In this document: positions 1 to 64,000 of the stretch, one piece after another | Layout: each line of letters starts with the position of its first letter | How positions within the stretch are numbered: position 1 is the stretch's first letter | The notes under the pieces: model-generated | Database searches by the model: none | Told to the model about the DNA's origin: nothing | What the model saw: only the letters and a program-made list of their open reading frames with translations | Source: Bacillota bacterium | GTDB taxonomy: Bacteria; Bacillota; Proteinivoracia; UBA4975; VEMY01 | Length of the DNA stretch: 64,000 nt | Assembly (NCBI GenBank): GCA_009711825.1 | Contig: VEMY01000039.1 | Coordinates: forward strand, 1-64,000 | Reading direction: 5' to 3' | Position numbers and translations under genes: made by a program

Positions 1-210
1 TCTCCAAAAAAATTTCGAAGAGAGTCTGAAACTCTCAAAAACAACTGGTTTAAATCGCTTCTCTTACTCACTGTTCAGTTTTCAAGGATCTCCGTTTTTT
101 CGCCGGCGAAGCCGTCGAAAATAACGAGCATCTTTGCTTGTCGGTTCGCGCCGAAAATGCCGAACCTCATTGCTTGGCTTTTCGCCAAACGCTGCGCCGT
201 CGTGTGACAG
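1..210 (-). other. 5' leader of an rRNA operon, with the extreme 5' end of 16S rRNA at the window edge
   Basis: Read on the minus strand, this stretch contains CCTTGAAAACTGAACAG (about 74-90), a sequence typical of Bacillota rRNA leaders and spacers, and ends at base 1 with TTTTTGGAGA, which matches the start of 16S rRNA just before the usual GTTTGATCCTGG (outside the window). Tandem strong promoters lie directly upstream. No protein gene is visible. The rRNA genes themselves lie left of the window, so the 16S assignment rests on the leader and about ten terminal bases only. Confidence 0.7.
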
Positions 211-220
211 CGACCTTTAT

Positions 221-249
221 AGATTAACACATCTTTGACTTGCTGTCAA
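221..249 (-). promoter_or_regulatory. rRNA operon promoter P2
   Basis: Minus-strand TTGACA (244-249), a 17-base spacer, and TAATCT (221-226). It lies between P1 and the rRNA leader and reads toward the left edge. Confidence 0.75.
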
Positions 250-302
250 CATCCAGTTTCAACCTGTGTTTTTTGAATTGCTGTTTGCTGACAACGAAAG
301 CT

Positions 303-331
303 ATAGTAGCATGTGTTGATGACCAGGTCAA
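303..331 (-). promoter_or_regulatory. rRNA operon promoter P1
   Basis: Minus-strand TTGACC (326-331), a 17-base spacer, and TACTAT (303-308), about 80 bases upstream of P2. Tandem promoters are the usual arrangement for rRNA operons. Confidence 0.7.
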
Positions 332-401
332 CACCTAAAATTAAAGAACTAAAAATCCAAATTGACTCTACATTTAGTATATCCATCGGCAAGCAGATTG
401 T

Positions 402-1136
402 TCAAGGAATTTGCTGCGGCAGCTCACTAGGTGTTTCTGAAGGAAAGTCGAACTGATAAGGAAGAGGAAGATTAATTACCGTGTCTGGCACACGTCCAAA
501 GTACGTTGCCGTGGCGATCGGTGTAAAAGTTTTTACATTAAACTCTGTGGACACAAACGGAATCACAATTTGAACGCTTGCAACAATATCTAACCCTACC
601 TGATGAGAGACTATATTGATACCGCTGGATTCAAAGGCCTGGTTGATCTCCGCGCTAACTGTGCCAATGGGAACCAAGGTAACCGGAATTCTGGGCCCAA
701 GGTTGGCAAGAATCTCGCTTCCCAGTGCCTGGCCAAGCGGAATCCTAATTCGCTCCGCCTGTAACTGCCGGAGCGCTTCTTGGACATTCATCGTTGTCAG
801 GGTCTGAATTCTCGCGACCTCGGCATTGTTCACCTCGGCCATCACAACATTTCCTTCATTATCTTTATGAATAAAAATTAAGTGCTCATAGCGGCTTTCC
901 TGGGCAATATGTTTATCAATTGCGCTGTTTATCGCCTGGGTTGCAAGTATCTTTGCCCTGGCCTCGGCAATCGAAACAATAGTAGGGCGCAGATTTGTTT
1001 CAATGGCGACAAAAGTGCGGATTAAAATAAAAATAATTACTATAAATAATAAGAAGCGCAAAAAACGTTTTGAAAACCGGAAAGAGCGATAATACGGTCG
1101 TCTAAAGAGTGGGCGCCGGAAGCCAATTCTGCCCAT
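402..1136 (-). CDS. yunB: Sporulation protein YunB
   Basis: A 244-residue YunB-family protein. A basic N-terminus rich in Arg and Phe precedes one membrane segment (roughly residues 24-42, LLFIVIIFILI), and the rest is predicted to lie outside the membrane or in the spore intermembrane space. The family is expressed in the mother cell during sporulation in Bacillus, but its biochemical role is not established. The ATG at 1136 is chosen because GGAAGGAG sits ten bases upstream; a longer frame from 1184 has no such site. It is divergent from tRNA-Pro and is followed by the rRNA operon promoters, with no clear terminator between. Confidence 0.85.
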   Translation of the reverse strand: MGRIGFRRPLFRRPYYRSFRFSKRFLRFLLFIVIIFILIRTFVAIETNLRPTIVSIAEARAKILATQAINSAIDKHIAQESRYEHLIFIHKDNEGNVVMAEVNNAEVARIQTLTTMNVQEALRQLQAERIRIPLGQALGSEILANLGPRIPVTLVPIGTVSAEINQAFESSGINIVSHQVGLDIVASVQIVIPFVSTEFNVKTFTPIATATYFGRVPDTVINLPLPYQFDFPSETPSELPQQIP

Positions 1137-1198
1137 AAGTTTATTTCTCCTTCCATTGTGTTGACAAACAGCATTCAGTCTCATACAATAATCTGTGC

Positions 1199-1275
1199 CG
1201 GGATGTGGCTCAGTTTGGTAGAGCGCTGCGTTCGGGACGCAGAGGCCGCAGGTTCAAATCCTGTCATCCCGACCA
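1199..1275 (+). tRNA. tRNA-Pro (anticodon CGG)
   Basis: A 77-base cloverleaf. The acceptor arm CGGGATG pairs with CATCCCG, the anticodon loop is TTCGGGA with anticodon CGG, the T-arm contains GGTTCAAATCC, and the CCA end is encoded. A terminator follows at once. Confidence 0.95.
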
Positions 1276-1286
1276 TTTTGTCAATC

Positions 1287-1318
1287 AATCCAAGCTCAGT
1301 TGGGCTTGGATTTTTTTT
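1287..1318 (+). terminator. Rho-independent terminator of tRNA-Pro
   Basis: Stem AATCCAAGC / GCTTGGATT followed by a run of eight T. Confidence 0.9.
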
Positions 1319-1344
1319 GCATTCACGGGAATAATATAAATTTG

Positions 1345-1373
1345 TTAACATGTACCCGCTGGTATGCTATAAT
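1345..1373 (+). promoter_or_regulatory. Promoter of the penicillin-binding protein gene
   Basis: TTAACA (1345-1350), a 17-base spacer, TATAAT (1368-1373), with an extended -10 TG at 1365-1366. It lies 36 bases upstream of the start codon. Confidence 0.8.
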
Positions 1374-1409
1374 TGACATGAATTTTTAAGGCCTAAAGGA
1401 GGCGAGCTA

Positions 1410-4400
1410 ATGGGTAAGAAAAATACATTGGACAGTTTAAAAAACAAAATAAAATATTATTGGAAACAAGCCAAACCCTCCGTGTTGGTATTTGGAAAAG
1501 TAACCTGGTTCATGACCAAGATTATTATCGTGCTTGGTCTCGCCGGGCTGATGGCCGGTGGCGGTGTTGCTGCAGGCATAGCTGCCGGGGTATTCCAGGA
1601 CATGCCCGAATGGGATCCGGATGCGCCTCTAAGGCCAGAAATCCCTTCTTATATTTACGACAAAAACGGGGATCTCATTACAGAAATCCATGATGCCCAC
1701 AACAGAATCCCGGTAACAATTGATGAATTGCCCCAGCATTTAATTGAAGCGTTCCTGGCGGCAGAAGACAACAACTTCTGGGAGCACCCTGGCTTTGACG
1801 CCATGGCAATTCTGCGGGCATTTGTGACCGGCCACGGTGGTGGCAGCACCATTACCCAGCAGACGGTCAAGCAGGTTTTCCTAACACCGGAACAGACAAT
1901 CCAGCGGAAACTGCAGGAGTTGTTCATCTCCCTACAGCTGGAAAAGATGTACACTAAGGAAGAAATTTTTGAGTTCTACATTAATAACGCCACATTCTTT
2001 GGCAATGGCGCCTATGGCGTTGAGGCCGCCGCTCAGACATATTTCGACAAGTCGGTTGGCGAATTGACCCTCTCCGAAGCAGCACTATTGGCCGGGATCC
2101 CCAACTGGCCCAGCCGCTACGCGCCTGATCCGAATGACATGGAAGTCTCACTGAATCGCCGGGATGATGTCCTGTGGCGGATGCTTCGTTTCGGGTATAT
2201 CACCGAGGAAGAACGCCAGCAGGCAGCGGAAGAAGAAATTACCCTCGTCCCTCGCCAGACCCGGGGCTGGAAATATCCTCACTATACCGATGCGATAGTC
2301 CATGATTTTGCACTTGAAATTCTCACCGATGAGGAGAACGGCCTTTACGAAACCAAGGCCGAAGCAGAGCGGGCCCTGCGCCGGGATGGTCTTCACATCT
2401 ACACGGCGCTGGATCCGGAGATTCAAGAGCTAATCGAAGAAAATCTCTTTGACGACAGTAATTTCCCCAGAGACAGCTTTGTTGAGCCAGACACTGGCCG
2501 CCGTTATCCCCAGGCGGGAGCGGTGATTATGGAAGCGCAAACCGGGCACGTTTTGGGCATGGTTGGCGGCCGGGAATGGAGTTCATCCAACAGGCTCCAG
2601 AGGGCATATGGCAGGCACGCTCAATTCCAGCCCGGTTCGGCAATCAAACCGGTATTGGTCTACGGGCCAGCCTTTGAGTATGGCGTGATGGGCACCGGCA
2701 GCGTTATTGACGACTCACCGGGAATCTGGTCTACTCCGTCAGGACCCTGGACCCCAGAGAACGTCAACAGGACTTTCCGGGGCCTGGTCACCGTGCGGGA
2801 CGCCATGGCCTACTCTGATAACCTGCCGGCAATTCGCACTTATGAACAGGTAGGCGGACGACAAGCCACTGAGTTCGGTAGCAAGCTCCTGGGCAAGGAC
2901 ATTACCCGCACCAGCGGTCACCTTTCCTCCGCAATTGGTGGTTCAGACTATGGCGTCTCCCCACTGGAAATGGCCCGTGCCTTTTCTGGCTTTGCCAACC
3001 GGGGCGTGGTCAGTGAACCGATATTCATCACGAAGATTGAAGACAGGGATGGAAATCCCATCTATGAAGCCTCGATTAAACAAGAAGTAGTCATGAGCGA
3101 AGAGACCGCGTATATGATGACCAGCATCCTCAGAGATGTTGTTACCCGGGGTACCGCCCGGCCCAGCAACACATCGGGCTTCAATGTGGTGGCCAAAACC
3201 GGCACAACTGACGAAGCTCATGACCGCTGGACTGTCGGCTACTCCCGCGACTATGTATTCTCTCTCTGGATGGGTAACGACTGGAAGGTTTATATCGATA
3301 AAGAAGGAAACCGGCATACTGTCCGGGGCCTGACAGGCGATAACTCGTATACTCTGCTGAACCGGATTTGGGGCAACCTGGTCCGGGGCACAATCAAAGA
3401 CGACGTGCCCTTCCCCGGGCGCCCCTCAGGTGTGGTCTCAGTGACTGTGTGCACCAAGTCGGGCCTTTTACCCAGCGATCTCTGCCCGAGCACCAGAAGC
3501 GAGCTGTTCCTGCGGAGCAACGCACCCTCAGAAGTCTGTGACATGCATATCGAAATGGAAGTCTGCAGCGAAAGCGGTCTGTTGGCCACCGAATACTGCC
3601 CCAGCGATATTCTGGAAACACAGGTATTCTTAAATCGCCCGCCCTTCATTCCCACCGACGAGCGTTGGAATCCCCCGTTGGATCGCAAGCCGGCTGACGC
3701 CGACCAAATGCCGCCTGAAGACTACTGCGATATGCACGGTCCGACCTACCAGTTGAGCGGCAATTACGGCTCCAACGGCGTGACATTGATTTGGAATAAC
3801 GACCTCCTGGAAGAGCGAGAAAATGTCGGCTATAACCTCTACCGGCGCGGCCCCGGCGAAAGCGAGTTTAAAAAGGTAAACTCCCAGCAAATTGCCATCA
3901 ACCGCACCCAGTATACCGACGACTTGCACCCAATTCCCGGCCTCACTTACACTTACCGCCTCAGGGTAGTTGCTGAGGATGACCGAGAACGGGATATCCA
4001 CCCCGAGTTCAGCTTTATGCGGGAGCTGAACCTGAACTTGCAAGCAGAGCTAACCGGCGACCGCGAAGTAACCCTGACCTGGAGCTCGATTGCCAATCAA
4101 CCTGCAATTGGAGTTCATATCTGGCGTAACGGCGAGAGAATTACCAGCAGTAACAACCCGGTAGCGCTCGGCTCCTCGCCCCATGTCCGGGAGAATCAGC
4201 CGGTCGGCACTCATGAATATCAACTGAGTGTGGTTTACGAAATCGGCGGCAACAGGGTTGAATCTGCCCGCACCAGCGCCGCAACCGTAACCGTCCCAGC
4301 CCCTGATGACAACGGAAATGGTGGCGACGACAATGGCGACAATGGTGATAACGGCGAAGGCGAAGACAATGGCAACGGGAATGGTAGCGGAGAGAACGGC

Positions 4401-4445
4401 GACGGCGCCTTCCGTCTACTGCCCCGGTGGTTCCGGGTAATCTAA
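1410..4445 (+). CDS. Class A penicillin-binding protein (PBP1A type)
   Basis: A 1011-residue bifunctional peptidoglycan synthase: it polymerises glycan strands from lipid II and cross-links the stem peptides outside the membrane. A short cytoplasmic end is followed by one membrane anchor (about 35-60). The GT51 domain has AAEDNNFWEHPG with catalytic Glu119 and GGSTITQQ (144-151). The transpeptidase domain has SAIK (Ser410/Lys413), SDN (469-471) and KTG (596-598). After about residue 680 come cysteine-containing linker repeats, then two fibronectin-III-like segments (about 770-960) and a low-complexity Asp/Gly/Asn tail ending in a basic-hydrophobic peptide. GGAGG lies just upstream of the ATG. 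It is a monocistronic unit with its own promoter and terminator. Confidence 0.93.
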   Translation: MGKKNTLDSLKNKIKYYWKQAKPSVLVFGKVTWFMTKIIIVLGLAGLMAGGGVAAGIAAGVFQDMPEWDPDAPLRPEIPSYIYDKNGDLITEIHDAHNRIPVTIDELPQHLIEAFLAAEDNNFWEHPGFDAMAILRAFVTGHGGGSTITQQTVKQVFLTPEQTIQRKLQELFISLQLEKMYTKEEIFEFYINNATFFGNGAYGVEAAAQTYFDKSVGELTLSEAALLAGIPNWPSRYAPDPNDMEVSLNRRDDVLWRMLRFGYITEEERQQAAEEEITLVPRQTRGWKYPHYTDAIVHDFALEILTDEENGLYETKAEAERALRRDGLHIYTALDPEIQELIEENLFDDSNFPRDSFVEPDTGRRYPQAGAVIMEAQTGHVLGMVGGREWSSSNRLQRAYGRHAQFQPGSAIKPVLVYGPAFEYGVMGTGSVIDDSPGIWSTPSGPWTPENVNRTFRGLVTVRDAMAYSDNLPAIRTYEQVGGRQATEFGSKLLGKDITRTSGHLSSAIGGSDYGVSPLEMARAFSGFANRGVVSEPIFITKIEDRDGNPIYEASIKQEVVMSEETAYMMTSILRDVVTRGTARPSNTSGFNVVAKTGTTDEAHDRWTVGYSRDYVFSLWMGNDWKVYIDKEGNRHTVRGLTGDNSYTLLNRIWGNLVRGTIKDDVPFPGRPSGVVSVTVCTKSGLLPSDLCPSTRSELFLRSNAPSEVCDMHIEMEVCSESGLLATEYCPSDILETQVFLNRPPFIPTDERWNPPLDRKPADADQMPPEDYCDMHGPTYQLSGNYGSNGVTLIWNNDLLEERENVGYNLYRRGPGESEFKKVNSQQIAINRTQYTDDLHPIPGLTYTYRLRVVAEDDRERDIHPEFSFMRELNLNLQAELTGDREVTLTWSSIANQPAIGVHIWRNGERITSSNNPVALGSSPHVRENQPVGTHEYQLSVVYEIGGNRVESARTSAATVTVPAPDDNGNGGDDNGDNGDNGEGEDNGNGNGSGENGDGAFRLLPRWFRVI

Positions 4446-4475
4446 GCTGAGACTTTCCTGACGAATAACTGACAC

Positions 4476-4519
4476 AAAAAATGTCATGAGCGCTTTTTAG
4501 CACTCATGACATTTTTTTT
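4476..4519. terminator. Bidirectional terminator between the PBP gene and mutS2
   Basis: Long inverted repeat AAAAATGTCATGAG...CTCATGACATTTTT with an A run on one side and a T run on the other, so it can stop transcription from both convergent genes. The mutS2 stop codon overlaps its T run. Confidence 0.9.
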
Positions 4520-6845
4520 ATTTCTTTAAACTAACAACCGTAACGCCGCTACCACCTTCACCGGCGCCGCCGTATCGGAAGCCCTGAACTGCTGGATGCG
4601 TTTTTAAATAGTCCTGTAGGCCGCGCCCCAGGGCACCGGTACCCTTACCGTGAATCAAGGATACCTGCTCGTAGCCCGCAAGCAATGCAGCATCTAGATA
4701 TTTGTCTACCTGAAGGATGGCTTCTTCTACAGTGATGCCCCGAAGGTCGAGATCCAGAGGCAGCTCTGAGCGCACCGCCTTTGTGAGATGACGCTCCACA
4801 GTCTTCTTTTGCTCTGCTTCTCTGATTAAACGCAAATCGTCCAGAGCTACGTTTATCTTCATAATTCCAACCTGCACCTGGGCTTCATTTGCGCCAATTG
4901 AAAGCAGGTTGCCGGTTTTGTCCAGAGATGCGACTTTTACAGTTTGACCAGGCTTGAGCTTGGACGGATCAGGTTTTTCGCCTGGCGCCTGCTGTTGCTT
5001 ACGGACCGTCTGGGTCGGCTTTAAATCCTCTCGAACCCGCCGGGCAAGTTCATCAACATTTTCCGACTGGGCCTGGCGCAGCTCAGTGAGCAGTTCATCA
5101 GCCCGCAGCCTGGCTGAGCGCACAAGCTCATTTGCCTTCTGGCGGGCGGCTTCGATGATTTCATCCTGTTTTGCCTCTAGCTTCTGCAGACGCATTTCAT
5201 ACTGCTCACGGGTCGCGTTCGCTTCCCGCAGTTGGTTCCGGGCGGAAACCAGTTTCTTTTCTGCCTCTACCCGGCTCGCCTCCAGCGCAGCCAGCATATC
5301 CTCGGTTCTACGGACATCGCCACCCAGCAGGCTCCTGGCCCGCTGGACAATTTCCTGCTGGAGCCCTAAACGGGTGGCAATTTCAAAGGCATTGCTCTTG
5401 CCAGGTGTCCCGATTAACAGTCGGTAGGTAGGCCGCAGCGTTTCCACATCAAATTCCACACTGGCGTTTTCGACACCGTCCTCTGTCCAAGCATAGGCCT
5501 TGAGCTCGCTGTAATGGGTTGTTGCCACCAGGGAACAACCCGCGCCTCGCAGATGCTCGAGAATGGAAATAGCCAGCGCCGCCCCCTCAGTGGGATCGGT
5601 ACCGGCCCCCAGCTCATCTAACAGGACCAAAGATTGAGGACCAGCGCTTTCAATGATACCGACAATGTTGGTCATATGGGAAGAAAAGGTGCTCAGGGAT
5701 TGCTCGATACTTTGCTCGTCCCCGATATCTGCGAAAACCTCGGTATATACCGGAACCACAGTTCCTTTGTCGGCCGGCAGCCAGAGACCGGCCTGGGCCA
5801 TTAAACATAATAGGCCGACCGTCTTCAAAGTCACGGTTTTACCACCGGTGTTGGGCCCGGTAATCACCAGAGCGTTGAAGTCTTTGCCGAGATTGATTGT
5901 CGAGGGCACAACCTCTTTAGCAGGCAGTAAGGGATGCCTGCCCCGGACAATTTCCATTTCCTTGCCCTCGCTGATTTCCGGCTCCATGGCATCCATTGCC
6001 AATGCCAGTTTGCCCCGGGCAATAATAAAATCTGCCTCGCCGGCACTCTCCACTGCCAGAACCAGGTCCTCGCTATAACTGCCGACCTGGTTGGACAGCT
6101 CCCGAAGAATCCGCTGCACTTCCGCCTGCTCCTGCCTCTGGAGCTGGGTGATTCCGTTATTGATATCGACCACAGCCATGGGCTCGATAAACAGAGTGGC
6201 GCCGCTGGCCGATTGGTCGTGGACCACTCCCGGGACCTGGCCCCGGCATTCGCTTTTAACCGGCAGACAATAGCGCTCACCGCGTTGGGTTACCAGTGGC
6301 TCCTGGAGATATTTCTGGATTGTCGGCGATTTCACCATCGAGTCCAGTTTATCCCGCAGGCGGGAACGCTCATTATCCAATTTGCGACGAATGCTCCTCA
6401 GTTCAGGACTGGCTGTATCTAGCACATTACCCTCTTCATCCACAGCCCGTCGCAAACTTGCAGAGAGGTCCGGTAAATGAAGCAAAGACTGGGCGGTAAG
6501 TGCCAGATAACTGTCCTTATCCAATGTCCCCAGAAGGCGCTTTAAAGCTGCCGAAGCATCGAGAAACCGAGCAATCCGAAAAAGCTGTAAGGGCTCAAGA
6601 ATTCCACCCTTGCCGGCGCGAATCGCTTCCGAGGATATATCCACAAGCCCGCTCAGGGCCGGCTCTGCTCGCCCCAGTAGTGTCACCGCTTCCCTTGTCT
6701 GACTCTGCCAGAGCTTAACCTGGTGCCGGTCAATAGCGGGGACGAGCGCCTCCACCCGGGCGCTGCCCATCGTTGTCACACATTTATCTTTTAGCATGGT
6801 AAGAACTTTGTCCAGTTCTAACAGCCGCATGCTGCGTGCATCCAT
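4518..6845 (-). CDS. mutS2: Endonuclease/ATPase MutS2
   Basis: A 775-residue MutS2, which binds branched or collided-ribosome substrates and is implicated in suppressing recombination and in ribosome rescue. The MutS-like clamp and lever region is followed by the ATPase with Walker A GPNTGGKT (330-337) and Walker B LVLLDELGAGTDP. A coiled coil comes next, then a C-terminal Smr nuclease domain with DLRG and HGKGTG motifs. There is no N-terminal mismatch-recognition domain, as expected for MutS2. The ATG at 6845 is preceded by GGAGGAGGAAG; a start at 6869 would place that site inside the gene. It is the last gene of the zapA-cvpA-polX-mutS2 group, the same order as in Bacillus. Confidence 0.95.
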   Translation of the reverse strand: MDARSMRLLELDKVLTMLKDKCVTTMGSARVEALVPAIDRHQVKLWQSQTREAVTLLGRAEPALSGLVDISSEAIRAGKGGILEPLQLFRIARFLDASAALKRLLGTLDKDSYLALTAQSLLHLPDLSASLRRAVDEEGNVLDTASPELRSIRRKLDNERSRLRDKLDSMVKSPTIQKYLQEPLVTQRGERYCLPVKSECRGQVPGVVHDQSASGATLFIEPMAVVDINNGITQLQRQEQAEVQRILRELSNQVGSYSEDLVLAVESAGEADFIIARGKLALAMDAMEPEISEGKEMEIVRGRHPLLPAKEVVPSTINLGKDFNALVITGPNTGGKTVTLKTVGLLCLMAQAGLWLPADKGTVVPVYTEVFADIGDEQSIEQSLSTFSSHMTNIVGIIESAGPQSLVLLDELGAGTDPTEGAALAISILEHLRGAGCSLVATTHYSELKAYAWTEDGVENASVEFDVETLRPTYRLLIGTPGKSNAFEIATRLGLQQEIVQRARSLLGGDVRRTEDMLAALEASRVEAEKKLVSARNQLREANATREQYEMRLQKLEAKQDEIIEAARQKANELVRSARLRADELLTELRQAQSENVDELARRVREDLKPTQTVRKQQQAPGEKPDPSKLKPGQTVKVASLDKTGNLLSIGANEAQVQVGIMKINVALDDLRLIREAEQKKTVERHLTKAVRSELPLDLDLRGITVEEAILQVDKYLDAALLAGYEQVSLIHGKGTGALGRGLQDYLKTHPAVQGFRYGGAGEGGSGVTVVSLKK

Positions 6846-6904
6846 GAAACTTCCTCCTCCCTGCGCCACACGGCGCAGCGCGAAATGAGAACCGTCCCCG
6901 AAGC

Positions 6905-8560
6905 TCAGGACTTCAGATGACGGTTCAACTGTGCCAGACTCATACAGTTCAAGATATGTTCACTGCCAGCGCCGGCCCGGCGGGCGGTAGCGACGCCAAA
7001 ACGTATATTGTCAAGCTCATTGCCGCTGTGGGCATCGGTGCTGATTACCAGCTTTACACCCTTCTCGATTGCCTGGGCAATTAACTTGTCGTTAATATCC
7101 AGGCGGTCGGGAGAGCTGTTAACTTCCAGTGCGGTGTTGGTGCGCAGAGCAGCGGCGAACATGCGCTCCCAGTCCAAATCATAGCCGGGACGCCTTTGCA
7201 GCAAACGACCGCTGGGGTGACCGATAACATTAACATGGGGATTGGCCATCGCCTTTTCAATGCGCGCGGTCATTTGCTCCCGACTCATTTTAAACTGACT
7301 GTGAACAGAAGCAACCACCCAATCCAGCTTCGCTAACAATGAATCAGGCAGATCCAGACTTCCATCGTTTCGGATGTCCACTTCAATACCAGCCAGCACT
7401 GTCAGGGGATACTGATGTTGCCGGGCCCGAATCTGGGCCAATTGCAAGCTGAGTTTGTCCTCGGAGAGGCCCCGGGCGATGGCCAGGGACGGGGAATGAT
7501 CGGTGATGGCGATATACTCATAGCCCCGCTTATGGCATAGTTCTGCCAGCTCGGCGATATCCAGCACGCCATCACTCCAGAGAGTATGCATATGCAAGTC
7601 GCCCCGGATATCTGCCTCCGTTAGCAAAGCCGGGGGAGTGCTCTCAAGATGGAAGCGCTTCAAATCCAAATCCGGTTGTCGCAGTTCCGGCGGCACCGGA
7701 TGCAGCCCCAGATGCCTGTAAATATCCGCCTCGGTTTCGCCCTTGAGACTTCCCAACGCTCTCAACGCCTCCACATGCCCTTTGCTGCCGGTAAACTGCA
7801 GCCAGTGTAAGGCAAACTGAGATTCCGGAACCAACCAAATCCGAACAGAAAGTCCCATACTTGTCTTGAGCAGCAATTTTTCCCCGTCAAGCTCATCAAT
7901 ATCGATGCCCTTTATCTGCTCCAGGGCACGGGCAAGGCCGTCGGGATCAGCAGTTGCGGCAATTAAATCTATATCCGCGTTCAGCTCCTGCCAACGGCGG
8001 ACGCTGCCAGCTATTTCCGCGGCGGCCACCCACTCATATTGTCGCACCAAACGCACCAAAACTTCAGCCAACGGTCGGCTGATACCGATTGGCGCCAGCG
8101 AACCGCGGCTGCGCAAGAGCTTTATTCCTTCTAATATGCTTTGTTCTTTTTTGGGCCCGAATCCGGGCAATTCCCTGACTTTGCCCGCCTCAGCGGCGGC
8201 TTCCAGTTCGGCAATGTTTTGGACACCCAGCTCCCCGACCAAGGAACGGGCTGTCTTGGCACCAATGCCGGGAATGCTGGCCAGCTCAACCAAGGCCGGT
8301 GACACCTCGTGGCGCAGCTCATCCAAAAGAGAGCTTTTTCCCGTCTCCACCAGCTCCCGGAGCACACCAATAATACCCGAACCAACGCCCTCCACGTGCT
8401 CAATGCTACCGTCCTCCAGCATTGCAGTTACCGGCCGGGTCAGACGCTTTATTTCCCGGGACGCATTCCGAAAGGCCCGGACTTTGAAGAAATTCTCATC
8501 ACTTAGTTCCAAGAGAACCGAGATAGTATGCAGATGCCAAGAAAGCTCCCGGTTCAACAT
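6905..8560 (-). CDS. polX: PolX family DNA polymerase / PHP exonuclease, with an altered polymerase active site
   Basis: A 551-residue bacterial PolX. Helix-hairpin-helix segments (about 55-135) and a Pol-beta-like nucleotidyltransferase with GSVRR and D196-I-D198 are followed by a PHP domain (from about 325) with DLHMHTLWSDG, ITDHS, GIEVDI, GHPSGR and STDAHS metal-binding motifs. The third polymerase carboxylate, expected in a V-D-x-R motif, is replaced: the sequence reads GLSVRIWLV with Arg240. The PHP 3'-5' exonuclease looks intact. The ATG at 8560 follows the cvpA stop (TAATTGATG), so translation is probably coupled. An in-frame TTG lies just before it. Confidence 0.93.
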   Translation of the reverse strand: MLNRELSWHLHTISVLLELSDENFFKVRAFRNASREIKRLTRPVTAMLEDGSIEHVEGVGSGIIGVLRELVETGKSSLLDELRHEVSPALVELASIPGIGAKTARSLVGELGVQNIAELEAAAEAGKVRELPGFGPKKEQSILEGIKLLRSRGSLAPIGISRPLAEVLVRLVRQYEWVAAAEIAGSVRRWQELNADIDLIAATADPDGLARALEQIKGIDIDELDGEKLLLKTSMGLSVRIWLVPESQFALHWLQFTGSKGHVEALRALGSLKGETEADIYRHLGLHPVPPELRQPDLDLKRFHLESTPPALLTEADIRGDLHMHTLWSDGVLDIAELAELCHKRGYEYIAITDHSPSLAIARGLSEDKLSLQLAQIRARQHQYPLTVLAGIEVDIRNDGSLDLPDSLLAKLDWVVASVHSQFKMSREQMTARIEKAMANPHVNVIGHPSGRLLQRRPGYDLDWERMFAAALRTNTALEVNSSPDRLDINDKLIAQAIEKGVKLVISTDAHSGNELDNIRFGVATARRAGAGSEHILNCMSLAQLNRHLKS

Positions 8561-8563
8561 CAA

Positions 8564-9112
8564 TTACGCCCCCGGCAGATAGCCGACTATTGCCTCCTGC
8601 ACACGCTCATAGATGCCAGGAGCAGTCCGCAGGAATCCCTGGGCAATCGGCGAGTTGGCCATTGCCTCTTCCACTGCCGGCAAAGGCAAAAGCGACAGTA
8701 CCCACACAAGGATTAAGGTGGTAAGCAGTCCCTTAAGCAGACCTGCAGCTAAGCCACCAAGCCTGTCGGCAGTACCCACTATCGGCAATTTAGTTACGCC
8801 AGAAAGCGCAATCGCGGCGATTTTGGAAGCGATAACAACCAACACAAATACTGCCAGGTAGCCAATGCCGTTGTAGAAAAACGCTACCGCATTTTCTAGA
8901 TTCAAAAGCGGATTATTAAGGCCTTCCAAGTATGGTTCCACATTATACAGATTGGAAATAAACTCTCCCGCCTGCTGGCCAAAACGGACGGCCAAAAAGA
9001 AAGCAGCGATTATTCCCACCAGTTCGAAGACCTGACGGGTGAGACCTTTACGCAAACCCTCAAAGACACTGAGACCAATCAGAACGAGAATAATAATATC
9101 CAACAGGTTCAT
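8564..9112 (-). CDS. CvpA family membrane protein
   Basis: A 182-residue integral membrane protein with four predicted segments, starting MNLLDIIILVLIGLSVFEGLRKG, with the family's glycine-rich pattern in the middle. CvpA in E. coli is linked to colicin V production and envelope stress; the role in Bacillota is unknown. Its start overlaps the zapA stop by four bases (ATGA) and it sits where Bacillus carries the equivalent gene, between zapA and polX. Confidence 0.88.
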   Translation of the reverse strand: MNLLDIIILVLIGLSVFEGLRKGLTRQVFELVGIIAAFFLAVRFGQQAGEFISNLYNVEPYLEGLNNPLLNLENAVAFFYNGIGYLAVFVLVVIASKIAAIALSGVTKLPIVGTADRLGGLAAGLLKGLLTTLILVWVLSLLPLPAVEEAMANSPIAQGFLRTAPGIYERVQEAIVGYLPGA

Positions 9113-9354
9113 TTACTTTCACCACCTGCATCATTTTTGTTGGCGCGAAATAATTCATCGGTTAAATTGATTGCCGCCAGCAACGCAACCTGCGTGGTGC
9201 TCAGACGGGGATTCTTTTCGGCGACACTGGCCATACGCTGATCCACGTACTGGGCCAATCTTTCCACATATTCCGCTTCGTTTTGGGTGCGCAATGTCAG
9301 CGATTGACCCCAGATTTCTACAGTAACCCGGTTATAATCATCCAAAGAACCCAT
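9109..9354 (-). CDS. zapA: Cell division protein ZapA
   Basis: An 81-residue ZapA. It begins with a short beta segment (VTVEIWGQSLTLR) that continues into a long helix, matching the dimerising, FtsZ-bundling family. It is the first gene of the zapA-cvpA-polX-mutS2 unit and has its own promoter in the pheT-zapA gap. A GGTGG site precedes the ATG. Confidence 0.9.
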   Translation of the reverse strand: MGSLDDYNRVTVEIWGQSLTLRTQNEAEYVERLAQYVDQRMASVAEKNPRLSTTQVALLAAINLTDELFRANKNDAGGESK

Positions 9355-9397
9355 ACGTCCACCCCCTGGCGGCAGAAATTTTAGGCAACTTTACACC

Positions 9398-9426
9398 ATT
9401 CTATACTATATCCGGTCTTTAGACAA
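9398..9426 (-). promoter_or_regulatory. Promoter upstream of zapA
   Basis: Minus-strand TTGTCT (9421-9426), a 17-base spacer and TAGAAT (9398-9403) in the pheT-zapA gap. Confidence 0.6.
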
Positions 9427-9429
9427 GCT

Positions 9430-11799
9430 TTAGCGCCCGCGCAGTCTGGCGCCTGCTTCTTGCTCCAGACCCGAGATAATCTTATCAATCAGCGCCTGGA
9501 CTTCTTTATCCTTCAACGTCCGCGCCTGGTGCCTGAAACTGAGGGCAAAGGCCAAACTCTTACGGTTGGGGCCCAGGTTTGCGCCGCTATATACATCAAA
9601 ACACTGGACTGACTCTAACAATTCGCCGCCAATTTGCTCGATAATCCCATGCAGACGGGCGACGGTGACATCACTGTCGACCTCCACTGCCAAATCCCGG
9701 TGGATTGCCGGATACCGGGAAGGCGCTTGGAAGGAAATTGTTTCGGGGCTAAGGGCAATCAGCGCCCCAAAACTAAGATCGAAATAGTAAACAGGCTTTT
9801 CTAATTTCACCGCCACGCAAATTTCCGGATGCACTTGCCCGACATACCCCAACTCTTTGCCCTGGCATTTGACCAGCGCACAACGGCCGGGATGGTATTG
9901 CTCAGGGGCAGCGGCTATATATTCGGCATCTATCCCCAGAGCGGCCAGCAATTGTTCGACCACGCCCTTGATTGCATAGAAATCATACTGGGCAGCGCCC
10001 TGCCAATGGACCGGGGCCTCGCCACACAAGGCTCCGACAACATTGGTATGCTGAGCGGGCAATGGCTGTGCGGACCGATAAACAGTGCCCAGTTCAAACA
10101 GGGCAGCGCCCGCCCGCCCCTGGGCCAGGTTGACGGCGAGGGTCTCCAGCACTGACGGCAGCATTTCGCCGCGCATTTGGGAACGCTCCCGGGTCAGCGG
10201 ATTGGCGATGGGCACACCGGCCCGGGCCTTAGTCTTGGCAACCTGCTCCGGACTGATGAAGGCATAAGTCACCATTTCATTCAGCCCGCAGCCAACTAAC
10301 GTTTCCCGCACCAATGCTTCCAGGCGCTGGCTGCGGGTCCGCATTCCGAGTGTAACAGGGGCTACAGGCAGCCTGGCCGGCACCTTGTCAAGGCCGTATA
10401 TTCGGCCCAACTCTTCGGCGATATCCTCTTCCAGGCGCAAATCCTGACGACGTCCGGCCACCTTTACCGTAAATTGTGTACGTACCTCCCCCTCGCTGAC
10501 AGCGAGCCCGAGATTGTCCAGGATTTCCCGGGCCTCAGGAACTTGAATATCTGTACCCAGCAAGCGGTTAACCCGCTCCAAATCAACTGTAATCTTGGCA
10601 GTCAAATCTTGCTCCTGGCCGACGCTCACCAGTTTTCCTGGCCGGCCGTCGGCAAACTCTTGAATCAGGCTGGCAGCGCGATGGGCCGCCGGTACCACAA
10701 TTGCCGGATCAATCCCTTTCTCAAACCGAGCGGCGGCCTCCGAGTTAATGCCCAGCGCCTTGGCGGTTTTGCGTACGCTAAGGGGCGCAAAATGAGCCGA
10801 TTCCAGAAGGACAGAATTTGTACCAGCATCCACTTCGCTATCCAAGCTGCCCATCACTCCGGCGATTGCAACTGGCTTATCGCCGGAAGTAATCAGCATC
10901 ATCTCCGGTGTCAACTCACGGGTTTTATCATCCAGGGTGACGATCTTTTCGCCACTCCTCGCCTGACGCACAGCGATGGCTGGCGCCGGCAATTTGTTGA
11001 GATCAAATGCATGCAGAGGCTGACCCCATTCCAGCATCACCAAATTGGTTGCGTCAACGATATTGTTTACCGGCCGCATACCACAAGCCAGGAGCCGCAG
11101 CTGGGCCCAAAGCGGCGACGGGCCCACTTTTACACCCTCGATGACCATACCGGTATAACGGGGGCAGTGCTCAGTCTGAATATCGATTGCAACCCCGTCT
11201 CCCGCTTCCGGAACCGGGCGCGGCAGGGGTAACATGTATTTCTTGCCTAAAGTGGCGGCAATCTCGGTGGTCAGGCCCCGAACGCTGAGACAATCGCTGC
11301 GATTGGCGGTTAATTCGATATCGAGAATATAGTCGTCCAGGCCCAGACAGCGGGTCAGGGACTGGCCGGGCACAGAGTCGGCAGGCAATTGCAAAAGCCC
11401 GTCACTTGTCTGGATTAGCTCCAATTCCAGCTCCTCGGCTGAGCAGAGCATACCTTCAGACTCCACGCCCCGCAAACGAGCTTTCTTGATTTTCAGGCCG
11501 CCGGGCAAAGTACTGCCCATCGGCGCCAGGGGCACTTTGTCCCCGGCCTTAATGTTCTGGGCGCCACAGACGATGCTGTATGTGTTCTCCCCAGCATTGA
11601 CTGTGGTCAGAGACAAGCGGTCGGCGTTGGGGTGGGGGTCCACCGCGGTAAGCTCCGCGACTACAATCTGCTCAAGGCCACTGGCCAACGGCTCAATTGT
11701 CTCCACCGGCAGGCCGACGGCAGTCAGTTTTTTCGCAAGCTCCTGGGGACTGAGCTCTATGCCCAGCAATTCCTTAAGCCAGTTATATGATACTTTCAT
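9430..11799 (-). CDS. pheT: Phenylalanyl-tRNA synthetase beta subunit
   Basis: A 789-residue beta chain of the heterotetrameric PheRS. It carries an N-terminal tRNA-binding EMAP-like domain (about 40-150), the B3/B4 editing region that clears Tyr-tRNA-Phe, B5, the catalytic-like core and a C-terminal anticodon-binding FDX-ACB domain (from about 690). Length and domain order are normal. It starts three bases after the pheS stop and shares the T-box-controlled transcript. Confidence 0.96.
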   Translation of the reverse strand: MKVSYNWLKELLGIELSPQELAKKLTAVGLPVETIEPLASGLEQIVVAELTAVDPHPNADRLSLTTVNAGENTYSIVCGAQNIKAGDKVPLAPMGSTLPGGLKIKKARLRGVESEGMLCSAEELELELIQTSDGLLQLPADSVPGQSLTRCLGLDDYILDIELTANRSDCLSVRGLTTEIAATLGKKYMLPLPRPVPEAGDGVAIDIQTEHCPRYTGMVIEGVKVGPSPLWAQLRLLACGMRPVNNIVDATNLVMLEWGQPLHAFDLNKLPAPAIAVRQARSGEKIVTLDDKTRELTPEMMLITSGDKPVAIAGVMGSLDSEVDAGTNSVLLESAHFAPLSVRKTAKALGINSEAAARFEKGIDPAIVVPAAHRAASLIQEFADGRPGKLVSVGQEQDLTAKITVDLERVNRLLGTDIQVPEAREILDNLGLAVSEGEVRTQFTVKVAGRRQDLRLEEDIAEELGRIYGLDKVPARLPVAPVTLGMRTRSQRLEALVRETLVGCGLNEMVTYAFISPEQVAKTKARAGVPIANPLTRERSQMRGEMLPSVLETLAVNLAQGRAGAALFELGTVYRSAQPLPAQHTNVVGALCGEAPVHWQGAAQYDFYAIKGVVEQLLAALGIDAEYIAAAPEQYHPGRCALVKCQGKELGYVGQVHPEICVAVKLEKPVYYFDLSFGALIALSPETISFQAPSRYPAIHRDLAVEVDSDVTVARLHGIIEQIGGELLESVQCFDVYSGANLGPNRKSLAFALSFRHQARTLKDKEVQALIDKIISGLEQEAGARLRGR

Positions 11800-11802
11800 C
11801 GC

Positions 11803-12837
11803 TTAAACCTCCTGACGAAACTGGGTCAAAGCCCTGATATCGTTGGTATATAAATGGCGTATATCTGTAATTCCGTATTTGAGCATAGCCACCCGGTCGA
11901 TGCCCAGTCCAAAGGCAAAGCCGGAAACTTTGGCCGGGTCATATCCGGACATGGACAGCACCTTGGGGTGCACCATGCCTGCGCCGAGGATTTCCAACCA
12001 GCCGGAGTCAGAGCACATACGACAGCCGCTGCCACCACAACCTGTGCAACGGATATCCACCTCCACACTGGGTTCGGTGAAAGGGAAAAAGCTGGGACGG
12101 AGTCGCACTTCCTGTTTCGGCCCAAACAATTCCCGGGCAAACAGGTTTAGGGTTCCCTTGAGATCGGCTAGGCTAATCCCCGCATCAATAACCAGGCCCT
12201 CTATCTGCCAGAACATCGGGGAATGGGTGGCATCATCATCCTTGCGGTAGACCTTACCCGGACAAATCATCTTTAGCGGCACATTAGGTGCCAGTTTCTC
12301 CATCGTCCGCACCTGCACCGGCGAAGTATGGGTGCGCAACACGGTATCTTCATCGATGTAGAAAGTATCCTGCATATCCCGGGCCGGATGATGCTTAGGC
12401 AGGTTGAGGGCGACAAAGTTGTAATAATCGCTTTCGATTTCCGGTCCCTCGTAGATTGAGTAACCCATGCCCAAAAAGATATCCTCAATCTGGCGGCGCA
12501 CCAAACTGAGGGGATGGAGCGTGCCGCGGGCAGGCTTGCGGCCGGGCAGCGTCACATCCAAAGTTTCGGTAGCCAGCTGCCGGGAGCGAGCCTCCGACTC
12601 CAGCAAAGTTTTGCGCTCCGCTAAAGCCGTTTCGAGACTATCCCTGACCTCGTTGCTTAATTTACCCATCACCGGGCGTTCCTCTGGTGGCAAGTTTCCC
12701 ATCTGCCGCAGAACCGCAGTCAGCTCACCTTTTTTCCCAAGGTACTGGAGCCGTATTTGCTCCAGCGCTTCCAGACTATCAACCGCAGCAATTGCATCTA
12801 GGCCTTTGACCTTCAGTTCTTTTAACTTAGTTTCCAT
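11803..12837 (-). CDS. pheS: Phenylalanyl-tRNA synthetase alpha subunit
   Basis: A 344-residue catalytic subunit that charges tRNA-Phe. An N-terminal coiled coil for tRNA binding is followed by the class II core, with [11 protein letters not shown], the motif-2 region [11 protein letters not shown] and the motif-3 stretch [17 protein letters not shown]. It also has the CTGCGGSGC-like cysteine cluster seen in many bacterial PheS proteins. An AAGGAGGAACG site precedes the ATG. A T-box leader controls it. Confidence 0.96.
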
Positions 12838-12866
12838 GGTCGTTCCTCCTTATTCAAAAACTTAAC

Positions 12867-13166
12867 AAAAAAATACCCTCGTCAAGGGACGAAAGGTATT
12901 CCGCGGTACCACCCAAATTCCTGCAACATGCAGGCACTCGTTTCCGGTAACGGTGGTAACCGGGCAGAACTACTGCTAATTCACTCTGCCGATTTTGGAA
13001 GGGAACTTCCTGTGCTCCTCCCGGTAGGCGCTCCCAGTCACGGCGTCCTATCCCTGGCACCGGGGTGCGGCAACACAGTACTCGCTTCCGCATTATCGTT
13101 GGCGGTATAAATCTAACACCGAGTGGCCTGTAGCACACCTGCAAAATGGTGTTACAGAACACTGGT
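12867..13166 (-). promoter_or_regulatory. T-box leader of pheST (tRNA-Phe sensing)
   Basis: On the minus strand the T-box core GGGTGGTACCGCGG (12901-12914) can pair with the CCA end of uncharged tRNA. It is followed by a terminator hairpin (AATACC...GGGTATT and a T run, 12867-12900). The 5' half has the Stem I pattern AACGATAATGCGGAAG then AGTA. A TTC triplet at 13003-13005 (minus strand) is a candidate Phe specifier. Known mechanism: uncharged tRNA stabilises the antiterminator. The specifier choice is my inference. Confidence 0.9.
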
Positions 13167-13172
13167 TGGCTA

Positions 13173-13202
13173 ATTATAGCATAAACAGAAAAGCGATGAC
13201 AA
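13173..13202 (-). promoter_or_regulatory. Promoter of the pheST T-box transcript
   Basis: Minus-strand TTGTCA (13197-13202), an 18-base spacer and TATAAT (13173-13178) with a TG extension. It starts three bases after the stop codon of the upstream methyltransferase gene. Confidence 0.8.
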
Positions 13203-13204
13203 GT

Positions 13205-13969
13205 TTAGAGTCCTCGGGCTATCAACGCCTGCCACAACACCAAGGTAGCGGCCATGGCGGCATTCAAGGATTCACTGCCCCCGGGCATCGGTATCGTCAG
13301 CGCGCCGGAACAGGCGGCGCTTACCTGGGCGCTGATACCGCCGGTCTCGCTGCCAACCACTAACCCCAAGGGCGAGTGGTTGTAATCGTAATGATGGAAT
13401 GGCATACCGTTTCGAGGTTCCAGCTGCAGCAGTGACAACTTCTGCTGCCGGGCCCAATCCAGGAACGCTTCCCGGGCCACAGCTTCAACCCAGGCGGTGC
13501 GAAAGATTCCACCCATACTGGCTCGCACCACCTTGGGGTTGGTCAGTTCCACCGTGCCGGCAAGACCAATTACACCAGTAACTCCGGCCGCAGCGGCGCT
13601 CCGCAGCAGCGTGCCGGCGTTGCCGGGGTCCTGGAGGCCATCGAGGACAAGCACCAGTCCTTCTTTAATTGCGAGCTCCTCCAATCTGCGCCCAGGATGC
13701 TGAAAGACGCCAATTACCCCCTGGGGAGAGCGGGTCTCGCTAAGGGCAGACATTAACTGCTCAGTTATGTAAACATAACTGCCCCCTAGATCAAACTCCT
13801 GACCCTGGGTAACAATTAGTTGCAGGGGGCGCCAACCAGCTTCCAGAGCGTCTCTTACCAGCCGTTCCCCCTCGGCTAAGAACACCCCCCGGGCCAGCCG
13901 GTATTTTCGTTGCTTAAGTTTAAATAACTCCTTGAATACCGGGTTTTGCCGGGAAGCTATTATGTCCAT
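13205..13969 (-). CDS. TrmH/SpoU family RNA methyltransferase (YsgA/RlmB-like)
   Basis: A 254-residue 2'-O-ribose methyltransferase of the SPOUT class, with an N-terminal substrate-binding domain (about 1-90) and a knotted C-terminal SAM-binding domain. The motifs LVLDGLQDPGNAGTLLRSA, VVGSETGGI and IPMPGGSESLNAAMA are visible. The likely target is rRNA, but the site cannot be read from sequence. It lies directly upstream of pheST, as ysgA does in Bacillus. The ATG overlaps the ktrA-like stop (TGATG) with GGAGG upstream. Confidence 0.9.
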   Translation of the reverse strand: MDIIASRQNPVFKELFKLKQRKYRLARGVFLAEGERLVRDALEAGWRPLQLIVTQGQEFDLGGSYVYITEQLMSALSETRSPQGVIGVFQHPGRRLEELAIKEGLVLVLDGLQDPGNAGTLLRSAAAAGVTGVIGLAGTVELTNPKVVRASMGGIFRTAWVEAVAREAFLDWARQQKLSLLQLEPRNGMPFHHYDYNHSPLGLVVGSETGGISAQVSAACSGALTIPMPGGSESLNAAMAATLVLWQALIARGL

Positions 13970-14619
13970 CAATGCTCCTCCAACCGCTTCAGGTGTCGGT
14001 TGCGCCCTACTACAACCATGATGTCCCCTTCTTCTATTGTATCATCGGCAGCAGGCGTGATGTTTATCTCCGACGGACCATGCTTTACGGCAATCACATT
14101 AATGCTAAACCGGTTAGGCAGGCGCAGCTGAGCCAGTGTCTTACCGACACAGAACTCCGGTGCTGTTATTTCCATAATACTGAAGTCATCGGAAAGCTCA
14201 ATATAGTCCAGCAGATTAGTGGAAACCAGGTTGTTGGCCACCCGCACGCCCATGTCCCGCTCGGGGAATACCACCCGGTCGGCGCCGGTCTTGCTCAGCA
14301 CCTTGCCATGGAGGTGGTTCTGGGCCTTGGCAACGATGTACTTAACCCCCAGTTCTTTGAGAATTAAGGTGCAGAGGATGCTGGCCTGAATGTCCTGGCC
14401 GATGGCAACTACAGCGACATCAAAATTGGTAACGCCCAAAGTTCTTAATGATTTCTCATCAGTGGCGTCGGCCTGGATTGCCTGGGTAATCGAAGAAGAA
14501 GCATTCTGAACCAGTTCCTCCCTGCTGTCCACCCCTAACACTTCATGACCCTTTTCCACTAGCGCAGTTGCAAGACTGATACCAAAGCGACCCAAACCAA
14601 TGACTAGAAACTGTTTCAT
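13969..14619 (-). CDS. Potassium uptake regulatory subunit (KtrA/TrkA type)
   Basis: A 216-residue cytoplasmic RCK protein. It has an N-terminal Rossmann fold (VIGLGRFGISLATALVEKG, then the acidic VLGVDSRE) and a C-terminal RCK_C/TrkA-C domain from about residue 135. Such subunits form octameric rings on a membrane K+ pore and gate it by ATP/ADP or cyclic-di-AMP. It follows the TrkH-like gene by nine bases, so the two form one uptake system. Confidence 0.92.
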   Translation of the reverse strand: MKQFLVIGLGRFGISLATALVEKGHEVLGVDSREELVQNASSSITQAIQADATDEKSLRTLGVTNFDVAVVAIGQDIQASILCTLILKELGVKYIVAKAQNHLHGKVLSKTGADRVVFPERDMGVRVANNLVSTNLLDYIELSDDFSIMEITAPEFCVGKTLAQLRLPNRFSINVIAVKHGPSEINITPAADDTIEEGDIMVVVGRNRHLKRLEEH

Positions 14620-14628
14620 AGTTGCCTC

Positions 14629-15963
14629 CTAGCCCACCATTACCCGTTCCTCGGGATAGCGGATCTTATTTGCAGACAGACGTTGGGCAAAGGCCAGGGT
14701 CAGGGTTACCGGACCTACCCGGCCAACAAACATCGTCACGATAATGATTACTTTGCCAATGGCAGACAAATCTGGGGTAATGCCCGTTGATAAACCGACT
14801 GTACCAAAAGCAGATACCGATTCAAACAGCACATCCAAAAACTCAAACGGTTCGGTAATGCTGAGCAGCAAAGTCACAGAGATTACCAGAATCAAGCTAA
14901 TCATAATAATCGCCAACGCCTTGTGAATGATGTACTGGGGCAGGCGCCGTTTAAAGAGGACAGCATCAGGGTCGCCCCGGACCATCGAATATACAGCCAC
15001 CAAGACCACACCGAGGGTGGCGGTCTTAATGCCCCCACCGGTTGAGGCCGGTGAAGCACCGATAAACATCAGGAGAATGATAAAAAACTGGGTCGGTTGC
15101 CTGAGGGCATCTGTGGGTAACGTGTTAAACCCGGCTGTCCGTGGGGTAGCGGCGGTAAAGGCCGTACCCAAGAGCTTTTCCGGCCAGGGCAATCCAGCCA
15201 AGGTGTCCTCATTGCTATACTCCAAAGCAAAAACTACAACAAAAGCAGTTATTAATAGCATTGCGGTCAGCAACAAAACCAACTTACTGTGGAAATTCAG
15301 ATGGACAGGTCGGCGCCATTTGTCAGCAACATTTAGAACTACAGCAAATCCAAGGCCGCCGGTGATGAACAAAGTCATTATTGTTATGTTCACAATCAAA
15401 TCATTACTGTATGCTGTCAGGCTGGAGAAGTTGCCCATGAGATCAAAGCCGGCGTTACAAAAAGCGGATACAGCGTGAAATACCCCATAATACATGCCCC
15501 GGGCAAATCCCATATCCATTGAGAAGCGTAGGCCGAGAATCAGAGCGGCCGCACCCTCGAAGATAAGTGTGTAAATCAAGATTGCCCGCACCAGACGCAC
15601 CACACCGCTGAGGGACGTGTGATTAAGCGATTCCTGAATTAAGACACGGTTGCGGAACCCGATTTTTTTACCCATAAGCATAAAAAAGAGTGTAGCCATG
15701 GACATAAACCCCAGACCGCCAATCTGAATCAGGGCCAGAATTACCACCTGACCGGCGACAGTAAAAGTAGTGCCGGTGTCAACTACGACCAGGCCGGTGA
15801 CGCAAACTGCCGATGTGGCGGTAAACAACGCCTCCAGAAAAGTGAGTCGCGGACCTACGGTCATCACCGGCAACATGAGCAGCAGCGCACCGGTGACAAT
15901 CGCGGCCAAAAATCCCAGGGCCAATACCCGGGCAGGGCTAAGACTGTTTATTTTATAACCCAC
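14629..15963 (-). CDS. Potassium transporter membrane subunit (KtrB/TrkH family)
   Basis: A 444-residue integral membrane protein with the four-fold M1-P-M2 repeat. Filter-like segments include TSAVCVTGLVVV, HAVSAFCNAGFD, AATPRTAGFNTL and SAFGTVGLSTG. The length fits KtrB rather than the longer TrkH. It moves K+ across the membrane, coupled to Na+ or H+ depending on subtype. It is co-transcribed with the RCK subunit just downstream. Confidence 0.93.
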   Translation of the reverse strand: MGYKINSLSPARVLALGFLAAIVTGALLLMLPVMTVGPRLTFLEALFTATSAVCVTGLVVVDTGTTFTVAGQVVILALIQIGGLGFMSMATLFFMLMGKKIGFRNRVLIQESLNHTSLSGVVRLVRAILIYTLIFEGAAALILGLRFSMDMGFARGMYYGVFHAVSAFCNAGFDLMGNFSSLTAYSNDLIVNITIMTLFITGGLGFAVVLNVADKWRRPVHLNFHSKLVLLLTAMLLITAFVVVFALEYSNEDTLAGLPWPEKLLGTAFTAATPRTAGFNTLPTDALRQPTQFFIILLMFIGASPASTGGGIKTATLGVVLVAVYSMVRGDPDAVLFKRRLPQYIIHKALAIIMISLILVISVTLLLSITEPFEFLDVLFESVSAFGTVGLSTGITPDLSAIGKVIIIVTMFVGRVGPVTLTLAFAQRLSANKIRYPEERVMVG

Positions 15964-16021
15964 TTGCTACACCTGCCTTACTATTATAATTTCCCGGGGA
16001 GCTATGGGTATCCTGCCTGAA

Positions 16022-16047
16022 AAGCAAGAAAGCGCCATCAGGCGCTC
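16022..16047 (-). terminator. Probable terminator after rplT
   Basis: Minus-strand stem AGCGCC-TGAT-GGCGCT followed by TTCTTGCTTTTC. The T tract is interrupted, so it may be only partial. Confidence 0.55.
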
Positions 16048-16049
16048 AA

Positions 16050-16400
16050 TTACTTGGCAGATACTTGTTCAACAAGCTTGCTGAAACCCTGCTCATCGTT
16101 AACAGCCATATCGGCCAGCATCTTGCGATTGATGTCCACACCAGCCTGCTTGAGATTGTTCATCAACTGGCTGTAAGTGGTTCCATTGTTGCGGGCAGCG
16201 GCGTTGATCCTGGCAATCCACAGTTTGCGGAAATCGCGTTTGCGGTTGCGGCGATCCCGGTACGCATAAGACAGGGACTTGAGAACCTGTTCGTTGGCCC
16301 GGCGGAAAACCTTGCTCTTTTCACCGAAATAGCCCTTGGCAAGTTTCAAAACTTTTTTATGACGTGCACGGGTCTGAACACCCGGTTTTACTCTTGGCAT
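16050..16400 (-). CDS. rplT: 50S ribosomal protein L20
   Basis: A 116-residue L20, starting [20 protein letters not shown], with the usual basic N-terminal helix and globular C-terminal half. It binds 23S rRNA early in 50S assembly and in Bacillota also represses its own operon through the infC leader. It is the last gene of infC-rpmI-rplT. Confidence 0.97.
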
Positions 16401-16427
16401 TTTATTGGCCTCCTGTTATCAATGTTA

Positions 16428-16619
16428 TTACGGCAGCATACGCTCCAGTTTTTTCTGGTCCGCGCTGTGAATCATACCGTTTTTGCGCAGATTGCGCTTA
16501 CGCTTGGCAGATTTCTTGGTAAGAATGTGGCTGGTAAAAGCGTGGGCGCGCTTGAATTTTCCGGTTCCGGTTTTGCGGAAACGTTTAGCGGCTCCACGAT
16601 GGGTTTTAATTTTAGGCAC
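16428..16619 (-). CDS. rpmI: 50S ribosomal protein L35
   Basis: A 63-residue, very basic L35 beginning [20 protein letters not shown]. It lies between infC and rplT in the standard operon. Confidence 0.97.
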
Positions 16620-16633
16620 AGTGGATCCTCCTG

Positions 16634-17152
16634 TCAGTTAGTGTTTTTGGGCGCCAGAATCATAATCATATTGCGCCCTTCGACCTTTGCCGGCTTTTCA
16701 ATTACAGCCAAATCGCCGACATCGGCTGCGACCCGATCACACAGGGCTTTACCCTGGGCGGTGTGGGTGATTTGGCGTCCGCGAAAGCGGATTGCCAGCT
16801 TGACCTTGGCCTTGGCTTCCAGGAATCTGATAGTATTGCGCAGTTTAACCTGGTAATCATGCTCATCAATCTGGGGACGCATTTGAACTTCCTTAAGGGT
16901 CACAACATGTTGCTTGCGCCGGGATTCCCGGTCGCGTTTACTTTGCTCGTACTTATAGCGACCATAATCCATCAGTTTGCACACCGGCGGTCTGGCCTGG
17001 GGCGCAACAGTCACCAGGTCCAACTCCCTCTCCCTGGCCAGTTCCAGGGCCTTCTTGGTGGGGACAATCCCCATCTGTTCGCCATTTTCATCGACGAGAC
17101 GAACTTCCCGGACCCAAATGGCCTCATTGACCAATAAGTCTTTGCTAATAAT
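16634..17152 (-). CDS. infC: Translation initiation factor IF-3, probable AUU start
   Basis: IF-3, about 172 residues, which prevents 70S formation on wrong start codons. The N-domain has [15 protein letters not shown] and the C-domain has [12 protein letters not shown]. The conserved N-terminal ISKDLLVNE is in frame only if translation begins at one of two tandem ATT codons (17152 or 17149 as first base), six and nine bases after GGAGG. An in-frame TGA lies just upstream, and no ATG, GTG or TTG occurs before an internal TTG at 17134. An AUU start is the known self-regulatory feature of infC. Confidence 0.93.
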
Positions 17153-17160
17153 TATTCACC

Positions 17161-17290
17161 TCCAAATAATAAATGGGCAGGTAAAAGCACCTGCCCATAA
17201 CAAACACAACCTTAATCAGGTTACGTCTGACCCCGGTGACAACCAAACAGCGTCCTACGGGGTGAGAAGCAAGGAGCCTCTACTTTCACC
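17161..17290 (-). promoter_or_regulatory. L20-type autoregulatory leader with terminator before infC
   Basis: On the minus strand the leader ends in hairpin ATGGGCAGGT-GCTTTT-ACCTGCCCAT (17173-17198) followed by TTATTATTT, just upstream of the infC ribosome-binding site. This layout matches the Bacillota L20 leader, in which L20 binding favours termination. A second structured segment, with CACCCCG and CCGGGGT, lies upstream. Confidence 0.8.
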
Positions 17291-17296
17291 AAACCT

Positions 17297-17325
17297 ATTC
17301 TACCTTGTCAACTGACTGATGTCAA
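17297..17325 (-). promoter_or_regulatory. Promoter of infC-rpmI-rplT, inside the end of thrS
   Basis: Minus-strand TTGACA (17320-17325), a 17-base spacer and TAGAAT (17297-17302). The first three bases of the -10 are the thrS stop codon TAG. Confidence 0.8.
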
Positions 17326-19234
17326 GATTTTGCCGGGTGTTGATCTCCGTCTGCACGTGAGCGATAAAGGCATCGAGCTGGACACTACCCACATCGCCCT
17401 GCTCACGAACCCGCAAACTGGCTGAACCCGCCTCTACTTCCTTATCGCCGATAATCAGCATATACGGAACTTTTTCGTTCTGGGCTTGGCGAATTTTGTA
17501 GCCAATTTTTTCGTTGCGGTCATCGCTGACGACGCGAACTCCCGCCGCCTCTAAACGGCGGACAAGGTCAGCACAGTATTGATGGTGTCGGTCTGCAATC
17601 GGTAGTAATTTTACCTGCACGGGCGCCAGCCAGGTGGGAAAAGCGCCGCCAAAATGCTCAATCAGCACGCCCAGGAAGCGGTCAATCGCTCCGTAAACCA
17701 CCCTGTGAATCGTTACCGGCCGGTGTTTCTGGCCGTCTTCACCGGTGTAGGTGAGGTCAAAGCGTTCCGGAAGCTGGAAGTCCAATTGAATAGTGGCACA
17801 TTGCCAGGTCCGCTTCAGGCAGTCCAAAATGTGGAAATCGATCTTTGGCCCGTAAAATGCGCCATCGCCGGGGTTAAGTTTATAATCAATCCCTTTGTCC
17901 TTGAGCACCTGCAAAAGCGCATTGGTTGCGGTCTCCCACTGTTCCTCGGTGCCCATTGACTTTTCCGGCCGGGTGCTGAGCTCGACAGTATACTCTAGTC
18001 CAAACACTTTATACATGCGATCCACCAAGTCAATCACCTTGCCGACTTCAGAGTGAATCTGCTCGGTAAGCATGAATATATGGGCATCATCCTGGGTGAA
18101 GGCCCGCACACGCATCAATCCGTGCAATGCGCCGGAAAGTTCATGGCGATGCACCAAGCCAAGTTCAGCTGTGCGCAGCGGCAAATCCCGATAGCTGTGA
18201 TGGCTGTTTAAATAATAGAGCATGGCGCCGGGACAGTTCATCGGTTTGAGCACAAAGGGATTGTCATCCACGTCTGCAAGATACATATTCTCGGAATAAT
18301 TTTCCCAATGGCCGGAGCGCTCCCATAAACGTTTGTTGAGAATTAGTGGCGTGCGGATTTCCTTATACCCGTCTTTGGCGTGTTCTTCCCGCCATAGCTT
18401 CAACAGTTCGTTCCAGATAATCACGCCGTTGGGGTGATAGATCGGCATTCCTGGTCCTTCATCGACAATTGAAAACAACTCTAATTCCTTGCCCAATTTG
18501 CGGTGATCACGTTTTTTTGCCTCCTCCAACAGCTCCAGATGCTCTTCCAGCTGGCTTTGTTTGGGAAAAACCGTACCGTACACCCGCTGCAGCATGGGGT
18601 TACGCTCATCCCCCCGCCAATAGGCGCCGGCAACACTGGTCAGCTTGAACGCCTTAATCCGGTCACTATGCCCCACATGGGGCCCCGCACATAAATCCAA
18701 GAATTTTTCGCCCTGTTGATAATAGCTAATTTGAGCATCATCAGGCAATTGCTCAATCAATTCCAGTTTATAATCCTCGCCAATATCCGCAAATAACTGC
18801 AATGCCTCTTCCCGAGGCAGTTCCACCCGCTCAAATTCCAGTTTGCGTTTGACAATCTCCTGCATTTTCTTTTCAATTTTCTCCAGATCATCGCTGGACA
18901 AAGGCTCAGGTAAGTCAAAATCATAATAGAAACCATCTTCAATGGCCGGCCCGATGGCCAGCTTTGCGTCGGGGTAAAGTTCTTTTACCGCCTGGGCCAT
19001 GATATGGGCGGTACTATGTCGATAAACATCGCGAGCTTCCGGATTGTCGAAGGTCAACAGCTCCAACTCCGCCTGCTCCGGCAACGGCCGATTGATGTCA
19101 TACAACTCTCCATTGACCCGGGCCACAACAAGTTCTTTGGCCAACCGGCCGCTGATATCCTTGGCAACATCCATGGCGGTAACGTCAGCCGAATACTCCC
19201 GTTTACTGCCGTCTTTGAGAATAACAATTGCCAT
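17300..19234 (-). CDS. thrS: Threonyl-tRNA synthetase
   Basis: A 644-residue class II synthetase. It has TGS (about 1-60), the editing domain with HSTAHIMAQA and CAGPHVG motifs, the catalytic core with motif 2 RVRAFTQDDAHIF and a C-terminal anticodon-binding domain. The Zn ligands Cys and His are in the NCPGAM and RHELSG regions. The ATG at 19234 follows AAGGAGGGATTTGCT; the longer frame from 19270 would run into the leader terminator. A T-box leader controls it, and it precedes infC as in Bacillus. Confidence 0.96.
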   Translation of the reverse strand: MAIVILKDGSKREYSADVTAMDVAKDISGRLAKELVVARVNGELYDINRPLPEQAELELLTFDNPEARDVYRHSTAHIMAQAVKELYPDAKLAIGPAIEDGFYYDFDLPEPLSSDDLEKIEKKMQEIVKRKLEFERVELPREEALQLFADIGEDYKLELIEQLPDDAQISYYQQGEKFLDLCAGPHVGHSDRIKAFKLTSVAGAYWRGDERNPMLQRVYGTVFPKQSQLEEHLELLEEAKKRDHRKLGKELELFSIVDEGPGMPIYHPNGVIIWNELLKLWREEHAKDGYKEIRTPLILNKRLWERSGHWENYSENMYLADVDDNPFVLKPMNCPGAMLYYLNSHHSYRDLPLRTAELGLVHRHELSGALHGLMRVRAFTQDDAHIFMLTEQIHSEVGKVIDLVDRMYKVFGLEYTVELSTRPEKSMGTEEQWETATNALLQVLKDKGIDYKLNPGDGAFYGPKIDFHILDCLKRTWQCATIQLDFQLPERFDLTYTGEDGQKHRPVTIHRVVYGAIDRFLGVLIEHFGGAFPTWLAPVQVKLLPIADRHHQYCADLVRRLEAAGVRVVSDDRNEKIGYKIRQAQNEKVPYMLIIGDKEVEAGSASLRVREQGDVGSVQLDAFIAHVQTEINTRQNLDISQLTR

Positions 19235-19257
19235 AGCAAATCCCTCCTTATAAATAC

Positions 19258-19489
19258 AAAAAACATCCAATCCCCCTTGGGACGGATGTTATCCGCGGTT
19301 CCACCCAAGTTGAAGACAAATGTCTCCCAACTCTGCTGACTGTTAACGGTGTCGACCGGCAACGGTTACTGGATGTTCACCGCTGCAGCTCCAGGATGGT
19401 AAATGACGGCACTATCCGGAGGAAGCTTGCAGCCTGGGCTTCCCTCTCTGGGCCAGCGTTTCCGCCAAATATGTTCCTTTCACAGCTTT
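19258..19489 (-). promoter_or_regulatory. T-box leader of thrS
   Basis: On the minus strand the core GGGTGGAACCGCGG (19293-19306) is followed by a terminator (AACATCCGTCCC...GGGATTGGATGTT plus a T run, 19258-19290). A GTGAAAGG-like element near the transcript start fits Stem I. I could not choose the Thr specifier with confidence. Confidence 0.88.
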
Positions 19490-19495
19490 CATAAA

Positions 19496-19525
19496 ATTAT
19501 AGCGCTTGCAATGGGTGTTTGTCAA
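19496..19525 (-). promoter_or_regulatory. Promoter of the thrS T-box transcript
   Basis: Minus-strand TTGACA (19520-19525), an 18-base spacer and TATAAT (19496-19501). Confidence 0.85.
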
Positions 19526-19543
19526 CTTTCGCTGAGCCCTTCA

Positions 19544-20149
19544 TTAAGCCAGGCCCCATGTAAGCAAAAGCGCCTGGGCAAATCCAATTACGGCTCCCAA
19601 AACTGCCCCCATTGCCTCAATGTATTTCAGTTCCCGACCCGCAATGGTAAACACCAGGCCTTCAATCTTTTGCCAGTCCATGCCCAGCAGTTGTTCTTCA
19701 ATCAGTTTGGCAATGTTCAATTTGGCGAGCAAATCGCCGGTCAATTCCGGGCCGCTGGCGGCAAGCATTTTCTCCACTTCCCGGACAATAATCTGAGCAA
19801 CTAACTGGATTATGGAGTCGCGAACCCCGCCGGGAACCAGGGCAAAGGCCCTGCTGCTGCCAATGCGGGCTATAACCGCTTTGCTAACTGCCTCGGCAAA
19901 GGAATGGCGGGTTTCAGGAGCGCTGATGGCCGCGGCAATTTGCCCGTGGGACAGCAATTCTTTGGCGACAATACCGCCGACTGCGGCGGCCAATACTTGC
20001 CGGCGCCGGGGAATTACACCCTGTACCACAAGTTTGCCTAGTTTAAATGGTTTTCTCGGCCAAAACAGAAATTTTATCGCCAAATAATTGGTAAACCAGC
20101 CGATACCAGCGCCCAATGCCGGAAACAAAAAATAATAAACCACCGACAA
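19544..20149 (-). CDS. DUF445 family membrane protein
   Basis: A 201-residue protein beginning SVVYYFLFPALGAGIGWFTNYLAIKFLFWP, the DUF445 signature. It has an N-terminal membrane hairpin with NYLAIKFLF, a long amphipathic middle and a C-terminal membrane helix (about 178-200). Function is unknown. It is short for the family, whose members often exceed 370 residues. It lies between ytxC and thrS on the same strand, and the thrS promoter overlaps its downstream flank. Confidence 0.8.
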   Translation of the reverse strand: MSVVYYFLFPALGAGIGWFTNYLAIKFLFWPRKPFKLGKLVVQGVIPRRRQVLAAAVGGIVAKELLSHGQIAAAISAPETRHSFAEAVSKAVIARIGSSRAFALVPGGVRDSIIQLVAQIIVREVEKMLAASGPELTGDLLAKLNIAKLIEEQLLGMDWQKIEGLVFTIAGRELKYIEAMGAVLGAVIGFAQALLLTWGLA

Positions 20150-20196
20150 TCATTCCCTTCTAGGAAATAATACATCGGCGGTCTAGAATATGCAAG

Positions 20197-21018
20197 CTAT
20201 TCAAGACAACGTTCGCACCCCAGACATAGGCAGACCCGGTCATCAAAAATACTGTTGATGGTGGTCAGAAGTTCATCATCTGTGGCAAACTTCGTTGCAT
20301 GGACGATGACCCGTTGGGGAGCTGCTGTCACCAAAGTGCTGACGATGGCATCTATCCCCTCCAAGTCAGCCACAGCTTCCCGATGAATTGGGCTAAAATC
20401 CGGGTCATAAAGCACCAATTCCCGCTTAATGCGCAGGAGGTGAACTTCCGGGTATCGGGGTTCCTGAATTTCCACAAAATACTTCAGAAGATTAATAAAA
20501 TCCTGATACTCCTGCTCTATCAGATAATCATCTGCGCTTTGATTTATCAGAGTTAGCAGGTCACGCTGATATTCCTGCAGTCGAAAACGCAAAAATCCTT
20601 CAACATTAATTTGGCCTTCTATACTAAGATAATCCTCAATCTTTTGAAATATCGCCTGTCTCCGACTCTCTCCGGTTAACACCTCTTCCCGCAGTAAACG
20701 TTGACGCACTTTATCGCAAATTATCTCGATTTCTTCAGCCTTGAAATGCGGGTGATGTAGTCTAGCAAGTTTTTTCAGTAACACCGGCTCCAATTCCGTA
20801 ACTATATAATCGGCCAGCATCTGAGCAGTAAGCCGCTCTAAATTTCGCAATTGGTTGCCATTCTCAGTTTTACAATCCCACACAGTGATTTTGCCTGTGG
20901 AAGTCTCGTTAAACTCTTGTAAAAGCCCATTGCGCTGCCAAGATTCAACCTGCTGAACAAGCCGTCGTCTGAGAGCTTCGGGGTTGGCAGATTCGGTTCC
21001 AATCCAAATTGCCTCCAT
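20197..21018 (-). CDS. ytxC: Sporulation protein YtxC-like
   Basis: A 273-residue soluble, helix-rich protein. Placement two genes before thrS matches Bacillus, where ytxC is next to thrS. A YtxC-like C-terminal stretch ends with LCLGCERC. The molecular role of the family is unknown. I rely on length, the C-terminal cysteine pair and synteny; the N-terminal half is only weakly recognisable to me. Confidence 0.75.
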   Translation of the reverse strand: MEAIWIGTESANPEALRRRLVQQVESWQRNGLLQEFNETSTGKITVWDCKTENGNQLRNLERLTAQMLADYIVTELEPVLLKKLARLHHPHFKAEEIEIICDKVRQRLLREEVLTGESRRQAIFQKIEDYLSIEGQINVEGFLRFRLQEYQRDLLTLINQSADDYLIEQEYQDFINLLKYFVEIQEPRYPEVHLLRIKRELVLYDPDFSPIHREAVADLEGIDAIVSTLVTAAPQRVIVHATKFATDDELLTTINSIFDDRVCLCLGCERCLE

Positions 21019-21278
21019 AAAGCAAAAACCCCCTTTTGATTTCAGGTCGTAATTAGTATATGCAAAGAATGCAGTCGCTAATAATGCATATTGATGGGCA
21101 TTATTAGTTAAGGCGTCAATAATTGTTTAATGAAGCCAGATAATCCAGTGGTTTTGTAACACCTTATTCTTTGACGCCGTTCATTGTGTTAAATCGCTTC
21201 CAAAAACTTATAAAAAATGAGCAGGAAACCTGGGTTTGCCATAGAAATTAAACAGGTAACGGAAAAAGGAGGTGACCT

Positions 21279-22547
21279 ATGTTCATTAAAAAACACAGAA
21301 AATTATTCATCATTTTTTTAACAGGTCTTATCTTGTTGGGACTGATTATAGGCTTTACCAGCCTCAACGCTTATAATATACGCCGATCGGAGCTCTATGT
21401 TTATCTAAGTGATTTGGACCGAAAGCTGGAAAAACTACAGCAATCGGTGACCGCAAGCCCGGAATCCCAGCCGGATTTGCTGGAAACAATTGACTCAATT
21501 AGAGCATACAACAATTCGGTGACAAACAATCTCAATCTCTTGGAGCGTAGCACTCTGCGCCGGGAGCTAACTGAGCTAACCCTGGATGCCGTGCTAATAA
21601 CCGCGCTGGAGACGATCTATTTGCGTCATTCCCGTGGCTTAGACAGCAACCGTGAACATGAATTTATTGCCCGTGTTGAAACTTTACTGCAAGAGAACTC
21701 CAGAGTGTTAAGCGAAGCCCGGCAGATAAAGTCTGGAACCTTTGGTCGCCTGCTTGTGCCACTGAACGTGGAAGTTCTTGCCGAAAATTATCAGCAGATT
21801 AACAGGTTGGCCACCTTCTACATGCGCTACAACCGTTTACCGGAGGAACTGGCACCGGTGCACCTAGATCAACTGGAAGTCCAGATAAGGGAAATCTGGG
21901 GTGCTGAAACGGCCATCGTCGACTTTCCCGATCATTTAAATCGCAATATCGATCAAGGCTTCACCTATGTTTTTGAAATTCGTGACCAGGGCCAACGGAT
22001 CCAGGGGCAGGTGGATGCCTATTCAGGACAAATCCTTTTCCTGGGACGAGATGTTATCGAATACGAAACCGACGGCGAAACTCACCCCATGTACCCACTT
22101 CAAGAAGATCTGAAGGCGCTGCTGACCCGAATGTATGGTCCCGAATACACATTTTCGATAACCCCTAAGAGCATCAACCATGAGCTAGAGGTCGAAGCGG
22201 GCGCCCAACTCTACACCTTTGCCATTGAGCCCCGCTTAAACGGTTATCGTCTGGAAACCAGGCCGCTTTTAGCCAGATTCGATGCCTATACTGGTAAACT
22301 TGTAGCCCTGACCCCTAGTATTTCGGTGCCTGATAATCCTGTAAACACTGAGATTACAATCAACCGCGCCGCTGCCCGTCAGGTTATTGCTAAAGAAGCC
22401 GAGTTCCGTGAGACTGTTATCATCCCTTCACGGGTTTCCGGAGACTGGGTGCTGGCCCATATGTTCAATGCCGGCGGCGATCAGATTTATGTAGATGCCC
22501 AAAGCGGTGAACGAGTTTATTATAATCCTGCAAAAATAGTGCCCTGA
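21279..22547 (+). CDS. Membrane-anchored protein with PepSY-like repeats (YpeB-like topology)
   Basis: A 422-residue protein. A short basic end and one membrane segment (about 9-28) are followed by a helical region to about 190, then two or three beta-rich repeats that resemble PepSY/YpeB modules (YVFEIRDQGQRIQGQVDAYS, and FDAYTGKLVAL). Each repeat pairs a VDAYSGQ- or FDAYTGK-like turn. This order is seen in the spore germination protein YpeB, but no sleB neighbour is present and overall identity is uncertain. AAGGAGGTGACCT precedes the ATG, and a strong terminator follows. The 260-base upstream gap holds no other gene I can support. Confidence 0.6.
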   Translation: MFIKKHRKLFIIFLTGLILLGLIIGFTSLNAYNIRRSELYVYLSDLDRKLEKLQQSVTASPESQPDLLETIDSIRAYNNSVTNNLNLLERSTLRRELTELTLDAVLITALETIYLRHSRGLDSNREHEFIARVETLLQENSRVLSEARQIKSGTFGRLLVPLNVEVLAENYQQINRLATFYMRYNRLPEELAPVHLDQLEVQIREIWGAETAIVDFPDHLNRNIDQGFTYVFEIRDQGQRIQGQVDAYSGQILFLGRDVIEYETDGETHPMYPLQEDLKALLTRMYGPEYTFSITPKSINHELEVEAGAQLYTFAIEPRLNGYRLETRPLLARFDAYTGKLVALTPSISVPDNPVNTEITINRAAARQVIAKEAEFRETVIIPSRVSGDWVLAHMFNAGGDQIYVDAQSGERVYYNPAKIVP

Positions 22548-22563
22548 CGGGCACTATTTTTTA
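22534..22563 (+). terminator. Terminator after the PepSY-like gene
   Basis: AAATAGTGCCC-TGAC-GGGCACTATTT followed by T; the hairpin begins before the stop codon. Confidence 0.88.
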
Positions 22564-22588
22564 AAACAAAAAAGCCCCTATGGGCTTT
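22562..22588 (-). terminator. Terminator of tRNA-Val
   Basis: Minus-strand AAAGCCC-ATAG-GGGCTTT followed by a T run, 12 bases after the tRNA end. Confidence 0.8.
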
Positions 22589-22599
22589 AAATTACAAAA

Positions 22600-22674
22600 T
22601 GGTGGGTCCGGCGCGATTTGAACGCGCGACTTCTACCCTGTCAAGGTAGCACTCTCCCGCTGAGTTACGGACCC
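22600..22674 (-). tRNA. tRNA-Val (anticodon GAC)
   Basis: A 75-base cloverleaf. The acceptor GGGTCCG pairs with CGGACCC, the anticodon loop is TTGACAG with anticodon GAC, and the CCA end is encoded. It has its own promoter and terminator. Confidence 0.95.
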
Positions 22675-22693
22675 ATTTTGCCGTGCATTGACT

Positions 22694-22722
22694 ATTTTAT
22701 AGATTTTATTATTCTTTGTCAA
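22694..22722 (-). promoter_or_regulatory. Promoter of tRNA-Val
   Basis: Minus-strand TTGACA (22717-22722), a 17-base spacer and TAAAAT (22694-22699). Confidence 0.8.
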
Positions 22723-22854
22723 GAACAAAAGACGTTCAATATCTACCATCATTTTAGATTGACAGTCACAAGTATGAGGGTTGTATATTTACACATGTAT
22801 CTTGCCTTTGCTGGCAGCAAAAACTAAAATAGATTGTGAAAGAGGTGAACGAAA

Positions 22855-23388
22855 ATGGAAAAACAAACTACAGAATTGGCCACATTTGCCGGCGGTTGCT
22901 TTTGGTGTATGGTCTCGCCTTGGGAGGATATGCCCGGAGTGCTGCAGGTTATTTCCGGTTACACAGGCGGCCATAAAAACAATCCCACCTATGAAGAGGT
23001 CTGCGCCGGCAATACCGGCCACCGGGAGGCCATACAAATTACCTTTGATCCCGCGCAAATTAATTATAAGGAATTGCTCGATACTTTCTGGCAGCAGATT
23101 GACCCAACAGATCCCGGCGGACAATTTGTCGACCGGGGCACATCATACAAAAGCGCCGTTTATTACCACAATCAGCGGCAGCGGGAAATCGCGGAAGCAG
23201 GCAAACAGGAGCTGGCCGCCAGTGGTCGCTTTGACAAGCCAATTGTGACCGAAATCCTGCCGGCAGAGAAATTCTGGCCCGCCGAGGAGTATCACCAGGA
23301 TTTCCACAAGAAAAATCCTGACCACTATAAGACCTACCGTAAAAGCTCAGGCAGGGACATTTTTTTGAAAAAGGTCTGGAAAAAGTGA
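22855..23388 (+). CDS. msrA: Peptide-methionine (S)-S-oxide reductase MsrA
   Basis: A 177-residue MsrA that reduces the S epimer of methionine sulfoxide. The catalytic motif is FAGGCFWC near residue 16, followed by GYTGG and the conserved EEYHQDF near the C-terminus. A possible promoter TTGACA (22759-22764) lies upstream. Its stop overlaps the msrB GTG start (GTGA), so the pair is translated together. Confidence 0.96.
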
Positions 23389-23780
23389 AAAAAGTCAAGC
23401 CCCTGACCGAATTCGTTACCCGGGAAAACGGCACTGAACCGCCCTTTACCAATGAATATTGGGATAACGAGCGAGACGGATTGTACGTTGACATCAACTC
23501 CGGCAAACCCCTGTTCAGTTCACGGGATAAATTTGACGCAGGTTGCGGCTGGCCCAGCTTTACAAAGCCAGTGGATAAAACGACAATCGCGGAAAAAACC
23601 GATACCAGCCACGGAATGATAAGAACAGAAGTGCGCAGTCGCTCTTCAGACTCCCACCTGGGCCATGTCTTTACTGACGGCCCCGGTCCCGATAAACTTC
23701 GCTACTGCATTAACTCCGCTGCGCTCCGGTTCATTCCAAAAGAGGACCTGGAGGCGGAGGGCTACGGCGAATACCGGTAG
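23385..23780 (+). CDS. msrB: Peptide-methionine (R)-S-oxide reductase MsrB
   Basis: A 131-residue MsrB for the R epimer. Conserved stretches are [36 protein letters not shown] and the catalytic [11 protein letters not shown]. The two CxxC zinc pairs of the metal-binding subtype are absent, as in many Bacillota. The GTG start overlaps the msrA stop by four bases. Confidence 0.95.
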
Positions 23781-23803
23781 CTCTTTGAGTAATCAGCCAA
23801 GAT

Positions 23804-23846
23804 AAATAAACACAACCGGTTTTTACGTCGGTTGTGTTTATTTTTG
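23804..23846. terminator. Bidirectional terminator between msrB and the MATE gene
   Basis: AAATAAACACAACCG...CGGTTGTGTTTATTT flanked by A and T runs; serves both convergent genes. Confidence 0.9.
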
Positions 23847-25214
23847 CTATTCGGGACTGCCAGGCAAAACTGGTTTGCTGAGCCCTTTTTTCAGCAACCG
23901 GGAAAACCAAAAAAACCCGATGCTGGCAAAGGTAAGATCGGAAAGCGCCAGCGCCCACCATATCCCGCTGGCCCCTAAGCCGGTGCGAATCAGCACAAAA
24001 GCTAGGGGAATTCCCACCAATCCAAGGCGGAACAGGTTTATAACCAGAGCAGGCAATGCCCGGCCCAGTCCCTGGAAGGATGAGGATGTGACAATTCCTA
24101 AACCCAAAAAAACGTAGAAAAGCGGCACAATGCGCAGATAGGAAACCGTGGCGTCGAATACATCCGGCTCGTCAGTAAACAAGCTGACAAAGAATTCAGG
24201 CACCAGTAACACAACAATTGCCACTGAACCCAACGAGACCAGGGCAGCCAACAACCCTGTTTTCCAGATTTGCACCACCCGGTCGTACAGACGTGCGCCA
24301 TAATTTTGGCCAATCATTGTCAGGGTGGCAATGGAAATGCTCTGCCCCGGCATGAATGCAAGGGAGTCAATGCGAAACCCCAGCCCCAGGGCGGCAACAA
24401 CATGGGGGCCAAACTGGTTGGCCAGATAGTTATAGACAAACATTGTCAGCGACAACATTGCCATTGAGATTGAGGAAGGAAAGCCAATGCGCATAATGCT
24501 GCCCACCACTTCCCAATCCCAGGAGAAGCGAAACCGCAAAACTATAGAGGAACGCCCCATGTAGAAATGACTGATAATCAGAATCAGGCCAATGCCGCGG
24601 GCCAGCATCGTCGCCAGTGCGGCACCGGCAACACCTAGAGCTGGAACTGGGCCGAGGCCAAAGATAAACAGCGGGTCCAGGAAGATGTTAATCACAGTGG
24701 CAAACCCAAGGATCAATGTAGATGACTTCATGTCGCCTTCACCCCGCAACACTCCGTCCAAAGCCATATAGAAGAAAAATACTGGGTTACCGGCGAGAAT
24801 GATTTGCGTGTAGGCAACTGCATAATCCAGGGACAGTCCCTGCCCCCCCATCAATTCCAGAAGCGGACGCGCCAAAGCGGTGCCGACAATCCCAGAAAAT
24901 ATTCCCAGCGTCAATGATAAGGCCATTGCCTGACCGGCAATCCGATTGGCCCGGGCACGATCACCGGCGCCAACGGCCTGGGCAACCAAAGAGCTGGTGC
25001 CGATGGCCACTGCATTGCCCAGGGCCAGCACAATAAAGAACACCGGCAAATTCATGCTGACCGCGGCGATTGCTTCTTGCCCCAGTCGGCTGACAAACCA
25101 GGTATCCACCAGGTTAAAGGCCGTCTGCAGCACATTGGCGGCCAAAATCGGCAGGGCTAGGGTCAGCAGGCCCCGTAGTACTGAACCAGTGAGCAATTTA
25201 TTATCAGCCTGCAT
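23847..25214 (-). CDS. MATE family multidrug/Na+ antiporter
   Basis: A 455-residue membrane protein with two homologous six-helix halves. It starts MQADNKLLTGSVLRGLLTLALPILAANVLQ, and the GTSSLVAQAVGAGD region is typical of MATE transporters, which expel cationic compounds using a Na+ or H+ gradient. The ATG at 25214 is preceded by AAGGAGATGATGTT; earlier in-frame starts at 25262 have no such site. It is divergent from the TetR gene, but the TetR operator lies beyond the TetR promoter, so shared control is not evident. Confidence 0.9.
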   Translation of the reverse strand: MQADNKLLTGSVLRGLLTLALPILAANVLQTAFNLVDTWFVSRLGQEAIAAVSMNLPVFFIVLALGNAVAIGTSSLVAQAVGAGDRARANRIAGQAMALSLTLGIFSGIVGTALARPLLELMGGQGLSLDYAVAYTQIILAGNPVFFFYMALDGVLRGEGDMKSSTLILGFATVINIFLDPLFIFGLGPVPALGVAGAALATMLARGIGLILIISHFYMGRSSIVLRFRFSWDWEVVGSIMRIGFPSSISMAMLSLTMFVYNYLANQFGPHVVAALGLGFRIDSLAFMPGQSISIATLTMIGQNYGARLYDRVVQIWKTGLLAALVSLGSVAIVVLLVPEFFVSLFTDEPDVFDATVSYLRIVPLFYVFLGLGIVTSSSFQGLGRALPALVINLFRLGLVGIPLAFVLIRTGLGASGIWWALALSDLTFASIGFFWFSRLLKKGLSKPVLPGSPE

Positions 25215-25307
25215 AACATCATCTCCTTCAAACATACGAACCAATTTTATACCATATTCCACGCGGAGTAAATGTTATATTAAAAGATTAAAATTTGCTT
25301 ATTTTGG

Positions 25308-25336
25308 TTGTCACTACAGATAGCCAATGATATAAT
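25308..25336 (+). promoter_or_regulatory. Promoter of the TetR-ABC operon
   Basis: TTGTCA (25308-25313), a 17-base spacer and TATAAT (25331-25336). Confidence 0.82.
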
Positions 25337-25340
25337 AAAC

Positions 25341-25370
25341 CCGAAATGTGACTGGGCAGTCATATTTCGG
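25341..25370 (+). promoter_or_regulatory. Probable TetR-family operator (30-base palindrome)
   Basis: CCGAAATGTGACTG faces CAGTCATATTTCGG across GG, with one mismatch. The core TGACTGGGCAGTCA resembles TGAC...GTCA operators of TetR proteins. It begins four bases after the -10 and covers the expected start of transcription, immediately before the TetR gene, so autorepression is likely. Confidence 0.7.
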
Positions 25371-25381
25371 GAGGTGGTTAT

Positions 25382-25999
25382 TTGCCAACAAAGACCTTCT
25401 TTAATCTTGCTGAACATAAACGCAAACGTATTTTCCAGGAGGCCCTGGCCGAATTCGCCCAAGATCCCTATGAACAAGCATCGCTCTCTGAAATTGTGCA
25501 GCGACTCGGCATCGCCAAGGGCAGCATGTACCAGTATTTCCAGGACAAAAAAGATTTGTATAAATATGTGATCGGTTATGTTTACCAACAGAAGCGCGAG
25601 TATCTCCAGCCGGTTTGGGAACAGGATACAGACTTCTTCGCCCTGGTCAAAAGCTACTACATGCGATCCTGGCAATTCGCCCGCGAACATCCCTGCTATC
25701 AGCAGGTAATCTCAAATTTTTGGGACAGTCGCGATGAACAGGTGCGGGAAGAAATCCTCCGGGAAAAGCAGATTCGTAACACTGAGTTCTATGGAATTCT
25801 GCAACAGTGGTTGCAGACAGGTTTGATTTCCAGTGAAATCACCCCGGAAGCGGCCTGGTTTGTCTATCATGCAGTCGGCCGGGCGCTGATTGACAACTTT
25901 GTCGACGAAAACGTCGACCTTCAATCCCATGAATCTTTGATTGAATCGGTGCTGGCTGTGCTGGAATTGGGATTGAGGACACGAAAGGAGTGCAGATAA
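25382..25999 (+). CDS. TetR/AcrR family transcriptional regulator
   Basis: A 205-residue repressor with an N-terminal helix-turn-helix (LSEIVQRLGIAKGSMYQYFQDKKDLY, about 36-61) and a helical ligand-binding C-terminal domain. TTG at 25382 is the start, with GGGAGGTGG upstream. Its stop (TAA) shares one base with the next ATG (TAATG). As first gene of the operon it probably controls the peptide-type transporter genes that follow. Confidence 0.92.
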   Translation: MPTKTFFNLAEHKRKRIFQEALAEFAQDPYEQASLSEIVQRLGIAKGSMYQYFQDKKDLYKYVIGYVYQQKREYLQPVWEQDTDFFALVKSYYMRSWQFAREHPCYQQVISNFWDSRDEQVREEILREKQIRNTEFYGILQQWLQTGLISSEITPEAAWFVYHAVGRALIDNFVDENVDLQSHESLIESVLAVLELGLRTRKECR

Positions 26000-27495
26000 T
26001 GCGCAAACCCTTTATATCGCTGATACTAATCGTCCTGGTGGGGCTGACCGCCTGCACCGCTAGTAACGGAGAGGGCGCGGGCATAACTGTAGCGATTCCC
26101 GCTGACCCCGATGGTTTTCATCCCCACCACTCTGTAGCTGCCGCCAGCGCGGAAATTGCGTTTAATATTTATGAAGGTCTGGTGAAGGCCGGCGCCGATG
26201 GCTCTGTCCAACCGGCCCTGGCTGAGGAGTGGTCGATATCCGCAGACGGCCTCACCTATGAATTCACGCTTCGCCCCGATATCATGTTCCACAACGGTCG
26301 CCCCTTGGAGGCAGAAGACGTGATCCATTCCCTGGGGCGCTTGTTTGACGAGGAAGTGACTGCCAAAGCGCGGGAATTTGCAGCGGTAGACACACTGGAA
26401 GCCGCTGGAGACAAGATTATTATCACCCTCTCCCGGCCCGACGCCGCGTTTCTAGCCCTCCTCACCGAATTTGGCGCCAGCATTTACCCCCGGGAGGCCG
26501 AGGAACAACTAGATACCCGACCAGTGGGCACCGGACCGTTTGTGCTCACCGACTGGCAGCCCAACAATCGTCTGGAATTGACCCGGTTCGAACATTACTG
26601 GCAGGACGGGCTGCCGCTGTTGGATACAGTAACTTTGCAAATCATTCCCGATCCCAATACGGCAGTGACCAATCTGCGCACCGGCCATGTTGATTTGATT
26701 CCCCGGCTGGAACCAGATTACATGCATCAGGTTGAGGAGGAACCGGGGCTAAAATTTGTCGAGGGCCCGATGAATCTGGTGCAGCTTTTGGCAATCAACA
26801 ACGCCCGGGAACCCTTTGACAATCTTCTGGTACGTCAGGCAATCAATTATGCCATTGACCGGGAAGAAATTATCGAAGGGGCAGCCTGGGGCTATGGAAC
26901 TATGGTCGGCACAAACCTCTCGCCGGCTATGGGCGAGTGGTATAACCCCGAAGTCGATGAAATCTACTCCTACTCGCCGGAGAAAGCCCGGGAGTTGCTG
27001 GCGGAGGCCGGTTATGCCGACGGGTTTAGCGCGGTGCTCCACTTACCCGCCCCCTACCCGCTGCATATCAACGCCGGACAGATTCTTGCCCATCAGCTAG
27101 AACAGGTTGGCATTGAATTAAGTCTGGAAATCATCGAATGGTCCACCTGGTTGGAGCAAATTTATCAAAACCGAGATTTTGAGCTAACGGTAATTGGTTT
27201 CACCGGTAAACTAGACCCCCATTCAATCATCGGTCGCTATCAAAGCGACTCCAGCCGCAACCTTAACAATTTCGATAACGATGAATACGATTCGCTAATC
27301 CGTCAGGGCCTGGAAGCAACTGACCCGGCCGAACGGCAGGAAATCTACCGTCAGGTCCAGGAGATCCTTGCCCTAGATGCAGCAGCAGCTTTCATTATGG
27401 ACCCCAATCAAATCGCGGTAATGGCTGGGGACATCGAGGGTTGGCAAAACTACCCTGTTTATGTTCTCGATCTCGCCGCCCTCTCACGGCGCTAA
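25999..27495 (+). CDS. Peptide/opine-type ABC substrate-binding lipoprotein
   Basis: A 498-residue SBP_bac_5 (DppA/OppA type) protein. Signal peptide and lipobox LTAC anchor it to the membrane, and the body starts ITVAIPADPDGFHPHHS. Typical segments include GTGPFVLTDWQPNNRLEL and VRQAINYAIDREEI. The ATG at 25999 has AAAGGAG eight bases upstream; a GTG at 25990 is less likely. Binds an oligopeptide or related ligand, not identifiable from sequence. It is the second gene of the TetR operon. Confidence 0.92.
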   Translation: MRKPFISLILIVLVGLTACTASNGEGAGITVAIPADPDGFHPHHSVAAASAEIAFNIYEGLVKAGADGSVQPALAEEWSISADGLTYEFTLRPDIMFHNGRPLEAEDVIHSLGRLFDEEVTAKAREFAAVDTLEAAGDKIIITLSRPDAAFLALLTEFGASIYPREAEEQLDTRPVGTGPFVLTDWQPNNRLELTRFEHYWQDGLPLLDTVTLQIIPDPNTAVTNLRTGHVDLIPRLEPDYMHQVEEEPGLKFVEGPMNLVQLLAINNAREPFDNLLVRQAINYAIDREEIIEGAAWGYGTMVGTNLSPAMGEWYNPEVDEIYSYSPEKARELLAEAGYADGFSAVLHLPAPYPLHINAGQILAHQLEQVGIELSLEIIEWSTWLEQIYQNRDFELTVIGFTGKLDPHSIIGRYQSDSSRNLNNFDNDEYDSLIRQGLEATDPAERQEIYRQVQEILALDAAAAFIMDPNQIAVMAGDIEGWQNYPVYVLDLAALSRR

Positions 27496-27498
27496 AGC

Positions 27499-28455
27499 AT
27501 GCAGTATATGCTAAAAAAAACTGTGGGGATGCTGGTAACTCTGGTTTTAATCAGCATCCTCACATTTCTCATCCTCTTCCATTTGCCCGGCGATCCCGCT
27601 GTTTTAATCCTCGGCCTGGAGGCAAGCCCGGATGCCCTGGAGCAGGTGCGCAGCCAGCTGGGACTAAATCTACCGGTTTGGGAGCAATACTGGCACTGGG
27701 CCCGCGGCGTGCTGGGGGGAGATTTCGGCAGTTCCCTGACCTTCAGTCGTGGCTACCCGGTGGCCGAATTGATTCGTTCCGGACTGCCGGTGACAATTTC
27801 ACTGGCTATGGCGGCGGTTGTCCTGGCGCTGCTGCTGTCAATTCCATTGGGCATTGTCTGCGCCAGTAATCGAAACAGCCGTCTGGACAGCGCTATTCTC
27901 TCCATCAGCCAAATTGGCCTTTCTTTGCCTGCGTTTTGGGTTGGAATTATATTAATACAGATTTTTGCGCTTCGCTTGGGCTGGCTGCCCCCTGGCAACA
28001 TGCCCGCCTGGTCGGTTAATCCTCTGGGCGCCGGCGTCGCTCTGATCTTGCCGGCCCTGGCCCTGGCCCTGCCCCGGGCTGCTATCTTGACCCGAGTGGT
28101 GCGCTCGGCAATGCTGGAAGTTTTGGGCGAGGACTATATCCGCACTGCCCGCAGTAAAGGACTTAGCGAGCAATTGGTTGTATATAAGCATGCGTTACGT
28201 AACGCTTTGGTAGCGATCAGCACCGTGGCCGGCATCCACCTGGTTCAGTTGGTCGCAGGAACAGTGGTGATTGAGCAGGTGTTTTCGCTGCCTGGCTTGG
28301 GACGGATGGTTTTGTCAGCTGTGCTGCTCCGGGACCTGCCCCTGGTCCAGGGCCTGGTATTTGTCGGCGCCAGCCTGGTCCTTCTGGTTAATTTTAGCCT
28401 CGATTTGATTTATCCGCTGCTGGACCCGCGGATAACCCAGGTGCGCTATGATTAG
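27499..28455 (+). CDS. ABC transporter permease, DppB/OppB type
   Basis: A 318-residue inner-membrane permease with six helices. The EAA loop is EDYIRTARSKGLSEQLVVYKHALRNALV-like, with the EAA-family Gly. It is three bases after the binding-protein gene and overlaps the next permease by eight bases, so the pair forms the channel of one transporter. Confidence 0.94.
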   Translation: MQYMLKKTVGMLVTLVLISILTFLILFHLPGDPAVLILGLEASPDALEQVRSQLGLNLPVWEQYWHWARGVLGGDFGSSLTFSRGYPVAELIRSGLPVTISLAMAAVVLALLLSIPLGIVCASNRNSRLDSAILSISQIGLSLPAFWVGIILIQIFALRLGWLPPGNMPAWSVNPLGAGVALILPALALALPRAAILTRVVRSAMLEVLGEDYIRTARSKGLSEQLVVYKHALRNALVAISTVAGIHLVQLVAGTVVIEQVFSLPGLGRMVLSAVLLRDLPLVQGLVFVGASLVLLVNFSLDLIYPLLDPRITQVRYD

Positions 28456-29260
28456 GGCCTGCAACCGCCAGTTGTTGGCTGGCATTATTCTCGTTGGCCT
28501 GATGACACTCCTAACGATTGTTGGATATTTCTATACACCCCACTCGCCCAATGAAATGGAAATCTCCCGACGCCTGGAGGCGCCCTCGGGCCAGCACCTG
28601 TTGGGGACAGATAATTATGGCCGGGATATTCTCAGCCGAATTATGGTTGGCGGCCGTCCCGCCTTCCAGGCCGGTCTGGTGGCTGTAGCCCTGGGTCTGT
28701 CGCTGGGGATTTTATGGGGTGCCCTGGCCGGTTATTATCGGGGCTGGCTTGAAGAGTTGCTAATGCGCCTGGCCGATGGATTTTATGCTTTGCCGGCAAT
28801 TCTCATGGCCCTGCTGGCGACCACCCTCTTCGGACCAGGCCAGGCCAGCATCCTGGTGGCAGTGGCCGTCGCCAATGTTCCAATCTTTGCCCGCATTACC
28901 AGGGCCAGCTTCCTCTCCCTCCGGGAGCGAGAGTTTGTTGACGCAGCCCGGGCCCTGGGGTTATCCAACCGGCGCATTATTTTCCGGCACATCTTGCCCA
29001 ATGCCCTTTCACCTTTGCTGGTTCAGGCCAGCGTCAGCTTTGCAGCCGCTGTGCTGGCCGAGGCCTCCCTCAGCTACCTGGGGCTAGGCACCCAACCGCC
29101 CGATGCCAGTTGGGGCAGGATGCTCCGGGAAGCCCAGGCCTTTGCCGATCATGCGCTTGGAAGCGCCCTCTATCCTGGAGTTGCAATCGCCCTGACCGTT
29201 CTTGGCTTTAACCAATTGGGCGACGGCCTCAGGGACATTCTAGACCCGAGACTGAAATAG
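28448..29260 (+). CDS. ABC transporter permease, DppC/OppC type
   Basis: A 270-residue permease. It begins with a single helix and HSPNEMEISRRLEAPSGQHLLGTDNYGRDI, a typical DppC N-terminus, and has the EAA loop REFVDAARALGLSNRRIIFRH. No ATP-binding gene follows; a terminator ends the operon and the next gene is an MFS transporter. Confidence 0.94.
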   Translation: MIRACNRQLLAGIILVGLMTLLTIVGYFYTPHSPNEMEISRRLEAPSGQHLLGTDNYGRDILSRIMVGGRPAFQAGLVAVALGLSLGILWGALAGYYRGWLEELLMRLADGFYALPAILMALLATTLFGPGQASILVAVAVANVPIFARITRASFLSLREREFVDAARALGLSNRRIIFRHILPNALSPLLVQASVSFAAAVLAEASLSYLGLGTQPPDASWGRMLREAQAFADHALGSALYPGVAIALTVLGFNQLGDGLRDILDPRLK

Positions 29261-29286
29261 CTGTCTTCAGGCAGCTATTTTTATTT
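29255..29286 (+). terminator. Terminator of the TetR-ABC operon
   Basis: AAATAGCTG-TCTTCAGG-CAGCTATTT followed by TTATTT; starts at the permease stop codon. Confidence 0.85.
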
Positions 29287-29358
29287 ACACTAATTGCAGG
29301 AAAACACTGCCTGGTTGCTGAATCTTATTACTCATAATATCTTACAGGGGAGGATGTC

Positions 29359-29397
29359 ATGAAAATGATGATTGTTAAGGAAGGGCTCCGTCGATGA
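29359..29397 (+). CDS. Possible 12-codon leader peptide before the MFS gene
   Basis: ATG at 29359 with AGGGGAGGATGTC just upstream encodes MKMMIVKEGLRR and stops at TGA 29395-29397, overlapping the MFS start (ATGA). The Shine-Dalgarno site is stronger than the one before the MFS start. It could couple translation of the transporter; whether it is translated is unknown. Confidence 0.4.
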   Translation: MKMMIVKEGLRR

Positions 29398-30686
29398 CAA
29401 CGGCGCAGGGAGGTAAAAAGGCGCCGAACACTGAAAACGGCCAAGACGAGAAAAAGTTCTCCTACGCGAAAATCTGGTGGATTGGCTTTGGCTTCCTGGG
29501 TGTTCAGCTGGCATTCACCGCTTACAATGGTTTTTTGCCCCTGATGTACCGCGAGTTCTTTGACTCCCGATTCCTTGTCGGTCTGCTAATGGGCACCGAT
29601 AACCTGATTGGCCTACTGCTTATACCAATAATCGGCGCCTGGTCCGACCGGATCAACTCACCCCTGGGCCGACGCCTGCCCTTCATTGTCATAGCAACTC
29701 CTATCGCGGCCCTGACCTTCTTTGCTATTCCCTTCGCTGCCGCTATGCTCTGGACGCTGATTATCACTGAAGTAGTGTTTACCGCCGCGATGCATTCATA
29801 CCGGGGCCCTGTCATCTCACTGATGCCCGACCACACCCCGCCGGAAAAACGTTCCCCCGCCAATGGCATCATCAATCTGATGGGCGGTATCGGGACCTTG
29901 ATCAGCTTCGCAGTCCTAGCGCCCCTCTATGATGTCGATCCGCGGTTGACCTTTGGTATCAGCTCCGTCGTTCTGTTCCTGACTTTAATTATTGTCTGGC
30001 TAACTGCCGATCGGCACCCGCCCTATATCGATAACTCGCCCCGGGCATCAACTAACCCGATTAAGGACGCGGTCCATGGGATTGGCATCCTACTGCGGCC
30101 AGCCAACTTTGGTCAGTTTCTGATTCTTGCGGCGATGCTGGCATATTTTATTGGCTATGCCGGTCTGAACAATATGTTCCCGATTTATGGGGTAGAGACC
30201 CTGGGCGTCACCGAAGGCACTGCCAACTTCATTCTTACTTCCTTTGCAGGTTCTTTTATCGCTTTCGCGCTGGTAGCGGGGACGATTGGCTCCCGCATCG
30301 GTAAAATCCCTGCCATGTTATGGGGCCTGGTAATCGTACCGATTCTGTTTTTACTGGCGATTCCAGTCCGCGATCCCTGGGTAATTGCCGGGATCTTTGT
30401 GCTGGGTGGCTTTGGCTGGGCGATGGTCAATGTTCAGGCTATGCCGCTGATCGCCGATTTTGGCGGCCGCGACCAAATTGGATTCTATATCGGACTCTAT
30501 TATGTTTTTACGATGATCGGCCAGATGATTGGCCCCTCCATCCTCGGTCTTGCCATGGACCTAGTAGGTAACAGCGGTATGTTCATCGCTGGCGCCACCT
30601 TCTTCTTCCTAGGCTTCCTGTTGCTGCGCGCTGGCCAGCACCGCCTGCAGGCAGATCCCGAGCAACTGGCCCGCAAGGCCCACTAA
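29394..30686 (+). CDS. MFS transporter
   Basis: A 430-residue, 12-helix MFS protein. The inter-helix loops carry GAWSDRINSPLGRRLPFIV (an A-like motif) and GPVISLMPDHTPPEKRSPANG, which resemble sugar-type or GPH-like carriers. The substrate is not readable from sequence. It follows the peptide ABC operon by 130 bases, behind its terminator, so it is a separate unit. Its start overlaps the possible leader peptide. Confidence 0.88.
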   Translation: MTTAQGGKKAPNTENGQDEKKFSYAKIWWIGFGFLGVQLAFTAYNGFLPLMYREFFDSRFLVGLLMGTDNLIGLLLIPIIGAWSDRINSPLGRRLPFIVIATPIAALTFFAIPFAAAMLWTLIITEVVFTAAMHSYRGPVISLMPDHTPPEKRSPANGIINLMGGIGTLISFAVLAPLYDVDPRLTFGISSVVLFLTLIIVWLTADRHPPYIDNSPRASTNPIKDAVHGIGILLRPANFGQFLILAAMLAYFIGYAGLNNMFPIYGVETLGVTEGTANFILTSFAGSFIAFALVAGTIGSRIGKIPAMLWGLVIVPILFLLAIPVRDPWVIAGIFVLGGFGWAMVNVQAMPLIADFGGRDQIGFYIGLYYVFTMIGQMIGPSILGLAMDLVGNSGMFIAGATFFFLGFLLLRAGQHRLQADPEQLARKAH

Positions 30687-30702
30687 TTATTTCTACACAT
30701 CC

Positions 30703-30733
30703 AAAACTCCCGCCGCGAGCGGGAGTTTTATTT
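30703..30733. terminator. Bidirectional terminator between the MFS and protease genes
   Basis: AAAACTCCCGC-CGCGA-GCGGGAGTTTT between convergent genes. Confidence 0.9.
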
Positions 30734-31466
30734 AGAGGACGACAGCGCGCCAGGCCGCTTCGGGGTCGCCGTTACATTGCTGTGTAAGCTTACGCTGCAG
30801 TGAGCGCTGGTAGTATTCAGCGACAACCGCCCCGGGCACGGCAAAGCCGAGGTTAGCAACCGGCACATTCTTGCCCTGGCCGGTCCAGACTTCTTTGAAA
30901 GTTGGCAAGCCCACCAGACGGCCGAGATCGTCGAACAGTCCCCCCCCGGAATTCCCGGGATTGATGGACGCATCGGTCTGCACATAGGACCGATTATTTA
31001 CTTCCCGGTTTAGGTAAGAAACAATACCGCGTGTGATTGTATGCTTGTTGCCCAAGGGGTGCCCAATCGCATAAACATCCTGGCCTACATAGACCTCAGG
31101 TGCAATTTCCACCCCGTAATAGCGATCGTCCGGCGTCACTTTGATAATCGCCACATCCTGCTCATATTCACCGGTGATAAACTCCGCCTCCGCCTCACTG
31201 CCCCAGGCAGTCCGCACCAAAAGCCGGTTGCACACACCCCGGCCGTCGGAGATGACATGGGCATTTGTAGCGATATGGCCATTGCTGTCCAGCATCACCC
31301 CGGAGCCAAAGCCGCCGCAGGCGTGAATTGTTACAACCCGTTCGGCCATCGCTTCCAGCCGGCGCTGGCGCAGGCCATATATCTTTGCAAAATCCTCGTT
31401 GTCACCGGGGCTCGCTGAGAGCGCAAGTTTAAGTTCTTCCCGGTACATTTCTTGAATCGATTCCAA
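30732..31466 (-). CDS. Trypsin-like serine protease (HtrA/S1C type) without signal peptide or PDZ
   Basis: A 244-residue protease. The triad is visible as His in TNAHVI, Asp in QDVAIIKV and Ser in NPGNSGGGLFDDLG. There is no N-terminal membrane segment and no PDZ domain, unlike secreted HtrA/DegP, so it should act in the cytoplasm. TTG at 31466 is chosen because GAGAGGAGGAA lies just upstream; the frame stays open to 31502. It is convergent with the MFS gene. Confidence 0.82.
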   Translation of the reverse strand: MESIQEMYREELKLALSASPGDNEDFAKIYGLRQRRLEAMAERVVTIHACGGFGSGVMLDSNGHIATNAHVISDGRGVCNRLLVRTAWGSEAEAEFITGEYEQDVAIIKVTPDDRYYGVEIAPEVYVGQDVYAIGHPLGNKHTITRGIVSYLNREVNNRSYVQTDASINPGNSGGGLFDDLGRLVGLPTFKEVWTGQGKNVPVANLGFAVPGAVVAEYYQRSLQRKLTQQCNGDPEAAWRAVVL

Positions 31467-31564
31467 ACTGATTCCTCCTCTCGCTTCCACTATATGCGGC
31501 ACTTGTCTACGGTGTCAGGCATAACCAACGCAAATTCGCCGTAATAATGAGCGAGGTGAGAATG

Positions 31565-31819
31565 ATGGATATCTATGATGAGGAGTATATCCGGGAACAA
31601 GCCCGACTGGCGGCGCGCAAAGACGCCCAACCGCCTCCAAGCCAAAAAAACAACCGCCCCTGGCTTACCTGGGCGGTGATGTTACCGCTATTTATCTACA
31701 CAGTCTATGTGTTGGCGGAGGTTATCGGTATTCGCCTATCGGTATTTATGGAACAGGACTTCCTGGGCTTCGCCCTGGCGCTGACGCTGCTGTTTATTTG
31801 GTTACTCCGCCGCAAGTGA
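31565..31819 (+). CDS. Small membrane protein, unknown function
   Basis: About 84 residues. A charged start (MDIYDEEYIREQARLAARKD) is followed by a Pro/Gln stretch and two membrane helices (about 37-55 and 61-81), ending LLRRK. The start at 31565 is six bases after GAGGTG; 31562 and 31547 are in frame. Its last 18 bases overlap the 3' end of the convergent lipoprotein gene. Confidence 0.65.
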   Translation: MDIYDEEYIREQARLAARKDAQPPPSQKNNRPWLTWAVMLPLFIYTVYVLAEVIGIRLSVFMEQDFLGFALALTLLFIWLLRRK

Positions 31820-32185
31820 GTCGGATAATTGAGCAATCTGAGCGCTGAGCTCTTCTGAGAGCAGGTAGAAGCGATTGCGCTCAGTTCCATCAGTCAACAG
31901 AACCTCGGTCAAATCTTCCCTGATCCGGTTCATTCGAACTATCCGGCTGTCTTCGGTAACCAAGGTCAGGCGATGGGTGGCGCGTCCGCTTCTGGCCTGA
32001 GAGCGGATTTGAGCATCATTAAACGCCTGGAGCAAAGATTTCACTTGCTCCCCATAGGCAGCTGGTAAATAATCCCCGGTGGTGCGCAAAAGAATGATCT
32101 CTTCCGCCTCCAGATGCAGGGCTTTGCCGCCACATCCCGCCAGCATCAGGACCAGTAAAATGCAGACAATTGTTTTCAGTCGCAC
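31802..32185 (-). CDS. Small lipoprotein, unknown function
   Basis: A 127-residue protein with a signal peptide and lipobox LAGC (Cys18). The body is about 105 residues, mixed alpha/beta, with no family I recognise. An AGGAGGTGG-type site precedes the ATG. The 3' end overlaps the convergent small membrane protein gene. Confidence 0.75.
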   Translation of the reverse strand: MRLKTIVCILLVLMLAGCGGKALHLEAEEIILLRTTGDYLPAAYGEQVKSLLQAFNDAQIRSQARSGRATHRLTLVTEDSRIVRMNRIREDLTEVLLTDGTERNRFYLLSEELSAQIAQLSDSLAAE

Positions 32186-32288
32186 AGGCGACCACCTCCT
32201 GGTCTAAATATAGCCCCGAACCAAAATATTATTCATTGCCCTTAAATATGACACAGGCATGCGGTATACTGGGGGCGGAGGTGTTTAC

Positions 32289-33257
32289 ATGGCTCTTCGC
32301 TTTCGCAGAAGCATACGGATAGCCAAAGGAGTGCGGATAAATTTAAGCAAAGGCGGTATCGGTGTCAGCGCCGGTGTCCCCGGCGCCCGGGTTGGCACGG
32401 GGCCCCGGGGAGCGTACACCTCGGCCGGCATTCCCGGCTCCGGGATTTATGCTATCAATTATCATGGTAAAGGCAAACGGACAGTAGCTGGACAAACTCA
32501 GACCCGCCAGGTCCGGCAACAGACTGGACAACCCTATCAATCGGCTTTTGCCCTCAGTCCCCCCAAAGGCTTGAATTGGTATGTGGGCCCCCTAGGAATT
32601 GGCATACTCACATTTGTCCTCTTGGTCTCCCTCAATTGGATGAGTTTGATCGGGATACCCGCCACCATCCTCTGGTTCCGCAGCGCGCGCAACTCCGCAT
32701 CTGCCCGGGCCCGCAGACATTGGCTGCAAGCAGTATCCCTTGAAAAACAAGGAGAGTTTGACAGCGCCCTGGAACAGCTCCAGATGGTGGCAGAACTGCT
32801 CCCCCAGGCAGACTTAACTGCTCCTATGGCAAAAATTGCCCTGGAAGCGCAAAACACAGACCTGGCTTTAGACCTTTTTGACCAATGGCTGCCCGCTGCC
32901 AAGCCCAAGCAACTGGTGGAGGCCGCTCTGCTCCTGATGGAAGCGGAACAGTGGGAAAAGGCGGTGACAGTCTTCCAACGTCTGCCCGATGATATCAGGC
33001 AAAATATCATTGTGATTAACCTCCAAGCCCACTGCTTGCTGGAAGCCGGGAAGCCCAAAATTGCCCTGGAACTGCTCAGGACCGGCCCCACCCGGCGCCG
33101 GAAGATGGACCCGGACCTGGTGGAGTTTCGTTATCTACTGGGCAAAGCAATGATTCTCAGCGGCCAGAAGGCGCGGGGCAAAGATCAACTGCGCCGGGTG
33201 CTGGCGGTGGATATGGATTATAAGGACGCAGCCGAACTCTTAGCGGCTGCAGAGTAA
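32289..33257 (+). CDS. DUF4236 protein with C-terminal TPR-like repeats
   Basis: A 322-residue protein. The N-terminus, RFRRSIRIAKGVRINLSKGG, with GVSAGVPGARVGTGPRG, is DUF4236. Two close membrane helices follow (about 97-125), then a helical repeat region (about 140-320) with TPR-like spacing. DUF4236 has no established function; the repeats suggest a scaffold. The ATG at 32289 has GGAGG seven to eight bases upstream. Confidence 0.82.
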   Translation: MALRFRRSIRIAKGVRINLSKGGIGVSAGVPGARVGTGPRGAYTSAGIPGSGIYAINYHGKGKRTVAGQTQTRQVRQQTGQPYQSAFALSPPKGLNWYVGPLGIGILTFVLLVSLNWMSLIGIPATILWFRSARNSASARARRHWLQAVSLEKQGEFDSALEQLQMVAELLPQADLTAPMAKIALEAQNTDLALDLFDQWLPAAKPKQLVEAALLLMEAEQWEKAVTVFQRLPDDIRQNIIVINLQAHCLLEAGKPKIALELLRTGPTRRRKMDPDLVEFRYLLGKAMILSGQKARGKDQLRRVLAVDMDYKDAAELLAAAE

Positions 33258-33260
33258 AGA

Positions 33261-33292
33261 ACGGCCTGCCGACCTGGCAGGCTGTTTCGTTT
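33261..33292 (+). terminator. Weak terminator after the DUF4236 gene
   Basis: GCCTGCC-GACCT-GGCAGGC followed by TGTTTCGTTT. Confidence 0.5.
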
Positions 33293-33316
33293 GTAACGGA
33301 TGTATCCCGGCATTGC

Positions 33317-34459
33317 TTAGTATTCGGGATTGGTCAGAGTGCCGATACGACGGAGGTTTACTCTGACCTCCAGAGATATTTCCGCATTCTCGTAGTAATC
33401 ACACCATTCTTCCACGCCGCTGAACCACTTGGGATGCTGAACACGGACAAAGCGCCCAAGGCCAAGGATATCTGAGCGCCAGCGCTGGGTTCTGCGCAGC
33501 ATATCCAGAGCGTTACCCTGAATATCCCGGGCGAGCTGGGTTTCTATTTCATCAAAAATACCATCCTCTAGAGCATCTAGCTTTGCATTCATATCGAGGA
33601 TATCGATGTCTGCCTCTAGCGAGACATGAAAATGCACCCTGTTGTCAATTATTTTAGAACGAACCTTGCGGTTTGCCCGTTTAATAAGAACTGAGGTGAG
33701 CACATCATTTTGTCCCGCCACATCCACCTGTGTGTAGAATCTGCTCCTCCTAGGCTGCTGTGTAAGCATCAAATAATGCGGTATATCGCTATCGCCAAGA
33801 TTCCCCACCATTGAGCCGGATGCGTCCATTACTGCCAGTCCGGAAATTAAAAGGCCTGTTCTATCGTCTTCATGACCGGTAATTTCCACTAATGGCACCA
33901 CAGAACTTATACCTGGATCGGACTGTCGGAACCAGTATCTAGAGGCTGTGACATGAGGAATCAGGCCGTTGTTTACATTCTTTTCCAATAAATTCATCAA
34001 ATACACTGCAACCCGTGTTTCTTCTGACGGCTCAAGCTGCAACACATATTGAGCCGGGTCTCCCCGAACAATGGCCAGTGAAGCGTTGGGATTCATGTCC
34101 ATTTGTTGGTCAACTTCCACCATAACCTCATGCATGCGTCCGGTCCTGGCCATTTCCTCGCTAAATACCAGCACGCCAACCTGACCCAAAACCAGAAAGT
34201 TCTGGTGTTGGCGTTGCGCATTAAAATATGCCTGGGAAAAAGTATATCCCTGGACAGTTGTTTTGTTGGTCGAGTGGGTGGCTGTATCAGAAAATACCGG
34301 GTTTGTAGTAGTGACAGTTAACAGCTCTTTGTCCTCTTCATCCAAATCAAAGCCGATGGCAAAGGCCAAGGCCAATTCCTCAACAATTCGCAGGTCCCAG
34401 CAGCCTGAATTGAATAGCAGGGAACAACATAACAACCCCAAGATTAGACGCTTAATCAA
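33317..34459 (-). CDS. Spore germination lipoprotein, GerAC type
   Basis: About 380 residues. A signal peptide ends in lipobox NSGC, followed by WDLRIVEELALAFAIGFD, the Ger(x)C start. The body matches the three-domain Ger(x)C fold. It is the third partner of the nutrient receptor in the spore inner membrane. TTG at 34459 is chosen: AAGGAGG lies six bases upstream and it overlaps the end of the B gene. An ATG at 34480 is in frame. Confidence 0.9.
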   Translation of the reverse strand: MIKRLILGLLCCSLLFNSGCWDLRIVEELALAFAIGFDLDEEDKELLTVTTTNPVFSDTATHSTNKTTVQGYTFSQAYFNAQRQHQNFLVLGQVGVLVFSEEMARTGRMHEVMVEVDQQMDMNPNASLAIVRGDPAQYVLQLEPSEETRVAVYLMNLLEKNVNNGLIPHVTASRYWFRQSDPGISSVVPLVEITGHEDDRTGLLISGLAVMDASGSMVGNLGDSDIPHYLMLTQQPRRSRFYTQVDVAGQNDVLTSVLIKRANRKVRSKIIDNRVHFHVSLEADIDILDMNAKLDALEDGIFDEIETQLARDIQGNALDMLRRTQRWRSDILGLGRFVRVQHPKWFSGVEEWCDYYENAEISLEVRVNLRRIGTLTNPEY

Positions 34460-35561
34460 TCTTTTCCTCCTTACTCTCATCCAACCCCCGGATTTTTGCT
34501 ACCAGCAGTAATAAGCCTGTCAAACCCAAAATTCCGAAAAGCCCCCACCTACCAATTTGGTCACCCAGTTCAAAAACCTCGCTTAACCGCTCGGGAATAA
34601 TCGCCACGGCATAGACCACCGGCCAGGCCACCAGCGCCCAGATATCATGATAATGATGTCGGGTAAGCGTCGCCAAAGTAAATGTTCCTGCATAATATTG
34701 GATTGCTACGAGCCCAATCACCTGGGCAGTCCAGATAAACAGTACAAGATTATCCACCCTTTGAATAAATGGCAAAGTCCCCACACGCAAATAATTCATT
34801 AGTGGCCAGGTTTGCAAAAGTGTGTGCTCCACTCCCAACACACCAAAAGTAAGAAAAACATTTCCCGCATATAGAACTGTTATCACCGTCAGCGCCAGCA
34901 AAGTTATCCGCAAAACCCTATCTCGATTAATAATAAATGGAAAAAATACCAAAAGCACCTCAAACCCCAAAAAAGCAAAGCTTGCATCAGGTATAGCTGA
35001 CAAAATTGCGGGCAAGCCCTCTGCCCCTACCGGCCGTAAGTTGAGAATGTCGAACTCTGCAAGGGGAACAAGGTAAACGAATATTACAGTGCCTGTCATA
35101 TATACGACTAATTCCATCAACCGTCCCAGAGTAACCGCCCCCATGCGGCTGATGTAAACAACGGGAACCAAATTTGCCAACAAAAAAACGGGTTGCGGTG
35201 TCCATATCAAGGTCCAGGTTGTCGCAAGTTCAGTAAATATTCGGAGAGCTACCCCGCTAATGCCGATTGCATAAATAGCATACATAACAGAAACCAGTGC
35301 TCCCAAGGGCCGACCTAAAATCAGTACGCTGAACTCAGGCAATGTTTTGGTTGGAAATTTTCGGCACAACAACCAGACAAACGCGGCCATTGCCCAAGTT
35401 GCCGCCCCGGCAATTAATATACTGATCCAGCCATCTCTTCCCGCAGTTTCAGCAATAGTACGTGGTAGGGTTGTGATGCCGGCGCCGAGAATTGTACAGA
35501 TAAGCACGGAGGCCCATTGAAAATCACTGAGTCCGTATTTTTTAGCGTCCCTCATCTTCAT
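34452..35561 (-). CDS. Spore germination receptor subunit, GerAB type
   Basis: About 369 residues with ten predicted helices of the amino acid permease superfamily. It starts with a Lys/Arg-rich segment, then YGLSDFQWASVLICTILGAGI. It is the integral B subunit that binds the germinant or forms the channel with GerAA. The start is one of ATG 35561 or 35555, both behind GGGAGTTGAGG. It overlaps the A gene and the C gene, so the three are translationally coupled. Confidence 0.9.
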   Translation of the reverse strand: MKMRDAKKYGLSDFQWASVLICTILGAGITTLPRTIAETAGRDGWISILIAGAATWAMAAFVWLLCRKFPTKTLPEFSVLILGRPLGALVSVMYAIYAIGISGVALRIFTELATTWTLIWTPQPVFLLANLVPVVYISRMGAVTLGRLMELVVYMTGTVIFVYLVPLAEFDILNLRPVGAEGLPAILSAIPDASFAFLGFEVLLVFFPFIINRDRVLRITLLALTVITVLYAGNVFLTFGVLGVEHTLLQTWPLMNYLRVGTLPFIQRVDNLVLFIWTAQVIGLVAIQYYAGTFTLATLTRHHYHDIWALVAWPVVYAVAIIPERLSEVFELGDQIGRWGLFGILGLTGLLLLVAKIRGLDESKEEKID

Positions 35562-37092
35562 CTTCCTCAACTCCCTGCTGCCGGGTAATATTTTTCTCTG
35601 CGGTCAGTGCCGGGCGTTGACGCATCCAGCGCCAAGGGCGTCTGTATATATAGTCCCCCATATCCGAAATTCTCAGTGGTGCCACCGGTGACATGTACGG
35701 TACGCCCAAGGACTGGAGGTTACACAGATGGGCCAAAATCACCATCCAGGTGATCATGATTCCAAACCCTCAGAGATAACCCGCCATGACCAGGAGCGGA
35801 AAACGCAGAAAGCGAATCGCCAGGCTCGCTTCATAATTGGGAATACTGGAACCGGCCAAAAAAGATGTCGCCACCACTATCAATAGAACCGGGCTGACCA
35901 GCTGCGCGTCCACCGCCGCCTGGCCGAGAATCAAAGCGCCCACGATGCTCAAGGTAGGACCGATCGGCCCTGGCAGGCGAATACTGGCCTCCCGCAATAA
36001 TTCCACCGCACCCTCCAGTAGCAGTGCCTCGGTAATTGGCGAAAAAGGTACCGCTTGCCGGGTCTCGGCAATGAAGACAATGATACCCTGTGGTATCATT
36101 TCATAATGATAAGAAACCACAGCCGTATAGGCCGCAGTGGCGGTCGTGCCGAGTATAATTCCGATAAACCGCATCATTCGGGCCAACGTGCCATAAATGG
36201 AGTGCATATAGTAGTCTTCAGGAAGCTGGAAAAAGTCTGCCGCCGTCACTGGTGCCAGTAAGACAAATGGGCTACCGTCGGCGATAATGGCAATTTTGCC
36301 CTGCAATAAACCGCCTACTACTTTATCAGGCCGCTCGGTGCTTAGAAACAATGGGAACGGCGTGATTGTCCGCTCAGTAATTAACTCTGCTGTGGCGCCG
36401 GGATCCAGAATGCCATCGATATCAATAGCCGCAAGGCGTTCCTTTATCTCTTCCACTGTGTCCAGATTGCACACATCTTCGATGTAAGCAACGGCGATTT
36501 TAGTCCGACTGCGTCGGCCCACCTCCCTACAATGAACTTTCAGGTTTGGGTCGGGCAGCCGGCGGCGGATGAGGGCCAGACTCATTTGAATGACTTCCGT
36601 GAATCCCTCCCGGGGCCCCCGAATCAGCCTTTCCTGGATGGGCTCCTCGATGCCTCGCGACGGCCAGTTTTTGGTATCAATCATCGTAACTTCGGCGTAG
36701 CCGTCAAGTATTATTGCAACCTTACCTTGGAGAATATCGTTAGCAAATTCTCCAATGCGGGTAAAGGTGCTGCTCTCCCCCACCGCTAGCAAATCTGCTA
36801 TATGCCGGACTTGTTCGTTCTGTTGTTTGACCTCCAGTAGCTTGCTCACAATATCCCGGTTCAGAGTACTGCTATCCACCAGACCCTCAACATAGAGAAT
36901 GAGCGCCTGGCGCATGCCCATGGCCGGTACGACAACTTTCTTATACTTCACGTCATCGCAGTCTTTATATAGATTGCGCAACAGCTGCTCATCTGTTTTG
37001 AGTTTACCGGTTAGCTTATCGGGCTTTTGGCTGGTATTAGCTTTACTTCCCCGGATGTTGGGCTTCAATCTTGCAAGCAACTTTTTCAGCAC
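35542..37092 (-). CDS. Spore germination receptor subunit GerAA type, with in-frame UGA
   Basis: GerA-family A subunit. GTG at 37092 (GGGGGTGAGTTT upstream) opens a 440-codon frame that ends at TGA (35770-35772). The same frame then stays open for 75 more codons to 35542 and encodes the family's C-terminal segment (HLCNLQSLGVPYMSPVAPLR). Read through, the product is 516 residues, the normal length. The UGA lies inside a membrane segment, after PLLVMAGYL and before GFGIM. A 6-bp hairpin, ATCACC/GGTGAT with loop TGGAT, begins 15 bases after it. It may be a nonsense mutation, an error, readthrough or selenocysteine. Earlier starts up to 37548 are spurious. Confidence 0.75.
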
Positions 37093-37184
37093 AAACTCAC
37101 CCCCGTAATGCCTTCCACACGACTGCCCAGCATACATCCCGCTCCTTAACCAATTTGCATATAGTACCTTGCCCGTTTTATTCC

Positions 37185-37204
37185 GTTTACATACCCGTGT
37201 AAAC
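37185..37204. repeat. 20-base inverted repeat upstream of the gerA-type operon
   Basis: GTTTACA-TACCCG-TGTAAAC: perfect seven-base arms about 95 bases before the GerAA start, beside the terminator of the DUF401 gene. It could be an operator. No sporulation-sigma promoter could be fixed with confidence nearby. Confidence 0.4.
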
Positions 37205-37212
37205 CGCAGGAT

Positions 37213-37244
37213 AAAAAAACGCGGCAGACATAAAGTCTGCCACG
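37213..37244 (-). terminator. Terminator of the DUF401 gene
   Basis: Minus-strand GTGGCAGAC-TTTAT-GTCTGCCGC followed by seven T. Confidence 0.92.
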
Positions 37245-37247
37245 CCT

Positions 37248-38486
37248 CTACCAGCGCAGTAGAGCGGTCACAAGAATGACGACAAGCATAGATATCCCCA
37301 CCGGCCCTGTATAGCGATACACTCCCCCCAACCGCGAACAAAAGTATTCCCGGGTGAGGATTAGGCACAGATGCAACGGCGAAATAATGTACCCGATGGT
37401 CAGGCTGCCAAAGAGCAGGCCCAAGGCGGGAAGGTAGTGCTCCGCCGGCAAGAGCGGTACAAAAATCGGCAGCGCAATCGCCACCGTCGCTTCGTGGGAA
37501 CCGGTGGCAATCCCCAATGCAAACGGAAGCACCAAGAGCAACAGCCACAAGGGAATCCCCGACTCCACCAAATCGGCAGCAAATGTATTAACCAGGCTGC
37601 TTGTGTGGAGCATTTCCTTAAAAATCATCACCCCGGGCACAACCAGCAGCATGCCCGGCCGCACACCCGGCGCCAGCATTGTCAAGCTGCGCTTCCGCAG
37701 AGCCGCAAGCATCCGGAATGCAAGTGGCCCCTGCCCCCCGGGCAGGACCAGGAGCGCACAAATTATCCCCGCCACCAGGGCCAGCGGAAACCAGAGCTCA
37801 ACAATCAAGAACAGCGCCAGCACCACCAAGAGGGGCAGAAGGCTGACCAAGACCAAAGCCAAATCAGCCCTGTGAAATTGAAACGGTTGCTCACTGCCCT
37901 TGATCTTCCGCAGCAAAAACCACCAGGCAGCAACCATGCCGGCGAGTCCTGCCCACAGGTTCTGGGCCGCCAGAGTGGCCGGTGTCACATCAGCCAAAGC
38001 GGCAGCAAGAATGATGCTGGGGATTACCGGCAAGGCCACATACCAGAGATGGCGAAACACAATATTGATACCAGTCTTAAACTCCGGTGCCAGCTCTCCC
38101 CTGTCCCCTAAGCGGTCTACCAAAGGCGCAGACATCATAGCTCCACCGGGAACAGATAATGCCCCCATTACCATTGGTATCACAGTAAGCGCCCAGCGCG
38201 AATCACCGGCAGACAGGGCGAGCACTTTATCCACCAGCAAATCCAGAGTGCCGCTAGCGGTGAGTAGATGACCCAAAACACCGATTAAGACCACAACCAA
38301 GGTCAAGGTCCAGGTGTTGGCGTCCCCCAGGGCAGTAATCAATGCTTCCCAGGCGAGATCCAAAGGGACAGGCGCCAATAGCGCAAGGGCCAGGGCCCCC
38401 AGCATCATCGACAATCCCATATTCAGCTTGCGGCGCACGCAGTACATGATTAAACCAATCGCAATTATAACAGCAAAAAAACCCAT
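37248..38486 (-). CDS. DUF401 family integral membrane protein
   Basis: A 412-residue, roughly ten-helix protein related to gluconate/anion permeases. The SVPGGAMMSAPLVDRLGD segment and a matching C-terminal LPFALGIATGSHEATVAIALP are typical of DUF401. A transport role is inferred; the substrate is unknown. GCAGGAGGAGAG precedes the ATG. It is flanked by its own promoter and terminator. Confidence 0.8.
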   Translation of the reverse strand: MGFFAVIIAIGLIMYCVRRKLNMGLSMMLGALALALLAPVPLDLAWEALITALGDANTWTLTLVVVLIGVLGHLLTASGTLDLLVDKVLALSAGDSRWALTVIPMVMGALSVPGGAMMSAPLVDRLGDRGELAPEFKTGINIVFRHLWYVALPVIPSIILAAALADVTPATLAAQNLWAGLAGMVAAWWFLLRKIKGSEQPFQFHRADLALVLVSLLPLLVVLALFLIVELWFPLALVAGIICALLVLPGGQGPLAFRMLAALRKRSLTMLAPGVRPGMLLVVPGVMIFKEMLHTSSLVNTFAADLVESGIPLWLLLLVLPFALGIATGSHEATVAIALPIFVPLLPAEHYLPALGLLFGSLTIGYIISPLHLCLILTREYFCSRLGGVYRYTGPVGISMLVVILVTALLRW

Positions 38487-38508
38487 CCAGTCTCTCCTCC
38501 TGCACTCT

Positions 38509-38537
38509 AGTATAATGCAAATTACTTCATAGGTCGA
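38509..38537 (-). promoter_or_regulatory. Possible promoter of the DUF401 gene
   Basis: Minus-strand TCGACC (38532-38537), a 17-base spacer and TATACT (38509-38514). Confidence 0.5.
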
Positions 38538-38599
38538 CAGGCAGGAACCGGATATACGAAAGAAGAATAATAACTTATCAGCAGGTAAGGAGACGAGCC

Positions 38600-39436
38600 G
38601 TGGAAATTAAGCTACATAACTCAACTGTTAAACTGTATAACGAAGATTGTCTGTCGGGTATGAGGGCCCGGCTTGAGCCAAAGAGCGTAGATGTCATTGT
38701 CACCTCCCCCCCTTATAATATCGGGGTCAAATACAATCAATACGACGATAGCATCAGCCGTGATGATTACTTGCAATGGTTACATGAGTGGGCGCAGATA
38801 TGTACTGAAATCCTCAGCGATGAAGGATCGCTATTCCTCAATATTGGCAGTAAACCCAGCGACCCCTGGGTCCCGTTTGAGGTGGCGACAGTAATGCGCG
38901 ATGTTTTCCAACTTCAGAATGTAATCCACTGGATTAAGTCCATTTATATTGAAAATGACAGCTACGGCGATAAGACATCCCTCAGTGTTGGCCATTACAA
39001 ACCGATAAACAGCAAGCGCTATGTGAACGACACCCATGAATACATTTTTCACTTTACCAAGACCGGCCGGGTGGAACTGGACCGCCTGGCCATCGGTGTG
39101 CCGTATAAAGACAAATCCAATGTCAGCCGCTGGCAGGGCGCCAAAGCAGATAAGCGCTGCCGGGGCAACACCTGGTACATCCCCTATAAAACGATCCAAA
39201 ACCGCAATACCGAGCGTCCCCACCCCGCCAGCTTCCCCCCGGAATTGGTGGCCAACTGCATCCGTCTCCACGGCCTGGAAAAAAGCGCCCTGGTTTTGGA
39301 CCCCTTCATGGGAATCGGCAATACCGCCCTGGCCTGTATTGACCTAAAAATTGACTGTGTGGGCTTCGAGTTGGATAAGGAATACTTTGATCAAGCCTGT
39401 CAGCAAGCCATGACCAGAATAACTTTGTTTGATTAA
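38600..39436 (+). CDS. Site-specific DNA methyltransferase (amino-methyltransferase, beta-type order)
   Basis: A 278-residue N6-adenine or N4-cytosine methyltransferase. The catalytic motif TSPPYN (about 34-39) precedes the SAM-binding motif DPFMGIGNTALAC (about 235-247), which is the beta-class order. A target-recognition segment lies between. GTG at 38600 has AAGGAGACGAGCC upstream. No restriction endonuclease gene is adjacent, so it is an orphan enzyme whose recognition sequence cannot be read from the protein. Confidence 0.9.
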   Translation: MEIKLHNSTVKLYNEDCLSGMRARLEPKSVDVIVTSPPYNIGVKYNQYDDSISRDDYLQWLHEWAQICTEILSDEGSLFLNIGSKPSDPWVPFEVATVMRDVFQLQNVIHWIKSIYIENDSYGDKTSLSVGHYKPINSKRYVNDTHEYIFHFTKTGRVELDRLAIGVPYKDKSNVSRWQGAKADKRCRGNTWYIPYKTIQNRNTERPHPASFPPELVANCIRLHGLEKSALVLDPFMGIGNTALACIDLKIDCVGFELDKEYFDQACQQAMTRITLFD

Positions 39437-39467
39437 AACCATTCCCCGTCAGGGGAATAGTTTTTTT
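39436..39467. terminator. Terminator between the methyltransferase and the 3D-domain gene
   Basis: AAACCATTCCCC-GTCA-GGGGAATAGTTT and a T run; convergent genes, partial overlap with the 3D gene end. Confidence 0.85.
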
Positions 39468-39877
39468 AACGCGTCCCTATCCTTCCAGCGTGCCTGCCGG
39501 TCCCGCTCAATTGCCCGGGCAATATCCTTGGCTTTAACAATTGGCAGCCAGATCAACACATCTAGATGCTGACGTCCCCAGCGCCTGGCCTCACTAAGTC
39601 TTTCCACATAGATATCCAGATGAGCGTTGGAAATTGCGCCACCCCGGTCTTCGACCACAAAAACTCCGCCGTTGGGTTTGTGGCTGAGCTCGGGAATGAA
39701 AATCCGGGTGCCAATGGGAATTTCCGGACCGGCGGCAACTGTGTGCCATTCCTTTGCCCGCGTCCCGCTATAAGTGATCCCGTACAGGGGATCGTCGGGA
39801 TGTTTCTGGGTTGATTCATAGTCGGCGGTGTACGCGGTAATCTCCAAAATCGTCCATAGTTCGCGTAGATTGCTCAT
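39449..39877 (-). CDS. 3D (Asp-Asp-Asp) domain protein
   Basis: A 142-residue protein with the 3D fold. YSGTRAKEWHTVAAGPEIPIG, GTRIFIPE and FVVEDRGGAISNAHLDIYV carry the three conserved Asp residues of this lytic-transglycosylase-like domain. No signal peptide or LysM/SH3 domain precedes it, which is unusual for a wall enzyme. It is short and starts MSNLRELWTILEITAYTA. Export, if any, is not explained by the sequence. Confidence 0.82.
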   Translation of the reverse strand: MSNLRELWTILEITAYTADYESTQKHPDDPLYGITYSGTRAKEWHTVAAGPEIPIGTRIFIPELSHKPNGGVFVVEDRGGAISNAHLDIYVERLSEARRWGRQHLDVLIWLPIVKAKDIARAIERDRQARWKDRDALKKLFP

Positions 39878-39975
39878 ACTGCAACGCTCCCTTTCTCAGT
39901 ACATGTTACGGACTTTCCGCCGGGGGGTGACGTTACAGGTTATATATCCAAAAAATACTTTGTAAGTTTCCAAAA

Positions 39976-39993
39976 CCGTTTTTGCAAAAACGG
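39976..39993. repeat. 18-base perfect palindrome upstream of the sigma gene
   Basis: CCGTTTTT-GC-AAAAACGG, 37 bases before the ECF sigma start. It could be an operator or a hairpin in the leader. Confidence 0.4.
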
Positions 39994-40029
39994 GGTCTAA
40001 TCTATGAACCGTAATAAGGGGGATGGAAA

Positions 40030-40509
40030 ATGGATGCAGAATTTTTATCAGCTAAAGCCCGTTCGGGCGATGATAATGCATTTTTTGAGCTTATCCACGC
40101 GCGAAAAGAAATTCTTTACCGCACGGCTTATACATATGTAAGAAACAGAGATGATGCTCTGGATATAGTCAACGAAGCTGTATACAAGGCATATAGGTCT
40201 ATCGGCAAACTCAAAGAACCCGCCCTTTTTAACACCTGGCTAATGCGGATTCTGATTATTTGCAGTCTTGATCACAAAAAAAAGTTTGGCAGGCTTGTGC
40301 CGGTTGAAGAACTACCAACAAATGCAAGCGATACTGTCACCCAGGATAATATAGAAAACCTTGATCTCTATTCTGCCTTGGGAGTTTTGGACGAAAACTG
40401 CAGGACTGTCATTATACTTAAATACTTCCAGGACCTGACCATTACTCAAATCTCTGAGATAATGCAATGCCCCAGGGCACAATCAAAACTTACCTGCATC
40501 GGGCCCTGA
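40030..40509 (+). CDS. ECF-type RNA polymerase sigma factor, frame broken in region 4
   Basis: 159 residues as read. Region 2 is YRTAYTYVRNRDDALDIVNEAVYKAYRSI (about 33-61), and region 4 starts ITQISEIMQCP. The expected QGTIKTYLHRALKTLRLEL is in the other frame, so one base is missing in the CCCC run at 40470-40473; without that the current frame ends at 40509. AAGGGGGATGGAAA precedes the ATG. Restored, the frame runs into the downstream protein without a stop. Confidence 0.82.
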   Translation: MDAEFLSAKARSGDDNAFFELIHARKEILYRTAYTYVRNRDDALDIVNEAVYKAYRSIGKLKEPALFNTWLMRILIICSLDHKKKFGRLVPVEELPTNASDTVTQDNIENLDLYSALGVLDENCRTVIILKYFQDLTITQISEIMQCPRAQSKLTCIGP

Positions 40510-41825
40510 AAACCCTGCGGCTTGAATTAAATCGAATGCATAAGGATATGACCAGCCTACGCGAAGAATATGAAAACATTCCTGTCCCCAAGGAGTTGGA
40601 TTTTGTCATTGAACAGGCAATCAAAAGGGGAAAGAATAGCAAACGGACACGCTTGTTAAGACCGTTGATTGCAGTTGCAGCCGCAATCTTGCTGTTTGTG
40701 GCATCGGTCAATCTATCACCAGCCTTTGCCAGTTATATAAGCAATTTGACTGGATTCGAAACCATCATTGATTTCATCCGCTTTGACCAGGGCCTTAGTC
40801 AAGGCATAGACAATGGCGCCGGCCAGGTTATCAATCAGTCGGTCACCGACCAGGGCATAACTTTAACCGTTGAAAGCGCTGTCTTTGATGGCCGCAAGCT
40901 TATGATTGCCCATGAACTAACTTCTCCTGATAAACCCGGACATTTGAGCCATTACAAACTGGATTTCACCGATATTGATGGCAACATCCTGCCCATTTCA
41001 GCAATCAGCACAACTTATCTGGGCAGTAAAGGCTTGCTGGAAATTTGGCATTATGGCAATCAACAACTACCCAAACAGATTATCCTTGACTTGACGTCAG
41101 TTAAACATCTTTATGGCAACGACAGAGAAATTATTGACGGTCAGTGGACGCTTGCCCTGGACCTGGATACCGAACTTGTCGTTCCCCCGACAACAGTGAC
41201 AATAGATAAAGAAATTACTATTGAAGGCATCCCGGTTACCATTGAGTCCATCCACATCTACCCAACGGTAATCGACCTGGAACTTTCATCTGCTGTCAAT
41301 CCAATGCATTTCTTTATAAACAGTAGGCTCGTGGATGAGGCAGGCAATGAACTAATCGCAACCGGCGGTAGGGCCGATACAGAGAATAATCGATATACCA
41401 TGCAGTTTACCAGCAATTATTTCTTCGAAACTAACGAGTTGGCTTTGGTTTTTGATGGCGTTTATACCCAGGAAGATATATACCTGGAGATCGATATCGA
41501 AAATGAGCAAATCTATAATGATAGTAATTTGGACATAGAATTTTTGCGAAAAGAAACTATATCAAGGCCTAGCGGCGAAGAGATATACATTTGGTTTAGT
41601 TTTGACCGCACTTTTGATTCCAGTATCATATCATTTGAACAGTGGGGTTATGACCAGGCCGGTAATCAGATATGCATGGAACAGGGTCCAGCTCAAAACG
41701 TCAGCTACCTGGGAGATGAATACGCCCTTGTCTTTGCCCCTGAGCAATTACCGAAAACATTCAGGATCAAAGTCTCCATCAGAACCGAGGGCGCTTACAA
41801 ACCTGTGCATATACCGCTCAACTAA
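40467..41825 (+). CDS. DUF4179 protein (putative anti-sigma factor), continuous with the sigma region-4 frame
   Basis: The frame opens with sigma region 4.2 sequence (GTIKTYLHRALKTLRLEL), continues MHKDMTSLREEYENIPVPKELD and then a DUF4179-type membrane protein. A basic segment and one helix (about 71-89, LIAVAAAILLFVASVNLSPAFA) precede a large extracellular beta-rich domain with Asp/Glu-rich repeats. DUF4179 proteins usually accompany ECF sigma factors and bind them from the inner face. The natural start may be near 40545 (MTSLREEYE), but no Shine-Dalgarno site is well placed there. It may be a sigma/anti-sigma fusion. Confidence 0.78.
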   Translation: MPQGTIKTYLHRALKTLRLELNRMHKDMTSLREEYENIPVPKELDFVIEQAIKRGKNSKRTRLLRPLIAVAAAILLFVASVNLSPAFASYISNLTGFETIIDFIRFDQGLSQGIDNGAGQVINQSVTDQGITLTVESAVFDGRKLMIAHELTSPDKPGHLSHYKLDFTDIDGNILPISAISTTYLGSKGLLEIWHYGNQQLPKQIILDLTSVKHLYGNDREIIDGQWTLALDLDTELVVPPTTVTIDKEITIEGIPVTIESIHIYPTVIDLELSSAVNPMHFFINSRLVDEAGNELIATGGRADTENNRYTMQFTSNYFFETNELALVFDGVYTQEDIYLEIDIENEQIYNDSNLDIEFLRKETISRPSGEEIYIWFSFDRTFDSSIISFEQWGYDQAGNQICMEQGPAQNVSYLGDEYALVFAPEQLPKTFRIKVSIRTEGAYKPVHIPLN

Positions 41826-41865
41826 CTGCGGCAAAAGTACAAGCATATCCTTTAGACAACAATAA

Positions 41866-41900
41866 AAAATCTCAGGTTGGCAACCTGAGATTTTAATTTT
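41866..41900. terminator. Terminator after the DUF4179 gene
   Basis: AAAATCTCAGGTTG-GCA-ACCTGAGATTTT, flanked by A and T runs; also ends the tRNA cluster on the minus strand. Confidence 0.88.
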
Positions 41901-41941
41901 GTAAACAAAAAAAGACGAGAACTCGCCTTTTAGTATTCAAA

Positions 41942-42028
41942 TGGTGCCGGAGACCGGAATCGAACCGGTACGGGATTGCTCCCGAGGGATTTTAAGTCCC
42001 TTGCGTCTGCCTGTTCCGCCACCCCGGC
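41942..42028 (-). tRNA. tRNA-Leu (anticodon TAA)
   Basis: An 87-base class II tRNA with a long variable arm. The anticodon loop is TTAAAAT with anticodon TAA, and the CCA end is encoded. It is last of a five-tRNA transcript. Confidence 0.94.
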
Positions 42029-42039
42029 ATATAAAAAAA

Positions 42040-42113
42040 TGGAGGCGGCACCCAGATTTGAACTGGGGATAAAGGATTTGCAGTCCTCTGCCTTACCACT
42101 TGGCTATGCCGCC
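42040..42113 (-). tRNA. tRNA-Cys (anticodon GCA)
   Basis: A 74-base cloverleaf, acceptor GGCGGCA with TGCCGCC, anticodon GCA, CCA encoded. Confidence 0.95.
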
Positions 42114-42118
42114 TCGTA

Positions 42119-42193
42119 TGGAGCGGAAGACGGGATTTGAACCCGCGACCCTCGCCTTGGCAAGGCGATGCTCTACCACTGAGCCACTTCCGC
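42119..42193 (-). tRNA. tRNA-Gly (anticodon GCC)
   Basis: A 75-base cloverleaf, acceptor GCGGAAG with CTTCCGC, anticodon GCC, CCA encoded. Confidence 0.95.
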
Positions 42194-42200
42194 ATATAAA

Positions 42201-42276
42201 TGGTGCCGCAGGGCAGAATCGAACTGCCGACACGTGGATTTTCAGTCCACTGCTCTACCGACTGAGCTACCGCGGC
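42201..42276 (-). tRNA. tRNA-Phe (anticodon GAA)
   Basis: A 76-base cloverleaf, anticodon loop CTGAAAA with anticodon GAA, CCA encoded. The tRNA read by the pheST T-box in this genome. Confidence 0.95.
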
Positions 42277-42284
42277 AAAAAATA

Positions 42285-42361
42285 TGGCGGAGCTGACGGG
42301 AGTCGAACCCGCGATCTCCTGCGTGACAGGCAGGCATGTTAGGCCACTACACCACAGCTCC
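42285..42361 (-). tRNA. tRNA-Asp (anticodon GTC)
   Basis: A 77-base cloverleaf, acceptor GGAGCTG with CAGCTCC, anticodon loop CTGTCAC with anticodon GTC, CCA encoded. First in the cluster. Confidence 0.95.
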
Positions 42362-42371
42362 AGCATTAACT

Positions 42372-42400
42372 ATTATACACACCACTTAATTACCCGTCAA
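42372..42400 (-). promoter_or_regulatory. Promoter of the five-tRNA cluster
   Basis: Minus-strand TTGACG (42395-42400), a 17-base spacer and TATAAT (42372-42377), just upstream of tRNA-Asp. Confidence 0.85.
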
Positions 42401-42459
42401 GCGGATAATAATAGGGAATAAATTACGTAAATTTTGTAATCCTGTTATTGTTCACCAAT

Positions 42460-42729
42460 TTAATCCATTGTAAAACTGCCACCTTGATGCAGCCGAGAAC
42501 TAATCTCCTCATTGCGCAAAAAATCATTGATTGCCTTTGAACTCCCAGGCTGCCTGGTCATTATTCCCCGCAACAAGGCCATGAGTCGTTGGCTCTGCAA
42601 ATGCGGGGCAGATAACTCCTTCTCTAAAAGCTCAAAAACCTGTTCGAGCTCCCGACGTTTTTCGCCGCCGCTGTATTTACCGGCCATTGCCTCTACCTTT
42701 TGCTTTAAGTCAGTAAATGCCGCCTTCAT
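42460..42729 (-). CDS. Small helical protein, unknown function
   Basis: An 89-residue soluble, helix-rich, charged protein (MKAAFTDLKQKVEAMAGKYS). GAGGAGGTGTTTGCA precedes the ATG at 42729. I do not recognise a family. It lies upstream of the tRNA cluster on the same strand, but the tRNA promoter lies between them. Confidence 0.7.
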   Translation of the reverse strand: MKAAFTDLKQKVEAMAGKYSGGEKRRELEQVFELLEKELSAPHLQSQRLMALLRGIMTRQPGSSKAINDFLRNEEISSRLHQGGSFTMD

Positions 42730-42848
42730 TGCAAACACCTCCTCGTTTCCAGTTTAAGCATGAAAACCGCTTTGGTGCATACTATGCAAAAACAGGAAGG
42801 TTAGCACACATTAAAGTTTGTAATACTGTGCTTAAGAGGTGAATTTAC

Positions 42849-43280
42849 ATGCGACAGCTAATGCTTTGCACAATGTTGCTTTTAATGGCTTTGTGGCCCG
42901 GCCCGATTGAAGGAGCAATCACTGAAAACCAGACGGCGCCGGATTTAGAGCTTGAAGCGGAACGGTTATTTTTCGGACCAAACTTTCAAATGCAGGACAG
43001 CTTCCTTATTGAAGGCAGAGTAATCGAAGCGGGCTCTGATTACCTTGAGATTAAACAACATCTTGACAGCCCACCCCAGCCGGTTGAACCGAAAATCAAC
43101 ATGCATCCGGCAACACTGATCCAAATCCGCACGGTTGATTCCCAGGGAAAAATCAAAGACATCGAGAATAAACGCTGGGACATGATTAAGGCAAAAGAGC
43201 TAAAGAATCAGGTTATCTTAATCCTTTATCTGCCCCATTCAGAGACAGCGAAATCAATTATGATAATAGAGGAAATATAA
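42849..43280 (+). CDS. Secreted protein of unknown function
   Basis: A 143-residue protein with a clear signal peptide (MRQLMLCTMLLLMALWPGPIEGA) and a mature part of about 120 residues with alternating strands and one likely domain (FLIEGRVIEAGSDYLEIKQ). No lipobox. I do not recognise a family. It sits between tRNA genes and is followed by a hairpin shared with tRNA-Leu. Confidence 0.72.
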   Translation: MRQLMLCTMLLLMALWPGPIEGAITENQTAPDLELEAERLFFGPNFQMQDSFLIEGRVIEAGSDYLEIKQHLDSPPQPVEPKINMHPATLIQIRTVDSQGKIKDIENKRWDMIKAKELKNQVILILYLPHSETAKSIMIIEEI

Positions 43281-43310
43281 AAAACCCCGCACTCGCGGGG
43301 TAATTTTTTA
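43279..43310. terminator. Terminator between the secreted protein gene and tRNA-Leu
   Basis: ACCCCGCACTCGCGGGGT with T or A runs on both sides; stops both directions. Confidence 0.85.
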
Positions 43311-43313
43311 GTT

Positions 43314-43398
43314 TGGTGCGAGAGGTGGGACTTGAACCCACACGACTTACGCCACACGGCCCTCAACCGTGCCTGTCTGCCAATTCCAGCACTCTCGC
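43314..43398 (-). tRNA. tRNA-Leu (anticodon GAG)
   Basis: An 85-base class II tRNA, acceptor GCGAGAG with CTCTCGC, anticodon loop TTGAGGG with anticodon GAG, CCA encoded. Confidence 0.94.
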
Positions 43399-43409
43399 TT
43401 GCAGTGATT

Positions 43410-43438
43410 ATTATACGCAGTTTTAGTGTATGTGTCAA
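43410..43438 (-). promoter_or_regulatory. Promoter of tRNA-Leu
   Basis: Minus-strand TTGACA (43433-43438), a 17-base spacer and TATAAT (43410-43415). Confidence 0.87.
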
Positions 43439-43456
43439 CACCAATAGAATTATCAA

Positions 43457-45073
43457 TTATTTTGCAAAATACCAGTTTTTACAATTTGATAAGTCAAAAC
43501 CATTGACTGCAATCGCTTCAATATCCGAACTGACAATTACTATGCGCTGAGGGGCAAATAAAAATACAGAGGGCAGGTCGATGGCCAATTCATGCTGCAA
43601 ATCCCGATATACCTGGAGCCGAACTTGTGGATTGGTTTTTTCGCGGCCAATCATTATCAGTTCATCTACAAGACTGTTGTTATAGCCACCATAGTTGGCC
43701 GCTGCCCCGGAGTGATATAGTTCATAGGGATCGGGCTCAGCTGTCAACGCCCAATTAAGCAACGCCAAATGATAATCACCGGGGATGATGCTGTCTTTCA
43801 ACAATTCACTGTTGGCAAGGGGGTGAAGTTCAACCCCAAAACCCACAGCCTCTAAGTATTGCTCAATGTCGACCACCAGAGCCTCCGCCAGCGGATTATC
43901 ACTGGGATAGGTAAGGGTCAACTCCAGGCGCTGCCAGACCGGCACTTCGCTGCCCACATTTCTGGCACGTATCCCGGAATCGTCAGTGAGCTCCCAGCCC
44001 GCAGTTTCCAAGAGTTCACGGGCAGTAGCGGGATCAAACTCATAATCCGGCGTATCCTCGGCATAAGCCCAGGAAGCCGGTGAAATCGGGCTGTCGAGAA
44101 TTGTTCCATGGCCATGCAAATGCGTGTCGACCAAGGCCTGACGGTCGATGGCGTGGGCAACTGCCGCCCGGACACTTTTATTCCGCCAGAAATTTGACTG
44201 GGCGCCAAAGGCGCCGGCGCGGTGATTAAACCCCAGCGACCAATAGCTGCCGCTGCTTGGGGCGTACAAGCTATGTGTTTCTGAGACTTGATTATAGATT
44301 GCTTCCTTGTCTGCCGGCACATCGCCAACCATATTAACATCGCCCCTCACCAAGGCAGCTAGGGCCACGTCGATATTTTCAACAAAGCGGTAGTAGATGG
44401 TTTCCAAATATGGCAGCGGCGCCTGATGGTATCCGGTATTACGCTCCAGCTGTAGATAGTCTCCCGGTTGCCAGTCCTCAAGCTGCCAGGGCCCGGTGCC
44501 CACCGGTTCCCGATTTAGAGGATGGTCGTTAATATCAGTTAGCGCGTGATTATCCTCTGCCAGCAGGTGCCGTGGCAAAACAGGAATCATCAGATAATCA
44601 ACAAATGGGCCAAAGGGTTTGGTCAATTTAAAAATAACTGTATGATTATTGGCAACTGTCACCGTATCCAGATAATCATGACCGTGCCGACGAGTAAACC
44701 CATCAAGCTCAAGTCTTCTCAACTCGGAAAAAGTAAAGGCGACATCGCTGGCGGTAAATGGTTCCCCATCATGCCAAAGGACATCCTCTTTCAAATGCAC
44801 CGTCCAACTTAACCCGTCATCAGACACACTCCAACTCTGGGCCAGCACCCCAGCCAGTTGTTGTTCTTCATCGTATGTAAGCAGCGGTTCATAAATATTG
44901 GCGGCAACTTCCTGCACCAAGCGATCTCCACTGAGCAGCGGATTCAGATGCGTAGGCTCGCCCACCACCGCCTGGCTAAAAACACCGCCGATTGGTAAAT
45001 CATCTCCACAGCCGGGTGCCGCAATAACAAGCAGCCCCATCAGTGCCGCAACACAAAACTTACTTATGCGCAT
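43457..45073 (-). CDS. Peptide-type ABC substrate-binding lipoprotein, orphan
   Basis: A 538-residue SBP_bac_5 lipoprotein with lipobox APGC. The family pattern VVGEPTHLNPLLSGDRLVQEVAANIYEPL follows. No permease or ATPase gene is adjacent, so it must use another transporter or act alone. It is 21 bases downstream of the lytic transglycosylase gene on the same strand. Confidence 0.9.
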   Translation of the reverse strand: MRISKFCVAALMGLLVIAAPGCGDDLPIGGVFSQAVVGEPTHLNPLLSGDRLVQEVAANIYEPLLTYDEEQQLAGVLAQSWSVSDDGLSWTVHLKEDVLWHDGEPFTASDVAFTFSELRRLELDGFTRRHGHDYLDTVTVANNHTVIFKLTKPFGPFVDYLMIPVLPRHLLAEDNHALTDINDHPLNREPVGTGPWQLEDWQPGDYLQLERNTGYHQAPLPYLETIYYRFVENIDVALAALVRGDVNMVGDVPADKEAIYNQVSETHSLYAPSSGSYWSLGFNHRAGAFGAQSNFWRNKSVRAAVAHAIDRQALVDTHLHGHGTILDSPISPASWAYAEDTPDYEFDPATARELLETAGWELTDDSGIRARNVGSEVPVWQRLELTLTYPSDNPLAEALVVDIEQYLEAVGFGVELHPLANSELLKDSIIPGDYHLALLNWALTAEPDPYELYHSGAAANYGGYNNSLVDELIMIGREKTNPQVRLQVYRDLQHELAIDLPSVFLFAPQRIVIVSSDIEAIAVNGFDLSNCKNWYFAK

Positions 45074-45094
45074 AGCCCTCTCCCCTTAACAGAA

Positions 45095-45691
45095 TTAATG
45101 TCCACTGCCGACAAAGAATCCCCGCTCGCTAAAATAATAACGCTGGTAGCGCCCCTGTGCCAACTCGACCTTGCCGAGGTAATCCCGGGTTTCGGGGTAT
45201 GGAATCTGCTCCCGGTCTTCCATTTTTCCGCTCCAGACATCATCTTCCAGCCAGGAACGCACCTTCCCCCGGCCGGCATTATATGCGGCTAGGACCAAAG
45301 GCAAATCGTTGTCAAATTCCCGGGCCAGATTGTTGAGGTACCAGGTGCCCAACATAAGATTAAATTCCGGCTTCACCAACAAGTCCTCAATTTCTTCAGC
45401 CGCCACTGCCAACCCCATTTGCTCGCTGATCCATGTAGCGGTGGAAGGCAAAAGCTGCATCAGGCCGGTGGCGCCGCGCCGGGACACGGCATCAGCGCGG
45501 AAATTGCTCTCAACCTTTATAACCGCAGCGACCAAAGCCGGATCAAGATCATATTGCCCGGCTCGCTCCTCAATTAGTTCCCGATAGTGCAAAGGGTAGA
45601 TAATTCTCCCTATCAGGGGCGAGTCAATTAACATATATACCAGTGACACAAGGATAGTAAAGGCCAGAATTCTGACCAGAATTTTTGGCAT
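45095..45691 (-). CDS. Lytic transglycosylase (SLT domain), membrane anchored
   Basis: A 198-residue enzyme that cleaves glycan strands with 1,6-anhydro ends. One N-terminal helix (ILVRILAFTILVSLVYMLI) is followed by the SLT domain with catalytic Glu in AAVIKVESNFRADAVS and GATGLMQLLPSTA, then AAYNAGRGKV. The ATG at 45691 fits the membrane start; a longer frame to 45787 overlaps coaE. It follows coaE by 19 bases. Confidence 0.9.
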   Translation of the reverse strand: MPKILVRILAFTILVSLVYMLIDSPLIGRIIYPLHYRELIEERAGQYDLDPALVAAVIKVESNFRADAVSRRGATGLMQLLPSTATWISEQMGLAVAAEEIEDLLVKPEFNLMLGTWYLNNLAREFDNDLPLVLAAYNAGRGKVRSWLEDDVWSGKMEDREQIPYPETRDYLGKVELAQGRYQRYYFSERGFFVGSGH

Positions 45692-45710
45692 ATGCTCAGA
45701 GCTTCCTTTG

Positions 45711-46322
45711 CTAATCAATCTTTGTATATTGTGCCCATAATTCCAGAATTCGCTCTCTGGTTTGACGTCTGGTGCCCATATTGTCAATCACAGCATCCGC
45801 CCGGGCAATTTTTTCTTCCACCGGCATCTGCGCCTCCACCCGTTGGACAGCCAGCTTACAATCCAGCTTGTCCCGATTCATGAGACGATTAATTTGCGTT
45901 TCCCTGTCTACAGTAACCACCCAAACTACATCCACCAAGTCGTCCGCCTTGGCCTCAAACAACAGGGCAGCATCCAGCACAATCGCCGGCACATCATCCT
46001 TTTGTTTATAATAACGGATTTTATCGCGTATATTGTCCATCATCCGGGGGTGAACAATGCTGTTCAGACGCTTCAGCTTTTCCGGTTGCCCAAACACCTT
46101 ATTCCCCAGACGGCGACGGTTAATACTGCCATCGGGATTGAGAATCTCACGGCCAAATTCAGCAACAATCTCCCGCCAGGCCGGAGAATCCTTTTTCACG
46201 ACAACCTTCCCCTCCCTGTCGGCGTCAATAATCACCGCCCCAAGTCGTTTCAAGACCTTGGCAATCGTCGACTTACCGCAGGCAATCCCCCCGGTAAGCC
46301 CAATCACAACCGGTTCATCCAT
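45711..46322 (-). CDS. coaE: Dephospho-CoA kinase
   Basis: About 203 residues. The final CoA step: it phosphorylates the 3' hydroxyl of dephospho-CoA. P-loop GLTGGIACGKST, VIDADREG, IVHPRMM and the ARADAVIDNMG segment are standard. ATG at 46322 or an in-frame GTG at 46334 could start it. It follows the Bacillus order mutM-ytaF-coaE. Confidence 0.94.
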   Translation of the reverse strand: MDEPVVIGLTGGIACGKSTIAKVLKRLGAVIIDADREGKVVVKKDSPAWREIVAEFGREILNPDGSINRRRLGNKVFGQPEKLKRLNSIVHPRMMDNIRDKIRYYKQKDDVPAIVLDAALLFEAKADDLVDVVWVVTVDRETQINRLMNRDKLDCKLAVQRVEAQMPVEEKIARADAVIDNMGTRRQTRERILELWAQYTKID

Positions 46323-46478
46323 ATGTCCTCTCACCCCCGTTTTTTGTGGGTTACACTACAGATAAAAGTTACCTAACAAAATAACGAACATTATTGCTCC
46401 ATACTACGGTAAACCTTAGTCACTTCTCCACAACTCTGCTTTCCGTATAGTATACCAAATATGCAACCCAAAGCATCA

Positions 46479-47069
46479 TTATACCAAGATAAATTTAACC
46501 ACACCCAGCCCGCAGATGATCAACCCCGGCAAAACCTGCAGCCGCTCCACCCATTTGGCGGCCGCAATCGACTCGCCCAAGGCAAATCCTCCGCCCACCA
46601 GCAGAATCTTCGCCCCGGCCACAGCCACCGCTGTCCATATAGGGGGAAAACCGGCCATGGCGGCGCCAAACCCAGCGCCAAAGGCGTCCAAAGCCAATGC
46701 CAGCCCCAGAACAACACCTTCCCGCACACTTATTGTTCCCGAACGGTCAAAATCTGCCCGCGCCGGTTCATCCAATAATCCCAACAAACCGCCTGCGCGA
46801 TTCCGTTTGGAAAGCTGCTGCACCAACATTAAGGCGCCAAAAACCACAAGAATACCGCCACCAATACGGGCAGTAAACTCGGGGCTAAATAACAAAGAGA
46901 TCAGACTGCCAACCGTCATTGACAGCAAAACGGCAGTTCCGGAAGCCAGCCCTAAAAGCACCAGAGAAAGAGGCGGCAACTTCATTTTCCCCAAACCGTA
47001 GGCGAGCCCAACACCAAATCCGTCTACACTGACGGCAAATGCAAGCAAAAGAACGGAGAAAAGAACCAT
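46479..47069 (-). CDS. ytaF: YtaF-like membrane protein (sporulation, MntP fold)
   Basis: A 196-residue protein with six predicted helices and paired AVSVDGFGVGLAYGLGKM and LALALDAFGAGFG motifs, each with an Asp, as in MntP-type cation exporters. Between mutM and coaE this corresponds to Bacillus ytaF. ATG at 47069 has GGAAGGTGAG upstream. Confidence 0.85.
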   Translation of the reverse strand: MVLFSVLLLAFAVSVDGFGVGLAYGLGKMKLPPLSLVLLGLASGTAVLLSMTVGSLISLLFSPEFTARIGGGILVVFGALMLVQQLSKRNRAGGLLGLLDEPARADFDRSGTISVREGVVLGLALALDAFGAGFGAAMAGFPPIWTAVAVAGAKILLVGGGFALGESIAAAKWVERLQVLPGLIICGLGVVKFILV

Positions 47070-47145
47070 ATATCTCACCTTCCATACCAGACAGATTTCC
47101 TGTCAATTCCCTATCATAGTATGGAAGCTGAGACTCTGGTGTGCT

Positions 47146-47964
47146 TCAGGTCTGACAGCGGGGACAGTACACGCTGGAGCGCCCGCCAATTCTGACACTG
47201 GCCAGCCGGGCGCCGCACTCGCGGCAGGGTTCGCCGCTGCGTCCATAGACATTGAGTTTCTGCTGGTATTCGCCGCTGGTGCCCCGACCACTGCGGTAGT
47301 CACGAAAGGTTGTTCCTCGGGCGCTGATTGCTCCGCTAAGAACCTCGCGGATTGTCAGGCAAAGCGTTTCCGCTTCCGCAGCAGAAATGGAACTGGCCGG
47401 GCGCCGGGGATCAATGCCGGCCAGAAACAATGCCTCATCAACATAAATATTCCCCAGCCCGGCCACAACCCGTTGGTCCAGGAGCAGAGTCTTAACTGGG
47501 GCCCGACGGTTTGCGGCCCGGCCTAAAAGCCAGGTCGAGCAAAAATCATCGGCCAGGGGCTCCGGCCCCAAGTCGATGAAACCACCCAACTGAGTTTCTT
47601 CCCCCGGGTACCAGGCCCACATATCGCCAAAGCGGCGCAAATCGCAATACCATACAGTAGTCCCATCATCGAGCCGAAACCAGGCCCGGAGATACTTTTC
47701 CTCCTTGGCCAGGTTCAGGAGCAAACGGCCGGTCATTCGCAAATGAATCATCCAGGTGAGCTGCTGCTCCAAACCAATAACTATATATTTTCCCCTGCGG
47801 GTTACAGTGAGTATCTCCTTGCCTTCCAGGCGGCGACAAAACTCCGCTTGCTGGGGGAACCGAACCAGGAGCGGATCGTCCACAGTAACAGATTCAACCC
47901 GTCGTCCTATCAGATGCGGTTCCAAGTCGGCAACTACGGTCTGAACTTCCGGGAGTTCAGGCAT
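47146..47964 (-). CDS. mutM: Formamidopyrimidine-DNA glycosylase
   Basis: A 272-residue enzyme that removes 8-oxoG and formamidopyrimidines and nicks the strand. The catalytic N-terminal Pro is in MPELPEVQTV, the H2TH is in the middle, and a C-terminal zinc finger has four Cys (CRECGARL...YCPRCQT). Its ATG overlaps the polA stop by eight bases, a coupling seen in Bacillus. Confidence 0.96.
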   Translation of the reverse strand: MPELPEVQTVVADLEPHLIGRRVESVTVDDPLLVRFPQQAEFCRRLEGKEILTVTRRGKYIVIGLEQQLTWMIHLRMTGRLLLNLAKEEKYLRAWFRLDDGTTVWYCDLRRFGDMWAWYPGEETQLGGFIDLGPEPLADDFCSTWLLGRAANRRAPVKTLLLDQRVVAGLGNIYVDEALFLAGIDPRRPASSISAAEAETLCLTIREVLSGAISARGTTFRDYRSGRGTSGEYQQKLNVYGRSGEPCRECGARLASVRIGGRSSVYCPRCQT

Positions 47965-50545
47965 TGCTGTCTGACTCCAGGACCAAGGGCGACATATCGT
48001 ACCAGTTTGCGCCGTATTTCAAGTCAGCCACCAGCGGGACATCCAAATCTGCCACCTGCTCCATTGCCCGGCGCACCAGACGACCGGCCCACTGCAGCTC
48101 TTCATCGGGGACCTCCAAAACAAGTTCATCGTGGACCTGGAGCAGCATCCTTGTGACGATTCCCTCACTGTCCAGGCGTCGTTCCACCTCCACCATCGCC
48201 AGCTTGATAATATCGGCGGCGGAACCCTGGATTGGCGTGTTAATCGCCGTACGTTCGGCAAAAGAGCGACGTTGATAGTTGCGACTGTTAATCTCAGGCA
48301 GGTACCGGCGCCGGTTCCACAACGTGGTAACATAGCCTTGTTTGTGGGCAGTCTCCATGATTTGATCCATATACTCCCGCACCCCGGGATAGCGCTTAAA
48401 ATAGGTGTCGATATATGCTTTCGCCTTCGCCCGGCTGATGCCCAGCGCCTGGGAGAGACCGAAATCTGTCTGGCCGTAGACCAGGCCAAAGTTCACTGCT
48501 TTGGCTGCCCGACGCTGGTCGTCATTTACCTGGTCTGGCGCCACTTCAAAAATCTCTGCCGCTGTATGGCGATGTATATCTTCGCCGGCGCGGAAGGCCT
48601 CAACTAGGCGGGTATCGCCGGCGATATGGGCAAGGATACGCAGTTCGATTTGGGAATAATCAGCGGCCAGCAGCCAGCGATAACCGCCCCCGGCCACAAA
48701 CGCCTTGCGAATCCGGCGCCCTTCCTCCAAGCGGATGGGAATGTTCTGCAAGTTGGGCTCGGTGCTGGACAAGCGGCCGGTGGCGGTGACCAACTGGTTA
48801 AAGGTCGTATAAATGCGTCCGCTCTCCCGGTCCCACACGCCCTTGAGGCCGTCAATATAAGTGCTTTGGAGTTTGACCAGTTGCCGGTAGTCCATGACCA
48901 GGGGAATGATTTCGTGGTCGCCCTGAAGCGCCTCCAGCACCCCGCTGTCGGTGGAGTAGCCGGTTTTGGTCTTGCGCACTGGCGGCAAGCCCAGCTTGTC
49001 AAACAACACTTCTCCCAGCTGGCGGGGCGAGTTAATGTTAAATTCGCCATCAGCCAAAGACCAGATCTCCTGCTCGAGGCCGGATATCCGCTGAGCCAAC
49101 TCTTCACCAATCGTCTCCAATTCCCGAATATCCACCGAAACTCCGTTCAGTTCCATCCGCGCCAGCACACGGGCCAATGGCAGCTCGATTTCCTGGTAAA
49201 GATCCGTCAGGCCTGCCTCTGCCAGTTCAGACTCCAGTCGCCGCCAAAGCCGGGGCAGCAGCCCGGCATGGTGGAGAATATATTCAGCATCTGCCTGCTC
49301 CGGTTGCTGGTCCAAACCGCCTTCGGTCCACACCCGCACCAGTTGGGGCACATCCAGGTTGCTACCCGGCTTTAGCAAGTATCCGGCCAATTGGCAACTT
49401 TCCACCCGGCAACGGACAAGCTCATCCTGTTCCAGGGCAAAGCGGTGCACCGCCTTGGCATCGTCGGTAATCAGGGTCTTGCCTTCGGTGGTTATAAATT
49501 TCAGTAGTGCAGGCTTGACAGCCGCAGCAGCATCCTCAACGCAGAGCCATGTCCTATCTTCCCGACCAATTGCGAAGCCAGCGGCGTTAAAGAGCACCGC
49601 CACACTGTCGCCGGCAAAAAGGGCATTAACTTCGCCAGGTTCGCTAAACGTTTCAAGCTCCAGCTGTGGCGCCTCCGGCGCCGATCGGGAAAGATTCAGT
49701 CGCTCCAGCAGCGTGTTGAATTCCAACTGTTTAAAGAGCTGGTAGAGTTTTTCCTCATCTGGCTCCGGCGCTGCCGGCGGCCACTCTATATCCACCGGGG
49801 CTGCCAGATCGATTGTCGCCAGCTCCCGGCTAATCTCCGCCTGTTCGCGGTACTGCTCCAGGTTTTGGCGCACCCGCACTTTCAGCTCTTCAATATGTTC
49901 ATAAACGTTTTCCAGGGAACCGTACTGGGACACCAGCTTAATCGCAGTCTTCTCGCCGATTCCCGGCACGCCGGGAATATTATCAGAGCTGTCGCCCATC
50001 AACGCCTTGACATCGATGAGCTGCCGGGGCTCCACTTGGTAGCGTTCGAAAACTGCATCGGTATCGTAGAGCTTGATTTGGCTGAGGCCCTTTTGCGTAA
50101 GGATTACTTCGGTATCCGGAGCCACCACCTGCAGGATGTCCCGGTCACCGCTGACTATCCAGGCAAACATCCCCTCATTCCGAGCCCTGACAGCCAGGGT
50201 CCCCACCAGATCATCGGCCTCATAGCCCTGCTCACCGACAATTGGGATTCCCAGGGCTGTCAGCACCTCCTTGGCAATTGTGAACTGATCCCGCAACTCT
50301 GGCGGCATTTTCGGCCGGTGGGCCTTGTATTCGGCGAACTGCTCCTGACGCCGGGTGGGGCCCGGAAGATCAAAGGCCGCTACAATATAATCGGTGGGAT
50401 AATCCTCCCGCAGTTTCATTAACATATTGATAAACCCATAAACTGCTCCGGTCGGCTGCCCGGCACTGTTTTCCAAGGGGGGCAGGGCAAAAAATGCCCG
50501 GTACAGCAAACTGTTGGCATCTATCAACATCAGTTTTTTACTCAT
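47957..50545 (-). CDS. polA: DNA polymerase I
   Basis: An 862-residue PolA. The N-terminal 5' nuclease (about 1-290) contains LMIDANSLLYRAFF and GVPGIGEKTAIKL. The 3'-5' exonuclease-like domain (about 300-470) lacks the expected carboxylate quartet, as in Bacillus-type enzymes. The polymerase domain has motif A DYSQIELRILAH, motif B RRAAKAVNFGLVYG and motif C QVHDELVLE. It repairs gaps and matures Okazaki fragments. It overlaps mutM. Confidence 0.96.
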   Translation of the reverse strand: MSKKLMLIDANSLLYRAFFALPPLENSAGQPTGAVYGFINMLMKLREDYPTDYIVAAFDLPGPTRRQEQFAEYKAHRPKMPPELRDQFTIAKEVLTALGIPIVGEQGYEADDLVGTLAVRARNEGMFAWIVSGDRDILQVVAPDTEVILTQKGLSQIKLYDTDAVFERYQVEPRQLIDVKALMGDSSDNIPGVPGIGEKTAIKLVSQYGSLENVYEHIEELKVRVRQNLEQYREQAEISRELATIDLAAPVDIEWPPAAPEPDEEKLYQLFKQLEFNTLLERLNLSRSAPEAPQLELETFSEPGEVNALFAGDSVAVLFNAAGFAIGREDRTWLCVEDAAAAVKPALLKFITTEGKTLITDDAKAVHRFALEQDELVRCRVESCQLAGYLLKPGSNLDVPQLVRVWTEGGLDQQPEQADAEYILHHAGLLPRLWRRLESELAEAGLTDLYQEIELPLARVLARMELNGVSVDIRELETIGEELAQRISGLEQEIWSLADGEFNINSPRQLGEVLFDKLGLPPVRKTKTGYSTDSGVLEALQGDHEIIPLVMDYRQLVKLQSTYIDGLKGVWDRESGRIYTTFNQLVTATGRLSSTEPNLQNIPIRLEEGRRIRKAFVAGGGYRWLLAADYSQIELRILAHIAGDTRLVEAFRAGEDIHRHTAAEIFEVAPDQVNDDQRRAAKAVNFGLVYGQTDFGLSQALGISRAKAKAYIDTYFKRYPGVREYMDQIMETAHKQGYVTTLWNRRRYLPEINSRNYQRRSFAERTAINTPIQGSAADIIKLAMVEVERRLDSEGIVTRMLLQVHDELVLEVPDEELQWAGRLVRRAMEQVADLDVPLVADLKYGANWYDMSPLVLESDSNA

Positions 50546-50607
50546 CGTCCCAACTCCTTCCTAGCAAATATTTTCACCAGACCAGCTTAAAATACCTGCC
50601 GGTACAC

Positions 50608-50645
50608 AAAAAAACCGGGCACAGCCAAAAGATGCTGTTCCCGGG
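50608..50645 (-). terminator. Terminator after dinB
   Basis: Minus-strand CCGGGAACAGC...GCTGTGCCCGG with one mismatch, followed by seven T. Confidence 0.85.
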
Positions 50646-50647
50646 CT

Positions 50648-51841
50648 CTAACGGGAATCATCATCCTGCTTTGTCTTTAACACCGCTGCCCGCCGCACCA
50701 CATCCTTGCCGTAACGAGCAGAGAGTTGATCCATGGTTTCGGCGATTATCTGCTCCCGGCCGTCATCCGGCTCGGCAAAGAGGGTCAGCTGCTGGCTGCC
50801 GCCATGCCGGTTCAGGTTACTGGCCCCCACACCCAACAGGCGTAGACCGCGACCTCCGGTCGCCGCCTTCTCCCACAGTTCCACAGCCCGGGTATAGATG
50901 GGCTTTGTCAGCGCGGCGGGAGCAGATAAACTGCCCTGCCGAGTAATGGTCTTGAAATTGCCGAAGCGCAACTTCACGGTTACGGTTCCCGCTGTCAGGC
51001 CCTTCTTGCGCAAACGCCTGGCCACATCCTCGGAGAGGTCCAATAAAGTGGCCCTGATTTCGTCCTCATCACGCACATCCTGGGCAAAGGTGGTCTCACG
51101 ACTGACAGACTTTACCCCGTGGCTGGTGACAACCCGTCGCTCATCCAGTCCCCGGGCCAGATGCCAGAGGTGCTCTCCCAGCTTGCCAAAGGCCGCCGTC
51201 AAAAGCGACTTATCCAGGAGCGCCAGTTGGCCGATGGTATCAATTCCCATCTCCCGGAGCTTGTCGCCGGTGCGTTCTCCCACGCCCCAAAGTTTGCCCA
51301 CAGGCAGTGGATGCAATATCTCCTCTACCTGATTGGAAGGGATGACAGTCAGCCCATCGGGCTTATCAAGGTCGGAAGCCAGTTTGGCAAGAAATTTGTT
51401 GGCTGCCACCCCCACCGAACAGGTAAGGCCGGTCTCCTCGGCCACCGCTTGGCGGATGGCCCGGGCAATTTCTTGCGGTGGACCAAAGAGGCGCTCACAT
51501 CCCCGGACATCGAGGAACGCCTCATCTATGGAGATGGGCTCCACCAATGGTGTATAGCGCTGAAAAACCTGCATGATTTGCTGGGAAACCGCGGCGTACT
51601 TTTGCATATTTCCCCGCATGAACACGCCCTGGGGACAGAGGCGCCAGGCCTGAATCAGGGGCATTGCCGAATGGATTCCATACTTCCTGGCCTCATAGCT
51701 GGCGGTGGACACCACCGAACGCACGTCACGGCGGGGATCGCCGCCAATTATCACGGGCTTGCCCCGCAGCTCTGGGTTATCCCGCATCTCAACTGCTGCA
51801 AAAAAAGCGTCCATATCGACATGGATAATCGGCGTGTCCAA
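50648..51841 (-). CDS. dinB: DNA polymerase IV (Y family)
   Basis: A 397-residue translesion polymerase. Motifs are IIHVDMDAFFAAVE, RYTPLVEPISIDEAFLDV and the little-finger region RLRKKGLTAGTVTVKLRFGNF. The TTG at 51841 is chosen: GGGAGGTGG lies eight bases upstream. A terminator separates it from polA, so it is its own transcript. No LexA-type box was evident to me. Confidence 0.93.
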   Translation of the reverse strand: MDTPIIHVDMDAFFAAVEMRDNPELRGKPVIIGGDPRRDVRSVVSTASYEARKYGIHSAMPLIQAWRLCPQGVFMRGNMQKYAAVSQQIMQVFQRYTPLVEPISIDEAFLDVRGCERLFGPPQEIARAIRQAVAEETGLTCSVGVAANKFLAKLASDLDKPDGLTVIPSNQVEEILHPLPVGKLWGVGERTGDKLREMGIDTIGQLALLDKSLLTAAFGKLGEHLWHLARGLDERRVVTSHGVKSVSRETTFAQDVRDEDEIRATLLDLSEDVARRLRKKGLTAGTVTVKLRFGNFKTITRQGSLSAPAALTKPIYTRAVELWEKAATGGRGLRLLGVGASNLNRHGGSQQLTLFAEPDDGREQIIAETMDQLSARYGKDVVRRAAVLKTKQDDDSR

Positions 51842-51899
51842 GCAAACCACCTCCCATGCCAATTATACCAAACATAGGTTCGTCAGGGAAGCTAGTTTT

Positions 51900-53510
51900 T
51901 TATGCCAGGGGCTGCCAATCGTCCCGATGCAGCACATGCAAAGCGTAGCGGGCCCGAGAGCCGCCGACATACAAATCGGCGCGACTGCAGACCCGGGAAT
52001 CGGGCCGGACGCCAATCAACATCACGATATCGGCCTCTAAGCCCTTAAACGCGCGGACGGTGCTGAAACGCAAAGCGTTGGGATCGGGATCGCCCACATT
52101 CCGCAGCGGCCAGTCCCGGATTTTCTGGACATCGGCAAGACAGCTCTTTTCGCGGCGGTTGGGCGAGAGCACGGTAATACGCCGGGGTTGAATCCCCTTG
52201 GAGACCAAGCGCCCGATTTCCTGGGCCAGCACCCTTCGCTGCTCCTCATCATCCCGCCAAGAATGGAAATGAATTTCGCCTGAATCCCGGAGTCCCATAC
52301 GCAGACGAGCGCCGCTCAGGGGTTCAATCCAGTTCTGGCAAATGGATACTGTGTTGCGCAAATTTGTTGTAAGTCGGAATCGGGAGGCAGGAAGGCGTTC
52401 CAGCCCCGCCGGGTCAACTTCGAAAATGTTCTGGCTGCCATCGGCAAAGATGTAAAATTCCCCATCCTCCCGGAGCATTGCCTCGAGACAGGCAATCCAA
52501 TGGGGATGGAAGTCCTGGCCTTCGTCCACAACCAGGGAATCAAACTTTTGTTGCGCAGGCGCAGAACTGAAATAGTCAAAACCGGCGTTGGGCAGCTCTT
52601 GCTCAAAATAATCATTACTGCGGGCAATATCGGCCGGCTTTCGCAGCCCGGTTACCTGCTCCAGCAGGCCATGAAAATGAAGCGCCGTCAGATTCGGAGA
52701 ATCGGCCGGAAACTGCCGCGCCAGATTTTTGTTATAACAGGTCAGCAGCACTTTTTTGCCGGACTCGGCCAGCCGGCGGGCCTTTTCCACAGCCAGCATC
52801 GTCTTGCCGGTTCCGGCCGCGCCGTAAAAGATCATCCGCTTGTTCAGCTCGGTCTCCTCTAAAATTCGCTGCTGCTCATCGGTAAAATGAACAGCCAATC
52901 GGTCGGCAAAAGCCCGGATCTGATCCTCTAAGGTGTTATACACCCGAAAGCTGCGGTTCAGAACTCTGTCCACCAGCTGCCGGGCAGCCGCTGAATCTCG
53001 GCGCTCCCCAATGGTATTAAAGATCTCGGCGATTCGCACCGGAAAATTGTCCACATCCCGGTGCAAAAGCAGATTATGCTCCCGGATATAACCCGGCAGC
53101 TCACCGCTAACCCGACTGCAGTCGGGGAAACAAAGCACAAAATTAAACTTCAAGGGAAAGTATTGCGACGTCTGTGCCTGGTAACTCTTGGCCACAGCGT
53201 ACATGGCGTTTCGGGCCTGCTGCACCGGATCCTTTTCCAGCTGACGGTAAACTCCGCCCCGGAATGCATGCCAGGCGCCGTTGAAATAACCCATTTCCCC
53301 TTTTTTGATTTCTACCACCAAAAATCCCAGGTAGGGGTGGACAATGATTAAATCTGCCTCCCAAACCACTGCGGCAGTAATCTGATTGGTGAACTTATAC
53401 GAGTAAAACACCGTGTACTCAGAGGGCAGCTCCCGGGCCGCCATATACACCCGACGTTCACCCTCATTTTCAATCTGGGCCGGGTCCAGTTCTGGAATGA
53501 GCTGGGCCAA
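51900..53510 (-). CDS. NERD nuclease-like domain fused to a UvrD/Rep-type helicase
   Basis: About 536 residues. The NERD domain (about 20-140) has WEADLIIVHPYLGFLVVEIKKGE, with the D and ExK of a restriction-like nuclease. A superfamily-1 helicase follows: Walker A YGAAGTGKTMLAVEK (about 230), Walker B VVDEGQDFHP, and motif VI YVGGSRARYALHVL. It should act on DNA, but the family's role is poorly known. The TTG at 53510 sits nine bases after GGAGG. Convergent or operonic partners are not obvious. Confidence 0.86.
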   Translation of the reverse strand: MAQLIPELDPAQIENEGERRVYMAARELPSEYTVFYSYKFTNQITAAVVWEADLIIVHPYLGFLVVEIKKGEMGYFNGAWHAFRGGVYRQLEKDPVQQARNAMYAVAKSYQAQTSQYFPLKFNFVLCFPDCSRVSGELPGYIREHNLLLHRDVDNFPVRIAEIFNTIGERRDSAAARQLVDRVLNRSFRVYNTLEDQIRAFADRLAVHFTDEQQRILEETELNKRMIFYGAAGTGKTMLAVEKARRLAESGKKVLLTCYNKNLARQFPADSPNLTALHFHGLLEQVTGLRKPADIARSNDYFEQELPNAGFDYFSSAPAQQKFDSLVVDEGQDFHPHWIACLEAMLREDGEFYIFADGSQNIFEVDPAGLERLPASRFRLTTNLRNTVSICQNWIEPLSGARLRMGLRDSGEIHFHSWRDDEEQRRVLAQEIGRLVSKGIQPRRITVLSPNRREKSCLADVQKIRDWPLRNVGDPDPNALRFSTVRAFKGLEADIVMLIGVRPDSRVCSRADLYVGGSRARYALHVLHRDDWQPLA

Positions 53511-53562
53511 AAGCAATCACCTCCACCCAAGTATTCAGCAAGCAGTCTGAAAATTCCTGCCT

Positions 53563-54033
53563 CTATTCAGCCAACATTCCCCGAACGACAGAAACCGGTG
53601 TTTGGAAGTACTCAGCGATATCCTCTAAGCTCTTTCCCTGGCCCCGTAACCGCTGGGCAGTAACACTAAGCAATTCCGCCACTTCAAGGCAATGTCCGTC
53701 CGGATCAAGACAGCGGAATGCCCTCTGCTCCCAGGGATGGGTGATAATTGGATGTACAATTTCCACTCCGGCAGCCTGCAAACGTTCATAATCCGCCTCA
53801 ATATCGGGGCTGTGAAACTCGATTTCGGCGCCGCCCCGGTTTGCAATCAATGCGTCTTCAGGTGACTGCCGGACGCTTTCTGCCGCTTCAGCTTCCGTCC
53901 ACAGAGCGAGCCCGGACTTAAACCCGACCAGATAACCGAAGTCAATTTCAACTTCCTGGTCAAACAGCCGAGTATAAAACTCCCGGGAACGGTTTATGTC
54001 CTTGACAAAAAGAATCGTATACGCATACTTCAT
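53563..54033 (-). CDS. VOC (glyoxalase-like) protein with an HTH-like tail
   Basis: A 156-residue protein. Residues 1-120 are a VOC fold (YTILFVKDINRSREFYTRLF, FRCLDPDGHCLEV). The C-terminal 35 residues (LRGQGKSLEDIAEYFQTPVSVVRGMLAE) look like a helix-turn-helix. The reaction is unknown, and the metal ligands are not fully conserved. It overlaps the GNAT gene by four bases (ATGA). Confidence 0.8.
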   Translation of the reverse strand: MKYAYTILFVKDINRSREFYTRLFDQEVEIDFGYLVGFKSGLALWTEAEAAESVRQSPEDALIANRGGAEIEFHSPDIEADYERLQAAGVEIVHPIITHPWEQRAFRCLDPDGHCLEVAELLSVTAQRLRGQGKSLEDIAEYFQTPVSVVRGMLAE

Positions 54034-54650
54034 TGTTGGTTCTCATCCTTTCCTGACCAAATATATTCATAGCCAATACAGAGCCGGGGCTTAAGGGTAT
54101 CATCGTCCTCAATCACAGTGTATTTAGACTGGATGCGCTCAAAATCCTCAGGTGCGCAAGAGCCGCGCATCCGCCAACAGGCAAATCCGTCGGCTTTGAA
54201 CATTTCCTTTTGTTCCGGAGTTGGAAGCAGGGAAAGTTGCATGTGTCGGTCAATTTCCTTCATTCCCACCCGCTGATACCACTCTTGGGAGCGGGGCTCC
54301 TGACTGTACCAGATACTGCGCCTTACACCAAACTCTGAGAGCATCTCGCGATGGGCGGCGGTAAACAACTGCCAGCCCACGCCCCGACCCCGCCAGTCCC
54401 TGTGGACGCCAAACTCCCAAACAAAGCCGCAGTCCCGCTCCGGCTTCATGATCTCCGAGTCCACTTCGATGCTGATAAAACCAATGATTCGGCCATCTGC
54501 CTCCGCCACCAAATCCACCACTTTGCCGCTGGCATACTCCGGCTTTTTGTGGAGGACAATCCACCAGGCGCTGGAATCCACCATTACACTGGCGTGGACA
54601 TCCAGCCAGTTCAGTTCATCGGATTTGTGGTACTGCCTGATATTTACCAT
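54030..54650 (-). CDS. GNAT family N-acetyltransferase
   Basis: A 206-residue acetyltransferase with the acetyl-CoA motif V-HRDWRGRGVGWQLF (about 85-100). Substrate unknown. It overlaps the VOC gene, so the two are coupled, and lies ten bases from fetB. Confidence 0.85.
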   Translation of the reverse strand: MVNIRQYHKSDELNWLDVHASVMVDSSAWWIVLHKKPEYASGKVVDLVAEADGRIIGFISIEVDSEIMKPERDCGFVWEFGVHRDWRGRGVGWQLFTAAHREMLSEFGVRRSIWYSQEPRSQEWYQRVGMKEIDRHMQLSLLPTPEQKEMFKADGFACWRMRGSCAPEDFERIQSKYTVIEDDDTLKPRLCIGYEYIWSGKDENQQ

Positions 54651-54660
54651 ATAACCGCCC

Positions 54661-55419
54661 CTAACTCGTTACCAGCTGCCGCTGTTTATTGAAATACTGA
54701 CGATAGGCCAGCAAATTGACGATTGCCACCGTCAAAAACGGACTGCCCAAAAGCATGTACATAATCACAATCTGGAATTTTACTGCCGCCAGCGGTTCGG
54801 CGCCGGCCAGGATCATCCCGCTCATCCCCCCGGGCAAACTGACGATACCCACCACCTTGGCCCGGTCCACAACCGGCACCATGGCAGTCTCCACGGATTT
54901 TTGCAATGCGCTCCTGGCCGCCTGCAGGGGTGTGGCCCCAAGGGACAGTGCGGCTTCAACCCGGTTGCGATTGCCTTTTATTTCGTCATCGAGGCGCATC
55001 AGCGCCAGGGACGCAGCGTTCATAACATTGCCGATTACCATTCCGGAAACAGGGATGATGAACTGCCCCTCGAAGGGAATAATCCCAAATCCTGAAAGAA
55101 TTAGGATTGTCACAAAGGTAGTCGCATAAATAGCGATACTACTGATCAGATAGGAATTGCGCACTTTCTCGCCCCGCTTGCCCGAGTTATAGGCAGCGAC
55201 CCCTGCCATGATTGCCATGGTCAGCACTATCCAGAGCGGCGATTGCAGCTCAAAAACAAAAGTGAGAATATAACCTATGGCCAGAAGCTGCACGAAGGCC
55301 CTGACGGAAGAAATCATTATGTCTTTGCCCATACCTACTTTAAAATAACCAGAGAAATAGAGGGCAATCGCTACAAACACCAAAGACAACAATACTTGCC
55401 ACGTACTGATATCACGCAT
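54661..55419 (-). CDS. ABC exporter permease of the FetB (UPF0014) family
   Basis: A 252-residue permease with seven helices, starting RDISTWQVLLSLVFVAIALYFSGYFKVG. The family segment VGIVSLPGGMSGMILAGAEPL is present. FetAB in E. coli exports iron. Its start overlaps the ATPase stop, so both are made together. Confidence 0.9.
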   Translation of the reverse strand: MRDISTWQVLLSLVFVAIALYFSGYFKVGMGKDIMISSVRAFVQLLAIGYILTFVFELQSPLWIVLTMAIMAGVAAYNSGKRGEKVRNSYLISSIAIYATTFVTILILSGFGIIPFEGQFIIPVSGMVIGNVMNAASLALMRLDDEIKGNRNRVEAALSLGATPLQAARSALQKSVETAMVPVVDRAKVVGIVSLPGGMSGMILAGAEPLAAVKFQIVIMYMLLGSPFLTVAIVNLLAYRQYFNKQRQLVTS

Positions 55420-56158
55420 TTTCGGTCTCTCCCTTCCCGTTCATGACCCGGTCCAGCAACTCCCGGTTGGCAAAAAACTCTTCCCGTGTGCCGCTAAACA
55501 CAATCTTGCCCGCTTCCAAAATCGCGCAGCGGCTGGCGATACGTTCAATCTGGTTCAGGTTATGACTGACCAGTAAGATTGTCTTGCCATGCAGGCGGTT
55601 TAACTGGACTATCAAGTTCTCGATAAGTCTGGCCGCAGCAGGATCCAATGCGGAAGTGGGCTCATCCATGAGAATAATCTCCGGCGCCAACGCCAAAGTG
55701 CGGCCGAGATTAACTCGCTGCTTCTGTCCGCCAGAGAGATTTTCCACCGATTTATGCAGCATATCTTCGGGCAGGCCCACCATCTTTAACAGTTCCAGGG
55801 CTCTGGTTTCCTCTTCAACTCGTTTTAACCCCCGGAGCCGCAGACCATAGAGCAAGTTATCAATCACTGTTCCAGGAAAGAGCGAGGATTCCTGAAACAC
55901 AAAGCCAACTTTATCCCGCAGCTCGCCAATATCCCAGGAATAGAGTGAACGACCTTCTAAAAGAATTTCACCACAACTGCTGTCGTCCAGACGGTTGACC
56001 AAGCGTAACATACTGCTCTTACCTGCCCCCGATGGGCCGGCGACAGCAAAAATATCGCCTTGGTTTATCGTAACTGTGATATTCTCGAGGATCTGAACCG
56101 AATTTCCTTGTTCATCTTTTTTGTCCATACAGGCATTTTTAAAACTTAAAAGTTCCAT
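55412..56158 (-). CDS. ABC exporter ATPase of the FetA type
   Basis: A 248-residue ATPase. Walker A GPSGAGKSS (about 40), Q-loop, signature LSGGQKQRVNLGR, Walker B ILMDEP and the H-loop are present. ATG at 56158 is used because GGAGGCC lies upstream; the frame stays open to 56248 without that site. It pairs with the FetB-like permease. Confidence 0.92.
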   Translation of the reverse strand: MELLSFKNACMDKKDEQGNSVQILENITVTINQGDIFAVAGPSGAGKSSMLRLVNRLDDSSCGEILLEGRSLYSWDIGELRDKVGFVFQESSLFPGTVIDNLLYGLRLRGLKRVEEETRALELLKMVGLPEDMLHKSVENLSGGQKQRVNLGRTLALAPEIILMDEPTSALDPAAARLIENLIVQLNRLHGKTILLVSHNLNQIERIASRCAILEAGKIVFSGTREEFFANRELLDRVMNGKGETENA

Positions 56159-56345
56159 CTTTGGCCTCCTGTCCTTAGTGCTACTATATAATGATATCTT
56201 ATCTTCGCTAAACAAGCGAAAAATCCTGTATGAGAAATCGTTAAACATCCCGATAGAACTTTAAGAAATTTTTGGGCCGGATAGCTCTTTTATCAAGCGG
56301 GAAATTTAAAGCTAGAGAAAAAAACAGAAGTGGGATGATTGGACA

Positions 56346-57845
56346 ATGATTTCCCGCAAGTTAGCTGCTTTAGCGAAGCGCTGCAACCTGCCTTTTCAAG
56401 GGGATAAAGATATAACCGTCCGCGATATAACCAACAACTCCCGGGAGGTCAAGCCCGGCAGCCTTTTTATTGCCATTTGCGGATACAGCGATGACGGCCA
56501 CGAATATATCAACGATGCTGCCCGGCGGGGCGCCTGTGCCGTCGTTGTACAAAAACCGTGCCCTGACTTAGCAATACCCCAGATTCTCGTTTCCGACAGT
56601 CGCAAGGCCCAGGCGAATCTGGCCTGCGAATTTTTTGACAACCCCTCAAAGGAATTGACCATGGTCGGTATTACCGGCACCAATGGCAAAACCACCAGCA
56701 CTTTTTTGGTCGATTCAATCTTACGGACTGCCGGAATCCGCACAGGCATTATCGGAACTCTATATAATAAAATTAACGGCGAAATTCTCCCCACCAGTCA
56801 TACAACACCTGATGCAATTGCCTGTCAACGCTTGCTCCGGCAAATGGTGAATGCCGGTGTCACCCATGTTGTCATGGAAGTTTCTTCCCATGCCCTGGTG
56901 ATGAAGCGGGTGGACGGCGTGGAGTTCGCTGTCGGGGCGATTACAAATATCAGCCCGGATCATCTTGATTTGCATACCGACATGGATGACTATATACGTT
57001 CTAAACAGCTGTTGTTTGAGATGCTTCCCCCCAGCGCCTGGGCTGTATACAACCTTGATGACATGCAGGCAACCCGTGTAGCGCTACGCACAAAGGCGCA
57101 ACTCTTTAGTTATAGCAGCAACCAACAGGCGGCGGCCGGCCTGCGCCTCACCCGCCAGCATGGCCTTAACCCCGCCAGCGCCACTTTTGCCGGCGAGGAC
57201 ATTATCATCAGCACAAAAATCCAAATTCCCGGCCAACACAATTTGCAAAATTGTCTGTTGGCTGCAGGCGCCTGTCTCTGTCTTGGCGTTGACCAACCGG
57301 CGATCGAAACCGGGATCAGCCAGTTCAAAGGTATCTTCAGACGCTATGAAACAATTTATGACAAAGACTTCCGGGTCATTGATGACGCCACCCATAATCC
57401 CGGCAATATGGACGCGGTGTTTAGCACCCTCTCCCAAGAGAGCCCGGAGGGCTTGATAGTAGTTTATGCAATTCGCGGCAATCGCGGCAAGGAGATAAAC
57501 TCTGAAATCGCAGCCACCCTGCGCCGCTGGGTAACGCGGCTCAAGCCCCGTAAAGTAATCATCACAGCATGCACAGATACAGCCAGTCCGCTGGACCAGG
57601 TCCAGCCGGAGGAAGAGGAAGTCTTTCAAAAAAAACTGGCACGGCTGGATGAACAGGTTGTTTACTCATACAAACTTAGGGATGCCGTGGAACTGGCAGT
57701 GAACTTGGTCCGCTCAAATGAGACAATTTTACTGCTGGGCGCCCACCCTATGGACAATGTCGCCCAATTATTCAGCAACATTATTGGGGAAGATGTGAAT
57801 ACTTTGCCCCGGCCGCCCCAATTCGGCAGCGCAAAAACCCATTGA
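56346..57845 (+). CDS. Mur ligase family protein, MurE-like with an atypical C-domain
   Basis: A 499-residue ATP-dependent ligase. The N-domain (about 1-100) and the P-loop GITGTNGKTTS (about 110) are MurE-like, as are EVSSHAL and the carbamylated-Lys motif YIRSKQLLF. In the C-domain the usual DYAHTPD is IDDATHNPGN, GDRDKGKR is IRGNRGKEIN, and the DNPR that binds meso-diaminopimelate is absent (TACTDTASP). It is therefore not a standard MurE; the amino acid added is unknown. It is divergent from fetAB. Confidence 0.85.
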   Translation: MISRKLAALAKRCNLPFQGDKDITVRDITNNSREVKPGSLFIAICGYSDDGHEYINDAARRGACAVVVQKPCPDLAIPQILVSDSRKAQANLACEFFDNPSKELTMVGITGTNGKTTSTFLVDSILRTAGIRTGIIGTLYNKINGEILPTSHTTPDAIACQRLLRQMVNAGVTHVVMEVSSHALVMKRVDGVEFAVGAITNISPDHLDLHTDMDDYIRSKQLLFEMLPPSAWAVYNLDDMQATRVALRTKAQLFSYSSNQQAAAGLRLTRQHGLNPASATFAGEDIIISTKIQIPGQHNLQNCLLAAGACLCLGVDQPAIETGISQFKGIFRRYETIYDKDFRVIDDATHNPGNMDAVFSTLSQESPEGLIVVYAIRGNRGKEINSEIAATLRRWVTRLKPRKVIITACTDTASPLDQVQPEEEEVFQKKLARLDEQVVYSYKLRDAVELAVNLVRSNETILLLGAHPMDNVAQLFSNIIGEDVNTLPRPPQFGSAKTH

Positions 57846-57870
57846 CTTATTTCCCCGCTTCCCATATAAT
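57842..57870 (+). promoter_or_regulatory. Promoter of the HesB-like selenoprotein gene
   Basis: TTGACT (57842-57847), a 17-base spacer and TATAAT (57865-57870). The -35 overlaps the Mur ligase stop codon. A CATACCC...GGGTATG hairpin (57880-57898) lies between it and the gene. Confidence 0.8.
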
Positions 57871-57924
57871 GTAACCAAACATACCCCCTCAGGGTATGAA
57901 AGCATTCTAAGGTGGTGAATCTCT

Positions 57925-58197
57925 GTGATTGAAGTAACTCCCAAGGCAATTGCTGAGTTAAAGAAAGAGCTGCCTGCGGACCAAGCCTATGTCCGCTTAT
58001 ACGTTGCAGCCGGCTGAGGTGGTCCCCAGTATAAACTGGCTCTGGAAGAGTCAGCTCAGGAAAGTGATACTGTGTTTGATGTCGAAGGTATCAATTTTGT
58101 TGTCAGCGAGAAGCAGCAACATTATTTTGAAGATGTCAAACTAGATTTCACCGAAAACTTCTTTGGCAGTCCACAATTCCGGTTTTTGCGCATGTAG
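57925..58197 (+). CDS. HesB/IscA-like selenoprotein, Sec at UGA codon 31
   Basis: A 90-residue protein if UGA 58015-58017 is read as selenocysteine. GTG 57925 (AAGGTGGTG upstream) gives IEVTPKAIAELKKEL, then LYVAAG-U-GGPQYKLALEE and a C-terminal beta region ending FRFLRM. This is the known HesB-like selenoprotein pattern, with Sec in the G-U-G-G-P motif. The codons after UGA are in frame to 58197, and a hairpin with loop TGGAA starts 20 bases after it, suitable for a bacterial SECIS. Standard gene finding would miss it, splitting it at the UGA. Confidence 0.88.
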
Positions 58198-58203
58198 CAC
58201 ATA

Positions 58204-58243
58204 AACACTCCCCAGCAATATTTTGAGCTGGGGAGTGTTTTTT
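58204..58243. terminator. Bidirectional terminator between the HesB-like and ABC-F genes
   Basis: ACACTCCCCAGC...GCTGGGGAGTGT with A and T flanks; convergent genes. Confidence 0.9.
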
Positions 58244-59917
58244 ATTGTTTACGGGCCGTAAGCTCCCGAAATTCAGCATCTAGTTCCTGGTACCTGGGAT
58301 CATCGGAGCTGAGGCCGGAGAGCTCACCCAGCACCCGGGCCAGTCGGGTCTCAAGCAGCAGTTTATCCTCCACCGCCGGTGCACTTTTCTGGCCATCTTC
58401 GCTAACACCGGCCTCAGAGCGAAAAATCCCCTGTTCCGCGAAGACCAGTAATTTATCGCAGATCTTTTCCAACAGGTAGCGATCATGGGTGACCAAAATA
58501 ATCGTGCCGGTAAACTCCTCCAGGGTTTGCTCCAATTGCTCGCGGCTAGGCAGGTCGAGATGATTAGTGGGTTCATCGAGAATCAAGAGCTCAATCTCCT
58601 CCAAGATCAACCGCGCCAATTTAATCCGGGTCCTTTCTCCCAAGCTCAGGGAGCCAATCGACTTTTCCAACATTGGGGTGGTAAAGCCCATATTCGCCAG
58701 CATCGTGCGGACCTGGGCGCCTCCCTGGCCCCGGGCATCGAGATAATCCAGCGCGCAGATATCAGTCGCTAAATCAGTGACCTCCTGGCTCAGATAGCCT
58801 ATTCGGACACTGGGACTCACCCAGAGCTCGCCATCTGTCAGCGCTTCATTGCCCATAATCATCCGGAGCAGCGTCGTCTTTCCACAGCCATTGGGACCCC
58901 GCAAGCCAATCCGGTCGCCCCGTTGAATAAAGAAATCTGCATCCTTAAACAATACGCGACCAGCATAGAACTTGCCCAGCTTTTCCACTTCGATAATCCG
59001 GCGTCCCCGTTTGCCGGCGGCATCAAACTCAAAATTCACTCGCGCCTCTTCCCGGGGTCGTTCTACCCCTTCGGTGCGCATCTTTTCCAGCATCTTCAGT
59101 CGCGATTTTACCTGCTGATCTTTCTTTTTTGCCTTCACCCGATCAGCTTCCTTGACGCCCATGCGCATATCCGACGTTTTGCCGGCGTCCCGGTGGGCTT
59201 TAGCGGACCAGTTTTTCAAACGGGCAATATCTTCCTCCAGGCGGCGCTCCCGCTTTTCCTGGCTTTCATACTGATGGAGCTGACTCTGGTAACGGCGTTC
59301 TTTCTCATCCCGATAGGCGCTATAGTTACCGGCATATGAAACCGCCTCTCCCGCTTCCAGTTCGATAATCCTCGTCACCGTCTGGTCAAGAAACCAGCGG
59401 TCATGGGAGATCACCAGGACTGTTCCCGCAAAGTTGCTCATCTGTTGGACCAAATACTCAACGCCCTGGAAGTCCATATGATTAGTGGGTTCATCGAGAA
59501 TCAACATGTCGGGGCGCAAGCTCCAAATTTCAGCCAGCGCCAACTTTGTGCGTTCGCCACCGCTAAGATGTCCAAAGCGCTTGTCTTCCCATTCCCGAAC
59601 CGACTTCAGCCCCAGCTGCCCCACTGTCTCCATAAGTGTGCCCGCCTGACCTTTGTCCAGCATTGCCTGGTAACTGTGTTCGCTGTACGCGGTGGCCTGG
59701 CGCAGGTAACCAATCCGCAATGCAGACTTGTAGCGAATGACCCTGCCGCCGTCTGGCTCCATATTGCCATGGAGAAGATTGGCCAAAGTAGTTTTGCCAG
59801 CGCCGTTTGCCCCACCAAACCGATGCGCTCCCCCGGGTTTATATCCAAATTTGCATCCTTTAAAACTGTTAGCTCTCCGAAGCTCTTTTTCAGCTTGCGG
59901 ACACTGAGCAAAGTCAT
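58242..59917 (-). pseudogene. ABC-F ATPase (ribosome-protection type), frameshifted in Walker A1
   Basis: ATG 59917 (ACGAGGTGATATT) gives MTLLSVRKLKKSFGELTVLK and GERIGLVGQ, then shifts. The rest of Walker A, ANGAGKTTLANLL, is in the next frame and continues to 58242. One G is missing in the run at 59810-59813 (CCCC on this strand). The rest is intact: LSGGERTK, a long linker with KNWSAKAHRDAG, second Walker A RGPNGCGKTT and second signature LSLGERTR. Combined length is about 558 codons. The linker resembles ARE-type ABC-F proteins. It may be an error in the sequence rather than a dead gene. Confidence 0.82.
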
Positions 59918-59979
59918 AATATCACCTCGTTAGTAAATAACATAATTTGTAGAAGTCTCTGCCCCGCATCCGGCGCAAG

Positions 59980-60055
59980 AAAAAAAGGCCGTACCGAAAT
60001 ACAGCCTTCTTTCCCCTAAAAAGGGTACAGAAAAGCCGCGCACAGGCACGGCTTT
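59980..60055 (-). promoter_or_regulatory. Tandem terminator-like hairpins (candidate attenuator) before the ABC-F gene
   Basis: On the minus strand, AAAGCCGTG-CCTGTG-CGCGGCTTT (60031-60055) is followed by AAGGCTGTA-TTTCGG-TACGGCCTT and seven T (59980-60008), only 63 bases before the start. A promoter and a short uORF lie upstream. This is the layout of inducible ABC-F attenuators, where drug-stalled ribosomes on the uORF prevent termination. Confidence 0.7.
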
Positions 60056-60152
60056 ATATGCAAAAGGTGAAATTGCCGGTGTTCTCAGCGGGAACAGTAA
60101 AATAAACATGGCTATGCATGTCAGAGCAGTGTTCCCCGGTATAAAATTACCG

Positions 60153-60179
60153 TTAAAAAGCTAAGAACTTAATGAACAT
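60153..60179 (-). CDS. Candidate leader peptide of the ABC-F gene
   Basis: ATG 60179 encodes MFIKFLAF and a stop. AAAGGAG lies 11 bases upstream. It begins between promoter and hairpins. Translation is inferred, not shown. Confidence 0.5.
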   Translation of the reverse strand: MFIKFLAF

Positions 60180-60211
60180 CAGCAGCAGTTCTCCTTTCGA
60201 TTTCTAAGCCA

Positions 60212-60240
60212 ATTATACCACCGGGCAAGGAAATGGTAAA
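60212..60240 (-). promoter_or_regulatory. Promoter of the ABC-F leader
   Basis: Minus-strand TTTACC (60235-60240), a 17-base spacer and TATAAT (60212-60217) with TG extension. Confidence 0.65.
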
Positions 60241-60275
60241 GCCGGTCAGTCTTTGTTAGCAAACTGTAATTCCGG

Positions 60276-60304
60276 TTGACAAATACAAATCAAACTGCCA
60301 TACT
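60276..60304 (+). promoter_or_regulatory. Possible promoter of the peroxiredoxin gene
   Basis: TTGACA (60276-60281) and a weak CATACT (60299-60304), spacer 17, 42 bases before the ATG. Confidence 0.5.
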
Positions 60305-60345
60305 GTAATTAGTAATAATTCCTGATAGGCGAAAGGAGCAGAACA

Positions 60346-60804
60346 ATGACAATTCAAATTGGCGAAGCTGTAAAGGCCTTCACCCTTAAAGACCAAAATG
60401 ATAAAGAATTCAACCTCACCGAGCATAAGGGCAAAAAGGTATTGCTATCCTTTCATCCCCTGGCCTGGACCCCGGTCTGTGCCAAGCAGATGCTGGCCCT
60501 GGAAAAACATAGCGATACTTTTAATGAACTGAACACAATCGCAGTTGGCATTAGTGTTGACCCGGTCCCCACTAAATCTGCCTGGGCCAAAGACCTCGGA
60601 ATTGAGCGGACTCAGCTGCCCAGCGACTTCTGGCCCCATGGGCAACTGGCCCGTGAGTTGGGAATTTTCCGGGATAAAGAAGGGTTCTCCCAGAGAGCGA
60701 ATGTGATTCTTGATGAAAATCATCGGGTCGCCTGGGTCAAAACCTATCCACTGCGGGAAGTCCCGGATATCGAGGAAGTACTTGCAGCCCTAAAAGCTAT
60801 CTAA
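60346..60804 (+). CDS. Peroxiredoxin (AhpC/TSA family, single peroxidatic Cys)
   Basis: A 152-residue thioredoxin-fold peroxidase. Peroxidatic Cys is in PLAWTPVC (P-x-x-x-T-x-x-C, about residue 45), with GISVDP and DFWPHGQLARELG typical of the family. There is no second Cys for internal resolution, so a thiol partner must resolve it. GAAAGGAG precedes the ATG. Confidence 0.92.
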   Translation: MTIQIGEAVKAFTLKDQNDKEFNLTEHKGKKVLLSFHPLAWTPVCAKQMLALEKHSDTFNELNTIAVGISVDPVPTKSAWAKDLGIERTQLPSDFWPHGQLARELGIFRDKEGFSQRANVILDENHRVAWVKTYPLREVPDIEEVLAALKAI

Positions 60805-60810
60805 ATATTA

Positions 60811-60849
60811 AAGCAGTGTGGACGTGAATCCACACTGCTTATTGTTTTA
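60811..60849. terminator. Terminator between the peroxiredoxin and DUF4358-like genes
   Basis: AAGCAGTGTGGA...TCCACACTGCTT followed by ATTGTTTT; it overlaps the end of the convergent lipoprotein gene. Confidence 0.85.
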
Positions 60850-61404
60850 CTGAACAAACTGGTTGAAGACCGCTTCAATTCCCTCAGCGTCAGGATAAAT
60901 TGCGTAAAGGATGAAGTTCCCGGCTTCAGCGAAAATAATGTTTTCTACTTTTTCAGCCTGATCCGCCAGATAGTCCTGCCACATTTCCAGTTGAGCCGCA
61001 TGCTCCGCTTCCAGCACTTCCCGGACAGCATCCAGTTCACCTTCAGCCGCTTCGATGACGATAATTTGGTCCGAGTTCAGCATCATGCTGGCACGAATCT
61101 GGAAACCTGCTACAATCAAATCCCGATCCAGCTGGGGCAGGACAAAATCAATTTCCTCATCATTGGTAAGGTCACCAATAACATAGCCAGGTAACTCTTC
61201 GATTTCAAACTCTTCCTCACCATAGCCTATTTCCTCGAGGTCTTCGATAATCCGAGCTTTCACTGCCTCAATGATCTCGTCAACAGAAGCATCCACAGAA
61301 GGATTGCCTGCAGGCGGATTATCGGGCGCCTCCGGGCTGCCACCGCAGCCAACCAACAAAATACCGGTCAACATAATTGCGAGAACAGGGAATATTTTTT
61401 TCAT
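60847..61404 (-). CDS. DUF4358-like lipoprotein
   Basis: A 185-residue protein with signal peptide and lipobox LVGC (Cys20), a Pro/Gly/Asn linker and a domain of about 130 residues rich in acidic residues. The pattern of long helices plus IIVIEAAEGELDAVREVLE and NFILYAIYPDAE fits DUF4358. Function unknown. AAAGGAGGAG precedes the ATG. Confidence 0.78.
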   Translation of the reverse strand: MKKIFPVLAIMLTGILLVGCGGSPEAPDNPPAGNPSVDASVDEIIEAVKARIIEDLEEIGYGEEEFEIEELPGYVIGDLTNDEEIDFVLPQLDRDLIVAGFQIRASMMLNSDQIIVIEAAEGELDAVREVLEAEHAAQLEMWQDYLADQAEKVENIIFAEAGNFILYAIYPDAEGIEAVFNQFVQ

Positions 61405-61481
61405 CTAAAACTCCTCCTTTGCTCTATTCAACTATTTAGATGTTTTAAAGGAAAAAAAGGTTCGCAGTGTCGAGATAATTT

Positions 61482-62606
61482 TTACCGGAACCTCACCAAT
61501 TGGTTATCCCGGGAGAAAGCTGAGATATTGTACAGGAACAGGGCCTGATCAAATTGTTCCTCTTCCAGATAGGCCGCCAGCGGTCGATCAAAAAACCTGA
61601 GGTCGATAACGTGTATCTCCTCATAATGGGCGGTAAGGTAGGGAATCAGCACATGGGCGTACGAGTCTTTGAACATCAACAGCTTTTTCCCATTGCCTAC
61701 ATCACTGGTGATGATTGTCTGGGGATGGTTACCGTCCAGAAACAGCGAATATTGGTCCCGAGTGTCCAGGTGATGGGTAAAAAACAGCTTATTGTAACGT
61801 CCCTCTCGATCGTTAAACCAGACATCGACTGAAATAGGATTTAGGGGCCGCAAGATTTCAATAGTATCGCTCTCCAGCCAACGGTTGTTGGCCCGGGAAA
61901 AATAAGTTCCCCAAAACTCCGTGCTCACAATTTCAGCCGTGAAGTCCGACAGGGGCAAAGGCGTAAAACCCAGGGCCGGAGCCAACTTCGCATAGGCATA
62001 ATATGCCCCGCGCATAGTCCAGTGGTGGTCGGTGCGGAAATATAGATATTCATCCCGATACTCCCTGAGGGCCCCGTGAACTGAGACAAACTCAATCGCC
62101 GGTTCAATTTCTGCCGCCACTTTTTCCTTCACTGCCAGCTGATCATAAACGGTTGCATACCGGGGCAGATATTCCGGATAAACGGCAATTGAATTTGGTG
62201 CCAGAAGCATGTGCACTGGCAACTCACCTGCCAGTTGGGCGAAGCGATTCAGCTGGCGGATATTAGTGTCCAGCGCCGCGCCCGGTTCCCGATAATGCTC
62301 AAACAAAAAACCATTTCTGCCGAAGTAGATACCGTTGTTTTCGGTCCGCAATAGCGCCCGCTCGATATCTGCCTTTGCCAGCACCCAGCGGTCGCGACCG
62401 GCAAACTCATCGGTGATATACTCTTCGAACTGGCGTGAAAACCGCCCCGATATAATATTATCGACACGTAGTTCCGGGCGCCGAGCCAGATAGCGATTCT
62501 CGCGCTCAGAAAAGGCCCGGTCGGGAGTGAGTAAATTGATTAACATCATCCCACCCAGAAAACTGACAAATAGAGTCACAATCAGCTTATCTGAAGTCTT
62601 GGGCAT
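61482..62606 (-). CDS. DHHW family protein, AlgJ/AlgX-like acyl-transfer partner
   Basis: A 374-residue protein. One membrane anchor (about 8-26) is followed by an SGNH-like domain with YFRTDHHWTMRGAYYAY (the DHHW motif) and a C-terminal GKKLLMFKDSYAHVLIPYL that carries the Ser of the family. It is expected outside the membrane, next to the MBOAT protein encoded just upstream, as in alginate or other polysaccharide O-acylation pairs. ATG 62606 is behind AGGTGG; GTG 62618 is in frame. Confidence 0.85.
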   Translation of the reverse strand: MPKTSDKLIVTLFVSFLGGMMLINLLTPDRAFSERENRYLARRPELRVDNIISGRFSRQFEEYITDEFAGRDRWVLAKADIERALLRTENNGIYFGRNGFLFEHYREPGAALDTNIRQLNRFAQLAGELPVHMLLAPNSIAVYPEYLPRYATVYDQLAVKEKVAAEIEPAIEFVSVHGALREYRDEYLYFRTDHHWTMRGAYYAYAKLAPALGFTPLPLSDFTAEIVSTEFWGTYFSRANNRWLESDTIEILRPLNPISVDVWFNDREGRYNKLFFTHHLDTRDQYSLFLDGNHPQTIITSDVGNGKKLLMFKDSYAHVLIPYLTAHYEEIHVIDLRFFDRPLAAYLEEEQFDQALFLYNISAFSRDNQLVRFR

Positions 62607-62618
62607 TGAGTTCACCAC

Positions 62619-64000
62619 CTAGAAGCGAAAGTAAAGAAACGGATTGTACGTAGCATCCACCAGGTAGGCCGTGGACGCAATTAAAATCAAGAAATAAATT
62701 GCTGCCACCACCACAGCCTGCCCCAACTCCTTACGAGCCAGCCAACTCTCCAGGCGCTCCCAGAGCTTGTTGGGAAGGGGTGTTGAGCCCAGAACCAGCG
62801 CTGTCAACAGCAGCCCGTTGCTTAGTGCATAATACAAAAACCTGGTGTCCCAGAGAGCATTGCCAGAGAGCCCGAACATAACCTGCAAATACTCTAGACC
62901 GCCGGCAAAGTCCTCAAACACGAAGAGCACCCAGCCCAGGAATACTGCCAGCAACAGATAACCATGCTGGAAACCCCGGGGCAGTCGGGCCAGCAGGCGG
63001 GCAAAGAACAATTTCTCGATACTAATCAACGCACCGAAATACAAGCCCCAGAACATAAAATTCCAACTGGCGCCATGCCAGAGACCGGTGAGCAGCCAGA
63101 CCACAAACAGATTGCGGAACAGTCCCAGCCTGCTGCTCCGGTTTCCCCCCAGGGGAATGTAAAGGTAATCCCGGAACCAGGCACCCAAAGATATATGCCA
63201 GCGTCGCCAAAATTCTGTAACTGAGCGGGAGATATACGGGTAATTAAAGTTCTCTAGAAACTTAAACCCAAACATATTGCCCAGGCCAATAGCCATATCG
63301 GAGTAACCGCTGAAATCAAAGTAGATCTGAAAACCGAACGCAACTATCCCCAACCAGGCAGTTAACACCGGCAGCTCTCCCGGCGCAATCTGCTGGATCT
63401 CACTCCAGAGCAAGCCGATGTTGTTGGCCAGAAGCACCTTCTTGCCCAGACCGACCACAAACCGCTTCACTCCCTGGGCGAAACGGTCGATACTCTCCCG
63501 ACGGCCAGTCAGCTGAGCGGCGATATCCCGATAGCGAACAATCGGCCCGGCAATCAGCTGGGGAAACATAGAAATATAGGCCGCAAAGGCAATAAAGCTT
63601 CTTTGCACCGGGGCTTGCTTCCGGTAGACATCGATGGTATAGGACATTGTTTGGAAAGTATAAAAAGAAATGCCAATCGGTAGTGGCAGATCCAGACTTG
63701 CCAATTCAATACCTACAAGTAAGTTAAGATTGGCAACCAGGAAATCGGCATATTTAAAGAAGCCAAGCAAGCCGAGATTGACCAGAACTGAAGAGGCGAC
63801 AACATACTTAGCCCTGTGCCGGAACCGGTCAATCAAAAGGCCATGGCTATAATCTACAATTGCCGAAAATATCATTAACACAATATACACTGGTTCCCCC
63901 CAGGCATAAAAAAACAAACTAAGCACAAACAGAATCAAATTTCGCCAGGGGCGGGGGGCCAGATAGTACAAGAACAAAGCTGCGGGCAAAAAATAAAACA
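62619..64000 (-). CDS. MBOAT family O-acyltransferase (AlgI-like), 5' end beyond the window
   Basis: At least 460 residues with about ten helices. The catalytic His is in VWLLTGLWHGASWNFMFWGL, with YPYISRSVTEFWRRWHISLG and DYLYIPLGGNR. The frame is open to the right edge, where FYFLPAALFLYYLAP matches the interior of the usual AlgI start, so the ATG lies outside the window. It transfers acyl groups across the membrane to an acceptor; the following DHHW protein probably finishes the transfer. Confidence 0.92.
   Translation of the reverse strand, partial: FYFLPAALFLYYLAPRPWRNLILFVLSLFFYAWGEPVYIVLMIFSAIVDYSHGLLIDRFRHRAKYVVASSVLVNLGLLGFFKYADFLVANLNLLVGIELASLDLPLPIGISFYTFQTMSYTIDVYRKQAPVQRSFIAFAAYISMFPQLIAGPIVRYRDIAAQLTGRRESIDRFAQGVKRFVVGLGKKVLLANNIGLLWSEIQQIAPGELPVLTAWLGIVAFGFQIYFDFSGYSDMAIGLGNMFGFKFLENFNYPYISRSVTEFWRRWHISLGAWFRDYLYIPLGGNRSSRLGLFRNLFVVWLLTGLWHGASWNFMFWGLYFGALISIEKLFFARLLARLPRGFQHGYLLLAVFLGWVLFVFEDFAGGLEYLQVMFGLSGNALWDTRFLYYALSNGLLLTALVLGSTPLPNKLWERLESWLARKELGQAVVVAAIYFLILIASTAYLVDATYNPFLYFRF

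Follow-up and report, generated by a model that had tools for sequence, protein, structure and literature searches.

The gene for the A subunit of a GerA-type spore germinant receptor (gerAA) in a Bacillota bacterium very probably encodes a selenoprotein, in which codon 441, an in-frame UGA, specifies selenocysteine (Sec) by means of SelB, tRNA-Sec(UCA), and a bSECIS hairpin. The gene lies in a stretch of 64,000 nucleotides (contig VEMY01000039.1 of assembly GCA_009711825.1), which is referred to here as the window. A conserved UGA, a covarying hairpin, a constraint at the protein level after the UGA, and the Sec machinery are all present in the sequences, and it is from these that we infer the residue at position 441 to be Sec. 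Recoding, which an earlier note on this DNA had held to be merely possible, is now strongly supported by the occurrence of the UGA in 15 species, the compensatory changes in the hairpin, and the Sec machinery. Sec-containing GerAA proteins appear to form an old subfamily that is spread over at least seven Bacillota families.

The gerAA gene is located on the minus strand (35542..37092) and starts with GTG at 37092. The first in-frame stop, TGA at 35770..35772, follows 440 codons, after which the same frame continues for 75 further codons up to TAA at 35542..35544. The earlier note had claimed that these open codons encode the conserved C-terminus of the family, and this holds: the read-through product matches PF03323 with 554 bits (cut-off 27) over profile positions 2-465 of 466, with one TGA inside the match and the conserved GerA C-terminus downstream of it. 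The order gerAA-gerAB-gerAC of the operon is present in the window, with gerAB of the endospore germination permease family (34452..35561, minus strand; TIGR00912, 191 bits) and gerAC for a Ger(x)C family subunit (33317..34480, minus strand; TIGR02887, 210 bits). The last 20 nt of gerAA are also the first of gerAB, and the overlap is 4-20 nt in most genomes with the UGA, so that the two genes are likely to be translationally coupled. Since they overlap, ribosomes probably have to pass the UGA of gerAA for gerAB to be translated. Five GerA A-subunit genes were found in the genome of the window, and an in-frame stop occurs only in the one described here.

The UGA is found at the identical column of gerAA in 15 species, which belong to seven Bacillota families and at least three classes; most of these genomes are draft assemblies. 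A comparison of the read-through protein with 40 related genomes gave six more genomes of the same order whose best orthologue has one TGA, at the column of the window. The orthologues of G309 (53% identity) and G278 (41%) came from 399 genomes sampled across the phylum, and a search of the class of G309 found UGA-containing gerAA also in G453 and G454. These 11 sequences were used to train a covariance model (R1) of the 45-nt element made up of the UGA and the hairpin (35728..35772, minus strand), which scores 68 bits in the window, the next match there being 12.8 bits. In the 399-genome sample, its matches brought four new UGA-containing gerAA genes, in G354, G374, G073, and G333 (43, 38, 32, and 28 bits, respectively), three of which encode proteins only 35-40% identical to that of the window. 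Those matches below 28 bits that were inspected were either gerAA of the Gly type or unrelated sequence. The copy in G333 is partial: its upstream part is disrupted and it contains unread bases. An extra frame break, most likely an assembly error, occurs upstream of the UGA in the gerAA of G005 (L092) and near the C-terminus in that of G001 (L091). The TGA matches in G063 and G016 were rejected as orthologues of the UGA, as the TGA is at another column. Among 69 homologues without the UGA, column 441 holds Gly in 68 and Gln in one, which bears out the earlier observation that the site aligns with Gly; Cys was found in none of them, and no CxxU or UxxC motif was found around the UGA. Of the Sec and Cys codons that the earlier note had suggested looking for in relatives, the UGA is kept by the closest orthologues and no Cys codon was found.

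The second line of evidence is a SECIS-like hairpin (35738..35754, minus strand) with the stem ATCACC/GGTGAT and the apical loop TGGAT, which is separated from the UGA by 21 nt. It is the hairpin that the earlier note had described with a G at +23, and it was located as such. In each of the 15 UGA-containing genes, TGGnn is enclosed by 5-6 contiguous base pairs, at bases 18-34 counted from the first base of the UGA. Among 33 gerAA genes without the UGA, a stem of 6 bp occurs in none and one of 5 bp in only two. In the alignment of the 15 sequences, 95.6% of the stem cells are paired, and double changes are seen at pairs 21:33 (CG/UA), 22:32 (AU/GC/GU), and 23:31 (CG/UA/UG). The double-compensated cells number 10 as against 3.1 +/- 1.8 in shuffles, none of the 500 shuffles being as high, with the qualification that this control leaves the kinship of the species in place. 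Despite this kinship, two other comparisons point the same way, namely the contrast with the genes without the UGA and the sliding of the partner strand, by which the pairing falls from 95.6% to 20-81%. The same helix is predicted by RNAalifold unaided.

The rules given for bSECIS elements are a loop of 3-9 nt, an upper stem of 4-16 bp, a G in the first two loop positions, a spacing of 16-37 nt, and a minimum free energy (MFE) of <= -7.5 (PMC13188914). The hairpins of the UGA-containing gerAA genes agree with these, having a loop of 5 nt, a stem of 5-6 bp, a G at loop position 2, and a spacing of 21 nt. Their best local MFE ranges from -9.4 to -17.4 kcal/mol; in a fixed segment of 42 nt, 14 of the 15 pass the threshold of -7.5 and G374 has -5.9. 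The chance that synonymous codons alone give the stem is 0.08-0.39 for any one sequence. A stem could therefore arise by chance in one gene, and the case rests on the set rather than on any single gene. The possibility that the hairpin is a by-product of the encoded peptide was rejected, since a nested clade with Gly has an almost identical peptide (LTWMVI) and yet lacks the full stem.

Constraint on the codons is as strong past the UGA as ahead of it. The differences at codon positions 1/2/3 are 0.32/0.16/0.51 after the UGA as against 0.32/0.14/0.60 before it. The stem codons +7 (ACC/GCC) and +10 (GTG) show 100% synonymous identity among third positions that are otherwise variable. Codon +7 ends in CC in all of the first 11 UGA-containing genes, and codon +10 is GTG in 10 of these 11; the lone exception, GCA, is compensated on the other side of the stem.

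The machinery for Sec is found in the same genomes. Each of the 11 UGA genomes examined, the ones behind the training set of R1, has a tRNA-Sec above the Rfam cut-off and a SelD with an in-frame UGA of its own (L138-L149), and the anticodon of tRNA-Sec is UCA in the five genomes read by ARAGORN. SelB scores above the family cut-off in all seven UGA genomes of the same order. Two UGA-containing selD genes were seen in G453. The window itself holds a HesB/IscA-like gene (57919..58197, plus strand) with an in-frame UGA at 58015-58017, a UGGP motif, and the hairpin CTGGCTC-TGGAA-GAGTCAG. The HesB-like proteins are a known selenoprotein family. The earlier note had called this gene a probable selenoprotein; its UGA and its TGGAA loop, which resembles that of the gerAA hairpin, are confirmed, and its status stays at probable rather than certain because its matches to the NCBIfam HesB models are below their cut-offs. 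It is probably an internal reference for selenoprotein decoding in the genome of the window.

Other accounts of the UGA have to be weighed against decoding as Sec. The earlier note had ranked a nonsense mutation or a base error in a decaying gene as the main alternative, given that GGA becomes TGA by one base change; moreover, the genome has four other GerAA paralogues, all intact. This ranking is reversed by the comparative data: a UGA that 15 species keep at one column excludes an error or a nonsense mutation, and the continuing constraint on the protein and the covarying hairpin are further arguments against it, so that the probability of this account is negligible. Relatives with Gly and no UGA, which the earlier note would have taken against recoding, do exist, and they are either distant or probably secondarily derived. 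It is also very improbable that the UGA is a true stop, with a shortened GerAA and the last 75 residues made separately by reinitiation. An ATG is available five codons past the UGA in the window; however, the other UGA genomes have no conserved start codon there, and the break would halve what is predicted to be a single membrane helix.

The remaining account has a somewhat larger share of the probability, albeit a small one. It holds that a near-cognate tRNA (such as tRNA-Trp) or a special Gly or Trp tRNA reads the UGA without any Sec, and that the hairpin only slows termination. The aligned Gly in nearly all other GerAA proteins would suit such misreading, as would the base context UGA-GG, which is fixed in all 15 genes. 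However, the stop at this column is always UGA in the 15 species and never UAG or UAA, the hairpin fits the bSECIS rules, and the same genomes need Sec decoding for SelD. Besides, the gerAA genes of G453 and G454 and three gerAA paralogues in the genome of the window end at an ordinary UGA stop, which argues against a general code in which UGA stands for Gly; a genome-wide recoding of UGA was rejected on the same grounds.

With Sec as the preferred reading, the history of the site may be followed in the GerAA trees. With column 441 masked, maximum-likelihood trees show one clade of genes with Gly (families f4 and f9) surrounded by the UGA-containing genes, and a tree constrained to unite all UGA-containing genes is not rejected by the AU test (p = 0.447); the deep placement in these trees is unsure on account of long branches. 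The residue G442, next to the site, is present in 15/15 UGA-containing genes and in 8/8 of the nested Gly relatives, as compared with 0/25 of the other GerAA genes, and the nested clade also retains TGG at the loop position. The genes of this clade (L011-L016, L101, and L125) have GGN at the site and a decayed hairpin, and their genomes still have tRNA-Sec. A reversion from Sec to Gly in the nested clade is probable on these sequences. The simplest reading would be one old gain of the UGA and one return to Gly, and two independent gains of the UGA are compatible with the trees as well. The probable reversion provides a natural experiment on the role of the residue.

According to the proposed mechanism, SelB and tRNA-Sec(UCA) would decode UGA 441 as selenocysteine under the direction of the hairpin with its loop 21 nt downstream, and the product would be a full-length GerA A subunit of 516 residues with Sec in the middle of the last transmembrane helix. 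An AlphaFold2 model built with 39 sequences (mean pLDDT 84.7) has both the fold of the N-terminal domain and a helical membrane domain; the former matches the solved domains of GerK3A and GerIA (6o59 and 9prb; Foldseek to 6o59, E 1.5e-15). In this model, which agrees with hydropathy, residue 441 lies inside the last membrane helix, residues 430-458 (codons at 35719..35805, minus strand). Sec would replace a nearly invariant Gly of this helix, and no catalytic role is obvious for a residue that aligns with Gly in a membrane helix. A pair of Sec with Cys457 (+16) is a weak candidate, as Cys457 is present also in the Gly relatives and was not found in the three f58 genomes.

Within the germination channel, the Sec may respond to redox conditions or to a ligand; for instance, it may keep the receptor closed when oxidised, so that anaerobes would not germinate in air. 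It may further be conjectured, as the favoured hypothesis on the role of the residue though with the chances rather against it, that Sec 441 acts as a switch, responsive to redox or to a soft ligand, in a pentameric or hexameric channel, in which a diselenide or selenenyl-sulfide locks the receptor closed, the exit from dormancy in anaerobic spore formers is tied to reducing conditions, and the supply of selenium limits the amount of receptor. A literature search for papers connecting germinant receptors with redox found none. If the switch were real, it would, to our knowledge, be without precedent as a selenocysteine that helps to gate an ion channel in bacteria.

The UGA-containing GerAA resembles other GerA A subunits (PF03323; GerAA, GerXA, GerIA, and GerK3A) in its full-length match, its N-terminal domain, and its operon, and differs from them in that the nearly invariant Gly 441 gives way to a UGA, which is followed by G442. 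With bacterial bSECIS selenoproteins such as FdhA, SelD, HesB-like proteins, and GrdA, it shares the UGA, a hairpin 16-37 nt downstream whose loop has a G as its first or second base, and the Sec machinery. Unlike these, it is without a Cys counterpart, and its Sec would be placed in the transmembrane helix of a receptor with no recognisable redox site. Most known selenoproteins have a Cys homologue or a CxxU/UxxC motif. Searches based on Sec/Cys pairs would miss the UGA-containing GerAA, and gene callers shorten it. Sec has been predicted in integral membrane proteins before, namely the YeeE/YedE transporter, the SO_0444 efflux transporter, and the FCYXU-type TonB-dependent receptor (PMC13188914). 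Their families are unrelated to GerA and none is a germination channel; the SO_0444 transporter and the TonB-dependent receptor also have UxC or CxxU motifs, in contrast to GerAA. A review of May 2026 has listed 119 families or subfamilies of prokaryotic selenoproteins in its Table 1, and GerA is absent from that table (PMC13188914). NCBIfam gave no selenoprotein model for this protein, and no report of a selenoprotein in the GerA family or in germination was found in a search whose scope left out preprints and most subscription papers, an absence that is no proof. Selenium is thus probably built into a spore germination channel, for which no earlier report was found. GerAA would be an unexpected type of addition to the selenoprotein families: the Sec of this spore germination receptor would sit in a membrane helix, at a site where the other members have Gly and not Cys. 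It would also tie selenium, and possibly redox conditions, to whether spores germinate.

Elsewhere in the window, two T-box leaders (12882-13102 and 19275-19492, minus strand) score just above the Rfam cut-off.
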